The position numbers were made by a program, and so were the translations under genes. Positions 1 to 64,000 of a stretch of 64,000 bases of DNA are shown piece by piece. Source of the DNA: Opitutia bacterium. Lineage in GTDB: Bacteria; Verrucomicrobiota; Verrucomicrobiia; Opitutales; UBA953. The first letter of the stretch is position 1; each line of letters starts with the position of its first letter. The notes under the pieces are model-generated. The model had not been told where the DNA came from. It ran no database searches and saw only the letters and a program-made list of their open reading frames with translations. Location: assembly GCA_947377865.1 (NCBI GenBank), contig CANCHK010000002.1, positions 1 to 64,000 of the forward strand, written 5' to 3'.

Positions 1-11
1 AAGGTGTTTTG

Positions 12-252
12 TTGAGGGGTAGGGGTTGGGGTTGGGGCAGGGGTAGGAAAACATTCCGAATTTCGGGTCTCAGGTCTCAGCCAACGATTCCTAGGTGTGG
101 GCACTCGGTTATAGGTGCTGAAGTTGCGTGTCTACCCCTACCCCTGCCCCCACCCCTACCCCTTGAAATACTTTTGCACCTTTGCACAGGCCGCAGGCCG
201 CTTTGCACTTTTGCACCTCCATGTCCTACCCCCACCCCTACCCCTACCCCTA
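12..252. repeat. G-tract/C-tract inverted repeat element with TTTGCAC octamers (copy 1)
   Basis: ggggtaggggttggggttggggcaggggtagg at 16-47, ~85-bp centre, then ctacccctacccctgcccccacccctacccc (~133-163), cttttgcacctttgcac...tttgcacttttgcacc and a second C-tract; same architecture recurs at 62087-62304. Confidence 0.8.
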
Positions 253-297
253 TCATTTTGTCTTCCCCCTCCCCTCCCCCTTGGGGAGAGTGATGGC

Positions 298-1485
298 ATG
301 TCCCCCGCGGAACAGTTGAAGGTCATGAAGTCCCGCACCGAGAAATTCATCGGTGAGGCGGAGATCCTCAAGCGCCTCGAGGCCGGCAAGACCCTGCGCG
401 TGAAGCTCGGCGTCGACCCTACCCGCCCGGACCTGACCTTCGGCCACATGGTCGTCTTCCAGAAGCTCCGCCAGTTTCAGGAACTCGGCCACCAGGCTGT
501 CCTTATTATTGGCGATTACACCACGCGCATCGGCGACCCCACCGGCAAGTCCGAGACGCGTCCCGTCCTTTCGGAGCAGGAAATCGAAGAGAACGCCAAG
601 ACCTACCTCGAGCAGGCCTACCAGATTCTCGATCCTAAGAAGACCGAAGTCCGCCGCAACAGCGAGTGGTTCGGCAAGATGTCGTTCCTCGACGCCCTCC
701 AGCTAAGCCGACGCATGACCGTAGCGCAGATGCTCGCGCGCGATGACTTCGCTAAGCGTCACGAATCCAACACGCCCATCTCGATCGTCGAGTTCCTCTA
801 CCCGCTCCTCCAGGGCTACGACTCCGTCATGCTCAAGGCCGACATCGAGATCGGCGGTAGCGACCAGCTCTTCAACATGCTCGTCGGCCGCGACCTGCAG
901 GAACAGGATAAGATGGCCCCGCAGGCCGTGCTCGGGATGCCCCTGCTCGTCGGCCTCGACGGCGAGAAGAAGATGTCGAAGTCCCTCGGCAACTACATCG
1001 CCTTCAACCATGAAGCGAAGGACATGTTCGGACGCATCATGTCGGTGCCCGACGCCACCATGTGGGTCTACTACGACCTCCTCCTGCTCTCGTCTCCTGA
1101 AGAGATCGCCGCACTCAAGGCCGGCCACCCGATGGAAGCCAAGAAGCAGCTCGCCACGCGCCTGACGGACAAGTTCCACGGCGCGGGCACCGGCGCCAAG
1201 GAGCGCGCGGAATTCGAGAACGTCTTCTCCAAGGGCGGCGTCCGCACGGACATGCCGGAGTTCACTTGGGCCGCCGTCTCCGGCGGCGCGGCCGAGGTCG
1301 GCATCGTCGACCTGCTCGCCGCGACGAACCTCTTCCCCTCCAAAAAGGAGATCCGCCGCCTCATCGAGGGCGGCGCCGTCAAGATCGGCGACGACAAGGT
1401 CTCTGACCCGGCCCAGAAGGTCGCGCAGCCCGCGGGTGCGCTGGTCATCCAGGCCGGCAAGCGGACTTTCGTGAAGGTCAAGTAA
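298..1485 (+). CDS. tyrS: Tyrosyl-tRNA synthetase
   Basis: FGHMVVFQKLRQFQELGHQAVLIIGDYTTRIGDPTGKSETR (HIGH-like), KMSKSLGNYIAF (KMSKS), C-terminal S4-like domain; ATG at 298 preferred over ORF start inside the repeat. Confidence 0.93.
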   Translation: MSPAEQLKVMKSRTEKFIGEAEILKRLEAGKTLRVKLGVDPTRPDLTFGHMVVFQKLRQFQELGHQAVLIIGDYTTRIGDPTGKSETRPVLSEQEIEENAKTYLEQAYQILDPKKTEVRRNSEWFGKMSFLDALQLSRRMTVAQMLARDDFAKRHESNTPISIVEFLYPLLQGYDSVMLKADIEIGGSDQLFNMLVGRDLQEQDKMAPQAVLGMPLLVGLDGEKKMSKSLGNYIAFNHEAKDMFGRIMSVPDATMWVYYDLLLLSSPEEIAALKAGHPMEAKKQLATRLTDKFHGAGTGAKERAEFENVFSKGGVRTDMPEFTWAAVSGGAAEVGIVDLLAATNLFPSKKEIRRLIEGGAVKIGDDKVSDPAQKVAQPAGALVIQAGKRTFVKVK

Positions 1486-1590
1486 GGCCCGGATTCGGCC
1501 CACGGGGCCGCTGTGCATAAGTCCGCGGATAACCTCGCGGATTAATGCCTTCCCCTGCCCTCCGACGGCTCCCTATTATTGCCGTCCCGC

Positions 1591-4500
1591 ATGGCCGACC
1601 CCGAAACCATCAGCCGAGACTTCGTGCACCTCCACGTGCATACGGACTACAGCATGCTCGACGGCTGCAGTCGCATCGACCGCCTAATGGAGCGGGCGTG
1701 CGACATGAACATGCGCGCGGTGGCGATCACCGACCACGGCAACCTTTTCGGGCTCTTCGATTTCTGGAACGAGGCCAAACAGCGATCCAAGGGCGACGTG
1801 AAGCTCAAGCCGCTCCTCGGCTGCGAGCTCTACCTGGTCTGGGACCACGCGCTGACCGACAAGCCGGACCGCCGCGAGCACAAGTACTTCCACATGGGCG
1901 TGCTCGCCCGGAATTTCAAAGGCTACCAAAACCTCACCAAACTCGTCTCTGATGCGCACGTCCGCGGCCTGCACTACAAGCCGCGCACGGACCTCGAGCA
2001 GCTCGCCAAGCATGCCGACGGGCTAATCGGTTTCTCCGGCTGCCTCCAGGGCGTCATCCCGCAGGCGCTCCTCCGCGGCGACTACGAGGCCGCCCGCAAG
2101 GCCTGCGGTAAGTTCGTCGAAATCTTCGGCCGCGAAAACTTCGTCATCGAGCTCATGGATCACGGTCTTGAGGAGCAGAAGCGCATCATCGCCGACCTGC
2201 TCAAACTCGCCGGCGAGTTCCAGCTCCGCGTGGTCGCCACGAACGACGTGCACTACGTCGACGCCGGCGATTCCGTCGCCCACGACGCGATGCTCTGCAT
2301 CCAGACCGGCGCCCGTCTAGCCGACGAGCGCCGCATGCGCTACTCCGCCACGGAATTCTACCTGAAGAGCGAGGCCGAGATGCTCCGCGTCTTTGGTGAG
2401 GTCCCCGAGTCCATCAAGAACACCGTCGCCATCGCCGAGATGTGCGACGTCAAGCTGCCCGTCGGCCAGAACAACTATCCGGTCTATATCTTCAGCGAGG
2501 GCGTGAAGCCCAAGGCCTCCGATAAGATCGACGCGATCCTCGACGGCTATGAGCAGCTCAAGAACGGCCTGCTCGTCTCCGCCGGCAAGCCGGGCGACTT
2601 CGTCATCGAGGCCGAGAAGCGCAAGGCTATGCGAGCTAACGGCTCCTACCTACTCGAACAGGTGAAGGCCGGCCTTAAGGAACGATACGCGGTGGATTAC
2701 GACGACCCTAAGGCTTGGAAGGACGAGAAGATCCCGGGTATCGGCAAGACCAGCCCCGCTGAGCTCTGCCGACGCGTCGACTACGAGATGGGCGTCATCG
2801 CGGGCACGGGCTTCGTCGACTACTTCCTGATCGTCTGGGACTTCATCGACTGGTCGCGTCGCCATGACATCCCCGTCGGCCCAGGCCGCGGCTCGGGCGC
2901 CGGCTCAATCGTGGCGTATTGCCTTAAGATCACCGACATCGATCCGATCCGCTTCGGCCTACTCTTCGAACGCTTCCTGAACCCTGAGCGCGTCTCCGCG
3001 CCCGACTTCGATATCGACTTCTGCATGCGTCGTCGTGACGAGGTCGTTGGTTACGTGCGCAAGAAGTACGGCGAGGACCGCGTCGCCAACATCATCACCT
3101 TCGGCACATTCGGCGCCAAGATGGTCGTCCGCGACCTCGCCCGTATCCGCGACTTGCCGTTTATCGAGACCAACCGCCTCGCCAAACTCGTCCCCGACGA
3201 CATCAACATCTCGCTCGAGGATGCGCTGAAGAAATCCACCGAGCTCCGCGAGGAGGTCGCCATCAACCCGCAGGCCGCCAGCATCATCGAGACCGGCCGA
3301 GTCATCGAGGGCATGGTGCGCAACTCCGGCAAGCATGCATGCGGTATGATCATCGCCGACCGACCGCTCACCGACATCATTCCAGTGACGATGCAGGAAG
3401 GCGACCTGACGACCCAGTACGCCAAGGACCCCGTCGAGAAGCTCGGCCTCCTTAAGATGGATTTCCTGGGCCTCAAGACGCTCACGATCATCGACGACGC
3501 CCAGAAGCTCGTCCGCAAACATCGTAAGCAACCTAGCTTCAATATCGAGAAACTCGGCTTCGAGGACGCTCGGACGTTTGCCTTGCTCAATGAAGCAAAG
3601 ACGGTCGGCGTATTTCAGCTCGAATCTGGCGGTATGCAGTCGCTCTGCCGCAAGTTCCACATCTCCGCGATTGATGAGATCGTCGCGCTCATCGCGCTCT
3701 ATCGTCCGGGCCCGATGCAGTTCATCGGCGACTACATTAAGGGCAAGGACGACCCCACCTTCGTCAAGTACGCGCACCCCCTCCTCGAGAAGGTTGCCAA
3801 GGAGACCTACGGCATCCTGGTCTACCAGGAACAGGTCATGGAAGCCGCCCGTGTGATCGCCGGCTACACCCTCGGCGGCGCCGACATGCTCCGCCGCGCG
3901 ATGGGCAAGAAGATCCGCGAGGAGATGGAGCAGCAGCGCTCGATCTTCGTCGAGGGCGCCAAGACGACCAATAACATCGACAAGAAGAAGGCTGAAGAGA
4001 TCTTCGCCACCCTGGAGAAGTTCGCCGAGTACGGCTTCAATAAGTCGCACTCCGCCGCATACGCAATCCTCTCATATCGCACCGCCTACCTCAAGGCCAA
4101 CTACCCGGTCGAGTTCATGGCCGCGGTGCTTACCTCCGAACAGGGCAACGCCGACAAGCTCGCCGAATTCATGGCGGAGGTCGAAGCCCTCGGCATGAAG
4201 GCGCTTGGCCCCGACGTGAACCAGTCCGACACCGACTTCACGCCAGTGGTGAAGGATAACGCTATCCGCTTCGGCCTGGGCGCCATCAAGGGCGTCGGCG
4301 AACAGGCCGCGCGCAATATCGTCGCCGAACGCGAGAAGAACGGACCCTATAAAGATTTCGGCGACTTTGTGGGTCGCCTCGGCGAGTTCGACCTCAATTC
4401 CCGCACGCTGGACTGCCTCGTCCGCGCCGGCGCCTTCGACTTCACCGGCGAAGATCGCCGACACCTCGTCGACTCCATCGAATCCGTCAGACGACACTTC

Positions 4501-5337
4501 GCGGGCGAACGCAAGGAACGCGCCAGCGGTCAGGGTTCGCTCTTCGACATGCTCGGGGCTGAAGACGCGGGCGCGGCGCGCCCGACCGACCTCGTCCTGC
4601 GCAAGTCAGAGAAGATGCCCAAGCTTGAGATGCTCAATAGCGAGAAGGCCCTCCTTGGCTTCTACCTCAGCGGCCACCCTCTCGCCGACTACCACGGCCT
4701 CGACGAAGCCGTAGCCACTCTCACTGTCACTCCGGATCGCATCGAGCTCGACAAGCAGCAGCGCCACACGGTGCGTGTCTGTGGCATCGTCGGTGGACTC
4801 GAGAAGAAGATTTCCAAGAAGGACAATCGCCCCTGGGCGCTCTTCACCGTTGCCTCGCGCTCAGTGACGATTCCGGTGATGATGTTCTCCGATGCCTACG
4901 ACGCCGCCGCCCAGCTTAAGGACGGTGAGCTCCCGCTGCTGATGGACGGCTCGCACGTGATCGTCGAGGCCCGTCTCAACTGGCGCGAGGAACGTGGCGA
5001 GTGGTCGCTCAGTGCCCACGCCGTCAGCACCCTCCGCCGCGCCCCGAGCCTGATTAAGAAAATCCTCTTCGCCCTCAAGCCCGGCCCCGACGCCGGCGAC
5101 TTCCTCGAAAAGATCGTGGCGCACACCCGCAAGGTGGACGGTACGACGATCGTGCAGGTCGGGTTCATCCAGCCCGATGGACGCGTGCTCGTGGCCGAGG
5201 CCGCCCGTGGCATGACCACGCGCTTCGACAACGAAAGCTACGGCGCCTTCGGCCGCCACCCAGCGTGCGCCGGCGTCCAGATTGAGCCTATCCCGCCGAC
5301 CCAGCCGCCGCAGCGCAAATTCGGGCCGCGGAGCTAA
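1591..5337 (+). CDS. dnaE: DNA polymerase III subunit alpha
   Basis: PHP domain [75 protein letters not shown] at 1591. Confidence 0.96.
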
Positions 5338-5341
5338 GCGG

Positions 5342-6358
5342 CTAGACGCGAGCGAGGTCGGCCAAGATTTCGCACGCCATGACATCGGCGAAATGATCCT
5401 GCGAGAAAGGCTTCGCCTGGTCGGAAAGCAGGAAGGCGCGAATGCGCTCCTGGTATCCACGATAGGCGGCATCATCGATCGTACGCAGGAACGCGTCTAG
5501 CTCCGCCGGCGTCGCAAACGCGCGGCCGTCGATGAAGCAGCTGGGCGGCACGAGCTCCGTGATCTCCTTCGGACCAACGTAGACCGGCACGCATCCCGCA
5601 CGGAAGCAGTCGAAGAGTTTCTCCGTGACGTAGCCTGGCAGGTCGCGGCAGTTCTCATGCGCGAGGCAAAAGCGCGTGCGTGTGAGCAGTTCAATCTTGT
5701 CGGCGACTGGTCCCCGCCACGTGGCGTAAGGCGACTTGGTCGGCATCAGGCGGGCCAGAACCTTCCGTAACTGGTTACGGATACGCCCCCATCGTCCCGA
5801 TAAGGCGGCAGGCCGATCCCATCCGCGGCCGAAGAGATGGAAGTCGGCGGGCGCATGGCGCTCATACCAATCGAGGATGCGGACGCGGGCCTGGTACTGG
5901 TCGCGCGGGTCGACGACCGTGAGGGCCTTGTTTGATGCCACGAGCACACAGAAAAGCGGGCGCGTCTCGGGTCCGTTCCACGGGCCAGACCCAAAGCGGT
6001 TCGGGTAGAACAGCCGGACGGCGCGCGGATCGTCGAGCAACTCGCCGTCCCAGGCGAACCACTTGGCATAACGGGCCAAGGCCGTGCGATCGCGGTTGAG
6101 CGGACGAATCAACGGGTTCTCGTAGAGGTAGACGTAAGCGCGGTTGGTCGGATCCTGGCGGCGACAGTTGATGTGCAGCTCAAACGCGACGTCGCGGCCG
6201 GCGTTCACGTCCGGCGTGTTGAGTTCGATCCCGGCGGCGAGGAAGCGCTCACGTAGCTTCGCATACGGCAGGTAAAACTCGCCGTTATTCTCGCCGGCCC
6301 CTGGCTGAAAGAGGGAATTCCCGGCGTAATCCCGGTAAAAGACGGAAGCGTACTTCAT
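5342..6358 (-). CDS. Glycosyltransferase family 10 (alpha-1,3/4-fucosyltransferase-like)
   Basis: FCLAHENCRDLPGYVTEKLFDCFRAGCVPVYVGPKEITELVPPSCFID resembles GT10 C-terminal signature. Confidence 0.8.
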   Translation of the reverse strand: MKYASVFYRDYAGNSLFQPGAGENNGEFYLPYAKLRERFLAAGIELNTPDVNAGRDVAFELHINCRRQDPTNRAYVYLYENPLIRPLNRDRTALARYAKWFAWDGELLDDPRAVRLFYPNRFGSGPWNGPETRPLFCVLVASNKALTVVDPRDQYQARVRILDWYERHAPADFHLFGRGWDRPAALSGRWGRIRNQLRKVLARLMPTKSPYATWRGPVADKIELLTRTRFCLAHENCRDLPGYVTEKLFDCFRAGCVPVYVGPKEITELVPPSCFIDGRAFATPAELDAFLRTIDDAAYRGYQERIRAFLLSDQAKPFSQDHFADVMACEILADLARV

Positions 6359-7638
6359 AGGTTCCGCGCGGAGCTCAGTTGCTCGCTGAAATGTGAGGCC
6401 GCGTAGAGCGGGCGGGCAGCGGCAGCGGCAGCGTGCTTCTTCGCCGAGAGTTCAGCGGCAGGCATCTCGGCGAAAGCGCGGAGGGCGGCGGCGAGGGCAG
6501 GAACGTCACCGATAGGTTCGACCACGCGGCCGACCATGCCGGCCGCCCAAGGCACCGATGGCAGGCCAACCGGATAGGCAACGACTGGGACGCCGCACAC
6601 GAGCGCCTCGCCCACCATCATCGGTCCGTTGTCGTTGGTCGACGGGTTCACGAAGAAGTCGGCGGACTGATAGGCGACCGCGATGGCGGCGTCGCCGCGG
6701 CGCACGCCGAGCTCGGTGTAAGTCACGTGCTTCCACCCTTCGCCCATCAGCCCGGTCTCGCCTAGCACCGCCACGTGGAGCGCGACGCCCTGGGCATCAA
6801 GCAGGCGCAAGGCCTCGAGCAGCAAGCCGAATCCTTTATAGGTCAGCGCGGGGTCGATACCGCGGACGAGCAGCACGCGGGCGTCGGCGGGCAGGCCCAA
6901 CGCGGCGCGGGCCTCGCGCGGCTTAGCAACCGTTCGCAGGACCTCTAGGTCGAGGGGAATGGGGAAGACCTTGGATGGCAGGCCGCCGGTGATCCAGCTT
7001 TCGCGGGCTTGGCGGGCCGACCACTCCGTCGGAGCGAGCAGGACCGCGCCGAGATCGTTCCAAGCCTTCCGACGGTTCGCGGCCTGACGGGAGGAGGCAT
7101 CGTCTTCGTCCTTCGAACCGAGGAGTGGGCAGGCGCCGCAGCCGGTCTGGTATTTTGGGCAGCCTAGATTAGAATGACAGCCGCCGGTCACATGCGCCAT
7201 GTCGACCTGCCACAGGATAACGCGAGCGCCAAGGGCTTGAGCAATCTCGCCGACGGTCGCAGGGGTGACGAAGGCGCCGGCCCAGTGGACGACCACTAGG
7301 TCCCATTTTTCGTAACGGCCGCGGGCATTTCGGATGATTGGCTCGGCAGGATAATTCGCCTCAGCATCGAAATCGTAGACCCCGACGGGCTTGAGGTGTA
7401 GGCGGCTGAGCTTGGCCCAGACTCGCCCCAGGCCCCAGGCTAGTTTCTGGAATGGGCCGAGTAGCCGCCGGGCGTCGACCATCGACGGGACGTCCTGGCG
7501 CTTCTTCTTGATAACGTAGGCAACCGAATCGTGGCCTTGGCTGAGCAGGGCACGATGAATCCGGACGAAGCCGTCGGCAGCCCCTCCGCCGGCATCCATC
7601 TTGGATAGGTGCATTATCTTCATCCTTGGCGTGGGCAT
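6355..7638 (-). CDS. Glycosyltransferase family 4
   Basis: MKIMHLSKMDAGGGAADGFVRIHRALLSQGH and GT-B C-terminal region FVNPSTNDNGPMMVGEALVCGVPVVAYPVG. Confidence 0.85.
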   Translation of the reverse strand: MPTPRMKIMHLSKMDAGGGAADGFVRIHRALLSQGHDSVAYVIKKKRQDVPSMVDARRLLGPFQKLAWGLGRVWAKLSRLHLKPVGVYDFDAEANYPAEPIIRNARGRYEKWDLVVVHWAGAFVTPATVGEIAQALGARVILWQVDMAHVTGGCHSNLGCPKYQTGCGACPLLGSKDEDDASSRQAANRRKAWNDLGAVLLAPTEWSARQARESWITGGLPSKVFPIPLDLEVLRTVAKPREARAALGLPADARVLLVRGIDPALTYKGFGLLLEALRLLDAQGVALHVAVLGETGLMGEGWKHVTYTELGVRRGDAAIAVAYQSADFFVNPSTNDNGPMMVGEALVCGVPVVAYPVGLPSVPWAAGMVGRVVEPIGDVPALAAALRAFAEMPAAELSAKKHAAAAAARPLYAASHFSEQLSSARNL

Positions 7639-7701
7639 AACGCGCCTACGGCGGACTGACGAACCAAAATCGCCAACCCAGCGGCGATACCCGGCTCCGC
7701 C

Positions 7702-8640
7702 CTAGTCGAACAACACGGCTTCCGGCGGTCGGCTCAGGCGAGACCAAAGGATGCGCCATTTGAGTACCTGGCGGATGAACTTGGAAGAGCCGCGATGGCC
7801 GGAAGTCAGGTAATGTCGGTCGTAAACCTTATCAGCTTCGAACGGCGGAGTGTCCGACCAATCGCCTGCGGGATCATAAGCGAAGGCCGGAGCAGCCCAC
7901 GGCCTTCCGCTTTTTCCGAAGTGCGTACCCATACCGTCGAAGCCGATATTCAGGATCAGATTACGGGCCGGAAACACATTAAGCTGACCGGCACGCAGCA
8001 CCTGGACCATGAATTGGTAATCCCAAGTCCGGGCCTTGCCTTCGGCGAAAACGGCGAATTCGCGGAGGAGGAAGCTTGCTGCGTTAGCATGCAACGTACG
8101 GAGCCAAGGCTCGTCCGCACGGATAGGCTCAGGAAAGAGCCGGTAGCCTTCCCACGCCCTGCTCCAAGTCGCCCAACCCCAGCTGGCGGTGATGCGACTG
8201 AAGCCATGTGAGCCGGGCATCTTCGCCAGAGGAGCCATGTTCGAACCCGTGATGGTCGCGACCCGGTTATCGTGGCGATGGCGTTCAAGCATCGTAGCGC
8301 AGAAACGGAAGAAGGCCGGCGTCGGCAGACAGTCGTCTTCGAGGATGATGCCTTCGCCCGCCTCGGCCAGGAACCAGGTGATCGCGGAGCTCACGCCTAG
8401 GCCGCACCCGAGATTAGACTCCGGAAATTTCGTGCGAACCTCACAAGGCCAGTCCACCGCAGCGACCAATGCCCGGACCTCGGCGACCCGTTCGGCCTCC
8501 CCTGCCTTACCGGTCCTGGCGGCATCACAGGCAAGGAACAACTTGGACGGCCTGGCGGCGCGCACGGCCGCGAAGACCCGGCGGGTGGACTCCGGGCGAT
8601 TGAAGGCGATGATGAGGACGGCGGGGGCTAGTGACTTCAC
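7702..8640 (-). CDS. GT-A fold glycosyltransferase-like protein (HlpA/GNT-I-like)
   Basis: APAVLIIAFNRPESTRRVFAAVRAARPSKLFLACDAAR, EGIILEDDCLPTPAFFRFCATML, ASWGWATW; GTG start at 8640 avoids overlap with upstream gene. Confidence 0.7.
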   Translation of the reverse strand: MKSLAPAVLIIAFNRPESTRRVFAAVRAARPSKLFLACDAARTGKAGEAERVAEVRALVAAVDWPCEVRTKFPESNLGCGLGVSSAITWFLAEAGEGIILEDDCLPTPAFFRFCATMLERHRHDNRVATITGSNMAPLAKMPGSHGFSRITASWGWATWSRAWEGYRLFPEPIRADEPWLRTLHANAASFLLREFAVFAEGKARTWDYQFMVQVLRAGQLNVFPARNLILNIGFDGMGTHFGKSGRPWAAPAFAYDPAGDWSDTPPFEADKVYDRHYLTSGHRGSSKFIRQVLKWRILWSRLSRPPEAVLFD

Positions 8641-8650
8641 GGCTAACAGG

Positions 8651-10315
8651 CTAGTCTTGATTGATGAAACGCTGGTGGGTCTCGGGCGTTGGACTGAAAC
8701 GCAGCAAGGCATCGGCGTCCCAAGGGTCGAAAGGAACCAACTCTTCCATCTCAGCGCTAGGGCGAAGGAACTCGGAAGCGTTCTCATTCAGCATCGTGGC
8801 CATGAAAGAGAAAGAGCTATTCGAAGTGAGCACCTTGTCCGCCTTGGTCATGACATAGAAATCGAGATATGCGGCCAAACTGCCGGCAGCGCCTAGGTCT
8901 GAGGCATCGGCGGTCTTGAATCCCGCGAAGCGACCGCGGTAGTCCGCTGGAGTTTCCGAGCAGACATAGACGGCCCACTCGGTGGGGTCTAGGCCGCTGC
9001 GGCTAAGCCAGGCTTCATACCATGCGCAAGGCGCCCGGAAGAAATATCCGTAGCCGTAGTCACCTCTCCGCAGATGCACAGCCAGGATCTTGCGTCGGCT
9101 GGAACGAAGCCGAGCGAGGCGACGTTCGGCGGATTCGACAAATTCTGGGTGAAATCGGAAGAGTCCGCGGATGAAATCGCGATCCGCGACAAGGTCACGG
9201 GAGTGCCCCATGAAATACCCCCAATAGTCGGTCGACGCGAAAGCGGGTATGCTTTCTTTGAACTGCTTGGTCCAGTCGCAATCTAACAACGTGCCCCGCA
9301 GATTGAGTTCGTCCATGTTCTCGCGCCACTCCGGCAAGGAGAGCAGCGGCTCCGGCTCGTCGCAGCCGAAAAGCACACAGCCGACCCATCGAGGCAGCTG
9401 CACCAGCGCGCCCTGCCGACGAGCTACCAGGCGAAGGAACATATACTGGAACAGCTGGTTGGCGAAACGTCCGTTGTTGCCGAAAGTCGTCATCGTCACG
9501 ACCGGCTTACGGACATATAAAGCGTCGCCCCAGGAAGGATGCCACGGAGTGCACATGGCAGCGCGGTTGAAACCCTGCTTGGCCATGAACCTTTCGAGCT
9601 CACCCAGCAAGGCGGCTCCTTCGTATAACTCCTGCAAGTTGACCTCTGAATTCACGGCCTCGATGTTGGCCAGTAGCCGGGAAGCGCCGCGCAAGGCCAT
9701 GAGTTCGGCGCCCTGGATGTCGAGGTTCAGGAAATTGAAGTCTTCGGCACGCAAGCCCTCCTCAGCGAGAAGCGTGTCTAGGGTCCGCGAGCGCACCTCG
9801 ACTTGGGAGACCTCCCGGATGGAGGGGTAGATGTCCTTATGCTTTGCCAACGGCAAGATGGAGCTGCTCTGGTCCATCGAAGTGACCCTCAGGAGCACGG
9901 TTCCGTCCGTATCCGACGCCGCGGCATGGACGATGAAGACCTTACCAGGGTGGGCTTGTGATTTGGCCCGCAAAGCCGGGATCAGCGCGGGGTTGGCCTC
10001 GACATAGAGAATCTTCGTGAAGCCCATCCGAAGGTAGTCATCCAATTCACCTGCCTGATGGGCGCCGACATGAATGACGCCGCGAGGAACGATTCGATTC
10101 TTCGTGAGCAATGCCGCGATGTCCAGCATTTCGGTCGCAGGCGCGACGGCTGGTTCCGGCTGGCCCAGTAATGCTGCCAAGCTGGGTCGCGCAGTGGCGG
10201 ACTTGGCGCGGAGAAACCAGACTCTCTTGCGAATGGAGCGCACCAGCTTCTGGAAGGCGGATTTAAGATACATTCGAAGGTCACATACTTTCAAATAGAT
10301 AGACCGTCCTGTCAA
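8651..10315 (-). CDS. Fusion: FkbM family methyltransferase + GT11 (alpha-1,2-fucosyltransferase-like)
   Basis: N-terminal GVIHVGAHQAGELDDYLRMGFTKILYVEANP...FLNLDIQGAELMALRGA (FkbM); C-terminal GNNGRFANQLFQYMFLRLVA...LAVHLRRGDY...SNSSFSFMATML (GT11). Confidence 0.85.
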   Translation of the reverse strand: MTGRSIYLKVCDLRMYLKSAFQKLVRSIRKRVWFLRAKSATARPSLAALLGQPEPAVAPATEMLDIAALLTKNRIVPRGVIHVGAHQAGELDDYLRMGFTKILYVEANPALIPALRAKSQAHPGKVFIVHAAASDTDGTVLLRVTSMDQSSSILPLAKHKDIYPSIREVSQVEVRSRTLDTLLAEEGLRAEDFNFLNLDIQGAELMALRGASRLLANIEAVNSEVNLQELYEGAALLGELERFMAKQGFNRAAMCTPWHPSWGDALYVRKPVVTMTTFGNNGRFANQLFQYMFLRLVARRQGALVQLPRWVGCVLFGCDEPEPLLSLPEWRENMDELNLRGTLLDCDWTKQFKESIPAFASTDYWGYFMGHSRDLVADRDFIRGLFRFHPEFVESAERRLARLRSSRRKILAVHLRRGDYGYGYFFRAPCAWYEAWLSRSGLDPTEWAVYVCSETPADYRGRFAGFKTADASDLGAAGSLAAYLDFYVMTKADKVLTSNSSFSFMATMLNENASEFLRPSAEMEELVPFDPWDADALLRFSPTPETHQRFINQD

Positions 10316-10383
10316 TTAGGCAACTCCTGCCGAGGAATTAACCGTTGTCTTGAATAATCGGGGGCATAGGGTTCCCAGTCTTC

Positions 10384-11319
10384 ATGCGTTACCTCGTGAC
10401 AGGATCAGCGGGTTTCCTTGGTGCCAACCTGGCATCGCGACTCCTCGCCGACGGCCACGAGGTCGTGGGGCTAGACAATTACCATTCAGGGACGCGGGCC
10501 AATACGGCCATGCTGTTGAAGCATTCCGGCTTCAGCTTCGTCGAGCATGACGTCGTTATGCCTTACGATATCCCTTGCGACGTAGCCTGCAATCTCGCCT
10601 GCCCGGCCTCGCCGCCCCATTACCAGCGCGACCCTGTCTATACCCTGCGGATCTCGGTGCTCGGCACCCTCCATGCGCTTGAGAACGCCGAGCGGCACAA
10701 GGCCCGACTGCTGCACGCTTCGACTTCCGAGATTTACGGCGACCCACTGGTCCACCCACAGCCGGAGACCTATCTCGGCAACGTCAACTCGACCGGACCC
10801 CGCGCCTGCTATGACGAAGGCAAGCGGGCGGCTGAGACCCTGTGTGCGGACTTCTCCCGTCTGGGTCGCGTCGATGCGCGCCTGGTTCGTATCTTCAACA
10901 CCTACGGACCGCACATGCGCGGCGACGACGGGCGTGTCGTCACGAACTTCCTGCTCCAAGCGATGTCAGGCAAGCCGCTCACGGTCTACGGTGCTGGCCA
11001 GCAGACGCGTTCCTTCTGTTACGTGGACGACCTAATCGAAGGATTCGTCCGCGTCCTCGCCCTACCGGAAAACCAGGGGCCAATCAACCTAGGCAACCCC
11101 AACGAGTTCACCATGCTCCAGCTCGCCGAGGAAGTGCAGAAGCTCGTGGGATCGTCCCAGCCCCTGCGCTTCGAGCCCCTGCCGGTGGACGACCCTAAGC
11201 AGCGACGTCCGGACATCGCCAAAGCACGACGGCTGCTGGGCGGATGGGAACCCAAAGTCCAGCTGGCCGAAGGCCTCGGGAAGACTTTGGGCTATTTCCG
11301 CAAGCAGCCCTCGACCTAA
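10384..11319 (+). CDS. UDP-glucuronate decarboxylase (UDP-xylose synthase)-like NAD-dependent epimerase
   Basis: MRYLVTGSAGFLGANLASRLL, NLACPASPPHYQRDPVYTLRISVLGTLHAL, STSEIYGDPLVHPQPETYLGNVN, YDEGKR. Confidence 0.88.
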   Translation: MRYLVTGSAGFLGANLASRLLADGHEVVGLDNYHSGTRANTAMLLKHSGFSFVEHDVVMPYDIPCDVACNLACPASPPHYQRDPVYTLRISVLGTLHALENAERHKARLLHASTSEIYGDPLVHPQPETYLGNVNSTGPRACYDEGKRAAETLCADFSRLGRVDARLVRIFNTYGPHMRGDDGRVVTNFLLQAMSGKPLTVYGAGQQTRSFCYVDDLIEGFVRVLALPENQGPINLGNPNEFTMLQLAEEVQKLVGSSQPLRFEPLPVDDPKQRRPDIAKARRLLGGWEPKVQLAEGLGKTLGYFRKQPST

Positions 11320-11324
11320 GCCCG

Positions 11325-12680
11325 ATGAAGCGACGCGTCCTGAACATCGCCTGCATTGGTGCCGGCTACGTCGGCGGGCCCACGATGGCGGTCATCGCCG
11401 ACCGCTGTCCCGACATCTCCGTCACCGTGGTCGACCTGAACGAAGCCCGGATCGCAGCCTGGAATTCGGACGCCTTGCCAATATACGAACCCGGCTTGGC
11501 GGAGATCGTCAAACGCACGCGCGGGCGCAACCTTCGCTTCATCACACAGGCCGAAGGCGCCGCGGCGATCGCGCAGGCCGATGCGGTCTTCATCTCGGTC
11601 AATACACCGACGAAGACACAGGGCGAAGGCGCGGGCAAGGCTTCCGACCTCAGCTACGTAGAATCCTGCGCGCGTTACATCGCCGACCACGCGACCGGGC
11701 ACACCCTCGTCATCGAGAAGTCGACGATGCCGGTGCGGGCGGCGGACACGATCAAGCGAATCCTGGCCAACGGCAAAGGGGGAGCGACCTTCCACGTGCT
11801 TTCCAATCCCGAATTCCTAGCGGAGGGCACGGCCATCCGCGACCTCGAGAAGCCTGATCGCGTCCTCATCGGGGGCGAGGATCCGGACTCCATCGAAGCT
11901 CTGGCCGAAGTCTACCGTCACTGGGTGCCGGAGAAGGCGATTCTCCGGACGGGACTTTGGTCGGCGGAACTGTCCAAGCTAGCCGCCAACGCCTTCCTCG
12001 CCCAGCGCGTCTCCTCCATCAACGCAATCTCCGCGCTCTGTGAGGCCACCGAAGCAGACGTCGACGAGGTTGCGTCCGTCCTCGGCTCAGACTCACGGAT
12101 CGGCCCGAAATTCCTAAAGTCTTCCGTCGGCTTCGGCGGCTCTTGCTTTAAGAAGGACCTGCTCTCCCTCATCTATCTGTGCGAATTCTATCAGTTGGCC
12201 GGACCTGCCGCCTACTGGCAGGGAGTGCTCGATATCAACGAATGGCAGAAGCACCGTATCGCTGAACTGGCCGCCGCGCATGCTCGTCGCAACGGCGGAA
12301 TCGTCGCGATCCTGGGATTGGCTTTCAAAAAGGATACCAACGACTTCCGTGAATCGCCGGCAATTGATGTCTGTAACCAGCTCCTGGCCGCTGGGCTGCA
12401 ACTACGCCTACATGATGAGCGGGTCGAGGCGCAGGCCTTTTCGGCATGTCTGACCAGAGGAACGAAGTCCGTCCGCTTCTGCGGTTCGATTGATGAGGCC
12501 GTAGAGGGAGCTGACGCCATCCTAGTGCTGACCGAGTGGGATCGCTACGCCAAGCTGGACTGGTCCGCGCTATTCGCCATCGCCGCACACGGCGCGTCGG
12601 TCTTCGACGGTCGAGCCGTGATTGACCGAGTGGCCGCCCGTGCGGCCGGCTTCAAGGTCTATTCCGTCGGCAAAGGGTGA
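11325..12680 (+). CDS. UDP-glucose 6-dehydrogenase (eukaryote-like type)
   Basis: NIACIGAGYVGGPTMAVIADRCPDISVTVVDLNEARIAAWNSDALPIYEPGL; GFGGSCFKKDLLSLIYLCE; ATG at 11325. Confidence 0.92.
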   Translation: MKRRVLNIACIGAGYVGGPTMAVIADRCPDISVTVVDLNEARIAAWNSDALPIYEPGLAEIVKRTRGRNLRFITQAEGAAAIAQADAVFISVNTPTKTQGEGAGKASDLSYVESCARYIADHATGHTLVIEKSTMPVRAADTIKRILANGKGGATFHVLSNPEFLAEGTAIRDLEKPDRVLIGGEDPDSIEALAEVYRHWVPEKAILRTGLWSAELSKLAANAFLAQRVSSINAISALCEATEADVDEVASVLGSDSRIGPKFLKSSVGFGGSCFKKDLLSLIYLCEFYQLAGPAAYWQGVLDINEWQKHRIAELAAAHARRNGGIVAILGLAFKKDTNDFRESPAIDVCNQLLAAGLQLRLHDERVEAQAFSACLTRGTKSVRFCGSIDEAVEGADAILVLTEWDRYAKLDWSALFAIAAHGASVFDGRAVIDRVAARAAGFKVYSVGKG

Positions 12681-13442
12681 TCAGCCCCTCCACGGTGAGG
12701 GCTCGGCGATCTTCACTAGCACAAGCTGGTAGTAGACCATGACTAGGCGGTAGCGCCCTTCAATCAAGCGGAGGAACCCGTTGATCGCCATAGCGGGATC
12801 TTCCGACATGCGCGGGTAGTAACGCCAGAGGTAATCATCGAGGATCATGACGCCGCCGACCTTGAGATGCCTAAACCCCTGGAGAGCGTCGACCATCACA
12901 TCGTCGGCGTGATGGGAGCCATCGACATAGATGAGGTCGTACTTGTCCGCCTCCTTTAAGGTGGCAAAACACTGGAACGAATACCCTTTCAACTTAGTGA
13001 CCCGATCTCGCCAAGGAGTCACATTCCGGTCGAAGGCCGACTCGATGGTGTCGATGTGCTTCAGACTGGCGTGCTCATCGGAGCCCGCCCACGTGTCGAT
13101 GCACGTCACCCGCGCGAGAGGTAGCTGCCGCAGCAGGAAGCAGGCGGAAAGGCCTTCGAAGCTGCCGATTTCTAGGACATCGATGGGGCGGTCGCGTAGT
13201 CCGCAAAGTTCGAATACCTCCATCCAATTGGGGATGTTATGCGTGAACCAGTCCTGCCGAAAGGCATTATCACGGACAAATGCCTTCATCTCGGTGAGAG
13301 CGGCGCCATGCTTCCAATGAAGGGCGTTGACGTTACGGCGACGACGCGAGCTGAGGTACATCCAGACCCCACGGAGCGGCGCATCAGCCCTCCAAAGGTA
13401 ATAAGCCTCGGACAGTTTCCTGAAAAGAGACTTCATTCCCAC
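12681..13442 (-). CDS. Class I SAM-dependent methyltransferase
   Basis: IDVLEIGSFEGLSACFLLRQLPLARVTCIDTWAGSDEH; YDLIYVDGSHHADDVMVDALQGFRHLKVGGVMILDDYLW. Confidence 0.8.
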   Translation of the reverse strand: MGMKSLFRKLSEAYYLWRADAPLRGVWMYLSSRRRRNVNALHWKHGAALTEMKAFVRDNAFRQDWFTHNIPNWMEVFELCGLRDRPIDVLEIGSFEGLSACFLLRQLPLARVTCIDTWAGSDEHASLKHIDTIESAFDRNVTPWRDRVTKLKGYSFQCFATLKEADKYDLIYVDGSHHADDVMVDALQGFRHLKVGGVMILDDYLWRYYPRMSEDPAMAINGFLRLIEGRYRLVMVYYQLVLVKIAEPSPWRG

Positions 13443-13521
13443 AAACTAGCCGATGGACACGTGTCACTCAAGGTTTGGATTCTGCCTTCCCTGCGTGACA
13501 GAGATGGCTTAGGGTGCGGGT

Positions 13522-14619
13522 ATGTCCCAACGGCCCCTTGGTTTCGGCATCTGGGGAACCGGCATGATTGCCGAGTTCCACGCTAAGGCACTCGCCGAAA
13601 TCGCCGGCGTGAAGCTCGTCGCGGCGTACAACCGTTCGCCGGCCAAGGGACGCGACTTCGCGGCCAAACACGGAATGGCCTTCGCTGAGACACCTGAGGC
13701 ACTCCTCGCTAATCCCGCTGTCGATATCGTCTGCCTCTGCACGCCCAGCGGCGACCACCTCGCCCCTGCCCTCGCCTGCGCCCAGGCCGGCAAGCACGTC
13801 GTGGTCGAGAAACCCCTTGAAGTCACCCTCGCCCGTTGCGACGCACTCAACGCCGCCTGCGCTAAGGCCGGCGTCACCGTCGCCGGTATTTTGCCCCGCC
13901 GTTTCGGAGCCGGCGCGGTCGCCCTTAAGGCGGCGCTCGACGCGGGTCGCTTCGGCCAGCTCACGCTCGCCGGCGCCCTCATCCCCTGGTGGCGCACGCA
14001 GGCCTATTATGATTCTGCGGCCTGGCGCGGCACGTTCGCCCTCGATGGCGGCGGTGCCGTCATGAATCAAGGTATCCATACAATCGACCTGCTGCTCTGG
14101 TTCCTCGGCGCGCCCAAGCGCGTCTCCGCCACGGCGGGCCTCGTCGCCCACGATGGCATCGAAGTCGAGGATATCGCCGCCGGTTGGATCGAGTTCGCCA
14201 ACGGCTGCCGCGCCACGCTCGCCAGCTCGACCGCCTGTTGGTCCACCACGGGCTTTCCCGCCGAGATCCGCATCCACGGCACGACCGGCGCCGCCGTGCT
14301 GCGCGACGACAAACTGACCGCCTTCGAATTCGAAAAGCCCCTACCCTCCGACGCGTCCGTCCTCACCCCGGCTACCGAAGGCGGCGGTGCGGGCGCCAAT
14401 GACCCCAAGGCCATCGGCCATGCGTGGCACCGCTCCAACCTCGAAGAAGCCATCGCTGCGATCCGCGCGGGCAAGCAGCCGGCCGTCAACGGCGCCGAAG
14501 GCCGCAAGGCTGTCGAGCTCATCCTCGCGCTGTATCAGTCGGCGCAGGCCGGCGGAGCGCCGATCGATCTACCCTTAGCCCGAGACCCTGACTTGCGTGC
14601 GTTGGGTAAGAAAAGTTGA
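13522..14619 (+). CDS. Gfo/Idh/MocA family oxidoreductase
   Basis: GFGIWGTGMIAEFHAKALAEIAGVKLVAAYNRSPAKGRDFA; AGKHVVVEKPLEVTLARCDAL; stop TGA lies in the first octamer of the repeat array. Confidence 0.9.
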   Translation: MSQRPLGFGIWGTGMIAEFHAKALAEIAGVKLVAAYNRSPAKGRDFAAKHGMAFAETPEALLANPAVDIVCLCTPSGDHLAPALACAQAGKHVVVEKPLEVTLARCDALNAACAKAGVTVAGILPRRFGAGAVALKAALDAGRFGQLTLAGALIPWWRTQAYYDSAAWRGTFALDGGGAVMNQGIHTIDLLLWFLGAPKRVSATAGLVAHDGIEVEDIAAGWIEFANGCRATLASSTACWSTTGFPAEIRIHGTTGAAVLRDDKLTAFEFEKPLPSDASVLTPATEGGGAGANDPKAIGHAWHRSNLEEAIAAIRAGKQPAVNGAEGRKAVELILALYQSAQAGGAPIDLPLARDPDLRALGKKS

Positions 14620-14658
14620 CCAGTTGAACGGTTGGCCAGTTGGCCAGAGAGGGGAAGG
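14615..14658 (+). repeat. Octamer array, left inverted terminus of 4HB element 1
   Basis: GTTGACCA GTTGAACG GTTGGCCA GTTGGCCA GAGAGGGGAAGG. Confidence 0.85.
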
Positions 14659-14747
14659 CACCTAGGGACTAAGGAGTGGGCAGAGTGAAGCTAAAGTCCT
14701 CAGCGTTGTTTTCGTGAGAACCTGAGAGTTCGCCAGATAATCGGGGA

Positions 14748-15153
14748 ATGGAAAAACCACAGACTACCAACACCGAGCCTTTCACCTTCCGAGACCTGAT
14801 GGTCTGGAAGCAGTCGCGGGCTCTCGCTTCTGATATCTACCGGATGGCTGCTACGCCGAATCTGCGAAGCCATTATGCCTATTGCGACCAACTCGGACGC
14901 GCTGCTTTATCCGTTCCCTCGAATATCGCCGAAGGCAACGACCGCGGGACCAACAAGGAGTCGCTGAGGTTCTTGCTTATCGCGCGGGGGCTCATTAAGT
15001 GAACTGGAGACTCTGCTTTGGATAGGGCACGATCTCGGCTGGATTGAGACCGCGGAGTATCAAAGGCTATCGGAAAGGAGAGCTGAAGTAGCGAGGTTGC
15101 TCGGTGGCCTCATCCGCATGCGACAACAGCGCCTAAGGTCATCCGAATCCTAA
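14748..15153 (+). pseudogene. Four-helix-bundle protein (23S rRNA-IVS/S23-type), frameshifted in a G5 run
   Basis: MEKPQTTNTEPFTFRDLMVWKQSRALASDIYRMA...RAALSVPSNIAEGNDRGTNKESLRFLLIARG then stop; removing one G at 14986-14990 restores GSLSELETLLWIGHDLGWIETAEYQRLSERRAEVARLLGGLIRMRQQRLRSSES*. Confidence 0.85.
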
Positions 15154-15198
15154 CTTACGCTCCCACCAAGGACTCACCCTCGTCGGCCTCCGACCCAC

Positions 15199-15322
15199 TG
15201 ATCAACTAGTCAACAGTTCAACTAACCCTGTATCACTCTGGCCAACCATTCAACCGATCAACGAATTAACTCACTTTGCCTCTCTCTGGCCAACAGGCCA
15301 ACTGTTCAACCGATCAACTAAT
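15199..15322 (-). repeat. Octamer arrays, right inverted terminus of 4HB element 1
   Basis: Reverse complement: TTA GTTGATCG GTTGAACA GTTGGCCT GTTGGCCA GAGAGAGG ... GTTAATTC GTTGATCG GTTGAATG GTTGGCCA GAG ... GTTGAACT GTTGACTA GTTGATCA. Confidence 0.85.
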
Positions 15323-15917
15323 TCTTAGTGTTGCCCCTAAACTCCTCCATCGTCTTCCCTTCGCCGGCGTTAATCCCGCTCCTGGCGAAGACCTTGAAGA
15401 AGGTTCGCACGACAATCTTCATGTCGAGCCAGGTGGAGCGGTGGTCGACATACCAGACGTCGAGGGCGAACTTCTCCTCCCAGCTGAGGGCGTTGCGGCC
15501 GTTGACCTGCGCCCAGCCGGTGACGCCGGGCTTCACTTCCATGCGTCGCGCCTGGAAGGGGCTATAGCGCGTCAGGTAGCGCATGAGGAGCGGACGCGGG
15601 CCGACGACGCTCATGTCGCCCAGGAGGACGTTCCACATCTCGGGAAATTCGTCGAGCGTGGTGGACCGGAGGAACTTGCCGAATGGCGTGAGGCGCACGG
15701 AGTCCGGCAGCAGTTCGCCGTCCGGGCCACGCTCATCGGTCATGGTGCGGAACTTGACCATGCGGAAAGGTCGGCCGAGGTAGCCCGGGCGTTCCTGAAC
15801 GAACAGGACCGGCGATCCGAGCTTTAGGCGGACGAGGAGCGCGACAGCGAGCAGGAGCGGGGCAAAGCCGACGAGCCAGCAGGCCGAGAAGACGATATCG
15901 AAGGCGCGCTTGCTCAT
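15318..15917 (-). CDS. Polyprenyl-phosphate sugar-1-phosphate transferase (PglC-like small PGT)
   Basis: KRAFDIVFSACWLVGFAPLLLAVALLVRLKLGSPVLFVQERPGYLGRPFRMVKFRTM; LRSTTLDEFPEMWNVLLGDMSVVGPRPL; KPGVTGWAQVNGRN. Confidence 0.93.
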   Translation of the reverse strand: MSKRAFDIVFSACWLVGFAPLLLAVALLVRLKLGSPVLFVQERPGYLGRPFRMVKFRTMTDERGPDGELLPDSVRLTPFGKFLRSTTLDEFPEMWNVLLGDMSVVGPRPLLMRYLTRYSPFQARRMEVKPGVTGWAQVNGRNALSWEEKFALDVWYVDHRSTWLDMKIVVRTFFKVFARSGINAGEGKTMEEFRGNTKN

Positions 15918-18241
15918 CAGCGGGCGAAGTCCGAAGGAAGATCGATGAGTTGCACAGTGGCTTCTTGGATGAACGCGCCACCGGTGAAAGCGATTTCATA
16001 TTCCAAGCCTGTCGCCCAGGATGGGGTCATGGCCGGCAAGACGGTCTGGCGTGGCTGGCAGACCTGGGTGATCTCGGCGGAACGACCCAGGCCCTTGAAT
16101 CGTAACGTGACGCGGACCTGCGCATCAGGCACCCCGAGCCGTTCGGCCCACGTCCAGAGCTGGAGCCGCACGAGCTGCCCTTCACGAAGTACGACCGGGG
16201 CGACGACGGGCCCGACCTTACCCGCAGGAGCAACCAAGCGCAGGCCAGCCGGTAGACATTCCGCCTTATTCCGCGCCCACGGCGCGAGTTCGAGCGGGTC
16301 CTTGGACTCCGGAAAAGAGAAGTCGTGTCGGTGCGCGATCGCAGCTTCAACGGCTTGCTGGGCGACGCGATACGCCATCCATCCCTTGGGCATATCGGTC
16401 TTCGCCCAAACTTCAAGCGGCGCGGTTTCGCCTTCAACCAAATAACGTTCGGACCATTGGGTCCGGGGATTTTCCGCCGGGAAGCTGCTCCAAGAAACCG
16501 GCCAGCCGTAAGCGCCCCACGCCTTGTTAAAGGACTTCTCCTTGGCCGCATAAGTCGCTTCAGCGACGGTGAGGCGGCGAAGGGCGGCAAGCCGCTCGCT
16601 CGCCACTGGGGTGACTTGGCGTGCCTGCACGGATTCACGGAAGCTGAGATAAAGCTCCCAGGCTTCGGCGAATTGTCGCAAGCGCCAGGCCTGGCGTCGC
16701 TGGCTCGGTGTCGGCTTCTCGAAGAGCAATGCATCTTGGGCGTCTCGAAGCGAGGCCGTGATCGACGTGATCTCGGCGGCGGAAAGCACGAGTGCTCCAC
16801 GCTCATCGCGGAAGTGGCGCAGGAAAGCGTCCTTGCCACCGAGCTGGGCGTCGCGTCGCCAGCCCGCTTCGATCTGCGCGTAGGCGGACATCATCGGGGC
16901 CGCGCCTGAGCCGTAGGCGACGTCGAACCACTTCTTCAGGAGCACACGGGTATCAGCGGCATTATTTTCCAGCAACTTGGCGGCGAGCCAGAGTTTCGGT
17001 GCGTCGAAAGCCCAGAGCGGATAAGCCTCGGCGACCCAGCCACGGGCGCCCGCAGTATATGTCGCGCGGACGGACTGGATCAAGGCGGTGAGGTTGACGC
17101 GCGGCGACGCGATGTCGGACCCATAGAGGTAGTCATACGCCCCGAGGCGTTTCACTCCGGACTTCGCCCACGCAGCGAGGTTAGCGCGATCCTGGACAGC
17201 GAAGGCGTCCGAGCCGTAGCCAATCCGTTCCATACAAACCCAAGGGAAGATCTCGGGGCGCAACGGAATCGTCGGCGCGCGCAGGGTCTGCATGTAGGCT
17301 AGCGTCCCGATGGCATGATTCTTCCCGTCGTTGTCGCCGCCCGGAGCCCAGACGGAGTCGGCGACTTCGTTGAGGAAGCCCATGACATAGTCCGTACGGA
17401 CCGGACGCTCGCGGAACCAACCCTCGGACGGGGCGCTGTCGTCGAACCGGAAGGTGTCGTTGACGCCGAAGGCCACTGAGAAGGCGCCAGGGTTCTGGCG
17501 GAAGTATTCGCGGGCGTACCGAGCGCCAATTTCCGGTGCACGGGGATTATCAAGGTGCGGGTTAGCATCGAAGGCGTCGCCCTTCGGCTCGATCGGCTTA
17601 CCATCGACGAGCGGGAAGAGCATCGGCTCCTCATTCCAGACCTTGCGATCGAAGATGCGGTACAGCGCATGCGAGAACTCGGGCACACGACCAAAGCCAA
17701 CCGAGAAGGCCCAGTCGCTCGAAAGTTCGTTCAGTCCGCTGAGCTGCCGCCAGCGGAAGTCGGGCCGAAATTCGTCGGCGAGCGGGAAGCCGACCTGGTA
17801 GCGCGTAGCCCATTCGGCCCCCTGCTCTCCCGGAAAGGCGAAGAAAATGCCGAGGTGCTGTTCGCAGAATCGGCCGACGGCGATGCGGGTAGCGGCGGGA
17901 TTATTGCCGACCAGATAGACCGAGCGGCCGACGACTGCACGGCAGGCGGCGTCGCCCTCTATATCGGGTGCCGACACACCGGCTGACTTCGCCGAGGCGG
18001 TCTTGCCGATATACATCGCAAGCGCCGGGCCTCGCTCGCCTATGCTCTCGTGCTGAATTGCCGGACGCACGCCCGTCACGCGCTCACACCAATCGGCCAA
18101 GGTGCGGGCGGCGTGCCATTCATCTACCTCAGGTTCGGCGGGCAAGACGATCGGTGCCCAGACCCCACCGTCGAAAAGCCCGCCGGCGCGAACGGCGACG
18201 GAGAGGAGCAGCAGGCAGGTTAGGGCCAGGAGACGGGGCAT
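15917..18241 (-). CDS. Secreted DUF4838-like domain protein
   Basis: Signal peptide MPRLLALTCLLLLSVAVRAG; IVLPAEPEVDEWHAARTLADWCERVTG with alpha-glucuronidase-like layout. Confidence 0.7.
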   Translation of the reverse strand: MPRLLALTCLLLLSVAVRAGGLFDGGVWAPIVLPAEPEVDEWHAARTLADWCERVTGVRPAIQHESIGERGPALAMYIGKTASAKSAGVSAPDIEGDAACRAVVGRSVYLVGNNPAATRIAVGRFCEQHLGIFFAFPGEQGAEWATRYQVGFPLADEFRPDFRWRQLSGLNELSSDWAFSVGFGRVPEFSHALYRIFDRKVWNEEPMLFPLVDGKPIEPKGDAFDANPHLDNPRAPEIGARYAREYFRQNPGAFSVAFGVNDTFRFDDSAPSEGWFRERPVRTDYVMGFLNEVADSVWAPGGDNDGKNHAIGTLAYMQTLRAPTIPLRPEIFPWVCMERIGYGSDAFAVQDRANLAAWAKSGVKRLGAYDYLYGSDIASPRVNLTALIQSVRATYTAGARGWVAEAYPLWAFDAPKLWLAAKLLENNAADTRVLLKKWFDVAYGSGAAPMMSAYAQIEAGWRRDAQLGGKDAFLRHFRDERGALVLSAAEITSITASLRDAQDALLFEKPTPSQRRQAWRLRQFAEAWELYLSFRESVQARQVTPVASERLAALRRLTVAEATYAAKEKSFNKAWGAYGWPVSWSSFPAENPRTQWSERYLVEGETAPLEVWAKTDMPKGWMAYRVAQQAVEAAIAHRHDFSFPESKDPLELAPWARNKAECLPAGLRLVAPAGKVGPVVAPVVLREGQLVRLQLWTWAERLGVPDAQVRVTLRFKGLGRSAEITQVCQPRQTVLPAMTPSWATGLEYEIAFTGGAFIQEATVQLIDLPSDFAR

Positions 18242-18250
18242 GGGGTGAAA

Positions 18251-18284
18251 CTAGGGGGCAAGTGGGCACGGGGGCAAGGGGACA
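18251..18284 (-). repeat. Start-proximal octamer array (CKTGYCCA class)
   Basis: Reverse complement CTTGCCCC CGTGCCCA CTTGCCCC CTAG, 9 nt upstream of the ATG at 18241. Confidence 0.7.
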
Positions 18285-18311
18285 CGAATGGAGGGACGGG
18301 GGAGATAGCGA

Positions 18312-18340
18312 GGTAGGGTCGGCACTGCGTGCCGACCTAG
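18312..18340 (+). repeat. GTAG-type REP hairpin
   Basis: GGTAGG GTCGGCA CTGCG TGCCGAC CTAG. Confidence 0.75.
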
Positions 18341-18410
18341 GTGCAAAGGTGGAGCGACGGAGTCGCAGGGGGCAAGTTGTCACGCGGGTCAGTGGCCCAG
18401 AAGCACATTA

Positions 18411-18445
18411 GTTGACCCATTGACCAGCTGGCCGGTTGGCAAGGG
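18411..18445 (+). repeat. Octamer array (GTTGRCCA class)
   Basis: GTTGACCC ATTGACCA GCTGGCCG GTTGGCAA GGG. Confidence 0.8.
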
Positions 18446-18560
18446 AGGCGACGTAAGAGGACTGAATAGAGGACAGAATGGAAGAGATGCTACTCGGGTG
18501 GCGGGTGGCAGCCCCGGGTTGCAGGTGGCGGGATCTGCGTTCGCCGAATGGTAAACGCAA

Positions 18561-18626
18561 GGTAGGGGCGTGGCTACGCCGCGCCCTTGTATGCGAGGAG
18601 GGCACGACGTAGTCGTGCCCCTACCC
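18561..18626. repeat. BIME-like pair of head-to-head GTAG REP hairpins
   Basis: GGTAGGGGCGTGGCTACGCCGCGCCC ... GAGGGCACGACGTAGTCGTGCCCCTACC. Confidence 0.75.
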
Positions 18627-18725
18627 TCGGCCACCGTTCGGCGGCCGGGAGCGCTGTCCTTACCTAGAAAAACTCCTCAGGTTGCTGAAGTTGCGGTAAA
18701 CGGTGCGCCCCCCGATGAGAACGAG

Positions 18726-19409
18726 ATGGAACTTCTCTACTTCGATGAAAGCGGCGACGATGGCCTTGGGCCTGGCGCGTCACCCCTTTTCGCACTGACG
18801 TGCCTGAGAGTCTCGACCAACGATTGGCCGGCGGTAGCCGAACGCATAGAAGCGGCTCGCAACATGCTGGCCTCGCTCGCCGGGCTCCCCGCACGAGGCG
18901 AGCTCCACACGCGCCAACTGCTGCTACGCAAAGGACGTTATCATGAGTTGCGCTTCCGAACCCAGGCCGTGCTTACCATCATCCGCACAATTAACGATTT
19001 GGCGGCCAGCCCAGAGCTTCGAATTCATTCGGAAGTATTGCTTAAGACGGGCGGGGAGCAATTCCTGCGGACCGCCCTGAAGGCGCAGATGCTCAGGAAT
19101 AATCGGGTTAACATTGCGATTTCCGACCGTGGCCGAGTGCCAAGGATGCGACACATCATCAGGCTGGAGACAGAGCGGGGCGCCATTCCCCTGCCGCCCA
19201 TCGAAGGGATGCTAGAAATTGAGTCGCGTGATTGCGCGATGGTTCAATTAGCCGACTTCTTCGCGACAGCCGCATACCTACGTGCCTCATCAGAAGTTGG
19301 CCACCCACACCATGCGCGGATGATTCCAGAGGAGGCGACCGCGATGATCAGGACAACAGAAGGGGCGAACCGGACTTATCGTCTGGTTCGCCCCGCTGGC
19401 ACTGCCTGA
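18726..19409 (+). CDS. DUF3800-like domain protein
   Basis: MELLYFDESGDDGLGPGASPLFALTCLRVS (DESG motif) and C-terminal CAMVQLADFFATAAY; ATG at 18726. Confidence 0.75.
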   Translation: MELLYFDESGDDGLGPGASPLFALTCLRVSTNDWPAVAERIEAARNMLASLAGLPARGELHTRQLLLRKGRYHELRFRTQAVLTIIRTINDLAASPELRIHSEVLLKTGGEQFLRTALKAQMLRNNRVNIAISDRGRVPRMRHIIRLETERGAIPLPPIEGMLEIESRDCAMVQLADFFATAAYLRASSEVGHPHHARMIPEEATAMIRTTEGANRTYRLVRPAGTA

Positions 19410-19514
19410 TCCTACTTTCTAGGGCAGGTAGTTCGCCTGTAATGTTTAGCTCATAGCATAAGCTCGGCAAGATTATTTCCGCGAAGCATCGATCAGCCGA
19501 GTTCGCCTTCCATA

Positions 19515-19622
19515 GGTAGGGGCAGCTCCGCGTGCTGCCCTAGCTGCGTTGATGTGCTCCCCACCGCTAACCGCCAACCGCTTCCACCTGTCACGGGTAG
19601 GGGCAGCTCCGCGTGCTGCCCT
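19515..19622 (+). repeat. Two near-identical same-orientation REP hairpins about 80 bp apart
   Basis: GGTAGGGGCAGCTCCGCGTGCTGCCCTAGCTG occurs twice, separated by heptamer-like ACCGCTA ACCGCCA ACCGCTT. Confidence 0.75.
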
Positions 19623-19667
19623 AGCTGTCTCGTATTGACGCACCATGAACTTTTTCCATTTTAGAGC

Positions 19668-19758
19668 CATCCCTTGAAAGGGGGATGAAAAGGCTCCTTC
19701 CCGGCGATAAGCGCTCTGGGAGAACTTCCGAAAGGATAGCCGGGAAGGTCACTTTTCA
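19668..19758. other. Candidate structured element (long imperfect hairpin with GNRA tetraloop)
   Basis: TGAAAAGGCTCCTTCCCGGC ... GCCGGGAAGGTCACTTTTCA (about 17/20 paired) enclosing TTCC-GAAA-GGA, preceded by CATCCC..GGGATG hairpin. Confidence 0.4.
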
Positions 19759-19783
19759 TTTCGAATTCGCTGCCGCCTGACAT

Positions 19784-19904
19784 GGGTAGGGTCGGCACTG
19801 CGTGCCGACCTAGTTGGCTTGTGGTGTTCCCAACCGCCAACCGCTATCCGCTAATACCTCGCGACTTCGTAGCGCCGGTAGGGGCGCCACTGCGTGGCGT
19901 CCGT
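19784..19904 (+). repeat. Two GTAG REP hairpins
   Basis: GGTAGGGTCGGCACTGCGTGCCGACCTAG and GGTAGGGGCGCCACTGCGTGGCGTCC. Confidence 0.7.
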
Positions 19905-20089
19905 TCGAATCCGAAGCCATGAAACTATCGGATCTCAGCTAAGGCCCAGCCCAACTTCTTCGGCGAACGAACGCGTTGCGGTTACGTCCCGCCCTTGAAT
20001 GCACCCTCTGGAATCGAAGAGATTCCATGTATCGGATTGCGGCTGTACGCACGCGTGGTATATTGGCGGAGTAACCCTACCTCCTCAAA

Positions 20090-20902
20090 ATGGCTTCTCT
20101 CGAAAAAGTCCAAGCCTTCTGGGATCGCGGCAGCTGCGGTGAAATCTATGGGCTCGGCAAGGAGGGGCAGGATAAATACGCCCAGGTCGCCAAAGCACGG
20201 TACGAGCTGGAGCCTTACCTGCTGCCCTTCGCCCGATTCGAAGAAGCGAACGGTAAAGATGTCCTGGAAATCGGAGTCGGCATGGGCTCCGACCACCAAA
20301 GGCTTGCCCAAGCATGCCCGCGCTCGCTCAAAGGCATCGACCTGACGGAGCGGGCCATCGAGCATACACGGGCCCGGTTCGAAGCCTTCGGCCTGCGGAG
20401 CGAACTGGCTATCGGTAACGCTGAGTCATTGGCGTTCGCGGATAATTCCTTCGATTTCGTCTATAGCTGGGGAGTGATCCACCACTCGCCTGACACGAGA
20501 CGAGCCGCGCAGGAAATCTTGCGCGTCCTGCGGCCCGGAAGCATCGCCCGAGTGATGATCTACCATCGGAGATGTCCGGTAGGCTGGATGCTATGGACAC
20601 GTTATGCCCTCCTATGCGGCAAGCCATGGCTAGGCCTAGATGAAATATATTCCAAGTACCTCGAATCGCCGGGCACCAAGGCCTATGATGTTGAAGAAGC
20701 CCGTGCGCTCTTCGTGGGAGCCTCCATGGTCGAAACCCAGGTCGTCCCTGGGATGGGCGACCTGCTGCATGGCGAGGCCGGTCAGCGTCATCGCGGCCCG
20801 CTACTCACAATAGGCAAACTACTATGGCCGCGCTGGCTAATTAAAACCATAAGTAAGCGTTGGGCTTTCGGGCAGGTCCTACTGATCGAGGTTAAGAAAT
20901 AG
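20090..20902 (+). CDS. Class I SAM-dependent methyltransferase
   Basis: KDVLEIGVGMGSDHQRLAQACPRSLKGIDLTERAIEHTRARFEAFGL; FVYSWGVIHHSPDTRRAAQEILRVLRPG. Confidence 0.88.
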   Translation: MASLEKVQAFWDRGSCGEIYGLGKEGQDKYAQVAKARYELEPYLLPFARFEEANGKDVLEIGVGMGSDHQRLAQACPRSLKGIDLTERAIEHTRARFEAFGLRSELAIGNAESLAFADNSFDFVYSWGVIHHSPDTRRAAQEILRVLRPGSIARVMIYHRRCPVGWMLWTRYALLCGKPWLGLDEIYSKYLESPGTKAYDVEEARALFVGASMVETQVVPGMGDLLHGEAGQRHRGPLLTIGKLLWPRWLIKTISKRWAFGQVLLIEVKK

Positions 20903-20924
20903 CCCGGGGAAACCATCCAGGCAC

Positions 20925-20950
20925 AAAAAAGCCGTGCCAAGCGGCACGGC
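20925..20950 (-). terminator. Rho-independent terminator at the end of the - strand glycan operon
   Basis: On -: GCCGTGCC GCTT GGCACGGC TTTTTT; 66 bp beyond the 3' end of the gene at 21016. Confidence 0.75.
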
Positions 20951-21015
20951 TAAAATACTCACATAAATTACTTTTTCTGCTACGATTTGGGCGGCCGTTT
21001 GACTGGAAAATTTCC

Positions 21016-22146
21016 TTACCGTCTGGCCAGCTGCTCGAGAAGCCCTCTCGCGACCGCCTTGGCGGAAAAGGTGTTACGCGCATGCGCCCTGGCCCGCTGT
21101 CCGATGGCCTCCAACTCCTCGTCGGAACGCGCCAGCACCCATCTCAACGCGACGGTCGGATTCATCGGGTCATCGATGACCATGCCGGCGTCACCGGCGG
21201 TAATGATCTCTTTCACGTTCCCGGCCATGCCGGAAAGCAGGATAGTCAGGCCGGCGGCCGCCGCCTCGATCGGCGACAGCGGGTTCGGGTCCTTCTTGGT
21301 ATTCAAGACGAAGACATTGGCGGCCAGCAGGACTTGGCGGACGCCTTCGGCGTCCATCTGACCGAGCAACCGGATCCCTCCCTCTGATTTTTCGGCCAAC
21401 GCCTTGAGTTCGGCCTCCAACGGTCCGGTCCCGGCGAAGACCAGCCGGGCCTTCGCTCTTTCCGAGCGAGCCAAATCCATGAAGGCGTGCGCGAGCTCGA
21501 GAGTGCCCTTGCGGGAGCATAATGTGCCGACTTGGACCAGCAGCCTGAGGTCTTCCGGTAATCCCAATTTCCTCCGGGCTTGGCTCCGGTCCGAGGCGTC
21601 GTTCCGGGAATAGAAATCGACGTCGACCGAATTGGGCAGAATGACGATGGGCTTGGGCTCGCCGCCCTGGGAGAGCGCCCAATCCGCGCTCAATTGGTTG
21701 GGAACGGCGAACGCCTCGTACTTTCCGTAACAGTGGCGACGAAACCAAGCGATGAGCCCGGTGCGATGCGTGACTGCTTTCGCATGGCCTTCGCTCCAGA
21801 AGAGGCGCCGCGGCGGCGGATTTACCCAGCTAAGTCCCGCCAGCAGAATCGTCGGCGTGTTCCAGGCCCCGCCGACGATGAGCGTGGTCGGCTTGAGGCG
21901 TTTAAGTTCTCTGAGCACCGACAGGTTCAGGTGCGTGAACAAGCCCCGAAACCGGATGTGCCACCCTGGCATCATCGTATGCGGATGCTTCATTTCCTCC
22001 GGATGGTAGCCCCAGAAACGATTCGGCTCCGAAGGCGCGCAATACAAGACATGGACCTTCTCGCCGAACTCAGCCGACAGCTGATGCAGGTCATCGAAAA
22101 AAGCCGTCCGGTAGGGCGAAGGGATATTCGTAAGGATGACGATCAT
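21016..22146 (-). CDS. Glycosyltransferase family 4
   Basis: MIVILTNIPSPYRTAFFDDLHQLSAEFG; VGTLCSRKGTLELAHAF; PLSPIEAAAAGLTILLS. Confidence 0.87.
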   Translation of the reverse strand: MIVILTNIPSPYRTAFFDDLHQLSAEFGEKVHVLYCAPSEPNRFWGYHPEEMKHPHTMMPGWHIRFRGLFTHLNLSVLRELKRLKPTTLIVGGAWNTPTILLAGLSWVNPPPRRLFWSEGHAKAVTHRTGLIAWFRRHCYGKYEAFAVPNQLSADWALSQGGEPKPIVILPNSVDVDFYSRNDASDRSQARRKLGLPEDLRLLVQVGTLCSRKGTLELAHAFMDLARSERAKARLVFAGTGPLEAELKALAEKSEGGIRLLGQMDAEGVRQVLLAANVFVLNTKKDPNPLSPIEAAAAGLTILLSGMAGNVKEIITAGDAGMVIDDPMNPTVALRWVLARSDEELEAIGQRARAHARNTFSAKAVARGLLEQLARR

Positions 22147-22254
22147 GTTTAGGAAAATTGGGTCGGCAAGAAGCCAAGTAACAGGAGCTCTGGGTGATAC
22201 CAGCGGGAGCGCCCGGGCGACGCGTGGCAGATGCGTGCTTATCGCCAGTGGCTA

Positions 22255-23049
22255 TCAGTCTCTGATGGCAAAGACATTCCCGCCGAACGTGGGCCCTAGC
22301 GTGTCCATAATTTCGCCCTTGTCATCGCTCAACGTATAACCAGCGAGCCGGAGCAACTTAGCCACTTCCTCCTGATGCTCGGTGACTTCGATCATCAGCG
22401 CATTGATCCGCGAGAGCGATTTTTCGGCGCCGCGGAGGGCGTTAAGTTCGTTGCCTTCGATATCGATCTTGATGAAGTCGACCTTGAGCCCATGGGCTGC
22501 GATGTATGCGTCGAGCGTGGTGAGCCTTACCGTGCGGGCTTTTTTCATGACCCCCATCGCATGGCTTTGGGCGACGCCGGCGGCGCCTTGGTAGTCATCC
22601 AAGAGGCTGTTGTTCTGGCCGGTGATGTCGTCTTCGTAGAACGTGGCTTCTCCGGCGCGGTCGGAGACGGCTTGGCGTTCGATGAGCACTTGCGGAAGCT
22701 TCGCCGTATTGCGCTCGATGTAGGGCAGATTATTCGATCCCGGCTCGAAGACGACGACCTTGCCGGCCGGCCCGACGAGCTGGGCGAAATATTGGGTGAT
22801 GAAGCCGATGTGGCCGCCCACCTCCAAGACCGTGGCCCCGGCGGGAATCTGCCGGCGAAACCGTTCCATCGTCAGCCTTTCCCGGTCTTTGCCAAAGAAC
22901 CAATAGCCTTTGTGCTTGAAGGAGTTCAGCGCAAGCCGGTCGCCGGTCCATGGATTCTTCAGGGAAACGTCCCGGGCCGTGGCTTTCAACAAACGGATGA
23001 AGAGACGGCGCACCAGTGGGATGCCGGCTAAATATTGCTTGATGCTCAT
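22255..23049 (-). CDS. FkbM family methyltransferase
   Basis: GATVLEVGGHIGFITQYFAQLVGPAGKVVVFEPGSNNLPYIERN; VDFIKIDIEGNELNALRGAEKSL. Confidence 0.9.
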   Translation of the reverse strand: MSIKQYLAGIPLVRRLFIRLLKATARDVSLKNPWTGDRLALNSFKHKGYWFFGKDRERLTMERFRRQIPAGATVLEVGGHIGFITQYFAQLVGPAGKVVVFEPGSNNLPYIERNTAKLPQVLIERQAVSDRAGEATFYEDDITGQNNSLLDDYQGAAGVAQSHAMGVMKKARTVRLTTLDAYIAAHGLKVDFIKIDIEGNELNALRGAEKSLSRINALMIEVTEHQEEVAKLLRLAGYTLSDDKGEIMDTLGPTFGGNVFAIRD

Positions 23050-23133
23050 GTTCGTAAATTTGGTTTCCGGCCTGTCGGCTTGGTCCGGGGCGGTAAATCG
23101 ATCGCGGTGATTTGCCTGTGCAAGAAGAACACG

Positions 23134-24156
23134 TTAACGGCGAAGCCCACGCTTGGCCCATAGTAAGAAGCGCAGGCCTTTGGCTTGGAACAACCGAACG
23201 GACAGGTTGAGCGCGATCTTACCGGGTCCGAGCCCGGAGGTGAACAGCAGGGAGTAGAACCGGTCGCCTCGCTGCGGGAAGAAGGCGTGGAAATTGACCG
23301 TCTGTTTCCTCAGATTCGCCCCGACATAACGGGCGAGGTGCCGCATGACGACGGGATCGCACCGCCGCTCCACGGCCGGACGACGAAGCAACGCATCCAT
23401 CGCGCGGGCGTTGTCGAAGCACGACTTGGCGGAATATTCCCACCAGGAGTAGTTGAACGGACGCCGGCTGGCTTCCTCCCCCGCCGCGCTCCAATTCGCA
23501 CCGTGGATCCGGTAGTCCATGGTAATCTCGGGCAGATAGCCGATTCCGCCGGAGACATGGCCGAGGAGGGAGATCTGACAGTCTTCCGCGACGCATTTCA
23601 TTTCCTCCAGGTAGCCGAGCTCCTGGATCATGGAGCGCCGGAGCGACTCGTTGGCCCCGTTTCCGATAGGCATCGTCTCCCTTCCGGCCAAGGAGATGGA
23701 GGGGTTCTCCACTACATAAGCGCCGTCGGCCGGCACGCCGTTCTCATCGATCTTCCGGACTCCGCCGTAGCAGGCTTTGATCTGCGGATGAGCCAGGTAA
23801 TGACGGACGAAGGCGCTGATCCGGTTCGGATGCGACACGTCATCGCAGGATTGGGTGAAGATGATTTCGCCGCTGCTCCGCCGGATGGCCTGGTTGATAT
23901 TCGCAACCAATCCCCGGTTGATGCCGTCCGAGAGGTCGACGATTTCGCGGTCAGGCCTGAGGCCTGCGCAGCGACGCATGATGGCGGCGGTGTCATCCTT
24001 CGAGCCGTCATCGACCATGATGAACTCGATTCGGCCGGGATAATCCTGGGCGAAGGCCGACGCGAGGGCCTGCTCCGCGAAGCGGGCATGATTATAAGCG
24101 GTCAGGATATAAGTGACCACCGGCAACGCCTGCGTATCGGTCGCCGCGGCGCTCAT
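23134..24156 (-). CDS. Glycosyltransferase family 2
   Basis: [57 protein letters not shown]. Confidence 0.92.
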
Positions 24157-25256
24157 CGATTCAGCAAGCCGATGACGTAGCTCACGCTCTCGTCCGACAT
24201 CACCGGGCTGATCGGCAGAGAGACGACCTCGCGATGCATGGCTTCCGTCAAAGGAAGTTTCAGATGGCCGAGCTGCCGGACATAGGCCTCCTGCTGATGC
24301 GGGGGGATGGGATAATGCACGGCCGTGTGGACGCCGTGCTCCGCCAGTCGTTTCTGGAAAGCTTCCCGATCCGGCACCCGCACCACGAACAGATGCCAGA
24401 CGTGCGATTCTTCGCCGGCCCGCACCGCGGGCAGCCGGACGGCGGGATGCTTGATTTCCTGGCGGTAGCGACGGGCGATTGCCTGACGCCGGCCGTTATC
24501 GTCATCCATATGCGGCAGCTTCACCCGTAGGAAAGCCGCCTGCATCTCATCGAGCCGATCGTTCGGGCCTTGGACGAGGTTCTTATATTTCTCGTGCGAA
24601 CCGTAGTTGCGCAAGGCGCGGACCATCTGGGCGAGCTTGACATCCTTGCAGGTCAACGCCCCGGCGTCACCGAGAGCGCCGAGGTTCTTGCCGGGGTAGA
24701 AGCTGAACGCCGCGGCGTCGCCCCAGGCGCCAGCCTTGACGCCGCCGATGTGGGCGCCGTGCGACTGGGCCGCGTCCTCGAGCAGCAGCAGGCCGCGTTC
24801 GCGGCAGAGCTGCGCGATCGCCGGCATGTCAGCCAGCTGGCCGTAGAGATGGACCGCGAGCACCGCCTTGACGTCGGGCGTGAGCGCCGCGGCGAGTTTC
24901 GTCGCGCCGAGGTTGAACGTGTCCTCATCCGGCTCGACGAGCACGGGCCGCAGACGGTTCTCGGTGATGGCGAGGATCGACGCGATGTAGGTGTTGGCCG
25001 GCACCGCGACGGCATCGCCGTCCTTGATCAGGCCGAGTTCCTTCCAGCCGCGCAGGGCGAGGATGAGCGCCGACAGCCCGTCGGAGGTGCCAACGCAATG
25101 CGGCGAACCGACCCAGGCTGCGAACTCGGATTCGAATGACTTCACTTCTTCGCCGAGGACATACCAACCCGAGTCGATGACGCGGGCCGCGGCGGCCTTC
25201 AATTCCGCCGCGTGGCGGGCGTTGATGGCTTTGAGATCAAGGAAGGGAATGTTCAT
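24153..25256 (-). CDS. DegT/DnrJ/EryC1/StrS aminotransferase (FdtB/QdtB-like)
   Basis: [75 protein letters not shown]. Confidence 0.9.
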
Positions 25257-25259
25257 TGT

Positions 25260-25714
25260 TTAGAAAGTCCGTATGATACGTGCAGGATTACCGACGACCA
25301 GCGTTCTTGCTGCGACGTCTTTGGTAACGACGGCACCGGCGCCGACCATGGCTCCTTCGCCAATTACGATGCAGGCAAGATGGTGGCGTTAGCCCCAATA
25401 GAGGCCCCCTTCATCACTAGCGTTTTCAGTAAATTAGGCGAGGTGTTCCGGGACCTCGGCTCAAGGTCGTTGGTGAATGTCGCATTCGAGCCGACAAAAA
25501 CATCATCCTCCAAGGTGACACCATCCCACAGCTGAACGCCGCACTTCACCGTGACTCGATCGCCAACAATAACCTTGTTTTCGATGAAGCAGTGTGAGCA
25601 GATATTGCAGTCGCGCCCTATAACGGCAGCGGGGAGAACCACGACGTATTGCCAAATCCTAGTACCTTCGCCAATATGCTTTGATTGAATATCTGAGCTT
25701 GGATGAATGTACAT
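25260..25714 (-). pseudogene. LbH (hexapeptide) N-acetyltransferase, frameshifted
   Basis: [65 protein letters not shown]...ANATILPAS* then in the other frame [36 protein letters not shown]; one missing base near 25371-25374. Confidence 0.85.
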
Positions 25715-25716
25715 TG

Positions 25717-27024
25717 TTAAGAAATCTTGGCCCGATTATGCGAATGATTTATCACCGCTTTGCTGAGAAGCTGATACAGTAGCGGGGTTTTTTCGCGGTC
25801 GCAGTAGTCAAGCACCGTCAGTCCGTGCTGGTCTTTGGCCGACGGGTCCGCACCGGCCTTGAGCAGGGCCTCGACGATCTGCAGATTGCCCGAAGTTTCC
25901 GCATGCGATTTCGCGTACATGAGCGCCGTGGTGCCGCGACGGTTTTGGTGCCCGAGGCTGGCACCGGCCGAGATCAGCCAGGTCGCAGCTTCGACGCTGC
26001 CGTGGAAGGCGGCGACCATTAACGGCGTCCAGCCGTTCACGTCTTCGATATCCAGGGCGGGCAATGTGGCCGGAAAGGATCCAGGGCGCAGGCCGCCCTT
26101 CCCCCACGCCAGCAAGGCGTCCAGGAAGCAATATTCCAGCCGCAGGTCGGTCGTGCCTGTGCCCACCCTGGCGTGCCAGTCACCTTCGGGCTTCACGGCG
26201 CCCGGAGCCAGACCGGAACTTTGCGCCAGGACCTCGGCGCGCCAGACCCTGCGACCAGCGATCAACGGGAGCTGGTATTGCCAGAAGGTGAACGCGCGGA
26301 TCCGGGCATGGACGACTTCGGCTGGCTGCTGGAAATCGAGACCGGCGTCACCGTAATTTATCATCGCCCGGGAATAGTATGAGGAGGCCGCCTCATCCTG
26401 GGCGACGCCCGCCGGAGCTTCTAAGAGCAGCTTAGCTACTTCTTCCATGAACAATTCCTCCCCGTGGCGGGTGTATTCGACGTAGAGTTCACCCGCCGTC
26501 ATTCCATCGGAGAGCGCAAACGTTTTTTGGGCGATGATGGTCCCCGTATCGATGCCTTCGTCGATGCGATGCAAGGTGACGGCCGATTCCTTCTCCCGGT
26601 TGATCAACGGCCAGACCGAAGTGGCGACGCCTCGATAGGCGGGCAGCTTCGAGAAATGCAGATTATACAGATGCGGGGTGGCGAAGGCCTTGGGCCGGAG
26701 GATCCGGTCATGCTCCAAGGAGAAGAACCTGAGGTCTGTCAGTTTTTTGACTTCGTCGATCGGCCAGACCGGAACCCCGGCCTGCCGGGCGGTCGCGATC
26801 AAGGATCGCTGCCAAGTGTGCCGACCGGTGTCGCACCGGTTGGCGACGACGCAAAGCGCCGCGGGCGGGATGCCGGCCTTGAGTAATAATAGGAGGCAAT
26901 TGGCGGCGATATCGTTCTTGCCTGCGATGCAGATGCTGGGCTTTTCCGGAAGCCGCGGCAGGGCTCGGATGAACTCCTCGATTCTTGGCGACATCGAAAG
27001 GTCTGGTTCGCGGTTTGGCATCAT
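25717..27024 (-). CDS. Sugar N-formyltransferase with C-terminal ankyrin repeats (QdtF-like)
   Basis: [46 protein letters not shown] (Asn/His/Asp catalytic residues of formyltransferases); ankyrin [42 protein letters not shown]...[22 protein letters not shown]. Confidence 0.88.
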
Positions 27025-27422
27025 TATTGAGCGATGAGTTCCACCAAGAGCAGGTTGGGGAGCATGACGAAGGAGATATCCCGGCCGCCGAACGCCGCCG
27101 CTGGCACCGGGGCGACGACGACGCGGGCGCCTTGGTTCTTCAAGGACTCCAGCGCGGCCGGCAGGTCTTTGACGAGATAGGCTAGGTGATACAGTTTGAT
27201 CCCGGACTTAAGCCAGGGCGCCAAAGGGCCGGGCTGACCGTCGCTGCGGACGAGTTCCATCCGGGGTCCGCCGCCGACGAGGAAGCGCACATGGACCCGC
27301 TGCAACGGGTCGTACACGTCCGGCGCTTCTTGCCGATAGCCGAGCGCGGCGAACCTACGTTGCTCTTGGTCGAAGTCCTTACACGCCACCCCGATGTGAT
27401 GAAACTCAGCGTCCGGGAGCAT
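27024..27422 (-). CDS. VOC (glyoxalase/bleomycin resistance-like) family protein
   Basis: AEFHHIGVACKDFDQEQRRFAALGYRQE; GIKLYHLAYLVKDLPAALESLKNQGARVV; ATG at 27422. Confidence 0.85.
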   Translation of the reverse strand: MLPDAEFHHIGVACKDFDQEQRRFAALGYRQEAPDVYDPLQRVHVRFLVGGGPRMELVRSDGQPGPLAPWLKSGIKLYHLAYLVKDLPAALESLKNQGARVVVAPVPAAAFGGRDISFVMLPNLLLVELIAQ

Positions 27423-28002
27423 CGCGGTTGATTCGTTGGGAAATCTTGTGGCACTTGGCGGCCAGGGCCGGCCGGTGGGCGGTCCATTCGCTCGCCTCGC
27501 ACTCGTGTCGGACGGCGTCGACGGCTCGTCCCTCCATGGTGAAACGGGCGACCTGCACCCCTGCCCGGCGGAATCCACAGCCATCGTGGAATGAATTAGT
27601 CGCGTTGTTTTCCGCGACGGTGTAAGAATACACCTTGCGTAACCCCAACTTACCGAAGGCGAAATCCATGAGCAGGACCACACTTTCGATTGCCGACAGG
27701 GAGGCCGGCGCGACGATCCAGCGCCCCCACTCCGCCACGCCGTCCTGCGGTGACAGGTCATACAGCGAAATCAGGCCTTCGGGCCGGTCGCCGGCGATGC
27801 GTTCGATGACGAAGTAAAAGTCTCCTTCGCGCTTGAAGTAGTCCGCAAGCCAGCGCTGCTGGTCCGCGATGCTCGGGCTGATCGGGTTCAGGTACTGGGA
27901 ACGCCCAGCCATGGAACGCAGCGCGACCACGAACTCGGCGTCGCGATCCTCGATCGGCCGGAGGCGAAAAGCCTCTCCGATGATGACATGCGAGTGTCTC
28001 AT
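27406..28002 (-). CDS. GNAT family N-acyltransferase
   Basis: FRLRPIEDRDAEFVVALRSM...IVAPASLSAIESVVLLMDFAFGKLGLRKVYSYTVAENNATNSFHDGCGFRRAG. Confidence 0.85.
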   Translation of the reverse strand: MRHSHVIIGEAFRLRPIEDRDAEFVVALRSMAGRSQYLNPISPSIADQQRWLADYFKREGDFYFVIERIAGDRPEGLISLYDLSPQDGVAEWGRWIVAPASLSAIESVVLLMDFAFGKLGLRKVYSYTVAENNATNSFHDGCGFRRAGVQVARFTMEGRAVDAVRHECEASEWTAHRPALAAKCHKISQRINRDAPGR

Positions 28003-28232
28003 CCCTGCTTCATCGCCCGATCGACCAGACTTTGGACGGAGCTGAGCGCCGCCATTTCGGCTTCATCAAGCCGGACCCCATAGGCCTCCTCGAAGGCGAA
28101 GATCACCTCCATATGCTTCAGCGAGTCCCATCCGGCGACCGTGAGCCGGGAGGCCTCTGGCCCGATGGGCTCACCGAGGATTTCGGCAACCAGCTTGGCT
28201 ACTTCGATTTCGAGGTTCTTACGGTCTTTCAT
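27999..28232 (-). CDS. Acyl carrier protein
   Basis: VAKLVAEILGEPIGPEASRLTVAGWDSLKHMEVIFAFEEAYGVRLDEAEM with phosphopantetheine DSL motif; ATG at 28232. Confidence 0.88.
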   Translation of the reverse strand: MKDRKNLEIEVAKLVAEILGEPIGPEASRLTVAGWDSLKHMEVIFAFEEAYGVRLDEAEMAALSSVQSLVDRAMKQG

Positions 28233-29895
28233 TGCGTTGAATGGTAAGGCTGATGGGCAGGTCGGCAATCTCCGGAAGGGTGGAAAGCGTGATCGCGACG
28301 ACCCCCTCGGGAGCGAGCGCTTGTCCCGACGCCTTGACCAGCCAATCTCGTCCGGGCGAATTACGGGGTCCGGACGTATAATGGAACCGGGCGACCTTGG
28401 CGGCGGGGGCGAGCGCCCGCAGGGCGCTGGCCGCCATCAATCCTTCGAGTTCTCGCCCGAGGGCCCGGCAGCTGATTACCCATTCATCGACGGTGATTTC
28501 CCCGTCGGTGACGCTTCCAAACATGGCGGCGACGATGCCGCTGTCCGTCAGGCGGTCGCTTAATCCCACGGCGATGGCGAATTTTCCCGGTTGATGGAGG
28601 TATTGGTGGACCGCGACCTCATCTAGTCGGCTGAGGTTCAGGTTGAACTGATTGGTCTTATTGGAGAGTTCATGCAGGCGCCCCTGGAGGGTCGTCGGCC
28701 AGAGCGAGACTTCGAGCTTAGGGGCCAGCTCACGCAGGTACGCCAGCTTATCTGCCGCCTGGAGGCTGAGGCTCTTCCTTTGGGTTTCGGCATGAAGGTC
28801 GGCGACCCTGACCAGGTCAGTCGACGAGAGCCCCCAGCTCCATAGCCCCGGGAAATAATCCAGGTTCCGCCGGGCCTGGTCCGCGTCCGCGGCGGCCAGG
28901 ATCAGACCCACCTGAGGCAGGTGGGCGGTGACCTCGAGGAGTTCGCCAGGATTATCGTCGATGAAGACGATGGCGGACGGGTCGATCCGCAACTGAACGC
29001 AGGCGCGCTTGATCGCGTCCGATTTACTTCCCCAGCCGATTTCGACGGCGGAAAAATCGCTCAGCCGCAGGGGGAAATCCGTACGAGCGGCAAACAAGGC
29101 TTCGACGTCCTCGCGGGTGTTCTTGGAGACCACGCCCAAGAAGACGCCGGCCTCCCTGAGCGATTTCAACGCCGACTGGAGCGCCGCATGTCCTGGGCTC
29201 AGGCGAACCTGGACGCCGTCTTCGCCGAGCACGCCGCCGTAAAGTGTCTGGTCCAGGTCGACAATCACCGCCTTCAGCCGCGGGGCCAACATCGCGGGCA
29301 CCCAACGGCACGCCAGTTCTTTGGCCAGCAGGAGATTGGCGGCTTCGCTGAGTCGGGAGCCGGACAGACGTCGGAGGCGATCGTCAAAAGGGTTCGCCAT
29401 CCCCGCCAGCACCTGGGCGGTCGGCGCCAGCCGTACGCCCGGCACCGCGGTGATCTGCTCGCGGAGGACCTGTTCCGCCGACGCATCAAGCCCGATGACG
29501 ACCATCAAGATAGGGGCGGGCGATAGTTTTCGCAACGACGCGGCGCGCGCGCCCAGCCAGTTCGGCACTTCATCGCCGATGGCGGAACGCACCGCCTCGA
29601 CATCATACCAGATGACTTCCAAGTCCGGCGGTTCGCCCGCCACCTGCATGGACAGGGCGTCGTCGTAAGGGGCCTCGGCCCAGTGCATCCTAATGCCGGC
29701 GTAAGCGGCCCAAGCGCCAGCGGCCGAGATGACATGTTCGAAACTATGGTTACGATGGGCCCGGACCTTCAGCTCACGGCAGGCCCAGGCCGGCTTCAGC
29801 CCGAGCAAAGCCCGGCGGGTGGGATGCGGAGCGAACAGGCATTCCGACCAGGCGCATCGCTCGAAAGAACCCTGACTGGTCACATCAGCCGGCAT
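28219..29895 (-). CDS. HAD-IIIC / FkbH-like protein
   Basis: LKAVIVDLDQTLYGGVLGEDGVQVRLSPGHAALQSALKSLREAGVFLGVVSKNTREDVEALF; IVFIDDNPGELLEV. Confidence 0.9.
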   Translation of the reverse strand: MPADVTSQGSFERCAWSECLFAPHPTRRALLGLKPAWACRELKVRAHRNHSFEHVISAAGAWAAYAGIRMHWAEAPYDDALSMQVAGEPPDLEVIWYDVEAVRSAIGDEVPNWLGARAASLRKLSPAPILMVVIGLDASAEQVLREQITAVPGVRLAPTAQVLAGMANPFDDRLRRLSGSRLSEAANLLLAKELACRWVPAMLAPRLKAVIVDLDQTLYGGVLGEDGVQVRLSPGHAALQSALKSLREAGVFLGVVSKNTREDVEALFAARTDFPLRLSDFSAVEIGWGSKSDAIKRACVQLRIDPSAIVFIDDNPGELLEVTAHLPQVGLILAAADADQARRNLDYFPGLWSWGLSSTDLVRVADLHAETQRKSLSLQAADKLAYLRELAPKLEVSLWPTTLQGRLHELSNKTNQFNLNLSRLDEVAVHQYLHQPGKFAIAVGLSDRLTDSGIVAAMFGSVTDGEITVDEWVISCRALGRELEGLMAASALRALAPAAKVARFHYTSGPRNSPGRDWLVKASGQALAPEGVVAITLSTLPEIADLPISLTIQRNERP

Positions 29896-30295
29896 GGGTG
29901 CTTTCGATGAAAGCTTCTTTGCTGCGGATGTAGTCGGCTTCGTCGTATTCCGCATCGGCGAAGACCATGAGGACGCTGCCGGGAGAAAAGTCGTGCATCT
30001 CCCGCCAGAGTCCCGGACCGATCAGCAGGCCTTGCGAATTCGAATCCAGGACGACGCTCTCTTCGCGGCGGCCGTCGAAGAGGCTGAGGCGCACGGAGCC
30101 GGCGACGCAGACGCAGAGCTGGCGGAGCTGCTTATGCGCATGGAAGCCGCGGCTCACGCCGGGCGCGGTGCCGTGGATCCAATAGACGCGGCGGACCGGG
30201 AAAGGGAGGGCTCCGCCGAGCTCGACGACCGAAAGGCCGCCGCGCGCGTCGCCGCGCTGCGGGATATCGACCAGCTGGATGAGAGGTGGTGTCAT
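29885..30295 (-). CDS. dTDP-4-oxo-6-deoxyglucose 3,4-ketoisomerase-like (FdtA/QdtA, WxcM-like cupin)
   Basis: DIPQRGDARGGLSVVELGGALPFPVRRVYWIHGTAPGVSRGFHAHKQLRQLCVCVAGSVRLSLFDG; LLIGPGLWREMHDFSPGSVLMVFADAEYDEADYI. Confidence 0.9.
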   Translation of the reverse strand: MTPPLIQLVDIPQRGDARGGLSVVELGGALPFPVRRVYWIHGTAPGVSRGFHAHKQLRQLCVCVAGSVRLSLFDGRREESVVLDSNSQGLLIGPGLWREMHDFSPGSVLMVFADAEYDEADYIRSKEAFIESTHAG

Positions 30296-30702
30296 GAATT
30301 AATGGAGGCAGACTGAAAAACCCAGCGGCTATCCAGCCAGTACTTCAAGCCATAACCAAAACAAAGCCCTAATGCTCCGCCGATATAGCGACCGGTTTCT
30401 CCAGAAAAATAGTGGTAGCCAACCCATTCCGCACCCCAAAAGACGGCCGTAGTGAAAAGCCCGAACGCAGCGTAGAGGACGAAACGTCGGGCATCCTTCG
30501 CCGCTCCAGCCCCTCGGGCCCCGAAGATATAGTTCCGATCCAGTACATACTTGAAAAGCAGCCCGCCGCCAGTGCCGAGGAATAAGGCAGGCCAATAGCC
30601 CAGCCCAAGGCCGCGAGCAGCGACAAGCTGCAGGCCTAGATTGACGATGATCGCCAGCCCGCAGAATGACGCGTAGAGAAGAGCAAGGGCTCCGCCGTTC
30701 AT
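30292..30702 (-). CDS. GtrA family membrane protein
   Basis: Four hydrophobic segments; FLGTGGGLLFKYVLDRNYIFGA and C-terminal GYGLKYWLDSRWVF. Confidence 0.8.
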   Translation of the reverse strand: MNGGALALLYASFCGLAIIVNLGLQLVAARGLGLGYWPALFLGTGGGLLFKYVLDRNYIFGARGAGAAKDARRFVLYAAFGLFTTAVFWGAEWVGYHYFSGETGRYIGGALGLCFGYGLKYWLDSRWVFQSASINS

Positions 30703-31433
30703 AGCCTAAGCCGTTTGAAGATGAACTCGGGAATACTACGGATGATCGCCATGATCGGCGACCAGAACCAGCGGGTGTAGACCACGTCAGCCGATCCCTC
30801 GATGGCCCGACGAATGTCGTCAGCGACCTGTGCGGGCTCGGCCAAGAGAGGTGAGCGGGGGTTCACCTTGCCCTCAGTCAGCCGGGTACGGACGAAGCCG
30901 GGCTTGATAGTGATGACACGCAGGCCGAGAGGGTGGAGGCGATTCCGCAAGCCTGAGAGGTACGCATCTAAGGCGGCTTTGGAAGCTCCATAGGGATAAT
31001 TTGACTGGCGGCCACGATCACCTGCGACCGAAGAAACGGCAGCGAGGACAGGCTTGCTACCGGCATGCGCGGACTGATCCGCGACCGCCTCGAAAAGTTC
31101 GGCAATGGCAGCGCAATTCACCTGCAGCATGGCGACGAATTCGTCACGTCCGCCCATGATCCCGTGGAAGGCCACGATGGCGGCGACGGGCTGGCTGGCG
31201 AATGAACCAACTAGCCTGCACCCTTCGCCCGGGAGCGAGGCATCATAACGCTCTACGGCGACCTTAACCCCGTACCGTATCCGCAGGTCAGCAGCGATCA
31301 GCTCAAGCTCCTCGAGATTGCGCCCCGCCAGTAGCAAGGCCTTGCCGGCGACAGCGCAGTCGACCGCATAGGCGCGCGCGATGGGCGAAGTCGCTCCGAC
31401 GATGACGTGAAGAGGCTTGGCAGATTCAATCAT
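30699..31433 (-). CDS. SDR oxidoreductase, DprE2-like
   Basis: LHVIVGATSPIARAYAVDCAVAGKALLLAGRNLEEL; SSVAGDRGRQSNYPYGASKAALDAYLSGLRNRLHPLGLRVITIKPGFVRT; adjacent to DprE1-like gene. Confidence 0.85.
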   Translation of the reverse strand: MIESAKPLHVIVGATSPIARAYAVDCAVAGKALLLAGRNLEELELIAADLRIRYGVKVAVERYDASLPGEGCRLVGSFASQPVAAIVAFHGIMGGRDEFVAMLQVNCAAIAELFEAVADQSAHAGSKPVLAAVSSVAGDRGRQSNYPYGASKAALDAYLSGLRNRLHPLGLRVITIKPGFVRTRLTEGKVNPRSPLLAEPAQVADDIRRAIEGSADVVYTRWFWSPIMAIIRSIPEFIFKRLRL

Positions 31434-32781
31434 GGAGTTTGAGGCGGGTCGAAAGGAGGGACCGTACGGCGCCCGAAGGATCCAATGCACGCTGGACACG
31501 GCGGAACTCCTCCAAGCGGGGGTACATGGCTGGCACCAAGGCGGGACTCACGAAGGCGTCTTTCGCGAAGTAGACCTTGCCGCGATAAGCTGCCAGGATT
31601 CCATCCAGCTCTGCCATCAACGGCGCCAGCGTCTTTGAGGGTCCGGGCAGGTCGAGGGCCAAGGTGTAGCCGAGATCCAGGAAGGAAAGCGGGAAGTCGT
31701 TGGCCGGGCCGGAGCGCTTCAGCACTGCTAGGAAAGACGCCTGCCGAGAGCGGCCGATCGCGGCCAGGCAGGCATGCAGGCCATCGCGGGCGGTTGCATC
31801 CGGGAAGTACGCTTGGAACTGGGAAAACCCGCGGCGCCCATAAATACGGTTCCAGTCCCTGATGGTATCGAGCGGGAAGAAGAATTTCTCGAAGTCGACG
31901 AGCTTCTCATCGTCCTTAGCCAGGCCATAGTAGCAGGCGTTGAACACGCCGACGGTCAGCGGGCCCAAGGCGTATTCGGGCAGGTCGAAGGGAACGGTCA
32001 GCTTAGCCTTGGGCGGCAGGCGATGGGGGGTAACAGCGTCCTTAGGTGGCAGCTCCTCCGGGGTCGCCTCGTTCCCAAGCATGACCACGCCCCTGCCGAG
32101 CCGGTCGCCGACCGCGACGCAATCCATCCAAGCTACGGTGTGCCGATAGGACCCGTCGTTGGTGGCAAGAAGCTCAAGGGTGTGATCCAGATCGCGGCCG
32201 CGGATAGTACGCACCTTGCACCAAGCGCTCGGCACCCGTCGGAGCCGGATTGCGACGCGCTCGATGTGGCCGGTCAGCCCCATACCGCCGATGGTCGCAC
32301 GAAATACGGGGGCCTCCTGCCCTTCCGAACAACGGAGCAAACCGCCCCTCGGTAGCAGAAGTTCTAACCAGACGACATGGACTCCAAAAGTCCCGTCAAC
32401 ATGATGATTCTTCCCATGAATATCGGCAGCGACCGCGCCGCCAAGGGTAACGAACTTAGTGCCCGGTACGACGGGGAGAAACCAGCCACGGGGAAGAAAG
32501 ACCTCGATGATCTCGGCGAGGCTCACGCCCGATTCGGCGACGAGAATTCCGCTCGCCTCATCGAATGACACCATCTTGGCCATGCCTAGGCTACTGAGCG
32601 CGAACCCATCGCCACTGGGAAGAGCGGCGTCCCCATAGGAGCGCCCGAGGCCGCGGCTGATGCGGCGACCAGTGACGGCCCAAGCCGTGGCTAGATCGGC
32701 CCTCGTCGTCGGCCTCGCCTGAGACGCAAACACACAGGGCAACCGCCCCCAGCCGGCTAGCGGTTCATCTTTCATAGCCAT
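31426..32781 (-). CDS. FAD-binding oxidoreductase, DprE1-like
   Basis: GRRISRGLGRSYGDAALPSGDGFALSSLGMAKMVSFDEASGILVAESGVSLAEIIEVFLPRGWFLPVVPGTKFVTLGGAVAADIHGKNHHVDGTFG. Confidence 0.9.
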   Translation of the reverse strand: MAMKDEPLAGWGRLPCVFASQARPTTRADLATAWAVTGRRISRGLGRSYGDAALPSGDGFALSSLGMAKMVSFDEASGILVAESGVSLAEIIEVFLPRGWFLPVVPGTKFVTLGGAVAADIHGKNHHVDGTFGVHVVWLELLLPRGGLLRCSEGQEAPVFRATIGGMGLTGHIERVAIRLRRVPSAWCKVRTIRGRDLDHTLELLATNDGSYRHTVAWMDCVAVGDRLGRGVVMLGNEATPEELPPKDAVTPHRLPPKAKLTVPFDLPEYALGPLTVGVFNACYYGLAKDDEKLVDFEKFFFPLDTIRDWNRIYGRRGFSQFQAYFPDATARDGLHACLAAIGRSRQASFLAVLKRSGPANDFPLSFLDLGYTLALDLPGPSKTLAPLMAELDGILAAYRGKVYFAKDAFVSPALVPAMYPRLEEFRRVQRALDPSGAVRSLLSTRLKLHD

Positions 32782-34244
32782 GACGCAGCCATGACGCCTA
32801 GGATGCAAAGCGCGATAAGCAGATAGGAGGCCTTATCGCGTAAGGCATGCAGGACGGGGTCCGAGTGTAGTTCACCACGCCACGCTTGCAGCCAGAGGCG
32901 TGTCAGGCCGAACAAAACGAGCGGCGCGACGCCCATGACCGCCATGGGCTGGGCATAAAGCGAGGCGGCGGAGGGTGCCGCCGCATAGAGACAGACGACC
33001 AAGGTGGCGGCGAAGCCCGCCCCTACTCCGAGCATCGCCATCAAGTAATGATCAGCCCGCCGATAGCCTCGGCCTAGGACACTGCCTTGGTGTTCTTCCG
33101 GCAAGGCAAGCAGCTCTGAAAACCGCTTGAGGCAGGCAAGACCTAGGAACAGGAAAAGCAGAAACGCGACCATCCAAGCCGAGAGCCCGGCCGGGATGAC
33201 CAACGCGCCCGCATAGGCGCGGAAGGTGTAAAACCCAGCGAGGAGGAACACGTCGAGCAACGGGACTCTTTTACCATGCAAGGAGTAGTAAGAGGTCGCG
33301 ACCCAATAGCCGGCAATCATCATCAGGCCGGGCCAGCCAGCACCGACGAAGGCGAGCGCAAGCGCGAGCAAGGGCAAGACGCACGCAATGCCCACGCCGA
33401 GCGGGATTGTCACCGCCCCTGAAGCTAGCGGACGGCGGCGCTTCGAGACATGCCCGCGGTCGCTCTCAAGGTCGAGTAGGTCATTCGCGGCATAGACGCC
33501 GGATGCGCAGAGCGAGAAGGCAGCGAAGAGTAGGACGTCAGCCTGGAGGACGGCCGGCTCGAGCAAGCGATGCGCGGCGGCGGCAGGCAAGAAGACCAGG
33601 ATATTCTTGGCCCACTGGTGAGGACGCAGCGACCGAAAGACGGCGGCAACGGTGTTGACCGAGTCAGCGAAACGAGCTTCCACTTTCGCGGAACCGATGG
33701 TTTGCTCGTAACGCAGGCCAGGGCCCACAAGGACCACGGAGGACGCCGCAGCCCAGATCGGCAGGTCTACGCTGCCGTCGCCCGCGTAGGCGAAATGCCC
33801 CCCCCCAGCATGCGCCTCAATGGCCTTCAGTTTATTTATACCCGTCAGATTAACGCGACCATCGCTGGCCAATACTTCGTCGAAGATACCCAGATGGTTC
33901 GCCACCGCCGAGGCGATGGTGCGGTCCGCCCCGGTGGCCAGAATCAGTCGGCGGCCCGAGATCCGCTGCGCGCGCAGCCATTCCAGGAAATCGTGCCGAT
34001 AGGGAAGCGCTTCGGCCAGCAAGCTGGCCTGCGCGGCGACAGCTCGCTTAAAGACGGCTTTGCCAGAGAAAAGGGCCCGCAGAACGGCGGGCCATGACGA
34101 CGGGCAAGCGACCAGCTTGAGGCACGCCTCATGCAAGGAGTCGCCGCGCAACAGTGTGCCGTCTAGGTCGACATAGAGATGTCTCTCGAACGCTACTGCA
34201 TCTCTCTTTTCTTGTGGATTTAACATATTTAAAACAATTGGCAT
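32772..34244 (-). CDS. UbiA prenyltransferase fused to N-terminal HAD phosphatase (DPPR synthase-like)
   Basis: HLYVDLDGTLLRGDSLHEACL (HAD); RPHQWAKNILVFLPAAA...GVYAANDLLDLESDRGHVSKRRRPLASGAV (UbiA). Confidence 0.88.
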   Translation of the reverse strand: MPIVLNMLNPQEKRDAVAFERHLYVDLDGTLLRGDSLHEACLKLVACPSSWPAVLRALFSGKAVFKRAVAAQASLLAEALPYRHDFLEWLRAQRISGRRLILATGADRTIASAVANHLGIFDEVLASDGRVNLTGINKLKAIEAHAGGGHFAYAGDGSVDLPIWAAASSVVLVGPGLRYEQTIGSAKVEARFADSVNTVAAVFRSLRPHQWAKNILVFLPAAAAHRLLEPAVLQADVLLFAAFSLCASGVYAANDLLDLESDRGHVSKRRRPLASGAVTIPLGVGIACVLPLLALALAFVGAGWPGLMMIAGYWVATSYYSLHGKRVPLLDVFLLAGFYTFRAYAGALVIPAGLSAWMVAFLLFLFLGLACLKRFSELLALPEEHQGSVLGRGYRRADHYLMAMLGVGAGFAATLVVCLYAAAPSAASLYAQPMAVMGVAPLVLFGLTRLWLQAWRGELHSDPVLHALRDKASYLLIALCILGVMAASWL

Positions 34245-34254
34245 GCCTTGACCG

Positions 34255-35475
34255 TCATCTCAGCTGGAAGACCTTCCCCCAGCTATTCCTGTCCAATAAT
34301 ATATCGACCGCTGGGCGGGCAGGGCCGGCAATCACGAACCAGCATACAAACCAAAAGGCAGCGAAACAGGCGACCACCCCCGGATGAGCATAATCTGGAG
34401 TTATGGAAAAAAGGCCCACGATATCATTATCAGGCAAGATGGTGGCTGGCTGGGGAATCTGCTCGTTGAAACGATTCGCAACCAGGCCAGCCAATACAGC
34501 GAGAGAAATGGTTGATGTATCCGTGCCGCTCACCCAGTCAGCCACCAGTAATACATAGAGCGGAAAGCCGATGAAGAAAATCCTTGTCGTGTCACTGCCT
34601 CCCAAAAGCGCCATCACCAAACATAGCAGCAGGAAGACGCGGGGAATAGCGCCAGAAGCACCAGCCTCAGCAGGCATCCCAGGACGATTCCGCAACTTGC
34701 AAAGTAAAAAAGGCCCCAAGGTCATACTGACACATGCCGCAGCCCTGAGCAATTCAACTGGCCTTAACACCTTATGCTTTATCGACACAAAAATAGTCTG
34801 TAACTGACCATAGTCAGTTCCCGGCAATTGTAGAAGCAATCCAACCAAAGTTCCCGCTAAGGCGACAGCACAGACTGTGATTCCAGTCACGAACAGACGC
34901 CTATCTGAAAGGCAAATGGCAGCCCCCAGTGCCAATGCGAAATATAATCCAGACTCCCTGATTGGGATCGAGGCTACAAAGGTGAAGCCTGCAGCTAGGT
35001 ACCATTTTCGTGTTATGAACAACGTAGCCAAAGAGTAGAACATTATGGCCGGCGGGTCTACGTTGTAGGGATAGAAATTTGTATACCTAAGCGGACTATA
35101 CACATAACATACCATGGGTACCAAGCATGCAAAAGTTACGCCCGGCGTGAATTTTGTGCGCAAGGCTAAGTAAGTAAACACCAGGGCGATTAACCCGCAT
35201 GACAGATTTATCGCGCGAAAAGCAAACTGCGCCTCCATCGGCAACTTCGAAGCCAACCAAGGTACTCCCACCCTCTTATTAAATGGCGCCTCATAAACCT
35301 GCTGTGAATTGTCCCCCTTGAAATGGAGGTACATTGAATGGTATGCGACTCCATCCCACCCTTTGCCGCCGGCAACCTCTACCTGAGGTTGCTTGTAATA
35401 ATAACAAGCTGCGATAAAAAGAAGGGCTCCAAGTACGACGCTAGTTTTAATTGCCGAGTACATGAAATATTTCAA
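34255..35475 (-). CDS. Polytopic membrane protein, candidate GT-C glycosyltransferase
   Basis: Many TM segments; [18 protein letters not shown] followed by [16 protein letters not shown] after TM1 resembles GT-C layout; visibly lower GC than neighbours. Confidence 0.55.
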
Positions 35476-36335
35476 GACTGTAGCAAGGCCTTGAGATACT
35501 CACCGTAGCCGGACTTCGCGATGGGTTCGGCGAGCTTGAGCAGCTGGGCGTCATCGATGTAGCCGCGGCGCCAGGCGATCTCTTCGATGCAGCCGATCTT
35601 GAACCCTTGGCGGGCCTCGACGATCTGCACGAACTGCGAGGCCTGCAGGAGCGAGTCGAAGGTGCCGGTGTCGAGCCAGGCGGTGCCGCGCGGCAGGACC
35701 TTCACGCCGAGCTTGCCCTGGCGGAGATACTCGCGGTTGACGTCGGTGATCTCATATTCGCCACGCGCCGAGGGCTTGAGCGCCTTGGCGATGCCGACGA
35801 CGGAGTTGTCGTAGAAATAGAGGCCGGGGACGGCGAAGCTCGACTTGGGCGCCTTGGGCTTCTCCTCGATGGAGACGGCCTTGCCGGCCGCATCGAACTC
35901 GACCACGCCGAAGCGCTCGGGGTCTTTGACGTGATAGGCGAAGACGATGCCGCCCTGCGGGGCCTTACACGACTTGAGCTGATCGCCGAAACCAGCGGAA
36001 TAGAAGATGTTGTCGCCGAGGACGAGGCAGACGTCATCGGACCCGATGAACTTCTCCCCGAGGACGAAAGCCTGGGCGAGGCCGTTGGGGACGGCCTGTT
36101 CGACGTAGTCGAACTTACAGCCAATGCGGGACCCGTCGCCCAATACTTCCCGGAATTTGGGCAGGTCGTGCGGGGTCGAGATGATCAGCACTTCCCGGAT
36201 GCCCGCGAGCAGCAGGACCGAGAGCGGGTAGTAGATCATCGGCTTATCGTATACGGGCAGGAGCTGCTTGCTCATGACCTGGGTCAAGGGATGAAGCCGG
36301 GTGCCGGAACCGCCGGCGAGGATGATGCCTTTCAT
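35472..36335 (-). CDS. rmlA: Glucose-1-phosphate thymidylyltransferase
   Basis: [55 protein letters not shown]. Confidence 0.97.
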
Positions 36336-37381
36336 GTTTTTGGGGTGGGGGAAGTTGGTCTGGCCGAGCTAAAATGCCTGACTTTCTGCCTGATAGGCAG
36401 GCTAAATTTGATGCCGGAGATCACGACATGGCGCCAAGCCCTCCAAGTGAGCGAGTGGCTACGGAGGAATCGCCCGGCCGCCGCCAGCCACGGCACCCAC
36501 TTCGCCGTGGGCGATATCGTCAGGAAGCCTAGCCGCAAGGCAGCCTCATACTTCCTGATCTTAGCCAACTCGGACTCTAAGCGGTCGGCCGTGAGCAGGC
36601 CTTGGTCGTAGGCTTGCCGGGAGTCCTTTCGGAATTGCTCACAGTACTCAGCGCGGCCTTGGTAGAATTTCGCCACCGTCGCCAACGTCGTGGCCGGCGC
36701 GTCCACCTCCGACCAGGCTCCCATGGAGAGATTGCGCCCATGCCATCGCCACTTGACCAAGTTCTTGGGCGTATAAGCAAGCGAACCGAGGAGAAAGCCT
36801 CGGTAGATAAAGACTTCGTCTTCGGCCTTGGCCGCATCGATAGGACTGAAAGCCGTGGAGAGAACCCGGCGGTAGGAACCACAAGCGCCCAAGGTCGGGG
36901 CGCCGTGCCAGAAGTCCAAGCCGAAAGAGTAAGCCGACGCACGGTGAATCGAATCGACCCGCCGCTGGGGCTCCCATTCCGCGACGAGTTCATCCCCAGA
37001 TTCATTAATGATGCTGACCTGACTCATCACCACCATCACGTCGGGGTTGTCCTCAAAGATCCGGGAGGTGACGGCCAGTCGGTCGGACGAAGAGATGTCA
37101 TCTCCGGCCATGACGACCAGGACTTCTCCTCTGGCGGCCGCGATCGCACGGTTCCAGTTACGCACCAAGCCCATGTTGGGCTCTTTAGGTAAGAACCTGA
37201 CCAAGTGGCGTCGCGCGTGCGCGTCCACCAGCCGGGAGATGATTTCCGACGTCGCATCGGTTGAGCCGTCGTCACCAATAATGATTTCGTAATCTTCAAA
37301 ATCTTGCTCTAAAGCGGCCCGCAATGCCTCCGAGACAAATTTTTCTTGGTTGTACGTCAGAAAGATAATCGAAGCCTTCAT
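36332..37381 (-). CDS. Glycosyltransferase family 2
   Basis: [48 protein letters not shown]. Confidence 0.93.
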
Positions 37382-37457
37382 CTTGGCGGTGAGTACGGTT
37401 TTTGGCTGGGGGATAATGACAAAGCAGGTGGTCTTGATGGACGGGGAAATCGCCAGC

Positions 37458-38486
37458 CTAGGTCGTCGGACGGGAATATTTGAGCCTCACCTTCACCGGA
37501 GCAAAACGCTTGATTGCCGAACGTAAGACGTATCCGAAAATCCTCTTCTCGCAGCGGGTTTGCTTCAAGAGCCGGCATGCGATAGTCAGCCAACTGAAGG
37601 GGTTGATGCCGGGCGCTAGGGTATGGTATCCGAGATCGTACGTGAGCGTCAGTTCGACGAGTTTTCTGCTCTCCAGTTCATAAGCAGGCTTGGTCAGGCG
37701 TCCGTTCGCGTTGGCCACCTGCAGGTCTTTTTCATGCTGAACGCAGGCGTCTTTCCGGCCGACATAGGACATGGCTCTCCTACGGAGGACTTCGGCCGGA
37801 GAAGATTCGTCCAGCAGCTTCCCCATGGAGAGGTTTAAGCCGTGCCAGCGCCAGCTGACCAGGTTTGCTGGCGTGTAGGCGACCGAACCGATCAGCAAGG
37901 CCCGGTAGACATACGGGTCATCTTCCGAGTGCGCATGCAGGATGGGTCCGAATTCATCCAACAGCTGGCGGCGATAGGCGCCGCAGGCGCCGAGGACGGG
38001 CGTGCCGGCCCAGAAATCGAGGGCATTCGATGATGCGGTGCGCCGAAAACAGGTGTATTCCGGTGCGCGTTTTTCCCGGTTCTGATGGATGACGGCTCCC
38101 GCTGCGTCGATCACGCTCACCTGAGTGAATGCCGCCATCACGCTCCCGTCATGGGCGAAGATTTCCGCCATCGCTGCGGTCCGGCCGGGGGCGGAAACAT
38201 CATCGCCGGCCATGGTGACGAAAAAATCTCCGGACGCGGCCCGCGTCGCCCGGTTCCAATTTTTGACCACTCCCATGTTAGGCTCCGGTGGAAGGATTCT
38301 CACTGCCGTACGCCACGGATGCTCAGCCAAGACCACCTCGATAATCGCCAAAGTGCGGTCGGTTGAGGCATCGTCCGCGATGATGATTTCGAGATCAGGA
38401 TAATCTTGGGCCAAGGCTGACCGCAACGCTTCCTCGACGTATTTTTCCTGATTGTAAGTCAGGAAGATAATTGAGGCCTTAAGCAT
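37458..38486 (-). CDS. Glycosyltransferase family 2 (tandem paralogue)
   Basis: [49 protein letters not shown]; same domain order and ALDFWAGTPVLGACGAYRR as neighbour. Confidence 0.93.
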   Translation of the reverse strand: MLKASIIFLTYNQEKYVEEALRSALAQDYPDLEIIIADDASTDRTLAIIEVVLAEHPWRTAVRILPPEPNMGVVKNWNRATRAASGDFFVTMAGDDVSAPGRTAAMAEIFAHDGSVMAAFTQVSVIDAAGAVIHQNREKRAPEYTCFRRTASSNALDFWAGTPVLGACGAYRRQLLDEFGPILHAHSEDDPYVYRALLIGSVAYTPANLVSWRWHGLNLSMGKLLDESSPAEVLRRRAMSYVGRKDACVQHEKDLQVANANGRLTKPAYELESRKLVELTLTYDLGYHTLAPGINPFSWLTIACRLLKQTRCEKRIFGYVLRSAIKRFAPVKVRLKYSRPTT

Positions 38487-39894
38487 GGTGCTCCTTCCGC
38501 GTGGTCTGCAGGGTGATGACGGCCGAGCCGAGGGCGACGGCTCCGAAGGTCAGGCCGGAAACCCACAGGCTCCCTCCCCGCGTCGCGACAAATTGGGCGA
38601 CGCCCATGGCCACGATGGCCATGCCCGACCAGAGCAGGCTGTTGGCGGAAATAGTCCGACCGACTTTATGATAAACGAAGGCCATCATCATGATCCCATA
38701 CAACAAGGCGCCGACGAGGAAAGCGAGCCCTGCCCCGGTCAACCCGAGCCAGGGCAACCAGAGAAAGGTGAGCGCCATGACGCCGATGGCCGCAACGCTT
38801 TCGAGCCAGAACATCTCTTTGGGCGTTGCCCGGGCCGCGAGCCAGAACCCCAGCGGCCAGCTCACGAGCCGGCAGGCCACGCCCCAGACCATCAAGCGCA
38901 GCAAGTCGAGCGCCTGGTGGAAGGCGGCGGAATAAAACAGGCTGAGCAAAGCCTCGCCGAACAGCACCAGGCCGACGAAGCACGGGGTGGCCAGGATGAC
39001 GCCGGCCTTGATCTGCCGGTCCGTGATGTCCAACGCTTCATCCTCGTTCTGGGCGGCCGAGACGCGTGGGTAGAAATCCGTCCCCATGGCCGCGAAGATG
39101 AATCCCGGGATCGTGCCAGCGATCGAAAACGCCGCTTGGTAATAACCGGCGTGGGCGATGCCCAGTTCCTGGACGACGGCCACGCGGGTGAAGTAGACGG
39201 ACAGCTGGAAGACGACGGTCGTCCCGATCACGGCGATACCCATCTTGATCAATGGACCGGCGTTATGGAGGCTGCCGAAAATCTCGCGCAGCCCGGGGAG
39301 CCTTGGCTTGAGGTATCTTCCCAGAACATAGAGCTGGGCCGCTGACGCGATCAGCAGGGCGGCGACCATGCCCCAGAGTCCGCCGAACCAGATCAAGGGA
39401 GCGCCGAGCGCGAAGGCGCCCAGGGCCGACCACGCCTGGGCTTTGGCAACGGCCTTGATCTGACCCCGGGCTTGGAGCAAGGCATTGAGCCCCATCGAGA
39501 CGATGGCCAACGGTGCGGCGACGCTGGCGACCATCACGATCGGCAGGTCCACAAGGTCTCCGAAGGTGAAGTAACAGACCGGCACCGCCGCCACCAGGGC
39601 GACGGCCATGCCGATGATCGCGAGCCTCAAGGTGAACTTTAACACCGTGCCTTCGCGGCCATCGCGTTCTTCACCGTCCTGTCCCGACACGTGTTTCACG
39701 GCCGAAGTGCCGACGCCAAATCCGAGGATCTGCGTCAGGGTATTGATGAGCTGCGTGAGCATCCCCATCATGCCGACGCCCGCAGGGCCGAGCACCATGG
39801 CGACGAGCTTGCCGCGCAGTAAGCCTGTCACCATGGCCACGGCTGAGGCTCCGCCCATCAGGATACTCGAGCGGAGGATGCGGGCGAAAGCCAT
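38479..39894 (-). CDS. Wzx-type polysaccharide flippase
   Basis: MATE-like 12+ TM protein; GLLRGKLVAMVLGPAGVGMMGMLTQLINTLTQILGFGVGTSAVK. Confidence 0.88.
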   Translation of the reverse strand: MAFARILRSSILMGGASAVAMVTGLLRGKLVAMVLGPAGVGMMGMLTQLINTLTQILGFGVGTSAVKHVSGQDGEERDGREGTVLKFTLRLAIIGMAVALVAAVPVCYFTFGDLVDLPIVMVASVAAPLAIVSMGLNALLQARGQIKAVAKAQAWSALGAFALGAPLIWFGGLWGMVAALLIASAAQLYVLGRYLKPRLPGLREIFGSLHNAGPLIKMGIAVIGTTVVFQLSVYFTRVAVVQELGIAHAGYYQAAFSIAGTIPGFIFAAMGTDFYPRVSAAQNEDEALDITDRQIKAGVILATPCFVGLVLFGEALLSLFYSAAFHQALDLLRLMVWGVACRLVSWPLGFWLAARATPKEMFWLESVAAIGVMALTFLWLPWLGLTGAGLAFLVGALLYGIMMMAFVYHKVGRTISANSLLWSGMAIVAMGVAQFVATRGGSLWVSGLTFGAVALGSAVITLQTTRKEHHA

Positions 39895-39916
39895 GGTTCA
39901 GACGGGCGGCTGAAAA

Positions 39917-40969
39917 TCAGCCGCGGCCGATCCGCTCCAGCCGATAGGAGCCATCCAGGATCTTCTGGATCCACTGCGGGTTATCCAGATACCATTGGAC
40001 GGTCTTCCGGAAGCCGCTTTGGAAGTTTTCCTGGGGCGCCCAGCCTAATTCCTGCTTGGCGCGGGCGGCATTGATCGCATACCTCATGTCGTGGCCGGGG
40101 CGGTCGGTGACGTAGGTGATGGCGGTGGCGTGCGGCTTGCAGTCCGGGCGCGGCCGCAGTTCGTCCAAGAGGCCGCAGAGCTGGCCCACGAGGTCGATAT
40201 TGCGCTGCTCATTGTCGCCCCCGATGCAGTAAGTCCTGCCCGGCGCGCCTTTTTGGACGGCGGCGAGCAAGGCCCGGGCATGGTCGTCGACATACAGCCA
40301 GTCGCGGATATTCTCGCCTTTGCCGTAGACCGGAATCGGTTCACCGCGGAGGCATTTCAAGATGACCACCGGGATCAGCTTCTCGGGGAACTGATACGGG
40401 CCGTAATTGTTCGAACAGTTGGTGATGACGACCGGCAGACCGTAGGTGTCCATCCACGCCCGGGCCAGGTGATCGCTGGCCGCCTTGCTCGCGCTGTAGG
40501 GCGAGTGCGGGTCATACGGCGTCGTTTCGCTGAAAGCCGGCGCGGCGGGCGCGAGGGATCCGAAGACCTCATCGGTCGAGACGTGCAAGAAGCGAAAGGC
40601 ATCCCGAGGGGGACCGGAGAGTTGGCGCCAATAACCTAAGGCGGCCTGGAGCAGCTGGAACGTCCCGGTGATGTTCGTGGAGATGAATTCGCCCGGGCCG
40701 TCGATCGAGCGATCCACATGCGACTCGGCGGCCAGGTGCATCACGGCGTCCGGGCAGAAGCTCGCCATGGCCTTGCGCATCGCCTCGGCATCGCAGATGT
40801 CCGCCTGGAGGAAGGCGAAGCCCGACTGGCCCTCCAGGTCCGCCAAGGAGGACCGATTACCCGCATAGGTCAGCTTATCGATGACCAAGACCTGATGGCC
40901 GAGGCCGTGCGCCAGTCTCGTGAGGTTAGAGCCGATGAAGCCGGCGCCGCCTGTGATGAGGAGTTTCAT
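39917..40969 (-). CDS. rmlB: dTDP-glucose 4,6-dehydratase
   Basis: [95 protein letters not shown]. Confidence 0.96.
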
Positions 40970-40985
40970 GATTTATGGGGATGTA

Positions 40986-43004
40986 TTATTTTGCGAGTTG
41001 AAGTAAGGCCTCGGCGATTCTTGGCCCGACTAGCTCTGCGCCGAACGGGCTAAGGTGATTCGTGTCGATATAATAAAGGGCTCCCTGGCCGTCCCACCAT
41101 TTGACCGACCCGTCAGGATTTTTTAATAAGTCTTGGGTGGTCACGAAAACGACGTTCTTGTTCGCTGCGAAATGATTGGAGAACTTCGCTTCGAAGTCCT
41201 CCCTCCCGGCTTTGGCGCGCAGCGACTCGCTCACCCGCAGTCGATCCAACGGCAGGCCATAGCGATCACGCTGAAAGGCGAAATAGTCGACGGTGCAGAC
41301 ATCGGCTATATCCATGACCGGCGGCTGCTGGACGACGATGAGCTTGGTGTGCCTTGAGGCTTCTTCGAAGAATGGGCGCATACGATCGAACAAGCGCCCA
41401 TCATACCTACAAACAAATAGTAGTCCGGATGGTTTTTCGCTGATAAGGCGACGGCCGAGCGCATTGAATCGATTGAGTTCATCTTCTGATTCGGTCAAGT
41501 GGTCGCGGAACCTATCTTTGATCCACTTTCCTATTTCCGGTAGAGTCGTAGTTGGCGTCGGATCGCCGGCATCCAAGACATGGTAAATCGCTTTGTATCC
41601 CAGCTTCAGGGAGATGGCGTCCACCTGAGCCGCCAGCGTGCAGGCATGTGAGTCGCCCCAGAATAATAATGTCTTGGGGGCGTCCGGATCGCCGCCGACG
41701 GTCACGAAATCGATCGGTCGAGCCGCCTGCTTTGAGTTAAACTTGATGGCATTAAATTTGTCGCCCACTCCGACCGCGGTATTCGACGAGAATAACCCGC
41801 CTAGGCATGTCATCCCTCGGAACCCGCCTACCCACTCGTCGGCTTGCGGGCTGCTTGGATCCTGCGAGGCATAAAGTTTGTGTCGGCCGAAGGAATCGGA
41901 CGCCAGACCTGCGGAAACATACAGCGCTCCGGAGGCGAGGACGATCATCCAAACCGACCCCATTCGGCGGAGGGGTTGTTCAATCCAGCGGTAACTGGCG
42001 ACGGCCAAGGGCGCCGTCAGAGCGAGGGCGATCAATGCCAAGGTCCAAGGATTCAGATAACTGTCGTGCGCGGCGTTCCAAGTCTTCAGGAAAATGATCA
42101 CGGGCCAGTGCCAAAGGTAGAGCGAATAGGAGACCAGTCCGATCCATACCATGCCCGGATGCGCGATCGCCTTGTGAAGGCGGGAATCAGACTTCATTCC
42201 CCAAAGGAACAGCATGACTCCGGGCACCGCCATCAAGGGCCTCAGCCGCTGGAAGATGCTGCCGTAATCCGGGAGGGCGTAGGCCGTTAAGACGATGGCC
42301 AAGCCGGCCCAGCTTGCCGCCGCTGCTCCCCGTCTCGGGCCGATGCCCCCGGCATCTGCCATCGTGGCGAGGGCGATGGTCGCGCCGGCCATGAGCTCCC
42401 ACGCCCGAGGCAAGAGAAGATAGAAAGCTTTGGGCGGATTGGCTGCCGATTGGATCAGAAACCAAACGAAACTCATGAAGCCGAGCCCAAGGACATAGGC
42501 CAAAGTCCGGCCCACGCCTTGATACCGTACCAGCATCCATACCAGCAGAGGAAATAATAAGTAGAACTGCTCTTCGACCCCCAAGGACCAGGTATGTAGC
42601 AAGGGGTCGGCCAGCGCATCGGTCCCCCAATAGTTTCCGATGTTATCGCAGAGGGCGCCATTCCCATTGATCAAAATGACCGCGCGGATCTGCCGGGCGA
42701 TTTCATTCAATTGTATCGGGCTGATCAAAATACCAGCCAGCAAGACCCCGGACATCATCGCGATCAAAGCGGGCAGGATTCGCCTGATTCGGCGGCGATA
42801 AAATCCGGCGAAAGTGAACGTGTTCTCAGTGATTTCCTTGGCGATGATGCCTGTGATCAGGTAGCCTGAAATCACGAAAAAGACGTCCACGCCAAGATAT
42901 CCGCCGGGCAACCAGTCCGGATTCAGGTGAAACAGGATGACCGGCAGCACGGCGATCGCGCGCAGCGCATCGACAGCATGAATTCTTTCAGGGGTTGATG
43001 ACAT
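40986..43004 (-). CDS. Acyltransferase 3 (OafA-like) with C-terminal SGNH-like domain
   Basis: RIHAVDALRAIAVLPVILFHLNPDWLPGGYLGVDVFFVISGYLIT; TLLFWGDSHACTLAAQVD. Confidence 0.93.
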   Translation of the reverse strand: MSSTPERIHAVDALRAIAVLPVILFHLNPDWLPGGYLGVDVFFVISGYLITGIIAKEITENTFTFAGFYRRRIRRILPALIAMMSGVLLAGILISPIQLNEIARQIRAVILINGNGALCDNIGNYWGTDALADPLLHTWSLGVEEQFYLLFPLLVWMLVRYQGVGRTLAYVLGLGFMSFVWFLIQSAANPPKAFYLLLPRAWELMAGATIALATMADAGGIGPRRGAAAASWAGLAIVLTAYALPDYGSIFQRLRPLMAVPGVMLFLWGMKSDSRLHKAIAHPGMVWIGLVSYSLYLWHWPVIIFLKTWNAAHDSYLNPWTLALIALALTAPLAVASYRWIEQPLRRMGSVWMIVLASGALYVSAGLASDSFGRHKLYASQDPSSPQADEWVGGFRGMTCLGGLFSSNTAVGVGDKFNAIKFNSKQAARPIDFVTVGGDPDAPKTLLFWGDSHACTLAAQVDAISLKLGYKAIYHVLDAGDPTPTTTLPEIGKWIKDRFRDHLTESEDELNRFNALGRRLISEKPSGLLFVCRYDGRLFDRMRPFFEEASRHTKLIVVQQPPVMDIADVCTVDYFAFQRDRYGLPLDRLRVSESLRAKAGREDFEAKFSNHFAANKNVVFVTTQDLLKNPDGSVKWWDGQGALYYIDTNHLSPFGAELVGPRIAEALLQLAK

Positions 43005-43012
43005 TTTTACTT

Positions 43013-44143
43013 TCAGGCGAACTGCGAACGAATCATGTTAATCACCCGCTCCCGCGCTTCTTCGGACATGGCCGAGCCGGATGGCAGGCAGAGGCCATGG
43101 TCGAAAAGCCGTTCGCTGACCTGCCCTCCGTGCATTTCGGCGGAGGCGAAGACGGGCTGGAGATGCATGGGCTTCCAGACGGGGCGGGCTTCGATGTTCT
43201 CGGCCTCGAGCGCGAGCCGGACTTGCTCACGGGTGACGCCCGCGATCTTGGGGTCGATGCTGAGGCAGGTGAGCCAATGGGTCGACTGACCCCACGAGGC
43301 TTCTGGCTGCATGGTCACGCCTGGGAGGGATTTAAAGGCTTCGGCATACGCCTTGAAGTGACCGCGCCGACGCGAGACTTTTCCGGAGAGGCGCGTGAGC
43401 TGACCAAGCCCGATGCTGGCGGCGATATTACTGAGGCGATAGTTATACCCGATGGTGGAATGCTGGTAGTGCGGAGCCGCATCGCGCGCCTGAGTGGCGA
43501 GGAATCGTGCCTGATTAGCAAGTGCCGCATCATCCGTGACCAGCATACCGCCGCCGCCAGTGGTGATGATTTTGTTGCCGTTAAAGGAATGGATACCAAA
43601 TAGGCCGAAGGAACCCGGCGAAGCCTCGCCATAGGTCGCACCAAGGGCTTCGGCGGCGTCTTCGATGAGCTTGACGCCATGCTTGTCGCAACAAGCTTTA
43701 ATCGGGGAGATATCCGCCGCCTGGCCATAAAGGTGGACGAGGATGAGCGCTTTGGGAGTCTTGCCGGCTTTGGCTTTCTGTTCGATGACCGCACAGGCCA
43801 GTGCGGGATCCATGTTCCAACTACGCGCTTCGGAATCGATGAAGACGGGTTTGGCGCCGAGATAAGTAATCGGCGAAGCCGACGCGACGAAAGTCAGCGA
43901 GGAGCACAGGACTTCGTCCCCGGCACCGACGCCAGCGAGTCGGAGCGCAAGATGCAGGGCAGCGGTCCCGGATGAAACGGCGACGGCATGCTTGGACCCC
44001 ACGAGCTGGGCGAAATCCTGCTCGAATGCGTCGAGATTTGGCCCAGCCGGCGCGACCCAATTGGATTGGAAAGCTTCCAGGACATATTCGATTTCGGCGG
44101 AACCCACATCTGGAGGGGATAAGTAAATTCTGTTTGGGTTCAT
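43013..44143 (-). CDS. DegT/DnrJ/EryC1/StrS aminotransferase (PglE-like)
   Basis: IYLSPPDVGSAEIEYVLEAFQSNWVAPAGPNLDAFEQDFA; KLIEDAAEALGATYG; SFNGNKIITTGGGGML. Confidence 0.92.
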   Translation of the reverse strand: MNPNRIYLSPPDVGSAEIEYVLEAFQSNWVAPAGPNLDAFEQDFAQLVGSKHAVAVSSGTAALHLALRLAGVGAGDEVLCSSLTFVASASPITYLGAKPVFIDSEARSWNMDPALACAVIEQKAKAGKTPKALILVHLYGQAADISPIKACCDKHGVKLIEDAAEALGATYGEASPGSFGLFGIHSFNGNKIITTGGGGMLVTDDAALANQARFLATQARDAAPHYQHSTIGYNYRLSNIAASIGLGQLTRLSGKVSRRRGHFKAYAEAFKSLPGVTMQPEASWGQSTHWLTCLSIDPKIAGVTREQVRLALEAENIEARPVWKPMHLQPVFASAEMHGGQVSERLFDHGLCLPSGSAMSEEARERVINMIRSQFA

Positions 44144-44165
44144 TTTGAATGGTGCTAAAGTTTTG

Positions 44166-44247
44166 GGTGACGGGTGACAGCCCCCGGGGCATCGGCATTT
44201 CAGGTTTCGGCTATTCGGCCCTCGGCAATCAGGCTTCGGCCATCAGC
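44166..44247 (+). repeat. Heptamer array, left inverted terminus of 4HB element 2
   Basis: GGTGACG GGTGACA GCCCCCG GGGCATC GGCATTTC AGGTTTC GGCTATTC GGCCCTC GGCAATC AGGCTTC GGCCATC. Confidence 0.75.
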
Positions 44248-44303
44248 GGTGCACGTGTCTGAGTGGTGTTAACTTATCAGGGGTTGAGCCTTAGAGGTCT
44301 ACG

Positions 44304-44714
44304 ATGGATTTGGTGGCTAATCTTAAAATAATTACTGGGATGAATAAGCTTTTCCAGCCGCTGCGCGTACTCGAATTAGCTAAACAAACTGCGGAGGATG
44401 TTTACCTGCTAACAGGCGATCGGAGATTCGAACGTGAATCTACCTTAAAGAACCAGTTGCGACGTGCTGTGTTATCCGTGCCTAGCAACATAGCCGAAGG
44501 AGAGGGACGCCGATACTCCCAGGAAGGCATTCGCTTCTTTAAAATCGCCATCGCTTCAGCAGAGGAGGCGAAAATTCAGCTGTCTTTAGGCACACGAATT
44601 GGCATAGTGCCTCTGGATAAAGCCAATAAAGCGATTGGCGACCTATCGTCGGTCTGTCGGATGTTGAACAAGCTCATATTTAGTCGAACTTCTCGCGGCA
44701 CGAAACTCGAGTGA
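44304..44714 (+). CDS. Four-helix-bundle protein (S23/IVS type), intact
   Basis: FQPLRVLELAKQTAEDVYLLTGDRRFERESTLKNQLRRAVLSVPSNIAEGEGRRYSQEGIRFFKIAIASAEEAKIQLSLGTRIG. Confidence 0.88.
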   Translation: MDLVANLKIITGMNKLFQPLRVLELAKQTAEDVYLLTGDRRFERESTLKNQLRRAVLSVPSNIAEGEGRRYSQEGIRFFKIAIASAEEAKIQLSLGTRIGIVPLDKANKAIGDLSSVCRMLNKLIFSRTSRGTKLE

Positions 44715-44797
44715 ACCCGATGGCCGAAGCCTGATACCCGAAGGCCGAATCGCTGGCTCCCGGATGGCCGACTTCCCGGTGGCCGTCACCCGTCACC
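44714..44797 (-). repeat. Heptamer array, right inverted terminus of 4HB element 2
   Basis: Reverse complement GGTGACG GGTGACG GCCACCG GGAAGTC GGCCATC ... GGCCTTC GGGTATC AGGCTTC GGCCATC GGG. Confidence 0.75.
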
Positions 44798-44847
44798 TGT
44801 ATCAGAGACTTTGCTTTTTTTACTCCCACCCGCCAACACCTTACATT

Positions 44848-44890
44848 TACACTTTTGCACAAGCCACAGGCTGGTTGCACTTTTGCACTT
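44848..44890 (+). repeat. Partial TTTGCAC element (copy 3)
   Basis: acttttgcacaagccacaggctggttgcacttttgcac, similar to 172-217 and 62261-62304. Confidence 0.7.
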
Positions 44891-44899
44891 CAATAATGC

Positions 44900-45028
44900 C
44901 TACTTCCACTTCTGGTCCGCGTATATCCCCAGCTGGCCCAAGGCTTCCCATAATCCTTTGTTCGCCGGATCGGCCAATAATTCCTCCATCCACTGCCCGC
45001 TTGAGATTCGCACCAACCTCTGCTCATG
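44900..45028 (-). pseudogene. C-terminal remnant of a second EpsI-like gene
   Basis: HEQRLVRISSGQWMEELLADPANKGLWEALGQLGIYADQKWK* versus C-terminus at 48456: NEQMFIRISSSKNIPELLNDAEIAGLIGKMGRLGIFTDERWR*. Confidence 0.85.
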
Positions 45029-45039
45029 AGGAAGAGTTA

Positions 45040-46947
45040 TTAGGCCGCAGGGGCGTCGACGAACTGACGACACCAGATCTCGACGCAGGCCAAGGCTAGA
45101 ATCGGATAACTCGCGTCGGTCCGCCCGGAACGGTTATCGGAGATTAGCTGCCGCACCGCATCCGGATCGAAAAGCCCACGCCGGGCGAGGGATTCTCGAC
45201 TGAGGTAGTCTGCTTCGATCCGATTATCCTTGGCCGTCATCCAACCCCGCAAGGGGATGCCGAAACCCGTCTTGGGCCGATAGATGATTTCCTTGGGCAA
45301 GATTCCCTCCATCGATTTTCGGAAGATCCACTTTCCGACCTGGCCATACTGCTTATAGTCAACGGGCAGCCGCGTCGCGAAATCGACCAGATCGCGATCG
45401 AGGAAAGGCACCCGTACTTCGACGCCAGCCGCCATCGACATCTTATCGGTATAGTTCAGGTTATGGTCCGTGAGGAAATATTTCGCTTCCAGGTATAGCA
45501 TCTGGTTCAACCCCAACGTCCCGGCAGGCAGGGAGCGCAGGGCCTCGTTCAGCGGCAAGCTGGGGTCCGGAAAGATGCCCGCGGCTTTTATTTCCTTGGA
45601 CCAAAGCCCCTGGAGCCGATCCTGCTCCAACCATTGGAAATAGCCGACCATGCGTTCATTCGACGACAGGGCGGCCTGACGAAAGGCCTTGTGCATCCGT
45701 CGGCCCCAAGGCGTGGCTTGGCGGGCATACCCCGAAAGGTCGGCGAGCGAATGCCGGGCGAATGCCGGCAGCCACCGCCAATATTTTTCGAACGCCAAGG
45801 CCTGATGCCGGCGATAACCCGTAAAAATATCGTCTCCGCCGGCACCGGAAAGCAGCACCTTGATGCCCTGCTGCCGGGCCTGCTGACAGATATAAAAACT
45901 ATTGAGGGCGGCCGGATCGGCTTGGGGCTCGTCCAGGTGCCAGACCAGTTTTTCCAAATCGACCAGCTTATCCTGGGCTACTTCGGCGACATGCAGGTTC
46001 AGCCCAAGCGCCTTGGCCGCCAAACGCGCATAGGGGAGGTCATCGACGAAACCTTCCTTGGCGCCCGCCGACGAGCGGACGTCGATGGTGAAACAATCCA
46101 GCCGACGGGAACCGAGACGCCTCTGGGCCAACGCGCATATGGCGCTGGAATCCAATCCGCCGGATAAGAACGCCCCCAGGGGCGCATCGGAAGCCATCTG
46201 CCGCCCGACTGCCGTATCCAGCCGGTCGCGGAGCTCGGAAGCCGCGCCTGGAACGGTGAATGGCAAGGGCTCCTGCCCGTAAGGTAGTTCATAAAAACAC
46301 CACTCGCGGACCTTTCGGCCGTCCGAGATCTTGACGGCATGGCCGGGCGGGAGTTTCTGGACGGACTTGAAGAGGGTGTGCGCCCCGGGACTGTATAAAT
46401 ACGTCAGGTACTGCGAAACGCCCTGCAGGTCCAGGCTCCGGTCGAAATCCGGGACCTGCAGCAGGGCTTTGATCTCGGAGGCGAAGGCGAAGTGGCTCCT
46501 GGTCTGCAAGCAGTACAACGGCTTCACCCCCAGGCCATCGCGGGCGAGCAAGACGGTGCGCTGCCGGTGATCGTAGATGGCCAGGGCGAAGATGCCGTTC
46601 AGCTTGCCCAACATGTCATCGCCCCAGCGGAGGTATGCGGCGAGCAATACTTCGGTGTCTCCGCTGGAACGAAACTCGTAACCGGATGCCAACTCGGCCC
46701 TTAGTTCGCGGAAGTTATAGACCTCGCCGTTGAACACGATCGTCGCCAGTCCGGCAGGGTCGGTCATCGGCTGCGTCGCCGTGACGCCGAGATCCTGGAT
46801 CGCGAGCCGGGTCTGGGCCAGCGCCAACCGGGCCTCCGGAGCGAAGAAGCTGCCCGACCCGTCGGGCCCGCGATGCGCCAGCAGGGCCTGCGCTCTTTGG
46901 GCCAATGCTTGGGCGTTTGGGCCGATGGCCCCGAAAATTCCACACAT
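45040..46947 (-). CDS. asnB: Asparagine synthase (glutamine-hydrolysing)
   Basis: MCGIFGAIGPNAQALAQRAQALLAHRGPDGSGSF; GAFLSGGLDSSAICALAQ. Confidence 0.94.
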   Translation of the reverse strand: MCGIFGAIGPNAQALAQRAQALLAHRGPDGSGSFFAPEARLALAQTRLAIQDLGVTATQPMTDPAGLATIVFNGEVYNFRELRAELASGYEFRSSGDTEVLLAAYLRWGDDMLGKLNGIFALAIYDHRQRTVLLARDGLGVKPLYCLQTRSHFAFASEIKALLQVPDFDRSLDLQGVSQYLTYLYSPGAHTLFKSVQKLPPGHAVKISDGRKVREWCFYELPYGQEPLPFTVPGAASELRDRLDTAVGRQMASDAPLGAFLSGGLDSSAICALAQRRLGSRRLDCFTIDVRSSAGAKEGFVDDLPYARLAAKALGLNLHVAEVAQDKLVDLEKLVWHLDEPQADPAALNSFYICQQARQQGIKVLLSGAGGDDIFTGYRRHQALAFEKYWRWLPAFARHSLADLSGYARQATPWGRRMHKAFRQAALSSNERMVGYFQWLEQDRLQGLWSKEIKAAGIFPDPSLPLNEALRSLPAGTLGLNQMLYLEAKYFLTDHNLNYTDKMSMAAGVEVRVPFLDRDLVDFATRLPVDYKQYGQVGKWIFRKSMEGILPKEIIYRPKTGFGIPLRGWMTAKDNRIEADYLSRESLARRGLFDPDAVRQLISDNRSGRTDASYPILALACVEIWCRQFVDAPAA

Positions 46948-47058
46948 CGTCTAGGTAAGTTATGGGTTCTATTCTGTTCTTACAATAACCGTCCGGAGGA
47001 CGCTCTGTATAGTTTCGCCAACGAATTTATAACGGCCCGACTGACTCCGCTCCTGATC

Positions 47059-48435
47059 TCACGCGCCGGGAGCCGGAGATTCGGAGATGACCAGGCGCAG
47101 CTTGCCGCTGGCCGTGCGCGGCAGCCTTTCTGCGTACGCGATCTGGTAATCGCAGAGGAAGCCGAAGCGTTGCATGAGCTGTTTTTTCATGGCGGCTTCG
47201 TCTTCCGGACTGAACCCGAAGCCTTTCACGACCCTGATCTCGACCTTGCCGGCTTCCCTTTGGATGAATTGCGCTTCGATGACGTGAGGGGCGTCGGCGA
47301 AGATCAAGGACAAGGCGGCGGCGCCGACCATGGTGCCGTTTTTCAATTTCACGAAATCCTGTTCGCGGCCGTTGATGGAAATGACTTGCCTCGCCGTCCC
47401 TTCGCCTGATGCCGCCTCGAGGAGCTCGCAGTCGTCGCCGGGGGCGTAACGGAAAAGCGGGAAGGCCGGGTTATGCCAATTAGTGCCGATGATCCGGTGG
47501 CCGGCGGCGACGGGGAGGAACTCGACGGCGGCGTAATCTTCGTCGACCAACATCCGCCCATCCTTCGTCTCCGAGAAATTGGCCACCGATTCCGCCATGC
47601 CATAATGCTGGTAGACCGGGGCGCCAAAAGCCTGCTTGATCCTCTGCCTGAGCTGAGGGGTCAGGTTTTCCGAACCGGTAGTGATCAAACTTAGCCCGGC
47701 AAGGGGGGGAATGCCTTCTTCTAGCATCCATGTCGCCATCAGGCTGATGCCTGAGGGGTAGCCGTGGACCCACTTTGCCCCCATCTTCTCAAGCTTGCCT
47801 AAGTAATATCCGAAGGTTTCGCGACTTAGGTGCTGCGTGCTGAAAATAATCTGCCGCGTCGCCTCGCTGATGCGCCAGAATGGCGGTTTGCTTCGCGTCA
47901 ATGGAATCAGACAGCGCCCTCCGAAATGGGCGCAGACCGTTTCTCGGCTGAGACCGAGGTTAAGGCGGTACCTCCACCAGGTGGCCCAGCGCTGGGCTTC
48001 GGCCTCCCGAGTCTCGTGGAAAACCAAGCCGCTGCCCGTACTTCCGCCGGTGTGCGTCCGGAGAAGGCCGTCCCGGGCAATCAAGGGATTGGCGATGCGA
48101 TCGAGGTTTTGCCGCACCTCATCCTTGGTCAAGACCGGCAGCTTCGCTAATTCCGCGAACGGGTCGGACGCGTCAGGATTGACGGAATGGACCGAAAACT
48201 TGTCCGCCCAAAAAGGGCTGTGCCGGGCATATTTGAGGTGCGATGAAAGCATCATCGCCCGATAATCGTCCAGCTGGCCCTTTGTGAACGCAGCCCGCGC
48301 GACGGAGGCCCGTAGGCATCGCTCGAACAGCGGACCATATCGGTGCTTCTGCAGATCCTTGGCGCGCCAATCCACCGCAAGCTGCTGGGCAAAGGAGGGC
48401 AGATGCTGGTAGATGGTCTCGGTGTCTATTTTCAT
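47059..48435 (-). CDS. CapK / phenylacetate-CoA ligase-like AMP-forming enzyme
   Basis: LLRTHTGGSTGSGLVFHETREAEAQRWATWWRYRLNLGLSRE; INGREQDFVKLKNGTMV. Confidence 0.85.
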   Translation of the reverse strand: MKIDTETIYQHLPSFAQQLAVDWRAKDLQKHRYGPLFERCLRASVARAAFTKGQLDDYRAMMLSSHLKYARHSPFWADKFSVHSVNPDASDPFAELAKLPVLTKDEVRQNLDRIANPLIARDGLLRTHTGGSTGSGLVFHETREAEAQRWATWWRYRLNLGLSRETVCAHFGGRCLIPLTRSKPPFWRISEATRQIIFSTQHLSRETFGYYLGKLEKMGAKWVHGYPSGISLMATWMLEEGIPPLAGLSLITTGSENLTPQLRQRIKQAFGAPVYQHYGMAESVANFSETKDGRMLVDEDYAAVEFLPVAAGHRIIGTNWHNPAFPLFRYAPGDDCELLEAASGEGTARQVISINGREQDFVKLKNGTMVGAAALSLIFADAPHVIEAQFIQREAGKVEIRVVKGFGFSPEDEAAMKKQLMQRFGFLCDYQIAYAERLPRTASGKLRLVISESPAPGA

Positions 48436-48455
48436 TGGTTACGCTTGGTCGCGGC

Positions 48456-49178
48456 TTACCTCCAGCGTTCGTCCGTAAAGATGCCCAGCCGGCCCATCTT
48501 CCCGATCAACCCGGCGATCTCGGCATCATTCAGCAGCTCCGGGATGTTCTTGCTGCTGCTGATCCGGATGAACATCTGCTCATTCTTCTGATTAATCCCG
48601 TAGGTGCGGATATCTTTCCAGACGAGCGGCAGCCGTTCGAGCCGGCCGATGAATCCGTCGCGCCAACCGGCACGCTGATCCTCATATCGATTCGGCTCTC
48701 CGTTGACCAGATGCCAGAAGGCGACGTTCTGTTTGCCGCCGTTCGGAACGATATATTGGCCGAACTCATAGGGCCAGAGCACGCGCTCCCCCGCCCTACC
48801 GGAAACGGCATACAAGCGCTCGGTTCGTACGCAGCCGCTATTGACCCAACAAGAATCCGGATTGTGCGAGCCGGCGTCGACGACCGACACTTTCCCGGGC
48901 TCCCAGTAGGCGACGTAGACGAGCAACTGGACTTGCCCTCGGACGTAAAGCACCTGTTTGGCCTGGCTGTAATTAAGGATGCCTTTCGCACTGGCCAACT
49001 CGGCCGAAGAACCGGCAATCGGAATATCCCGCCGCTGCCACCCGGCCACTTCCGGTAAGGCTAGCGCCAGATCACCAGTGAAGCCACGCGGCCGGGAAGA
49101 GGCAAACTCTGAAAGGAGCACCAGCGTCAGCAGGCCGACTAGCATTACGGCACCGAAAATGAGCAGGACCTTGCGCAT
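48456..49178 (-). CDS. Exosortase-associated EpsI-like protein
   Basis: One N-terminal TM, LPEVAGWQRRDIP, VQLLVYVAYWEPGKVSVVDAGSHNPDSCWVNSGCV; ATG at 49178. Confidence 0.72.
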   Translation of the reverse strand: MRKVLLIFGAVMLVGLLTLVLLSEFASSRPRGFTGDLALALPEVAGWQRRDIPIAGSSAELASAKGILNYSQAKQVLYVRGQVQLLVYVAYWEPGKVSVVDAGSHNPDSCWVNSGCVRTERLYAVSGRAGERVLWPYEFGQYIVPNGGKQNVAFWHLVNGEPNRYEDQRAGWRDGFIGRLERLPLVWKDIRTYGINQKNEQMFIRISSSKNIPELLNDAEIAGLIGKMGRLGIFTDERWR

Positions 49179-49180
49179 GC

Positions 49181-49834
49181 TCAGGATGAGGAAAGCGGGC
49201 CGCCGACCTTGAGGGTGGCGGCTGGATTCCCGGCCACCGTGACGCCTGGAGGTACGTCCCGAACCACTACGGCGCCAGCACCAACGAGAGACCCCGCCCC
49301 AATCTTCCGACTGGGGATCACATTGGCCTTGCTGCCTATGAAGACTCGGTCCTCCACCTTGACGTGACCAGTGAGGTCGCACTGCGAGCTCACCGTTGTC
49401 CAGTCTCCCACCGTGATGTCGTGGCCGATTGTGGTATTAAGGTTGATCGTCACGAAGTCGCCGAGCGCGATATCGCACGTCAAGACCACGCCCGGGCACA
49501 GGATGACGCCTCGTCCGAGCTTCACGCGCTCTCCCATCACGACCGACGGATGGACAAGCGAGATGAATTCGGCTCCAGCCTTGCGCAGGCGTTCTGTCAG
49601 CCTGGCTTTTTCCGCCGGCAGGCCGAGGCCGCAGAGATAGAGTTGATTGGGCCCAGGGTAATGCCCGTCCAGAACTGCCACTGGAGCGAATCGTCCGTAA
49701 TCCCTAAGCGCATCCGCATTGTCATCCAAGAAGCCAGCGAATGTCCAATCCCGGCCGTGGGCAGGATGGTGCAATACCCAAGAGTGAAGCTCCCGTCCGA
49801 ATCCGCCTGCGCCGACGATATGTAATTGTTTCAT
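49181..49834 (-). CDS. PglD/NeuD-like LbH sugar O/N-acetyltransferase
   Basis: LHIVGAGGFGRELHSWVLHHPAHGRDWTFAGFLDDN; hexapeptide repeats; GAGSLVGAGAVVVRDVPPGVTVAGNPA. Confidence 0.9.
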   Translation of the reverse strand: MKQLHIVGAGGFGRELHSWVLHHPAHGRDWTFAGFLDDNADALRDYGRFAPVAVLDGHYPGPNQLYLCGLGLPAEKARLTERLRKAGAEFISLVHPSVVMGERVKLGRGVILCPGVVLTCDIALGDFVTINLNTTIGHDITVGDWTTVSSQCDLTGHVKVEDRVFIGSKANVIPSRKIGAGSLVGAGAVVVRDVPPGVTVAGNPAATLKVGGPLSSS

Positions 49835-49852
49835 AGAGGGAACAAGCTGTGG

Positions 49853-50578
49853 TCAGCGCAAGGTCGCCCCGCCGTCGACGACGAGGTCATGTCCGCTGAT
49901 CCAGCGCGCAGCGGGAGAAAGTAGGAACGAGACGGCGCCGGCGACATCGGCCGTGCTGCCTGCGCCCAAGGGATATGCGCCGACATAGGCGGCGAACTGC
50001 TCAGGCGTGACATGGGCGCGAAAGGCGGCCCCCATACCTTCGTCGACTAGACCGGGGGAGATCAAATTCACCCGGATGTTCCTAGGGGCGAGCTCTAGGG
50101 CAAGCGTCCGGACGAGACCAATCAGGGCTGACTTACTGGCCGAATAGGCGGCATGCCCGGCCGCGCCGCGGATACCGCTGATAGATCCGATGAAGACGAT
50201 CGATGCGCCAGTATTGAGCTTCTTCGCCCTGAGCAGGCAGCGAAGGAAGTCCGCCGGGGCAATGACGTTCGTCCCCAGCGTTTCGGCGAACTTCTCGGGC
50301 GTCAATACGCTGAACGGCAGGATCTCGAGCGTTCCTGTCGCGATGACCAGCCCATCCAAAGGGGCGTTTGCGCCGACAACGGCCTCCCATGCTTCGGGCT
50401 TATGCAGGTCTACGACGTAGGACTCGGCGGCGATTTTTGATAACGAGGCCAGCTTCTCGGGTGAGCGTGCGAAGGCCAGCGTGTGCGCGTGCGCAGCATG
50501 AAGCTCTCCTAGGATTGCCGAGCCAATCGCTCCGGTGGCGCCTAGGACCGCGACTCTCTTATCAGTCAGTCCGCTCAT
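49853..50578 (-). CDS. SDR oxidoreductase (FabG-like)
   Basis: KRVAVLGATGAIGSAILGELH; GSISGIRGAAGHAAYSASKSALIGLVRTLALELAPRNIRVNLISPGLV. Confidence 0.9.
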   Translation of the reverse strand: MSGLTDKRVAVLGATGAIGSAILGELHAAHAHTLAFARSPEKLASLSKIAAESYVVDLHKPEAWEAVVGANAPLDGLVIATGTLEILPFSVLTPEKFAETLGTNVIAPADFLRCLLRAKKLNTGASIVFIGSISGIRGAAGHAAYSASKSALIGLVRTLALELAPRNIRVNLISPGLVDEGMGAAFRAHVTPEQFAAYVGAYPLGAGSTADVAGAVSFLLSPAARWISGHDLVVDGGATLR

Positions 50579-50579
50579 A

Positions 50580-50807
50580 TCAGGCCAGACGACAGATGTC
50601 GGCGAGGGTTTCGCATTTCATGAATTCTTCGACCGGCAGGGGCTTCCCGAAGGTTGTATCAAAGACCGCAAGCAAAGTCAGCGCGGCCAGGCTGTCCCAC
50701 CAAGGCTGCTCGCGGAAACGAAGCTCCATGTGCAGGCCACCCGCCGGGCAATCGGCTAAGGAGGCTTCTAGCTCCAGGAAAAAAGTTGCTTGATGGGGTG
50801 TCGTCAT
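50580..50807 (-). CDS. Acyl carrier protein
   Basis: Small protein with WWDSLAALTLLAVFDTTFGKPLPVEEFMKCETLADICRLA; ATG at 50807. Confidence 0.7.
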   Translation of the reverse strand: MTTPHQATFFLELEASLADCPAGGLHMELRFREQPWWDSLAALTLLAVFDTTFGKPLPVEEFMKCETLADICRLA

Positions 50808-50820
50808 GGGGCAACAGGGA

Positions 50821-51888
50821 TTAGGCGTAAGATTTGACCGGGGCGATGGCAAGCGGCCCAACTTCGCCGGCGAAGGCACCCCAGGACAGCCCGACGCCGA
50901 AGCCACAGGCGACGACCTTGAGCGTGCCGGACTCAAGCCGGCCGCCCAGCGCATCGATGAGTGCGCAAGGAATGGAGGCTGAACTCTGGTTGCCATATTT
51001 CTCGACGATGTCCATGGGTGTCTTATCAGCCGGGAATCCGCATTTACGCCCAACGGTGGAGATGATGAACCGATTGGCCTGATGGAGGACGAGGGCATCG
51101 ACGTCGGCCGGCATCCAGGCAGCGTGCTTCAGGACGGCATTCACGGCATCAGGGACTTCGCGCAAGGTGAAATTGAACACTTCGGCTCCGTTCATGCGGA
51201 GGTTTTCCGCATGATGACGGTTGCCTTCGGCGTCGACGGTCTCGAGACGCGTGGCGGTCGACGCTGGCTGGCGCGCCCCACCTGCGGGCACGATGATGGA
51301 GGCCGAGCCGGCGCCATCCGCACCGAGTACAAAATGGAACGGAGCGGAGCGGCCGGTCTTCTCGACAATCGTTGCCGAACCAGCGTCGCCGAACAAGGGA
51401 TCGGTCGCGCGATCTCCGGGATTCGTCAGCTGACTGAGCGTATCGCCGGAGCAGAGCAACACACGAGCGGCTCCGCCATGGGCGCACAGCAAGGCAGCCT
51501 GCTGAAGGCCGAAAACCCAGCCGGAGCAACCCATAGAGAGCTCGAAGGCCGGTGCGGATTTGCTCAGGCCAAGGCGACCATGAAGCAGCGAACCATTGTT
51601 GGGCTGGGAGTGGTCGGGAGATTGCGTGACGAAGACGACCGCATCAATCGAGGTCGCATCGATACCCATCTCGGATATCAGACGGGTGGCCGCATCGGCG
51701 CACAAGTCGAGCGCCGTGACTCCCGCCGCGACGACCAAGCGCTTACGCAGGCCGACGACCTTGCCGGTCCGCTCTAAAGTAGCGCGGTCAATCCCTGCGG
51801 CCAGTCCATCTTGGACGTAATCCCGCTCGACCGATCCGGTCGTCACGGCGAGACCGGCTATACGGATGTGGGAGAGAACAGAGTACAT
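50821..51888 (-). CDS. 3-oxoacyl-ACP synthase III family protein
   Basis: FELSMGCSGWVFGLQQAALL (Cys nucleophile region), FGDAGSATIV, LVLHQANRFIISTVGRKCG, YGNQSSASIPCAL. Confidence 0.93.
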   Translation of the reverse strand: MYSVLSHIRIAGLAVTTGSVERDYVQDGLAAGIDRATLERTGKVVGLRKRLVVAAGVTALDLCADAATRLISEMGIDATSIDAVVFVTQSPDHSQPNNGSLLHGRLGLSKSAPAFELSMGCSGWVFGLQQAALLCAHGGAARVLLCSGDTLSQLTNPGDRATDPLFGDAGSATIVEKTGRSAPFHFVLGADGAGSASIIVPAGGARQPASTATRLETVDAEGNRHHAENLRMNGAEVFNFTLREVPDAVNAVLKHAAWMPADVDALVLHQANRFIISTVGRKCGFPADKTPMDIVEKYGNQSSASIPCALIDALGGRLESGTLKVVACGFGVGLSWGAFAGEVGPLAIAPVKSYA

Positions 51889-51945
51889 TTTATTTTAAGC
51901 GGCGACGGGATGAAAGCCCCGGCAAACGGTTCATGAAGCCTTCTG

Positions 51946-53004
51946 TCAACCTCGGTCACTTTCACGAAGCAGTAGCCCGCAGCGCGCATCAAGCTTGCTG
52001 TCGGCCGGGGAAGCGAGCCAATCCACCAACCGTCCCATCTCGTTCGAGGCGACAATCTTTGACGGGGGAGCTGGCTTGCCATGGGTCGCGACGACGGCCT
52101 GATAAATCGCCTCCACGGAAGTGGGGTCAAAGACCCCGGAAGGCCTGATTGCCGAATAGACATAGGAAAGGTCTGAGGCGATGACCGCACAGCCTGCATC
52201 AGCCGCCTCCACCAACCCTAACCCGAAACTTTCGACCAGCGACGGATATATCTGATACCCGCACGCATGGTAAAGACGACGGGAGTCAGTGAAGCCATGG
52301 TTCGTGATCCGAGCCCCTAGGGATTGAGCTTTTTCGATTTGTTCATATATTCCTTCCCACTCTCCGTATAGGGTCAGGTGCAGTTCGGGGTAGACCTTCG
52401 CCTGGGCCAGCATGACCCAGGCCGCTATCAGCCGGGCGTGGTTCTTGTGTGGATACCCATTGCTAACATAAGCATATCTCGACCACTTGCCCTCTGCCGG
52501 CCCTGTAGAGCCCGGTGAAGGAAGGCAGGAAGGATAAAAGGGCAGTTCGATGATCGGTACACCTGACCCTAGGTCGTGCGCCAAGGCGGATTCGACTAGC
52601 TTTGTCTGCACTAGGAAAACATCGGCGTTTCGGCGCAACCAACGAATGTAGGCCATCTTGAGGACCCCGCTGAGCTTATCATACCACGACTGGTTTTTGG
52701 CTCCACTGCATAAAAGCACGTTATGAAAATAGACTGCAACCTCTGCTCCAAGCCGAAAAGGCGGAGGCACGTTGCCAAAACAAAAAACACGTCTCAGGAG
52801 ATGACGGTGACGTCTATAGAAATCCCGTCGCGCTAGCTCGCGAGGAGGAATGACCATGACCTTATAGCCGGAAGTGTCTACCCCCGCCATCCTCGCGTCG
52901 CAGAGCAAGGCGAACTTCCCCTTGGCTCGCAGCCCCCCCAATAGCTCCTGCAATAACGCCTTGCCTCCGCCGGAATTGACATAAACGGCATCGATTAAAA
53001 TCAT
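51946..53004 (-). CDS. Glycosyltransferase family 4
   Basis: ILIDAVYVNSGGGKALLQELLGGLRAKG; YVSNGYPHKNHARLIAAWVML; YPSLVESFGLGLVEAADAGCAVIASDLSYVYS. Confidence 0.88.
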   Translation of the reverse strand: MILIDAVYVNSGGGKALLQELLGGLRAKGKFALLCDARMAGVDTSGYKVMVIPPRELARRDFYRRHRHLLRRVFCFGNVPPPFRLGAEVAVYFHNVLLCSGAKNQSWYDKLSGVLKMAYIRWLRRNADVFLVQTKLVESALAHDLGSGVPIIELPFYPSCLPSPGSTGPAEGKWSRYAYVSNGYPHKNHARLIAAWVMLAQAKVYPELHLTLYGEWEGIYEQIEKAQSLGARITNHGFTDSRRLYHACGYQIYPSLVESFGLGLVEAADAGCAVIASDLSYVYSAIRPSGVFDPTSVEAIYQAVVATHGKPAPPSKIVASNEMGRLVDWLASPADSKLDARCGLLLRESDRG

Positions 53005-54389
53005 GGGGGCAAAGGCTGAGTGGAAAGCCTGAGATTATGCGCTGCAAAAATCGATAGCCAGCAAAGCCCGCCGACCGAAGACGGTGAAAGGATGCAAGAC
53101 TCGCCGGTGTTGATTACTAGAAAAGAAACCAAGGCGGCGATGGAGACGTAGCTACCTTTTCGCCGCCATTGCGAAATCAGGGCCCAAAGCATGGAAAGGA
53201 AGAGTGTCGTCCCGACTATGCCGACCTCTTCAAGCAGCATCGTGATGAAGAAGCATTTCTCAATCGAGGTTGACTCCGACGTGAGGCCGAAACCCGCCGC
53301 ACCATGTTCGGTGTAATCCGAAGGCACCTGAAAACCGTTGCCGAATAACGGGTTGGCCAAGAAACCGTCCCAAGAAGCGGCAATGATTTTGTCGCGACCG
53401 CTCAGGTTAAACCCTTCCCCAGATTCACCTGACTTAAAGATGAAGGCCTTCGCCTCATTCATGGCGAATATCGAACAGATACAGACAGCCAGAAAAAGCC
53501 AGGCAATGACGATGGTTACGCGCGACTTCACCGTCGGGCTAACCGCATGCTTTCGGAAAAAATAGAGGGCACATGAACTGCTGGCTATCGCCGCCAGCAG
53601 CCCGGTACGACTCGAGGAGAGAGCAATTAGGCACAGCGAGGCGATAAAAGCGCCTATGCCAAACCTGGACGCCAGCCCGTTTTTATGGATGTAAGCATAG
53701 AGCATGAGCGGCAAGTTGACCGCCAGAATCGCCGCCAATAGCTGCGGGTGATTCATGATGCCGGAGAATTTGCCTTCGGCCTCCCGCCCTGCGTTGGGAT
53801 CGAGCACGAAGGCGTACCCGATATAAGGGATGAAAAGATAGCAGAAGAGCGAGAGGAACGCGATCGCGCCGATAGCCCCCAGGGCCACGCTGGGGAAACT
53901 CGGCGAAGGCCGAGCCGTCAGGAGCAGGCCTCCGATGAATAGCCCACAGAACAGTATTTTGGCTTCGGAAATACCAACGTAAATCGAATACCTGTACGAA
54001 CTGATCGAAGCGACAAGGATGAATAATCCAAACCAAAAAGTCGCGTGTTTGTATTCGAAATTGGCGGACTGAGCGCGGCAATATACGATGACAATCGATA
54101 ACAAAATCAGAATCCGAACGATAAGGACGATGTCGGGTATAGACCCCAGACTAAAAAAATAACTGAAACTTAAGGATATCAAGAGGCATAGTATCAGTCC
54201 GAAAAAATCCGGGGAGCGACTCAGCATCAACGTGGCGATGACCGTGAGCGGCAGAAAAAAGATAGAATAGTACGAAAATGCCATCGCCGTAATCAATACC
54301 GATAACAACACGGCGACAGCCAGGCACCTTCGTCCTAGATGGTAGTCGGAGTGACTTTCCACTACCTGCCTGGATGGATTGCGCATCAT
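53001..54389 (-). CDS. O-antigen polymerase/ligase-like membrane protein (Wzy/WaaL type)
   Basis: 12+ TM; NHPQLLAAILAVNLPLMLYAY; LSSSRTGLLAAIASSSCALYF; LFGNGFQVPSDYTEHG. Confidence 0.82.
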   Translation of the reverse strand: MMRNPSRQVVESHSDYHLGRRCLAVAVLLSVLITAMAFSYYSIFFLPLTVIATLMLSRSPDFFGLILCLLISLSFSYFFSLGSIPDIVLIVRILILLSIVIVYCRAQSANFEYKHATFWFGLFILVASISSYRYSIYVGISEAKILFCGLFIGGLLLTARPSPSFPSVALGAIGAIAFLSLFCYLFIPYIGYAFVLDPNAGREAEGKFSGIMNHPQLLAAILAVNLPLMLYAYIHKNGLASRFGIGAFIASLCLIALSSSRTGLLAAIASSSCALYFFRKHAVSPTVKSRVTIVIAWLFLAVCICSIFAMNEAKAFIFKSGESGEGFNLSGRDKIIAASWDGFLANPLFGNGFQVPSDYTEHGAAGFGLTSESTSIEKCFFITMLLEEVGIVGTTLFLSMLWALISQWRRKGSYVSIAALVSFLVINTGESCILSPSSVGGLCWLSIFAAHNLRLSTQPLPP

Positions 54390-54398
54390 ATGGCTGGA

Positions 54399-55751
54399 TT
54401 ACCTGTGGGTCCGTTTCTTTATCCGGATTTTTTTCATTCTTTCCCCGCTGACGCGACTGACGAAATTAACCCGCGTGGGCACTTTATGTCGAGCCAGTTT
54501 AGCCCTGCAGATCGTCCTGATTCTCGCGCGCAGGCTCTCGAAGTCCGGATTACCAGCCGCCACGATGTCGACGGCAACGGTTTGGCCTGTAAGTGCGTGG
54601 CTTTCTCCGAAAGCCCTGCATTCGGTGACGCCGTCGATATCGAGAATGACAGATTCGACTTCCTGGGGTATAAGTTTTTCACCGCAGACATTGATCGTCT
54701 CCCCGACCCGTCCGGAAATCCGCAACGTGCTGTTTGGCCCAGATTCGACCTTGTCACCCGTGCGGAACCAACCATCTGCCATGAAATTCTCGTTAGTGGA
54801 ATTAAGATAGCCCCCGATTTGCGTCCGACTCTTAAGCCATAACTCATCGTCGACGACTTTCCATTTTAGGTCATGGTCGGAGAAACGGAAAAAAGTCGAG
54901 TCTGGTTCAGGGCTCTCCGTGCGAGCTATGCCCGTCTCACTGGTGCCGAAAGTCTGGATAAATCGAACATAGGGGAACGCTTGTCGTAAGCGCCTGAGGA
55001 GCGCTTCCGGCATCGGCTCGGTGCCGTAGGTGATTATCTTAAGCGAAGTGAGATCACGGGATTGGAGTTCACCGGAAGCGAGCAACAGGTTCAAGAAAGT
55101 CGGCGAAGCCGGAAGCACGCCTACACGATGTTCTGCCATCGCCGTGACGACTGATTGTACAGACCGATTTTCCGGAACGACCAGCACCGCCCCCGATGCC
55201 AGTGCCCCGAGCAAAGTATTGATGCCTCCGATATGATCAAAGCCTAGGAGTGCCAGGAGAGGTAAACGGCTTGGATGACGCGTCTCATAAGTAGCCAGCA
55301 AGGTGCTGAAATCCTGGACCATTGCCTTGGGCGTCCCGCTGGTGCCGCTGGAGAAAAGCACCAATCCGGCAGAACCCTGCGCACGCAGCTGCTCAAAGAG
55401 CGGGTGCGCCGACGGCTCGTCGACGCGCGGCAGGAGCTCCCAGGTGACATCGCCCGTCGCGACAATCCATTGGGCATTGATGAGCGCCAACTTGGCTGGG
55501 TGCTCGGCGGTATTACCCGCAAGCGGCGCGACGAAATGGCCCGCTTCGGCCAAGGCAATGAGCCAAGCGGTCGAAGCAGGGCCATGTTCTCCGATGAGCC
55601 CAAAAGCTGTCGGGCGATCGAGCTTCAGCTGCGCCAGCGTGCGCCTGGCCTTGCCGACAAGTTCGCCAAGTTGCCCATAACTCACGACGCCCCAAGTTCC
55701 AGCCAAGGCTGGCTTGGCGGAATAAGCGGTGATGCGGGTGAGGAGGGACAT
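54399..55751 (-). CDS. AMP-binding acyl-CoA/ACP ligase
   Basis: GLVLFSSGTSGTPKAMVQDFSTLL; FIQTFGTSETGI; WFRTGDKVESGPNSTLRISGRVGETINVCGEKLIPQEVE; ATG at 55751. Confidence 0.92.
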   Translation of the reverse strand: MSLLTRITAYSAKPALAGTWGVVSYGQLGELVGKARRTLAQLKLDRPTAFGLIGEHGPASTAWLIALAEAGHFVAPLAGNTAEHPAKLALINAQWIVATGDVTWELLPRVDEPSAHPLFEQLRAQGSAGLVLFSSGTSGTPKAMVQDFSTLLATYETRHPSRLPLLALLGFDHIGGINTLLGALASGAVLVVPENRSVQSVVTAMAEHRVGVLPASPTFLNLLLASGELQSRDLTSLKIITYGTEPMPEALLRRLRQAFPYVRFIQTFGTSETGIARTESPEPDSTFFRFSDHDLKWKVVDDELWLKSRTQIGGYLNSTNENFMADGWFRTGDKVESGPNSTLRISGRVGETINVCGEKLIPQEVESVILDIDGVTECRAFGESHALTGQTVAVDIVAAGNPDFESLRARIRTICRAKLARHKVPTRVNFVSRVSGERMKKIRIKKRTHR

Positions 55752-55758
55752 TGAATTT

Positions 55759-55796
55759 AAAGGGGGCAAGCTGGCACGTGGGTCCGTGGACAAGGG
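55759..55796 (-). repeat. Start-proximal octamer array (CKTGYCCA class)
   Basis: Reverse complement CCCTTGTCCACGGACCCACGTGCCAGCTTGCCCCC just upstream of ATG at 55751. Confidence 0.75.
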
Positions 55797-55850
55797 GCGC
55801 GCGCTAGAGGCTTAGTTGACCAGAGGCTCGGAGGCTCAGACTAAAGATGA

Positions 55851-55876
55851 ATTGATCAGTTGACCAGTTGGCCGGA
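55851..55876 (+). repeat. Octamer array
   Basis: ATTGATCA GTTGACCA GTTGGCCG GAG. Confidence 0.75.
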
Positions 55877-55934
55877 GTAGAACGAGAGGTTCAGAGAGAG
55901 GCGGGCGGCAGGGACGTGATCTCTATCGCGTCTT

Positions 55935-55974
55935 TCTTCGGTCGTGACGGATGCGATGTCATCGCATCCCTACC
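55935..55974 (-). repeat. GTAG REP hairpin
   Basis: Reverse complement CCGGTAGGGATGCGATGACATCGCATCCGTCACGACCG. Confidence 0.7.
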
Positions 55975-56077
55975 GGTTGAGCGGGCCGCTCAACTCTTCC
56001 CGTTGCATGCTCTGGTCAACTGAGCCTCTGGGCCTCCGAGCCTCTCGTTTTGCATCCGTGGTCAACGGATCAACACT

Positions 56078-56767
56078 TCACGTCACCGTGCCTAAATACT
56101 CCACGCTTCCGGACTCAATATCCGGAGCGGAGATTCGGGAGACGATGAATTCGACGGCTTCGATCATCGTCGTGCCTTGGGGGCGGCCGATAGCATTATT
56201 GATTTTAGCTAATGCAGCCTTAGGAACTGCGCGGGTTAGCCGGGTGTCAACCGGGCCGAGCCCGAGAGCGATGACCCTGACACCCTGCGCAGACAGCTCT
56301 TTAGCGGCGACCTTCGTGAGCGCTTCGACCGCGGCCTTGCTCGCCACGTAGGCGGCCTCTCCTTCGAGCGAGAGCGGAACGGCAACTGTGGTGAGGTTGA
56401 TGACGAGACCACCACGCTGGCGGACCATCACCTTGCCGACGGCCTGCAGACAATGGAAGCTCCCGAGGTAGTTAACGCGCATGAGCGTCTCGGCAACTGA
56501 GCCCGGCGTAAGTAGCATAGCGTTCAAGGCGGCTGAACCGGCATTGTTCATCAAGACATCGATGCGCCCAGCGGCGGCAACCGCGGCAACCGCCGCACGC
56601 ACGGCCGACTCATCGGTGACATCGACGGCATGGGCATGGAAACGCTCATGAACCAGCGGCTGGGGTCCGCGGGCAAATCCGTGAACAATCCACCCGTCGG
56701 CCAGCAGGCGCTCGGATAAGGCCCGGCCAAGCCCTTGGGAAGTACCGGTGATGAGAGCGATGGGCAT
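56078..56767 (-). CDS. SDR family oxidoreductase
   Basis: ALITGTSQGLGRALSERLLADGWIVHGFARG; AAYVASKAAVEALTKVAAKELSAQGVRVIALGLGPVDT; ATG at 56767. Confidence 0.9.
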   Translation of the reverse strand: MPIALITGTSQGLGRALSERLLADGWIVHGFARGPQPLVHERFHAHAVDVTDESAVRAAVAAVAAAGRIDVLMNNAGSAALNAMLLTPGSVAETLMRVNYLGSFHCLQAVGKVMVRQRGGLVINLTTVAVPLSLEGEAAYVASKAAVEALTKVAAKELSAQGVRVIALGLGPVDTRLTRAVPKAALAKINNAIGRPQGTTMIEAVEFIVSRISAPDIESGSVEYLGTVT

Positions 56768-56773
56768 TTTTAG

Positions 56774-57204
56774 TTTAGGGGATAAGCTGGCACGGGGGCA
56801 CGGGGACAAGGGGAGATGAAGTTGATCGGTTGATCGGTTGGCTAGTTGGCCGGGCGGGAACACTAGCTGGCAGGTTGACAAGTGGACCAGTGGACAAGGG
56901 AGCCGGTGGCTTAACTCAAAGGGAAACCGGAGACCGGATAATTGGCTGGGGGCCTATTAGGTAGGGCGGGCTCTCCGAGCCCGTCGAGCGGACGGTTCGG
57001 AGAACCGTCTCTATCCACTACAGCCGCGAGAGGCTGGAGCCGGCTGCCGATGGCTGAACGGCTGACTCCCGAAAGGCCGATGCCCTGGTGGCCGTCACCT
57101 GTCACCCTAAAGAATAATGCCGCAGCATACTATCCGGTTTCCGGTCTCCCCTTGAGCGATACATCTCTCTGGCCAACCAGCCAACCAATCAACGGGTCAA
57201 CTAC
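56774..57204. repeat. Composite non-coding element: start-proximal octamers, octamer array, REP pair, heptamer array, inverted octamer array
   Basis: GTTGATCG GTTGATCG GTTGGCTA GTTGGCCG (56821) ... GGTAGGGCGGGCTCTCCGAGCCCG..GACGGTTCGGAGAACCGTC (56960-57016) ... reverse complement GTTGACCC GTTGATTG GTTGGCTG GTTGGCCA GAG (57168-57204). Confidence 0.85.
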
Positions 57205-57497
57205 CTGCTGGTCACTTCCACGATATACTCTGCGAGCAGATCAACGCGACGGAAGGGAGAGGTGAGGCGGCTCATGGCCTTCTCGTCGGCCAAGGTAACG
57301 GTCTTGCCGGTGGCGATCCGGATATCTTCCTCAAGGTCGGCAATCAGCGTGACAAGGCCGATGCTATCCAGCGCCGCCGTTTCGCCGAAAAGGCGAGTCT
57401 GCCCATCGGCCTGCTCCAAGGCAGGCTTGCCGAGTTCACGGCCGAGGGCCGCTAGGCGACGCAGGACGAGCGCCAAAGATTGTTCAGATGAAATCAT
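57201..57497 (-). CDS. Acyl carrier protein-like
   Basis: TRLFGETAALDSIGLVTLIADLEEDIRIATGKTV; stop TAG coincides with the octamer array edge. Confidence 0.75.
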   Translation of the reverse strand: MISSEQSLALVLRRLAALGRELGKPALEQADGQTRLFGETAALDSIGLVTLIADLEEDIRIATGKTVTLADEKAMSRLTSPFRRVDLLAEYIVEVTSR

Positions 57498-58156
57498 GCT
57501 ATGATGGACGCCGCCGCCGACAGGTCGTCGACTTCATGGTGGGCAGCCCCGTTGACCGGTGCGAGTGCGTCCCTATGGATGCCGTCAGATCGACGGACGC
57601 AAACTGTGTTCCAGCCCAAGGCACGTGGTGCGATAAAATCCTTGGCGCGATTATCTCCGATATAAACGTAACTTTCCCCCGGGAAAGTCTTCATGATTAA
57701 CTCATAGGCCCGAGCAGCAGGCTTCCAATACTTTCGGCCAAGCTCTTCCGTGAAAATCACCGGGTTGAACCATTCTCCAACTCCAAGGGCTTCGGCTTTA
57801 AGCTTTTGGGTGGGTAAATATCCATCAGAAATAATCGCTAACGGATATCGGGCGTACAGGTCTTTTACCAACCCGAGGGCATCCGGATACCATTCAAGAC
57901 AATCTGGGCGATGATTCCGATAGGTTGTCAGGAATAGATCAAGGTCTTCGGCCGTCGGAGCCGGTCGATTCATCGACGCGATTGCCGTCTGAAATAGCTT
58001 AGTCCTGTGCCCCGAATTAAAAAGACGGTGCAATTCCATGGCGAACCCGGCCATGCCTAGGCGGGCTTCACCCAGTTCACCTACAGCCTGCAGGGCCGAA
58101 AGCGCATAAGCAGACTCCGGGTAGAGCGTGTCATCTAAGTCAAAAACGACGACCAT
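57494..58156 (-). CDS. HAD family hydrolase
   Basis: MVVVFDLDDTLYPESAYALSALQAVGE; YPLAIISDGYLPTQKLKAEALGVGEWFNPVIFTEELG; YIGDNRAKDFIAPRALG. Confidence 0.92.
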   Translation of the reverse strand: MVVVFDLDDTLYPESAYALSALQAVGELGEARLGMAGFAMELHRLFNSGHRTKLFQTAIASMNRPAPTAEDLDLFLTTYRNHRPDCLEWYPDALGLVKDLYARYPLAIISDGYLPTQKLKAEALGVGEWFNPVIFTEELGRKYWKPAARAYELIMKTFPGESYVYIGDNRAKDFIAPRALGWNTVCVRRSDGIHRDALAPVNGAAHHEVDDLSAAASIIA

Positions 58157-58159
58157 TGC

Positions 58160-59128
58160 TTAAGATTGGCCTGAAGGCGAAAAAATGGCGCAGTCATAAC
58201 GTAACATGAGTACACCGTCCTGCCAATAATCGCTGGCGGTCGTAGGGAGTCCCGCCGCCTCTTCAAGCAACCATTGCGTGAAAACTGCCCCGGCCTGATG
58301 GGAAAGAGGATATCCTCCGCCGAAACGCGCGTTAATCTCGAAAACACAGATCATGCCGTCCGGTCGCACTATTGCCTGAAAGCAAAGCGGGCCTCGTGCT
58401 CCGTCCAGAAGTGCTGCTATTTGCTGGGCGACTATCAAAAGCTGGGGCTGGCGGCAGGTTCGCCCTTTGGATACCTCGCCCGCCCGGACTTGGATTCTTT
58501 CATGCGGCACGGCGGTGATACATTTACCCGCATGGTCAAAAAACATATTAACGGTAAACTCCTGGCCAGTCCATTTTTCTTGAACCACATACCGGTCCGC
58601 AGCCAATTTTCGCAGTTCGTCGGCTCCCGTGGCGAAGACAATACCTGCCGATGAACTTCCATTCAGCGGCTTAGCAATCAAGGGGCCTTTCAGGATGTCG
58701 GGGGCCTTTAGATAATCCGCAAGCCGGGCGGACTTGGGGGCGGGAACGCCGGCGGCGATGAGTTGCTGTGCCGTGGCCAGCTTGTCGCCAGCCAAGGCAA
58801 CTGTTGCCTCATTAGAAATCACAACTGTCGTGCCGATTCCCTCAAAGCGAGCGGAGGCCCGGCTGAGGGGAGCTAATTCCGGATCAATCGTTGGCACGAG
58901 TAGCTTCACCTTCTCCCTAATACATAGCTCAATCAGGGCATCCACATAAGCGGCGTCACCGCACGCCGGCACCTTATAAGCCGCGTCAGCAGACTGACAC
59001 GCTGAACTCATTTCGGGGTCCATATCGGCCGCCAAAATACGGAGCGGCAGATTAAGCTTAGATGCCGATTGACGAAAGCATTGTAGCAATTGATTTCGCC
59101 GTCCTGCCGAGGTAATAAGGATGTTCAT
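58160..59128 (-). CDS. ATP-grasp (CarB-like) ligase
   Basis: MNILITSAGRRNQLLQCFRQSA; LIAKPLNGSSSAGIVFA; FEINARFGGGYPLSHQAGA. Confidence 0.87.
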   Translation of the reverse strand: MNILITSAGRRNQLLQCFRQSASKLNLPLRILAADMDPEMSSACQSADAAYKVPACGDAAYVDALIELCIREKVKLLVPTIDPELAPLSRASARFEGIGTTVVISNEATVALAGDKLATAQQLIAAGVPAPKSARLADYLKAPDILKGPLIAKPLNGSSSAGIVFATGADELRKLAADRYVVQEKWTGQEFTVNMFFDHAGKCITAVPHERIQVRAGEVSKGRTCRQPQLLIVAQQIAALLDGARGPLCFQAIVRPDGMICVFEINARFGGGYPLSHQAGAVFTQWLLEEAAGLPTTASDYWQDGVLMLRYDCAIFSPSGQS

Positions 59129-59155
59129 TCGTTGATGTATTTACGGACTAAATTA

Positions 59156-60373
59156 TTAACGTGCGACCTGCTCCAGCGCTTCGGAAAAACTTTCCGCCAG
59201 CCGATTCCGACTAAACCGGTCTTCGGCCAAGCGACGGGCGTTCGCCCCCTGCCGTTCGCACATGCCAGTGTCGCCGGCAAGTTTTTGCAACGCATCGGCA
59301 AAAACTGCTGGCTCGTCGGGCGGAACCGCGAGACCGGCTTGATTTTCGATGATCAAATCGGCCAACCAGCCAGGATAGTTATTGATGATCGGAATGCCCG
59401 CGGCCGCATAATCAAAGAACTTGTTCGGGGACGTACCGTAATAAAAGGCGGGGACATTTTTTAGCACCATCAAGCCGCAATCGAGAGAGGCGGTGATCGC
59501 GCCGAGCTCCGCCTTGGGCACCGGCGGGAAAAAGAGGCAGTTGGTTAGCCCCGCTTCTGCAGCGCGAGCGGCCAGTCGTTCCTTTTCCTTGCCGTCACCG
59601 ATGAAAACCAACTTCACGCGCTGGTCGCCTCGACGCTTGAGCTCCTGGGCGACGTCGAGCAACGCGTCGAGTCCGTTGGCAACGCCATGGGCCCCGGTGA
59701 AGCCGGCGACGAAATCGTCTGGCCCGATACCCGGCAGCGAGATTCGTGTGCGGCGGGACGGATGGAAGAGGTCGAGGTCGCAGCCGTTGGGAATCATCGC
59801 AATCGGCAGGCTAGCCGAGGCGCGGGAGCGGATGCCTTCGACGATGCCGGGAGAAAGTCCCACGCACGCGTCGGCCGAGCGGTAACCGAGAAATTCCAAC
59901 AGCGACATCCCGCCAAGCACGAATGGATTCCGAAGGCCAAGCGCACGCGGCAACTCAGGCCAAAGGTCGCGGACCTCGAAGACAAACGGCTTCCCGCGAA
60001 ACCACTTGGCAGCGAGGCCGGGAATGACTGCGGTGATCGGCGTTGAAGTCGCGAAGACCAGGTCGTAGTCGAGCCCCAGAGCGAGGCGCACGGAACGGAG
60101 GGCGAAACGTAGGAATACCCACCCGCGGCGGAGCAACGAATCCCGATTGGAATAGGGAAGCGGGAGCGAGATGACGTCGATTCCGTCGACCTGTCCGCGA
60201 TGCCAGTCATGGGCGCCGACATAAGGAAGCTCCAGCCCGCTCTGCTTATGCGCACCGCAGACGACCGTCACCTGATGCCCGCGCGCGATCAACGCCCGCG
60301 CGAACTCATAGGAACGCGTGCCCGATGAACCCTGAGGGGTTGCAAAATGCTGATGGAAATAAAGGAGGCGCAA
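59156..60373 (-). CDS. Glycosyltransferase family 4 (WbuB-like)
   Basis: MRLLYFHQHFATPQGSSGTRSYEFARALIARGHQVTVVCG; GKPFVFEVRDLWPELPRALG; TTG start directly after an in-frame TAG. Confidence 0.9.
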   Translation of the reverse strand: MRLLYFHQHFATPQGSSGTRSYEFARALIARGHQVTVVCGAHKQSGLELPYVGAHDWHRGQVDGIDVISLPLPYSNRDSLLRRGWVFLRFALRSVRLALGLDYDLVFATSTPITAVIPGLAAKWFRGKPFVFEVRDLWPELPRALGLRNPFVLGGMSLLEFLGYRSADACVGLSPGIVEGIRSRASASLPIAMIPNGCDLDLFHPSRRTRISLPGIGPDDFVAGFTGAHGVANGLDALLDVAQELKRRGDQRVKLVFIGDGKEKERLAARAAEAGLTNCLFFPPVPKAELGAITASLDCGLMVLKNVPAFYYGTSPNKFFDYAAAGIPIINNYPGWLADLIIENQAGLAVPPDEPAVFADALQKLAGDTGMCERQGANARRLAEDRFSRNRLAESFSEALEQVAR

Positions 60374-60377
60374 CTAA

Positions 60378-60700
60378 TTTAGGGGGCAAGCTGGCACGTG
60401 GGCACGTGGACAAGGGGAGAGGCTGGGTTGATCAGTTGATTGGTTGGCCAGCTGGCCAGAGGGGGACACTAGCTGGCAGGTTGACAAGTTGACCAGTGGG
60501 CAAGGGAGGCAGCGGGCTTAACTCAAGGGAAACCGGAGGATTGGCCGGGGATTGGTAGGGCGGGCTCTCCGAGCCCGCCGAACGGACGGTTCAGAGAACC
60601 GTCCCTACCCGTTGTGTCCCTTGCCAACTTGCCAACCGATCAACGAATCAACTAGCGATGCATCTCTCTGGTCAACCGAGCCTCTGGGCCTCCGGCCCTC
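60378..60700. repeat. Composite non-coding element, second copy
   Basis: Start-proximal octamers 60378-60417; GTTGATCA GTTGATTG GTTGGCCA GCTGGCCA GAG (60426); REP pair 60553-60609; reverse-complement GTTGATTC GTTGATCG GTTGGCAA GTTGGCAA GGG (about 60618-60653). Confidence 0.85.
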
Positions 60701-60703
60701 TAC

Positions 60704-61852
60704 TTACTGCACCGCCGCCTCCATGACCCGCGCAATGCGGGCGGAAGCAGTACCATCTCCGTAAGGATTGCGAAGCTGGGAGCGACGGGAGTATTCGGCC
60801 GGATCAGTAAGCAATCGCGAAGCAGCTGCGACAATGCGGGCCGCATCGGTGCCGACCAGTTCGCTCGTGCCGGCGGCAAGTCCTTCGGGTCGCTCAGTAT
60901 TATCCCGCATGACGAGCACCGGCTTGCCGAGCGAAGGGGCTTCCTCCTGCACGCCACCGGAGTCCGTGAGCACGAAGGTCGAACGATCCATCAGCCAGAC
61001 GAAATCCTCATAAGCGGCCGGGGCAGCGAGCGCGATGCGCGGGTGGCCGCCGAGCAGGCGTCGCACGGGCTCCTGTACCCGCGGGTTTAAGTGGACAGGA
61101 TAAAGAACGCCAAGATCTGGATGTGCATCAACGAGGTGACGGATGCCGATGCAAAGATTTTCGAAGCCTGGGCCAAAGGATTCGCGACGATGTCCGGTAA
61201 CGAGAATCCAGCGCGACTTCGGCGCGGAGAGATGCGAGGCGATGAAAGCCGGCGGGATGCCAAGGCGGGCACCGAGCGCGGCGGCTTCAAGGCCGCCAAT
61301 GTGAGCCCGGGTGGCAAGGAGTGCATCGATGACGGTATTGCCCGTGACATGACAATGTACTGCCGGGATGCCTTCGCGGAGAAGGTTGGCCTTGGCCTGT
61401 TCCGTGGGGCAGAAATGCCAGCGCGCTAGGGTGGACGTCACCCGCCGGTTCATCTCCTCAGGAAAGGGTGAACTCAGATCGTCGGTCCGCAGTCCAGCCT
61501 CAACGTGCGCGACCGGGATTCCCGCATAGAAGGCGGCAAGGGCGGAGCCTAGCACTGTGGTGGTGTCGCCCTGCACAATGATTGCCGAAGGCTTGGCTTC
61601 GGCGAGCCATGCGGACATACCCGTGATCACCCGGCTCGTCAACTCCGGCAAAGACTGTCCAGGCGTCATCAGCCCAAGGTCGATATCCGGCTTAAGCCCG
61701 AACGATCCTAACGCTTGATTAAGCAGTTCGCGATGCTGCCCGGTCGAAACCAAGAGCGGACGCACCTTGCCCGCACGACGCAACTCAGCGACCACCGGCG
61801 CAAGCTTGATGCACTCGGGGCGTGTGCCAACGATAAGAGCGAGGGAAGGCAT
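60704..61852 (-). CDS. wecB: UDP-N-acetylglucosamine 2-epimerase (non-hydrolysing)
   Basis: ALIVGTRPECIKLAPVVAELRRAGKVRPLLVSTGQHRELL; VQGDTTTVLGSALAAFYAGIPVAHVEAGLRT; DSGGVQEEAPSLGKPVLVMRDNTERPE; ATG at 61852. Confidence 0.95.
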   Translation of the reverse strand: MPSLALIVGTRPECIKLAPVVAELRRAGKVRPLLVSTGQHRELLNQALGSFGLKPDIDLGLMTPGQSLPELTSRVITGMSAWLAEAKPSAIIVQGDTTTVLGSALAAFYAGIPVAHVEAGLRTDDLSSPFPEEMNRRVTSTLARWHFCPTEQAKANLLREGIPAVHCHVTGNTVIDALLATRAHIGGLEAAALGARLGIPPAFIASHLSAPKSRWILVTGHRRESFGPGFENLCIGIRHLVDAHPDLGVLYPVHLNPRVQEPVRRLLGGHPRIALAAPAAYEDFVWLMDRSTFVLTDSGGVQEEAPSLGKPVLVMRDNTERPEGLAAGTSELVGTDAARIVAAASRLLTDPAEYSRRSQLRNPYGDGTASARIARVMEAAVQ

Positions 61853-61858
61853 TTTTAT

Positions 61859-62058
61859 TTTAGGGGGCAGGCTGGCACGTGGGCACGTGGGCAAGGGGGG
61901 TAGCGGGGGGAAACCGGAGATCGGGTGATTGGCTTGAGGTAGAGACGCGTCGGTGACGCGTCCGTCTATTCTACTGCGGTCGCGACACCGTCGCGCCCCT
62001 ACCTCGATCTATTCCTTGTCAACCTGCCAACTGGTCAACGGGTCAACAGGTCAACTAA
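61859..62058. repeat. Composite element: start-proximal octamers, REP pair, inverted octamer array
   Basis: 61859-61899 CKTGYCCA class; hairpins 61938-62003; reverse complement GTTGACCT GTTGACCC GTTGACCA GTTGGCAG GTTGACAA GG (62014-62058). Confidence 0.8.
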
Positions 62059-62086
62059 CGTGCTTTTGTGGCTTCGCTGAGATGCC

Positions 62087-62304
62087 GTGCAAAGGTGCAA
62101 AGGTGAATTTAGGGGTAGGGGTTGGGGTAGGGGCTGGAGAACATCCCAAATGCAGGTCTCGGACCTAAGCTTCTGTTCTCTGGGCTTGTTCGCGTAGATG
62201 CGAGTGGTGATTTTGCAGGCCGACCCCTGCCCCAGCCCCTACCACAATCTTTGGAAATACATTTGCACCTTTGCACAAGCCGAAGGCGGGTTGCACTTTT
62301 GCAC
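62087..62304. repeat. G-tract/C-tract inverted repeat element with TTTGCAC octamers (copy 2)
   Basis: gtgcaaaggtgcaaagg..aggggtaggggttggggtaggggctgg ... gacccctgccccagcccctacc..tttgcacctttgcac. Confidence 0.8.
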
Positions 62305-62333
62305 CTAGGTCAGCACGCAGTGCTGACCCTACC
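62305..62333 (-). repeat. GTAG REP hairpin overlapping a stop codon
   Basis: Reverse complement TGGTAGGGTCAGCACTGCGTGCTGACCTAGG; TAG is the stop of the 62329 gene. Confidence 0.75.
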
Positions 62334-64000
62334 AGTCCAAAGGGTGCTCTTCTCCATCGGCGAAAAAGCTGCGGGCTTCGAGACGGAGTGAACAGCCGAG
62401 CGCGGTGACGAAAGTGATGTCGGAGCCTGTGGCGGTGATGCGCCGGCACCACGACGGTTCCTTAGATCCATAATGGGTCGAGTGCCACCCTTCCCCGCCA
62501 TCGGGCAGCGCAGTGACAGTTTCCTCCGTCGAAGGCGCGGAACAGGCGATGGTCAACTGCTCGAGCCCTTCGCGCGTGCGACCATGCCAGCGTAGTGTGC
62601 AACGTCCGGACTGGCCTACGAGTCCGATAAGGCGATCGACAATGACGAAGCCGTTCGCGAGCCGCAGGACCCGGCGCGTCGCCTTGAAGCCGGGAAACCC
62701 GAGGTGCGAAGCCCGCGCGCCATCGAACTGAGGATGCACATCGCAGGTAGTCCAGGGGAGCCAGAGGAAGCGACCGGCGCGCCGCATGGTGTCGGCGTCG
62801 CCGACGGTGACGAGATTATGGAAACGAGAACCGGCGAACCCATCCCAGCCACCAGGTGCGTTATACGAATAGGTGCCGGGGTCTTCGGCGACCCACTCCC
62901 CATCCCAACGAAGCGAGACGTGTAACTGGTCCGCGTGCGAAGGACGCGTACAGAAACGGGTCGGCGCCCGGAAGAAGAGCGATCCGCGGGAATGTCGGAA
63001 TCCGAAAATGCCGGCCGTCGGAAAAGTGGCCGCCGCTTGGACCGAAGGTGCGGCACTCGCGGCAACGGGACCGAGCAGCAATAACGCTGTTTCGTCCCAA
63101 GGGCCAGAGGAGAGGCGTTCGCCTTTGAACAGCGCGAGGGCCGCACCGATCGCGGGTCGGAAATCTTCGTAGCCACAGCCGCTCAGGGGAAAGAGATGCG
63201 CGCCATCATCGGCCCCATAGCGCGGGACGGTGCCATCCTCCTCGAGCAGCGTGGCCAAGAAATCCGTCGCGGCGATGGCCTGGGCACGGACCGCTTCGGG
63301 CAAGGTGTCGTGGACGGAGCGCTCGACAAGCTCCGACCAAGTCAGCAGCTGCAGCAAGAGGCGATGGTAGTTCGAAGAGTGCTGGCTGAAGCCGCCATCC
63401 GGGCCGATGAGCTCGGCGCACTGCTTGGCGAGCGCGGCCATGCCCGTCTGATACCATTCGGAAGATCCCGCCAAGTCGGGCCAGAACGTCGCGATCGTCT
63501 GCAGGCCGATCGCCTCCGAAATGCCGTGGTTGTTCTGCTGGGAGAGCGCGTAATCGAGATGGAAACGGATGCGGCGACCGGTGACATCAGCCAGCCGGGC
63601 GACAAGCGTCAGCCGGTCGTCGGTTGTGGCCGGATGATCGCGGAAGGCCTGCGCCGCGAACGTGACCGCGATCAGCCGCAAGGCAGCTTCCTGGCCGCAC
63701 ATCCAATTGGGACCACGGTTGGGCGGATTGCGCGCCATCCAATCCTCGAGCGTCGCCCAAAACAGCTCGACGTGGCGATTATTCCCGTCGCGCAGCCAGG
63801 CGCGGACAAGGGAGTAGGCCCAAGCGAAACGGGAAAGCTCCCATACGCCCTTGATGTCATCGGATCCTGCGTCGCGCTGACGTGACCAATGCGCGAAGGG
63901 GTCCGTCGAACGTCCGGTGAGGACGCTACGCGTCCAACGGTCCGGGCGGCCCACTTCGACGAGCTGATGGGAGAACACCCGGGCGTAGCCGCGGGCGAAC
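62329..64000 (-). CDS. Heparinase II/III-like protein (5' end outside window)
   Basis: FARGYARVFSHQLVEVGRPDRW open to the edge; QQNNHGISEAIGLQTIATFWPDL; GGFSQHSSNYHRLLLQLLTW; PDGGEGWHSTHYG. Confidence 0.85.
   Translation of the reverse strand, partial: FARGYARVFSHQLVEVGRPDRWTRSVLTGRSTDPFAHWSRQRDAGSDDIKGVWELSRFAWAYSLVRAWLRDGNNRHVELFWATLEDWMARNPPNRGPNWMCGQEAALRLIAVTFAAQAFRDHPATTDDRLTLVARLADVTGRRIRFHLDYALSQQNNHGISEAIGLQTIATFWPDLAGSSEWYQTGMAALAKQCAELIGPDGGFSQHSSNYHRLLLQLLTWSELVERSVHDTLPEAVRAQAIAATDFLATLLEEDGTVPRYGADDGAHLFPLSGCGYEDFRPAIGAALALFKGERLSSGPWDETALLLLGPVAASAAPSVQAAATFPTAGIFGFRHSRGSLFFRAPTRFCTRPSHADQLHVSLRWDGEWVAEDPGTYSYNAPGGWDGFAGSRFHNLVTVGDADTMRRAGRFLWLPWTTCDVHPQFDGARASHLGFPGFKATRRVLRLANGFVIVDRLIGLVGQSGRCTLRWHGRTREGLEQLTIACSAPSTEETVTALPDGGEGWHSTHYGSKEPSWCRRITATGSDITFVTALGCSLRLEARSFFADGEEHPLDW

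Follow-up and report, generated by a model that had tools for sequence, protein, structure and literature searches.

What is a short gene for a four-helix-bundle (4HB) protein doing between the genes for a LegC-type aminotransferase and an asparagine synthase, both of which lie on the other DNA strand, and why is it enclosed by tandem oligomer arrays in inverted orientation? The locus, which we call element 2, lies in a 64-kb stretch of bacterial DNA that was analysed as a whole (the window). We favour the explanation, at a probability of roughly 0.6 for all of its parts together, that element 2 is a mobile element of about 632 bp with the 4HB protein as its sole gene, that its array termini are read as DNA by that protein, and that catalysis is provided in trans; the binding and the catalysis are parts that we infer. 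The design itself is real, widespread and clade-specific, and it behaves like a mobile element.

A 4HB gene between inverted heptamer arrays

The 5' terminal array of element 2 (44166..44244, plus strand) is made up of eleven TCGGGTN-type heptamers and has the outer end GGTGACGGGTGACAGCC; the 3' terminal array (44719..44797, minus strand) is the 5' array inverted, in heptamer register, with the outer end GGTGACGGGTGACGGCC. The two arms align without gaps as eleven heptamers, with 62 of 79 positions identical (78% complementary). Read from the outside inward, the left arm runs GGTGACG GGTGACA GCCCCCG GGGCATC ... TCAGGCT TCGGCCA and the right arm GGTGACG GGTGACG GCCACCG GGAAGTC ... TCAGGCT TCGGCCA. 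A preliminary description of this DNA had placed inverted arrays of about 82 bp around an intact 4HB open reading frame (ORF), with outer 17-mers that match at 16 of 17 positions. The arrays, their inversion, the intact ORF and the 16/17 match all stand, while the length is corrected to 79 nt. That the arrays are not a product of chance is supported by an inverted-repeat (IR) score of 45: 1000 dinucleotide shuffles gave 10.8 +/- 1.4 and at most 19, and the highest score among 388 other centres of the window was 20. The proposed period of 7 is likewise evident, in that lag-7 self-identity is 0.49 and 0.51 in the two arms versus 0.26-0.28 after shuffling, a level reached by 0/1000 shuffles, and the adjoining periods had no significance at 0.05 in the same comparison.

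The ORF (44304..44714, plus strand) is intact and encodes a protein of 136 aa with a pI of 10.0, in which Q51, R54, S58, N62, E65 and E88 are conserved. It matches PF05635 with an E value of 4.7e-24 and lies well above the curated cut-offs of both PF05635 (85.1 vs 33.8 bits) and TIGR02436 (85.9 vs 24 bits). The AlphaFold model is a confident helical bundle (pLDDT 90.5), and the predicted fold resembles the S23p structures 2GSC, which is the best PDB match, and 2RLD; membership of the S23p/4HB family is thus indicated by the bit scores and by the predicted four-helix fold. A Pfam search with this sole ORF of element 2 returned PF05635 only, and no DDE, HUH, serine or tyrosine recombinase. The GC content of the ORF is 0.477, compared with 0.60-0.61 in the neighbouring genes, in agreement with the low GC and opposite strand previously ascribed to it. 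Directly to the right of element 2 lies a non-coding octamer array, GTGCAAAA, with a hairpin (44843..44890, minus strand); it belongs to another 4HB family, as one of its short copies.

The window contains a second such locus, element 1 (approximately 14614-15325), in which a 5' array of GTTGACCA octamers (14614..14647, plus strand) precedes a 4HB ORF (14748..15153, plus strand) whose frame is broken by a frameshift near 14990, and inverted octamer arrays follow on the 3' side (15200..15325, minus strand). Its arms have an IR score of 33 and are unrelated to those of element 2, consistent with the earlier assertion that two unrelated oligomer families, here octamers and heptamers, form the inverted termini of one protein family. 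Related species have either nothing at the site of element 1 or an insert there, in one orientation or the other.

Arms and array units of other 4HB genes

Other 4HB genes had been predicted to carry flanking inverted repeats, and this proved to be so in three sets of loci, against about 2% of controls. With an IR score of at least 20 as the threshold, inverted arms were found at 73 of the 90 4HB loci of the genus and order that have enough flank, and at 2.0% of 733 control centres from the same loci, with median scores of 29 and 13, respectively. They were also present at 21/29 further 4HB loci of the phylum and at 45/86 loci of generic 4HB genes in named genomes (Bacteroidota, Nitrospirota, Deltaproteobacteria, Planctomycetota, KSB1, Calditrichota, Levybacteria and Nitrotoga), two sets that share their controls (1.6% of 1448), as well as at several S23p genes on cyanobacterial plasmids and one gene on a Riemerella plasmid. 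At some 4HB genes the arms are weak or absent. Same-period arrays in both flanks, a criterion that is independent of the IR score and too strict for the main test, occurred at 23/115 loci versus 5/817 controls. On the Nostoc edaphicum plasmid pNe_5 (L304), a 4HB gene with TAGGGAG arrays lies between the genes for both ribonucleotide reductase subunits, on the opposite strand. Carriage of 4HB genes by phages is rejected, as tblastn gave no match among 50,697 phage records.

One possible explanation for inverted arms is that they form an RNA stem, as in the intervening sequences (IVSs) of 23S rRNA, and that the transcript is the unit under selection. In support of this, the Coxiella 23S IVS combines an S23p ORF with terminal inverted repeats and three to four tandem copies of GACAGAT, the number of which varies between strains; no function has been assigned to this IVS, and it has been suggested to derive from a transposon or mobile element (PMC4990558). 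The Coxiella IVS fits the pattern of the 4HB arrays, and the IVSs of Leptospira and Coxiella share with the 4HB elements the protein family and the inverted terminal repeats. However, G-U and A-C mismatches between the arms are equally common in the genus set (175 vs 182), and elsewhere A-C is the commoner (117 vs 160). Because the mismatches have no G-U wobble bias, the arms are not kept as an RNA stem, and we reject selection on such a stem. The 4HB elements further differ from 23S IVSs in that they are intergenic, between protein genes and outside rRNA, carry arrays in both arms, and comprise many families within a genome, including short copies. Element 2 itself, located between the aminotransferase and asparagine synthase genes and not in a 23S/16S rRNA helix, from which an IVS is cut out by RNase III, is rejected as a 23S IVS. 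Altogether, we consider an RNA element unlikely.

The favoured reading, that the arrays are DNA ends belonging to the 4HB gene, draws on the relationship between array unit and protein. Unit length ranges from 6 to 12 nt across 4HB elements: the 6-nt unit is AGGGNT, the 7-nt units are GAGTANN, GCGGTTN, TCGGGTN and GGCTGTA, the 8-nt units are GTGACACG, GTTGACNN, GTGCAAAG and AAAGGCAC, and further units have 11 and 12 nt. The G-rich strand points inward in 131/137 elements. On the protein tree, the 12 unit types are explained by 12 changes (the minimum being 11), while shuffled labels require at least 49; the unit families were named by eye from the arms, prior to the tree. An automated Mantel test on 11,795 element pairs without shared flanking DNA gave r 0.32, which 0/500 permutations reached. 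The AAAGGCAC unit accompanies 4HB proteins of approximately 60% identity in several phyla. A comparison of self and cross arm similarity inside one family is confounded by copies that occupy the same site in opposite orientation. The array unit therefore tracks the protein, in a manner that may be likened to transposon ends tracking their transposase, and it is mainly because the unit goes with the protein clade that we propose recognition of the array by the 4HB protein.

Arrays also occur away from 4HB genes. The GTGCAAARGTGCAAA pattern has 0-102 occurrences per genome of the genus and its reversed control pattern zero, and the median number of GTGCAAAG arrays is 46 in genomes with the cognate 4HB clade versus 23 in those without (p=0.006; p = 0.0013 with three probable carriers included). 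A strict scan for periods 7 and 8 found almost no arrays in fixed stretches of the 4HB-free genome G064 or of other genomes, and so does not distinguish between them.

Occupied and empty sites, full and short copies

Upstream of the LegC-type aminotransferase gene, where element 2 lies in the window, some related species have no insert (L111-L113, L121, L122); others carry arrays alone (L110), or 4HB genes that belong to different families and have different units. The site beside the nth gene is similarly variable, being empty, occupied by a non-coding inverted array of 150-200 nt, or filled by a 4HB element in either orientation. Copies of one element also occur at unrelated sites in a single genome, as described below, and together these findings uphold the earlier proposal of an element with the 4HB gene at its core and the inverted arrays as its ends, over a 4HB locus inherited vertically. 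Elements at the nth site (L144-L160) reach right up to the stop codons of the convergent genes on both sides, which may mean that stop codons are provided or maintained by the element ends (TAG...CTA).

Within the family of element 2, full copies measure 632-636 bp and short copies that lack the ORF 111, 141 and 158 bp, and all of them, full and short, terminate in GGTGACGGGTGACGGCC or close variants; ends common to full and miniature copies, a feature of insertion sequences (IS) and MITEs, are therefore present here as the same 17-mer. A further copy of this 17-mer in the window, with one mismatch (57090..57106, minus strand), ends a heptamer array that begins at approximately 57047 and has no ORF. 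The 158-bp copy in genome G034 (L088) is exactly adjoined on both sides by an 8-bp direct repeat, ATGTTGCT, for which the probability of a chance occurrence is 4.5e-5 per site. The window provides the orthologous empty site in the intergenic stretch from the aminotransferase start to element 2 (44144..44165), where one ATGNTGCT copy, a single copy of the duplicated sequence, is found without an insert. A clear target duplication was seen at one of seven delimited insertions (L088) and at none of the other six, perhaps as a result of their age. Element 2 is one of the six; the earlier suggestion to look for target-site duplications and empty sites at 4HB genes thus gave a duplication with its empty site at L088 and no clear duplication at element 2. 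Most junctions, including those of the nth and element 1 sites, cannot be read, as intergenic sequence is too diverged between species.

In an Opitutales MAG (G042; L221), two copies of a 4HB element that are 93% identical lie in unrelated flanks, and their similarity stops at the AAAGGCAC arrays. The same genome has about 15 further copies in which the 5' array is retained together with 41-123 nt of the sequence that follows it, mostly 41-59, and the far array is missing in nearly all. These one-ended copies (L330-L349) share a few common junctions, at 41, 43, 48 and 51 nt past the array, and in several of them the junction is followed by another octamer-like array, CGCCAAGACCGCTAAGA. The shared junctions and the CGCCAAGACCGCTAAGA arrays hint at chained copying between element families; alternatively, the one-ended copies could have arisen through decay of full ones.

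Could these loci instead be resident, with binding sites that grew by slippage and are mostly inherited vertically, and with a 4HB protein that regulates its own gene or terminates convergent transcription? Many 4HB genes do lie at shared syntenic sites, and often they directly adjoin stop codons of genes that converge on them. Such a history is nonetheless improbable given that one and the same site is empty or holds different families and orientations across relatives, that a genome can carry copies at unrelated sites, that short copies have identical ends, and that a target duplication exists.

A second possibility is that the arrays and hairpins are moved by a Y1 (HUH) transposase, as in REP/RAYT systems, and that the 4HB gene hitchhikes. 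The short copies are REP- or BIME-like, and Y1 matches occur in 34/55 genomes of the genus. More generally, REP sequences with TnpA-REP (RAYT) proteins, and BIMEs, resemble the 4HB elements as high-copy intergenic units of arrays and hairpins that are tied to one cognate protein, whose gene lies between inverted copies of these units. The 4HB elements, in contrast, have tandem oligomer arrays as ends and encode no Y1/HUH protein; between the arms of element 2 there is no Y1 gene, the 4HB ORF being alone there. The array unit follows the 4HB clade, and genome G019, which is 99% complete, contains a 4HB gene and 23 arrays yet no Y1 match. The Y1 genes of the genus own GGGGTCAGACCG inverted ends that differ from the arrays, and we reject Y1/RAYT as the mover on this ground; overall, we see little likelihood in this explanation. 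The RAYT-like Y1 transposases with GGGGTCAGACCG inverted flanks (L319, L320, L324 and L325) are an independent REP system.

Movement by reverse transcription was a further consideration, with the 4HB protein acting like Avd, the accessory protein of diversity-generating retroelements (DGRs), and a reverse transcriptase acting in trans. The ends made of tandem repeats and the truncated copies are reminiscent of target-primed reverse transcription, and the far ends of the one-ended G042 copies are variable. A homology or resemblance of PF05635 to Avd has been noted (PMC10053308), and the predicted fold of element 2 matches Avd 4DWL together with chains of the DGR RNP (TM 0.60-0.69), although more weakly than the S23p structures (for 4DWL, TM 0.66-0.69, rmsd of about 2 and a Foldseek E of about 0.1-0.25). 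Unlike Avd, the element 2 protein has no adjacent reverse transcriptase, and most of these genomes have none at all: PF00078 is absent from 54/55 genomes of the genus, from G042, and from the closed genomes G172, which has eight PF05635 matches, and G090. Since these genomes lack it, the elements do not require a resident reverse transcriptase, and we reject one; retro-mobilisation as such appears very improbable.

Proposed mechanism and relation to known systems

Under the mobile-element reading, the basic 4HB protein, which probably assembles into a ring like that of 2GSC, would bind the units of its own array as DNA. Array-bound protein would then synapse and pair the ends, or mark them, and so direct copying or insertion, while cutting and copying would be carried out by another enzyme in trans, probably derived from the host. 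Catalysis in trans is proposed because no nuclease or recombinase can be recognised in the 4HB fold. Copying may start at the array, a suggestion made because copies keep only one array.

Among known systems, MITEs and their parent insertion sequences offer a close parallel, with a 632-bp parent, miniatures of 111-158 bp that have common ends, and an 8-bp target duplication at one of seven delimited insertions; the differences are that the 4HB parent encodes no known transposase and that its ends are subfamily-specific short tandem arrays. Element 2 lacks a defining feature of each of IS, REP/RAYT, IVS and DGR, and we regard it as a new kind of element. In the literature covered, from which subscription journals and bioRxiv are largely missing so that novelty is unproven, no paper links 4HB genes generally to inverted tandem arrays.

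Short tandem heptamers have been described elsewhere. GGGAATC arrays in Xanthomonas, which often form inverted pairs (a single genome has 70 such pairs), and GGGGA(C/T)T arrays in Nostoc are unexplained and have not been tied to mobile elements (PMC4692102), and the TAACTGA heptamers of Beggiatoaceae are also unexplained (PMC4679880). They resemble the 4HB arrays as tandem 7-mers; neither paper mentions a 4HB/S23p gene (PMC4692102, PMC4679880). GGGAATC-type arms flank the 4HB gene L214. The cyanobacterial STRR heptamers may belong with the 4HB arrays too.

A broader proposal, to which we give somewhat less than even odds, is that a widespread class of bacterial mobile elements uses a 4HB protein of about 120 aa, without a known catalytic domain and perhaps with a new strand-transfer activity, to read clade-specific tandem arrays of 6-12-nt units as DNA ends, and that 23S rRNA IVSs, as well as the orphan heptamers of cyanobacteria, xanthomonads and others, would be accounted for in this way. 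Many bacterial genomes have annotated S23p/4HB genes to which no function is assigned. Should the arrays prove to be the ends of 4HB elements, this puzzle and those of the heptamers in Xanthomonas, Nostoc, Beggiatoaceae and the Coxiella IVS would merge into one, and clades that read different short words would provide a set of natural protein-DNA pairs on which specificity, synapsis and the missing catalytic step can be tested directly.

Several further arrays occur in the window. AGGGGT-type hexamer arrays, the unit of the p6 4HB clade, form inverted pairs without a 4HB gene at 15-252 and 62018-62137, with GTGCAAAG octamers interspersed. At 56780-57220 and 60390-60660, nested arrays of GGCACGGG, GTTGATCG and GGTTGACAAGTGGACC surround palindromes bounded by GGTAGGG and are apparently short elements inserted in each other. 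A GGTAGGG-palindrome-CCCTACC hairpin recurs at 18310, 18565, 56950, 60545 and 61950, and these hairpins may constitute a REP-like family of their own.
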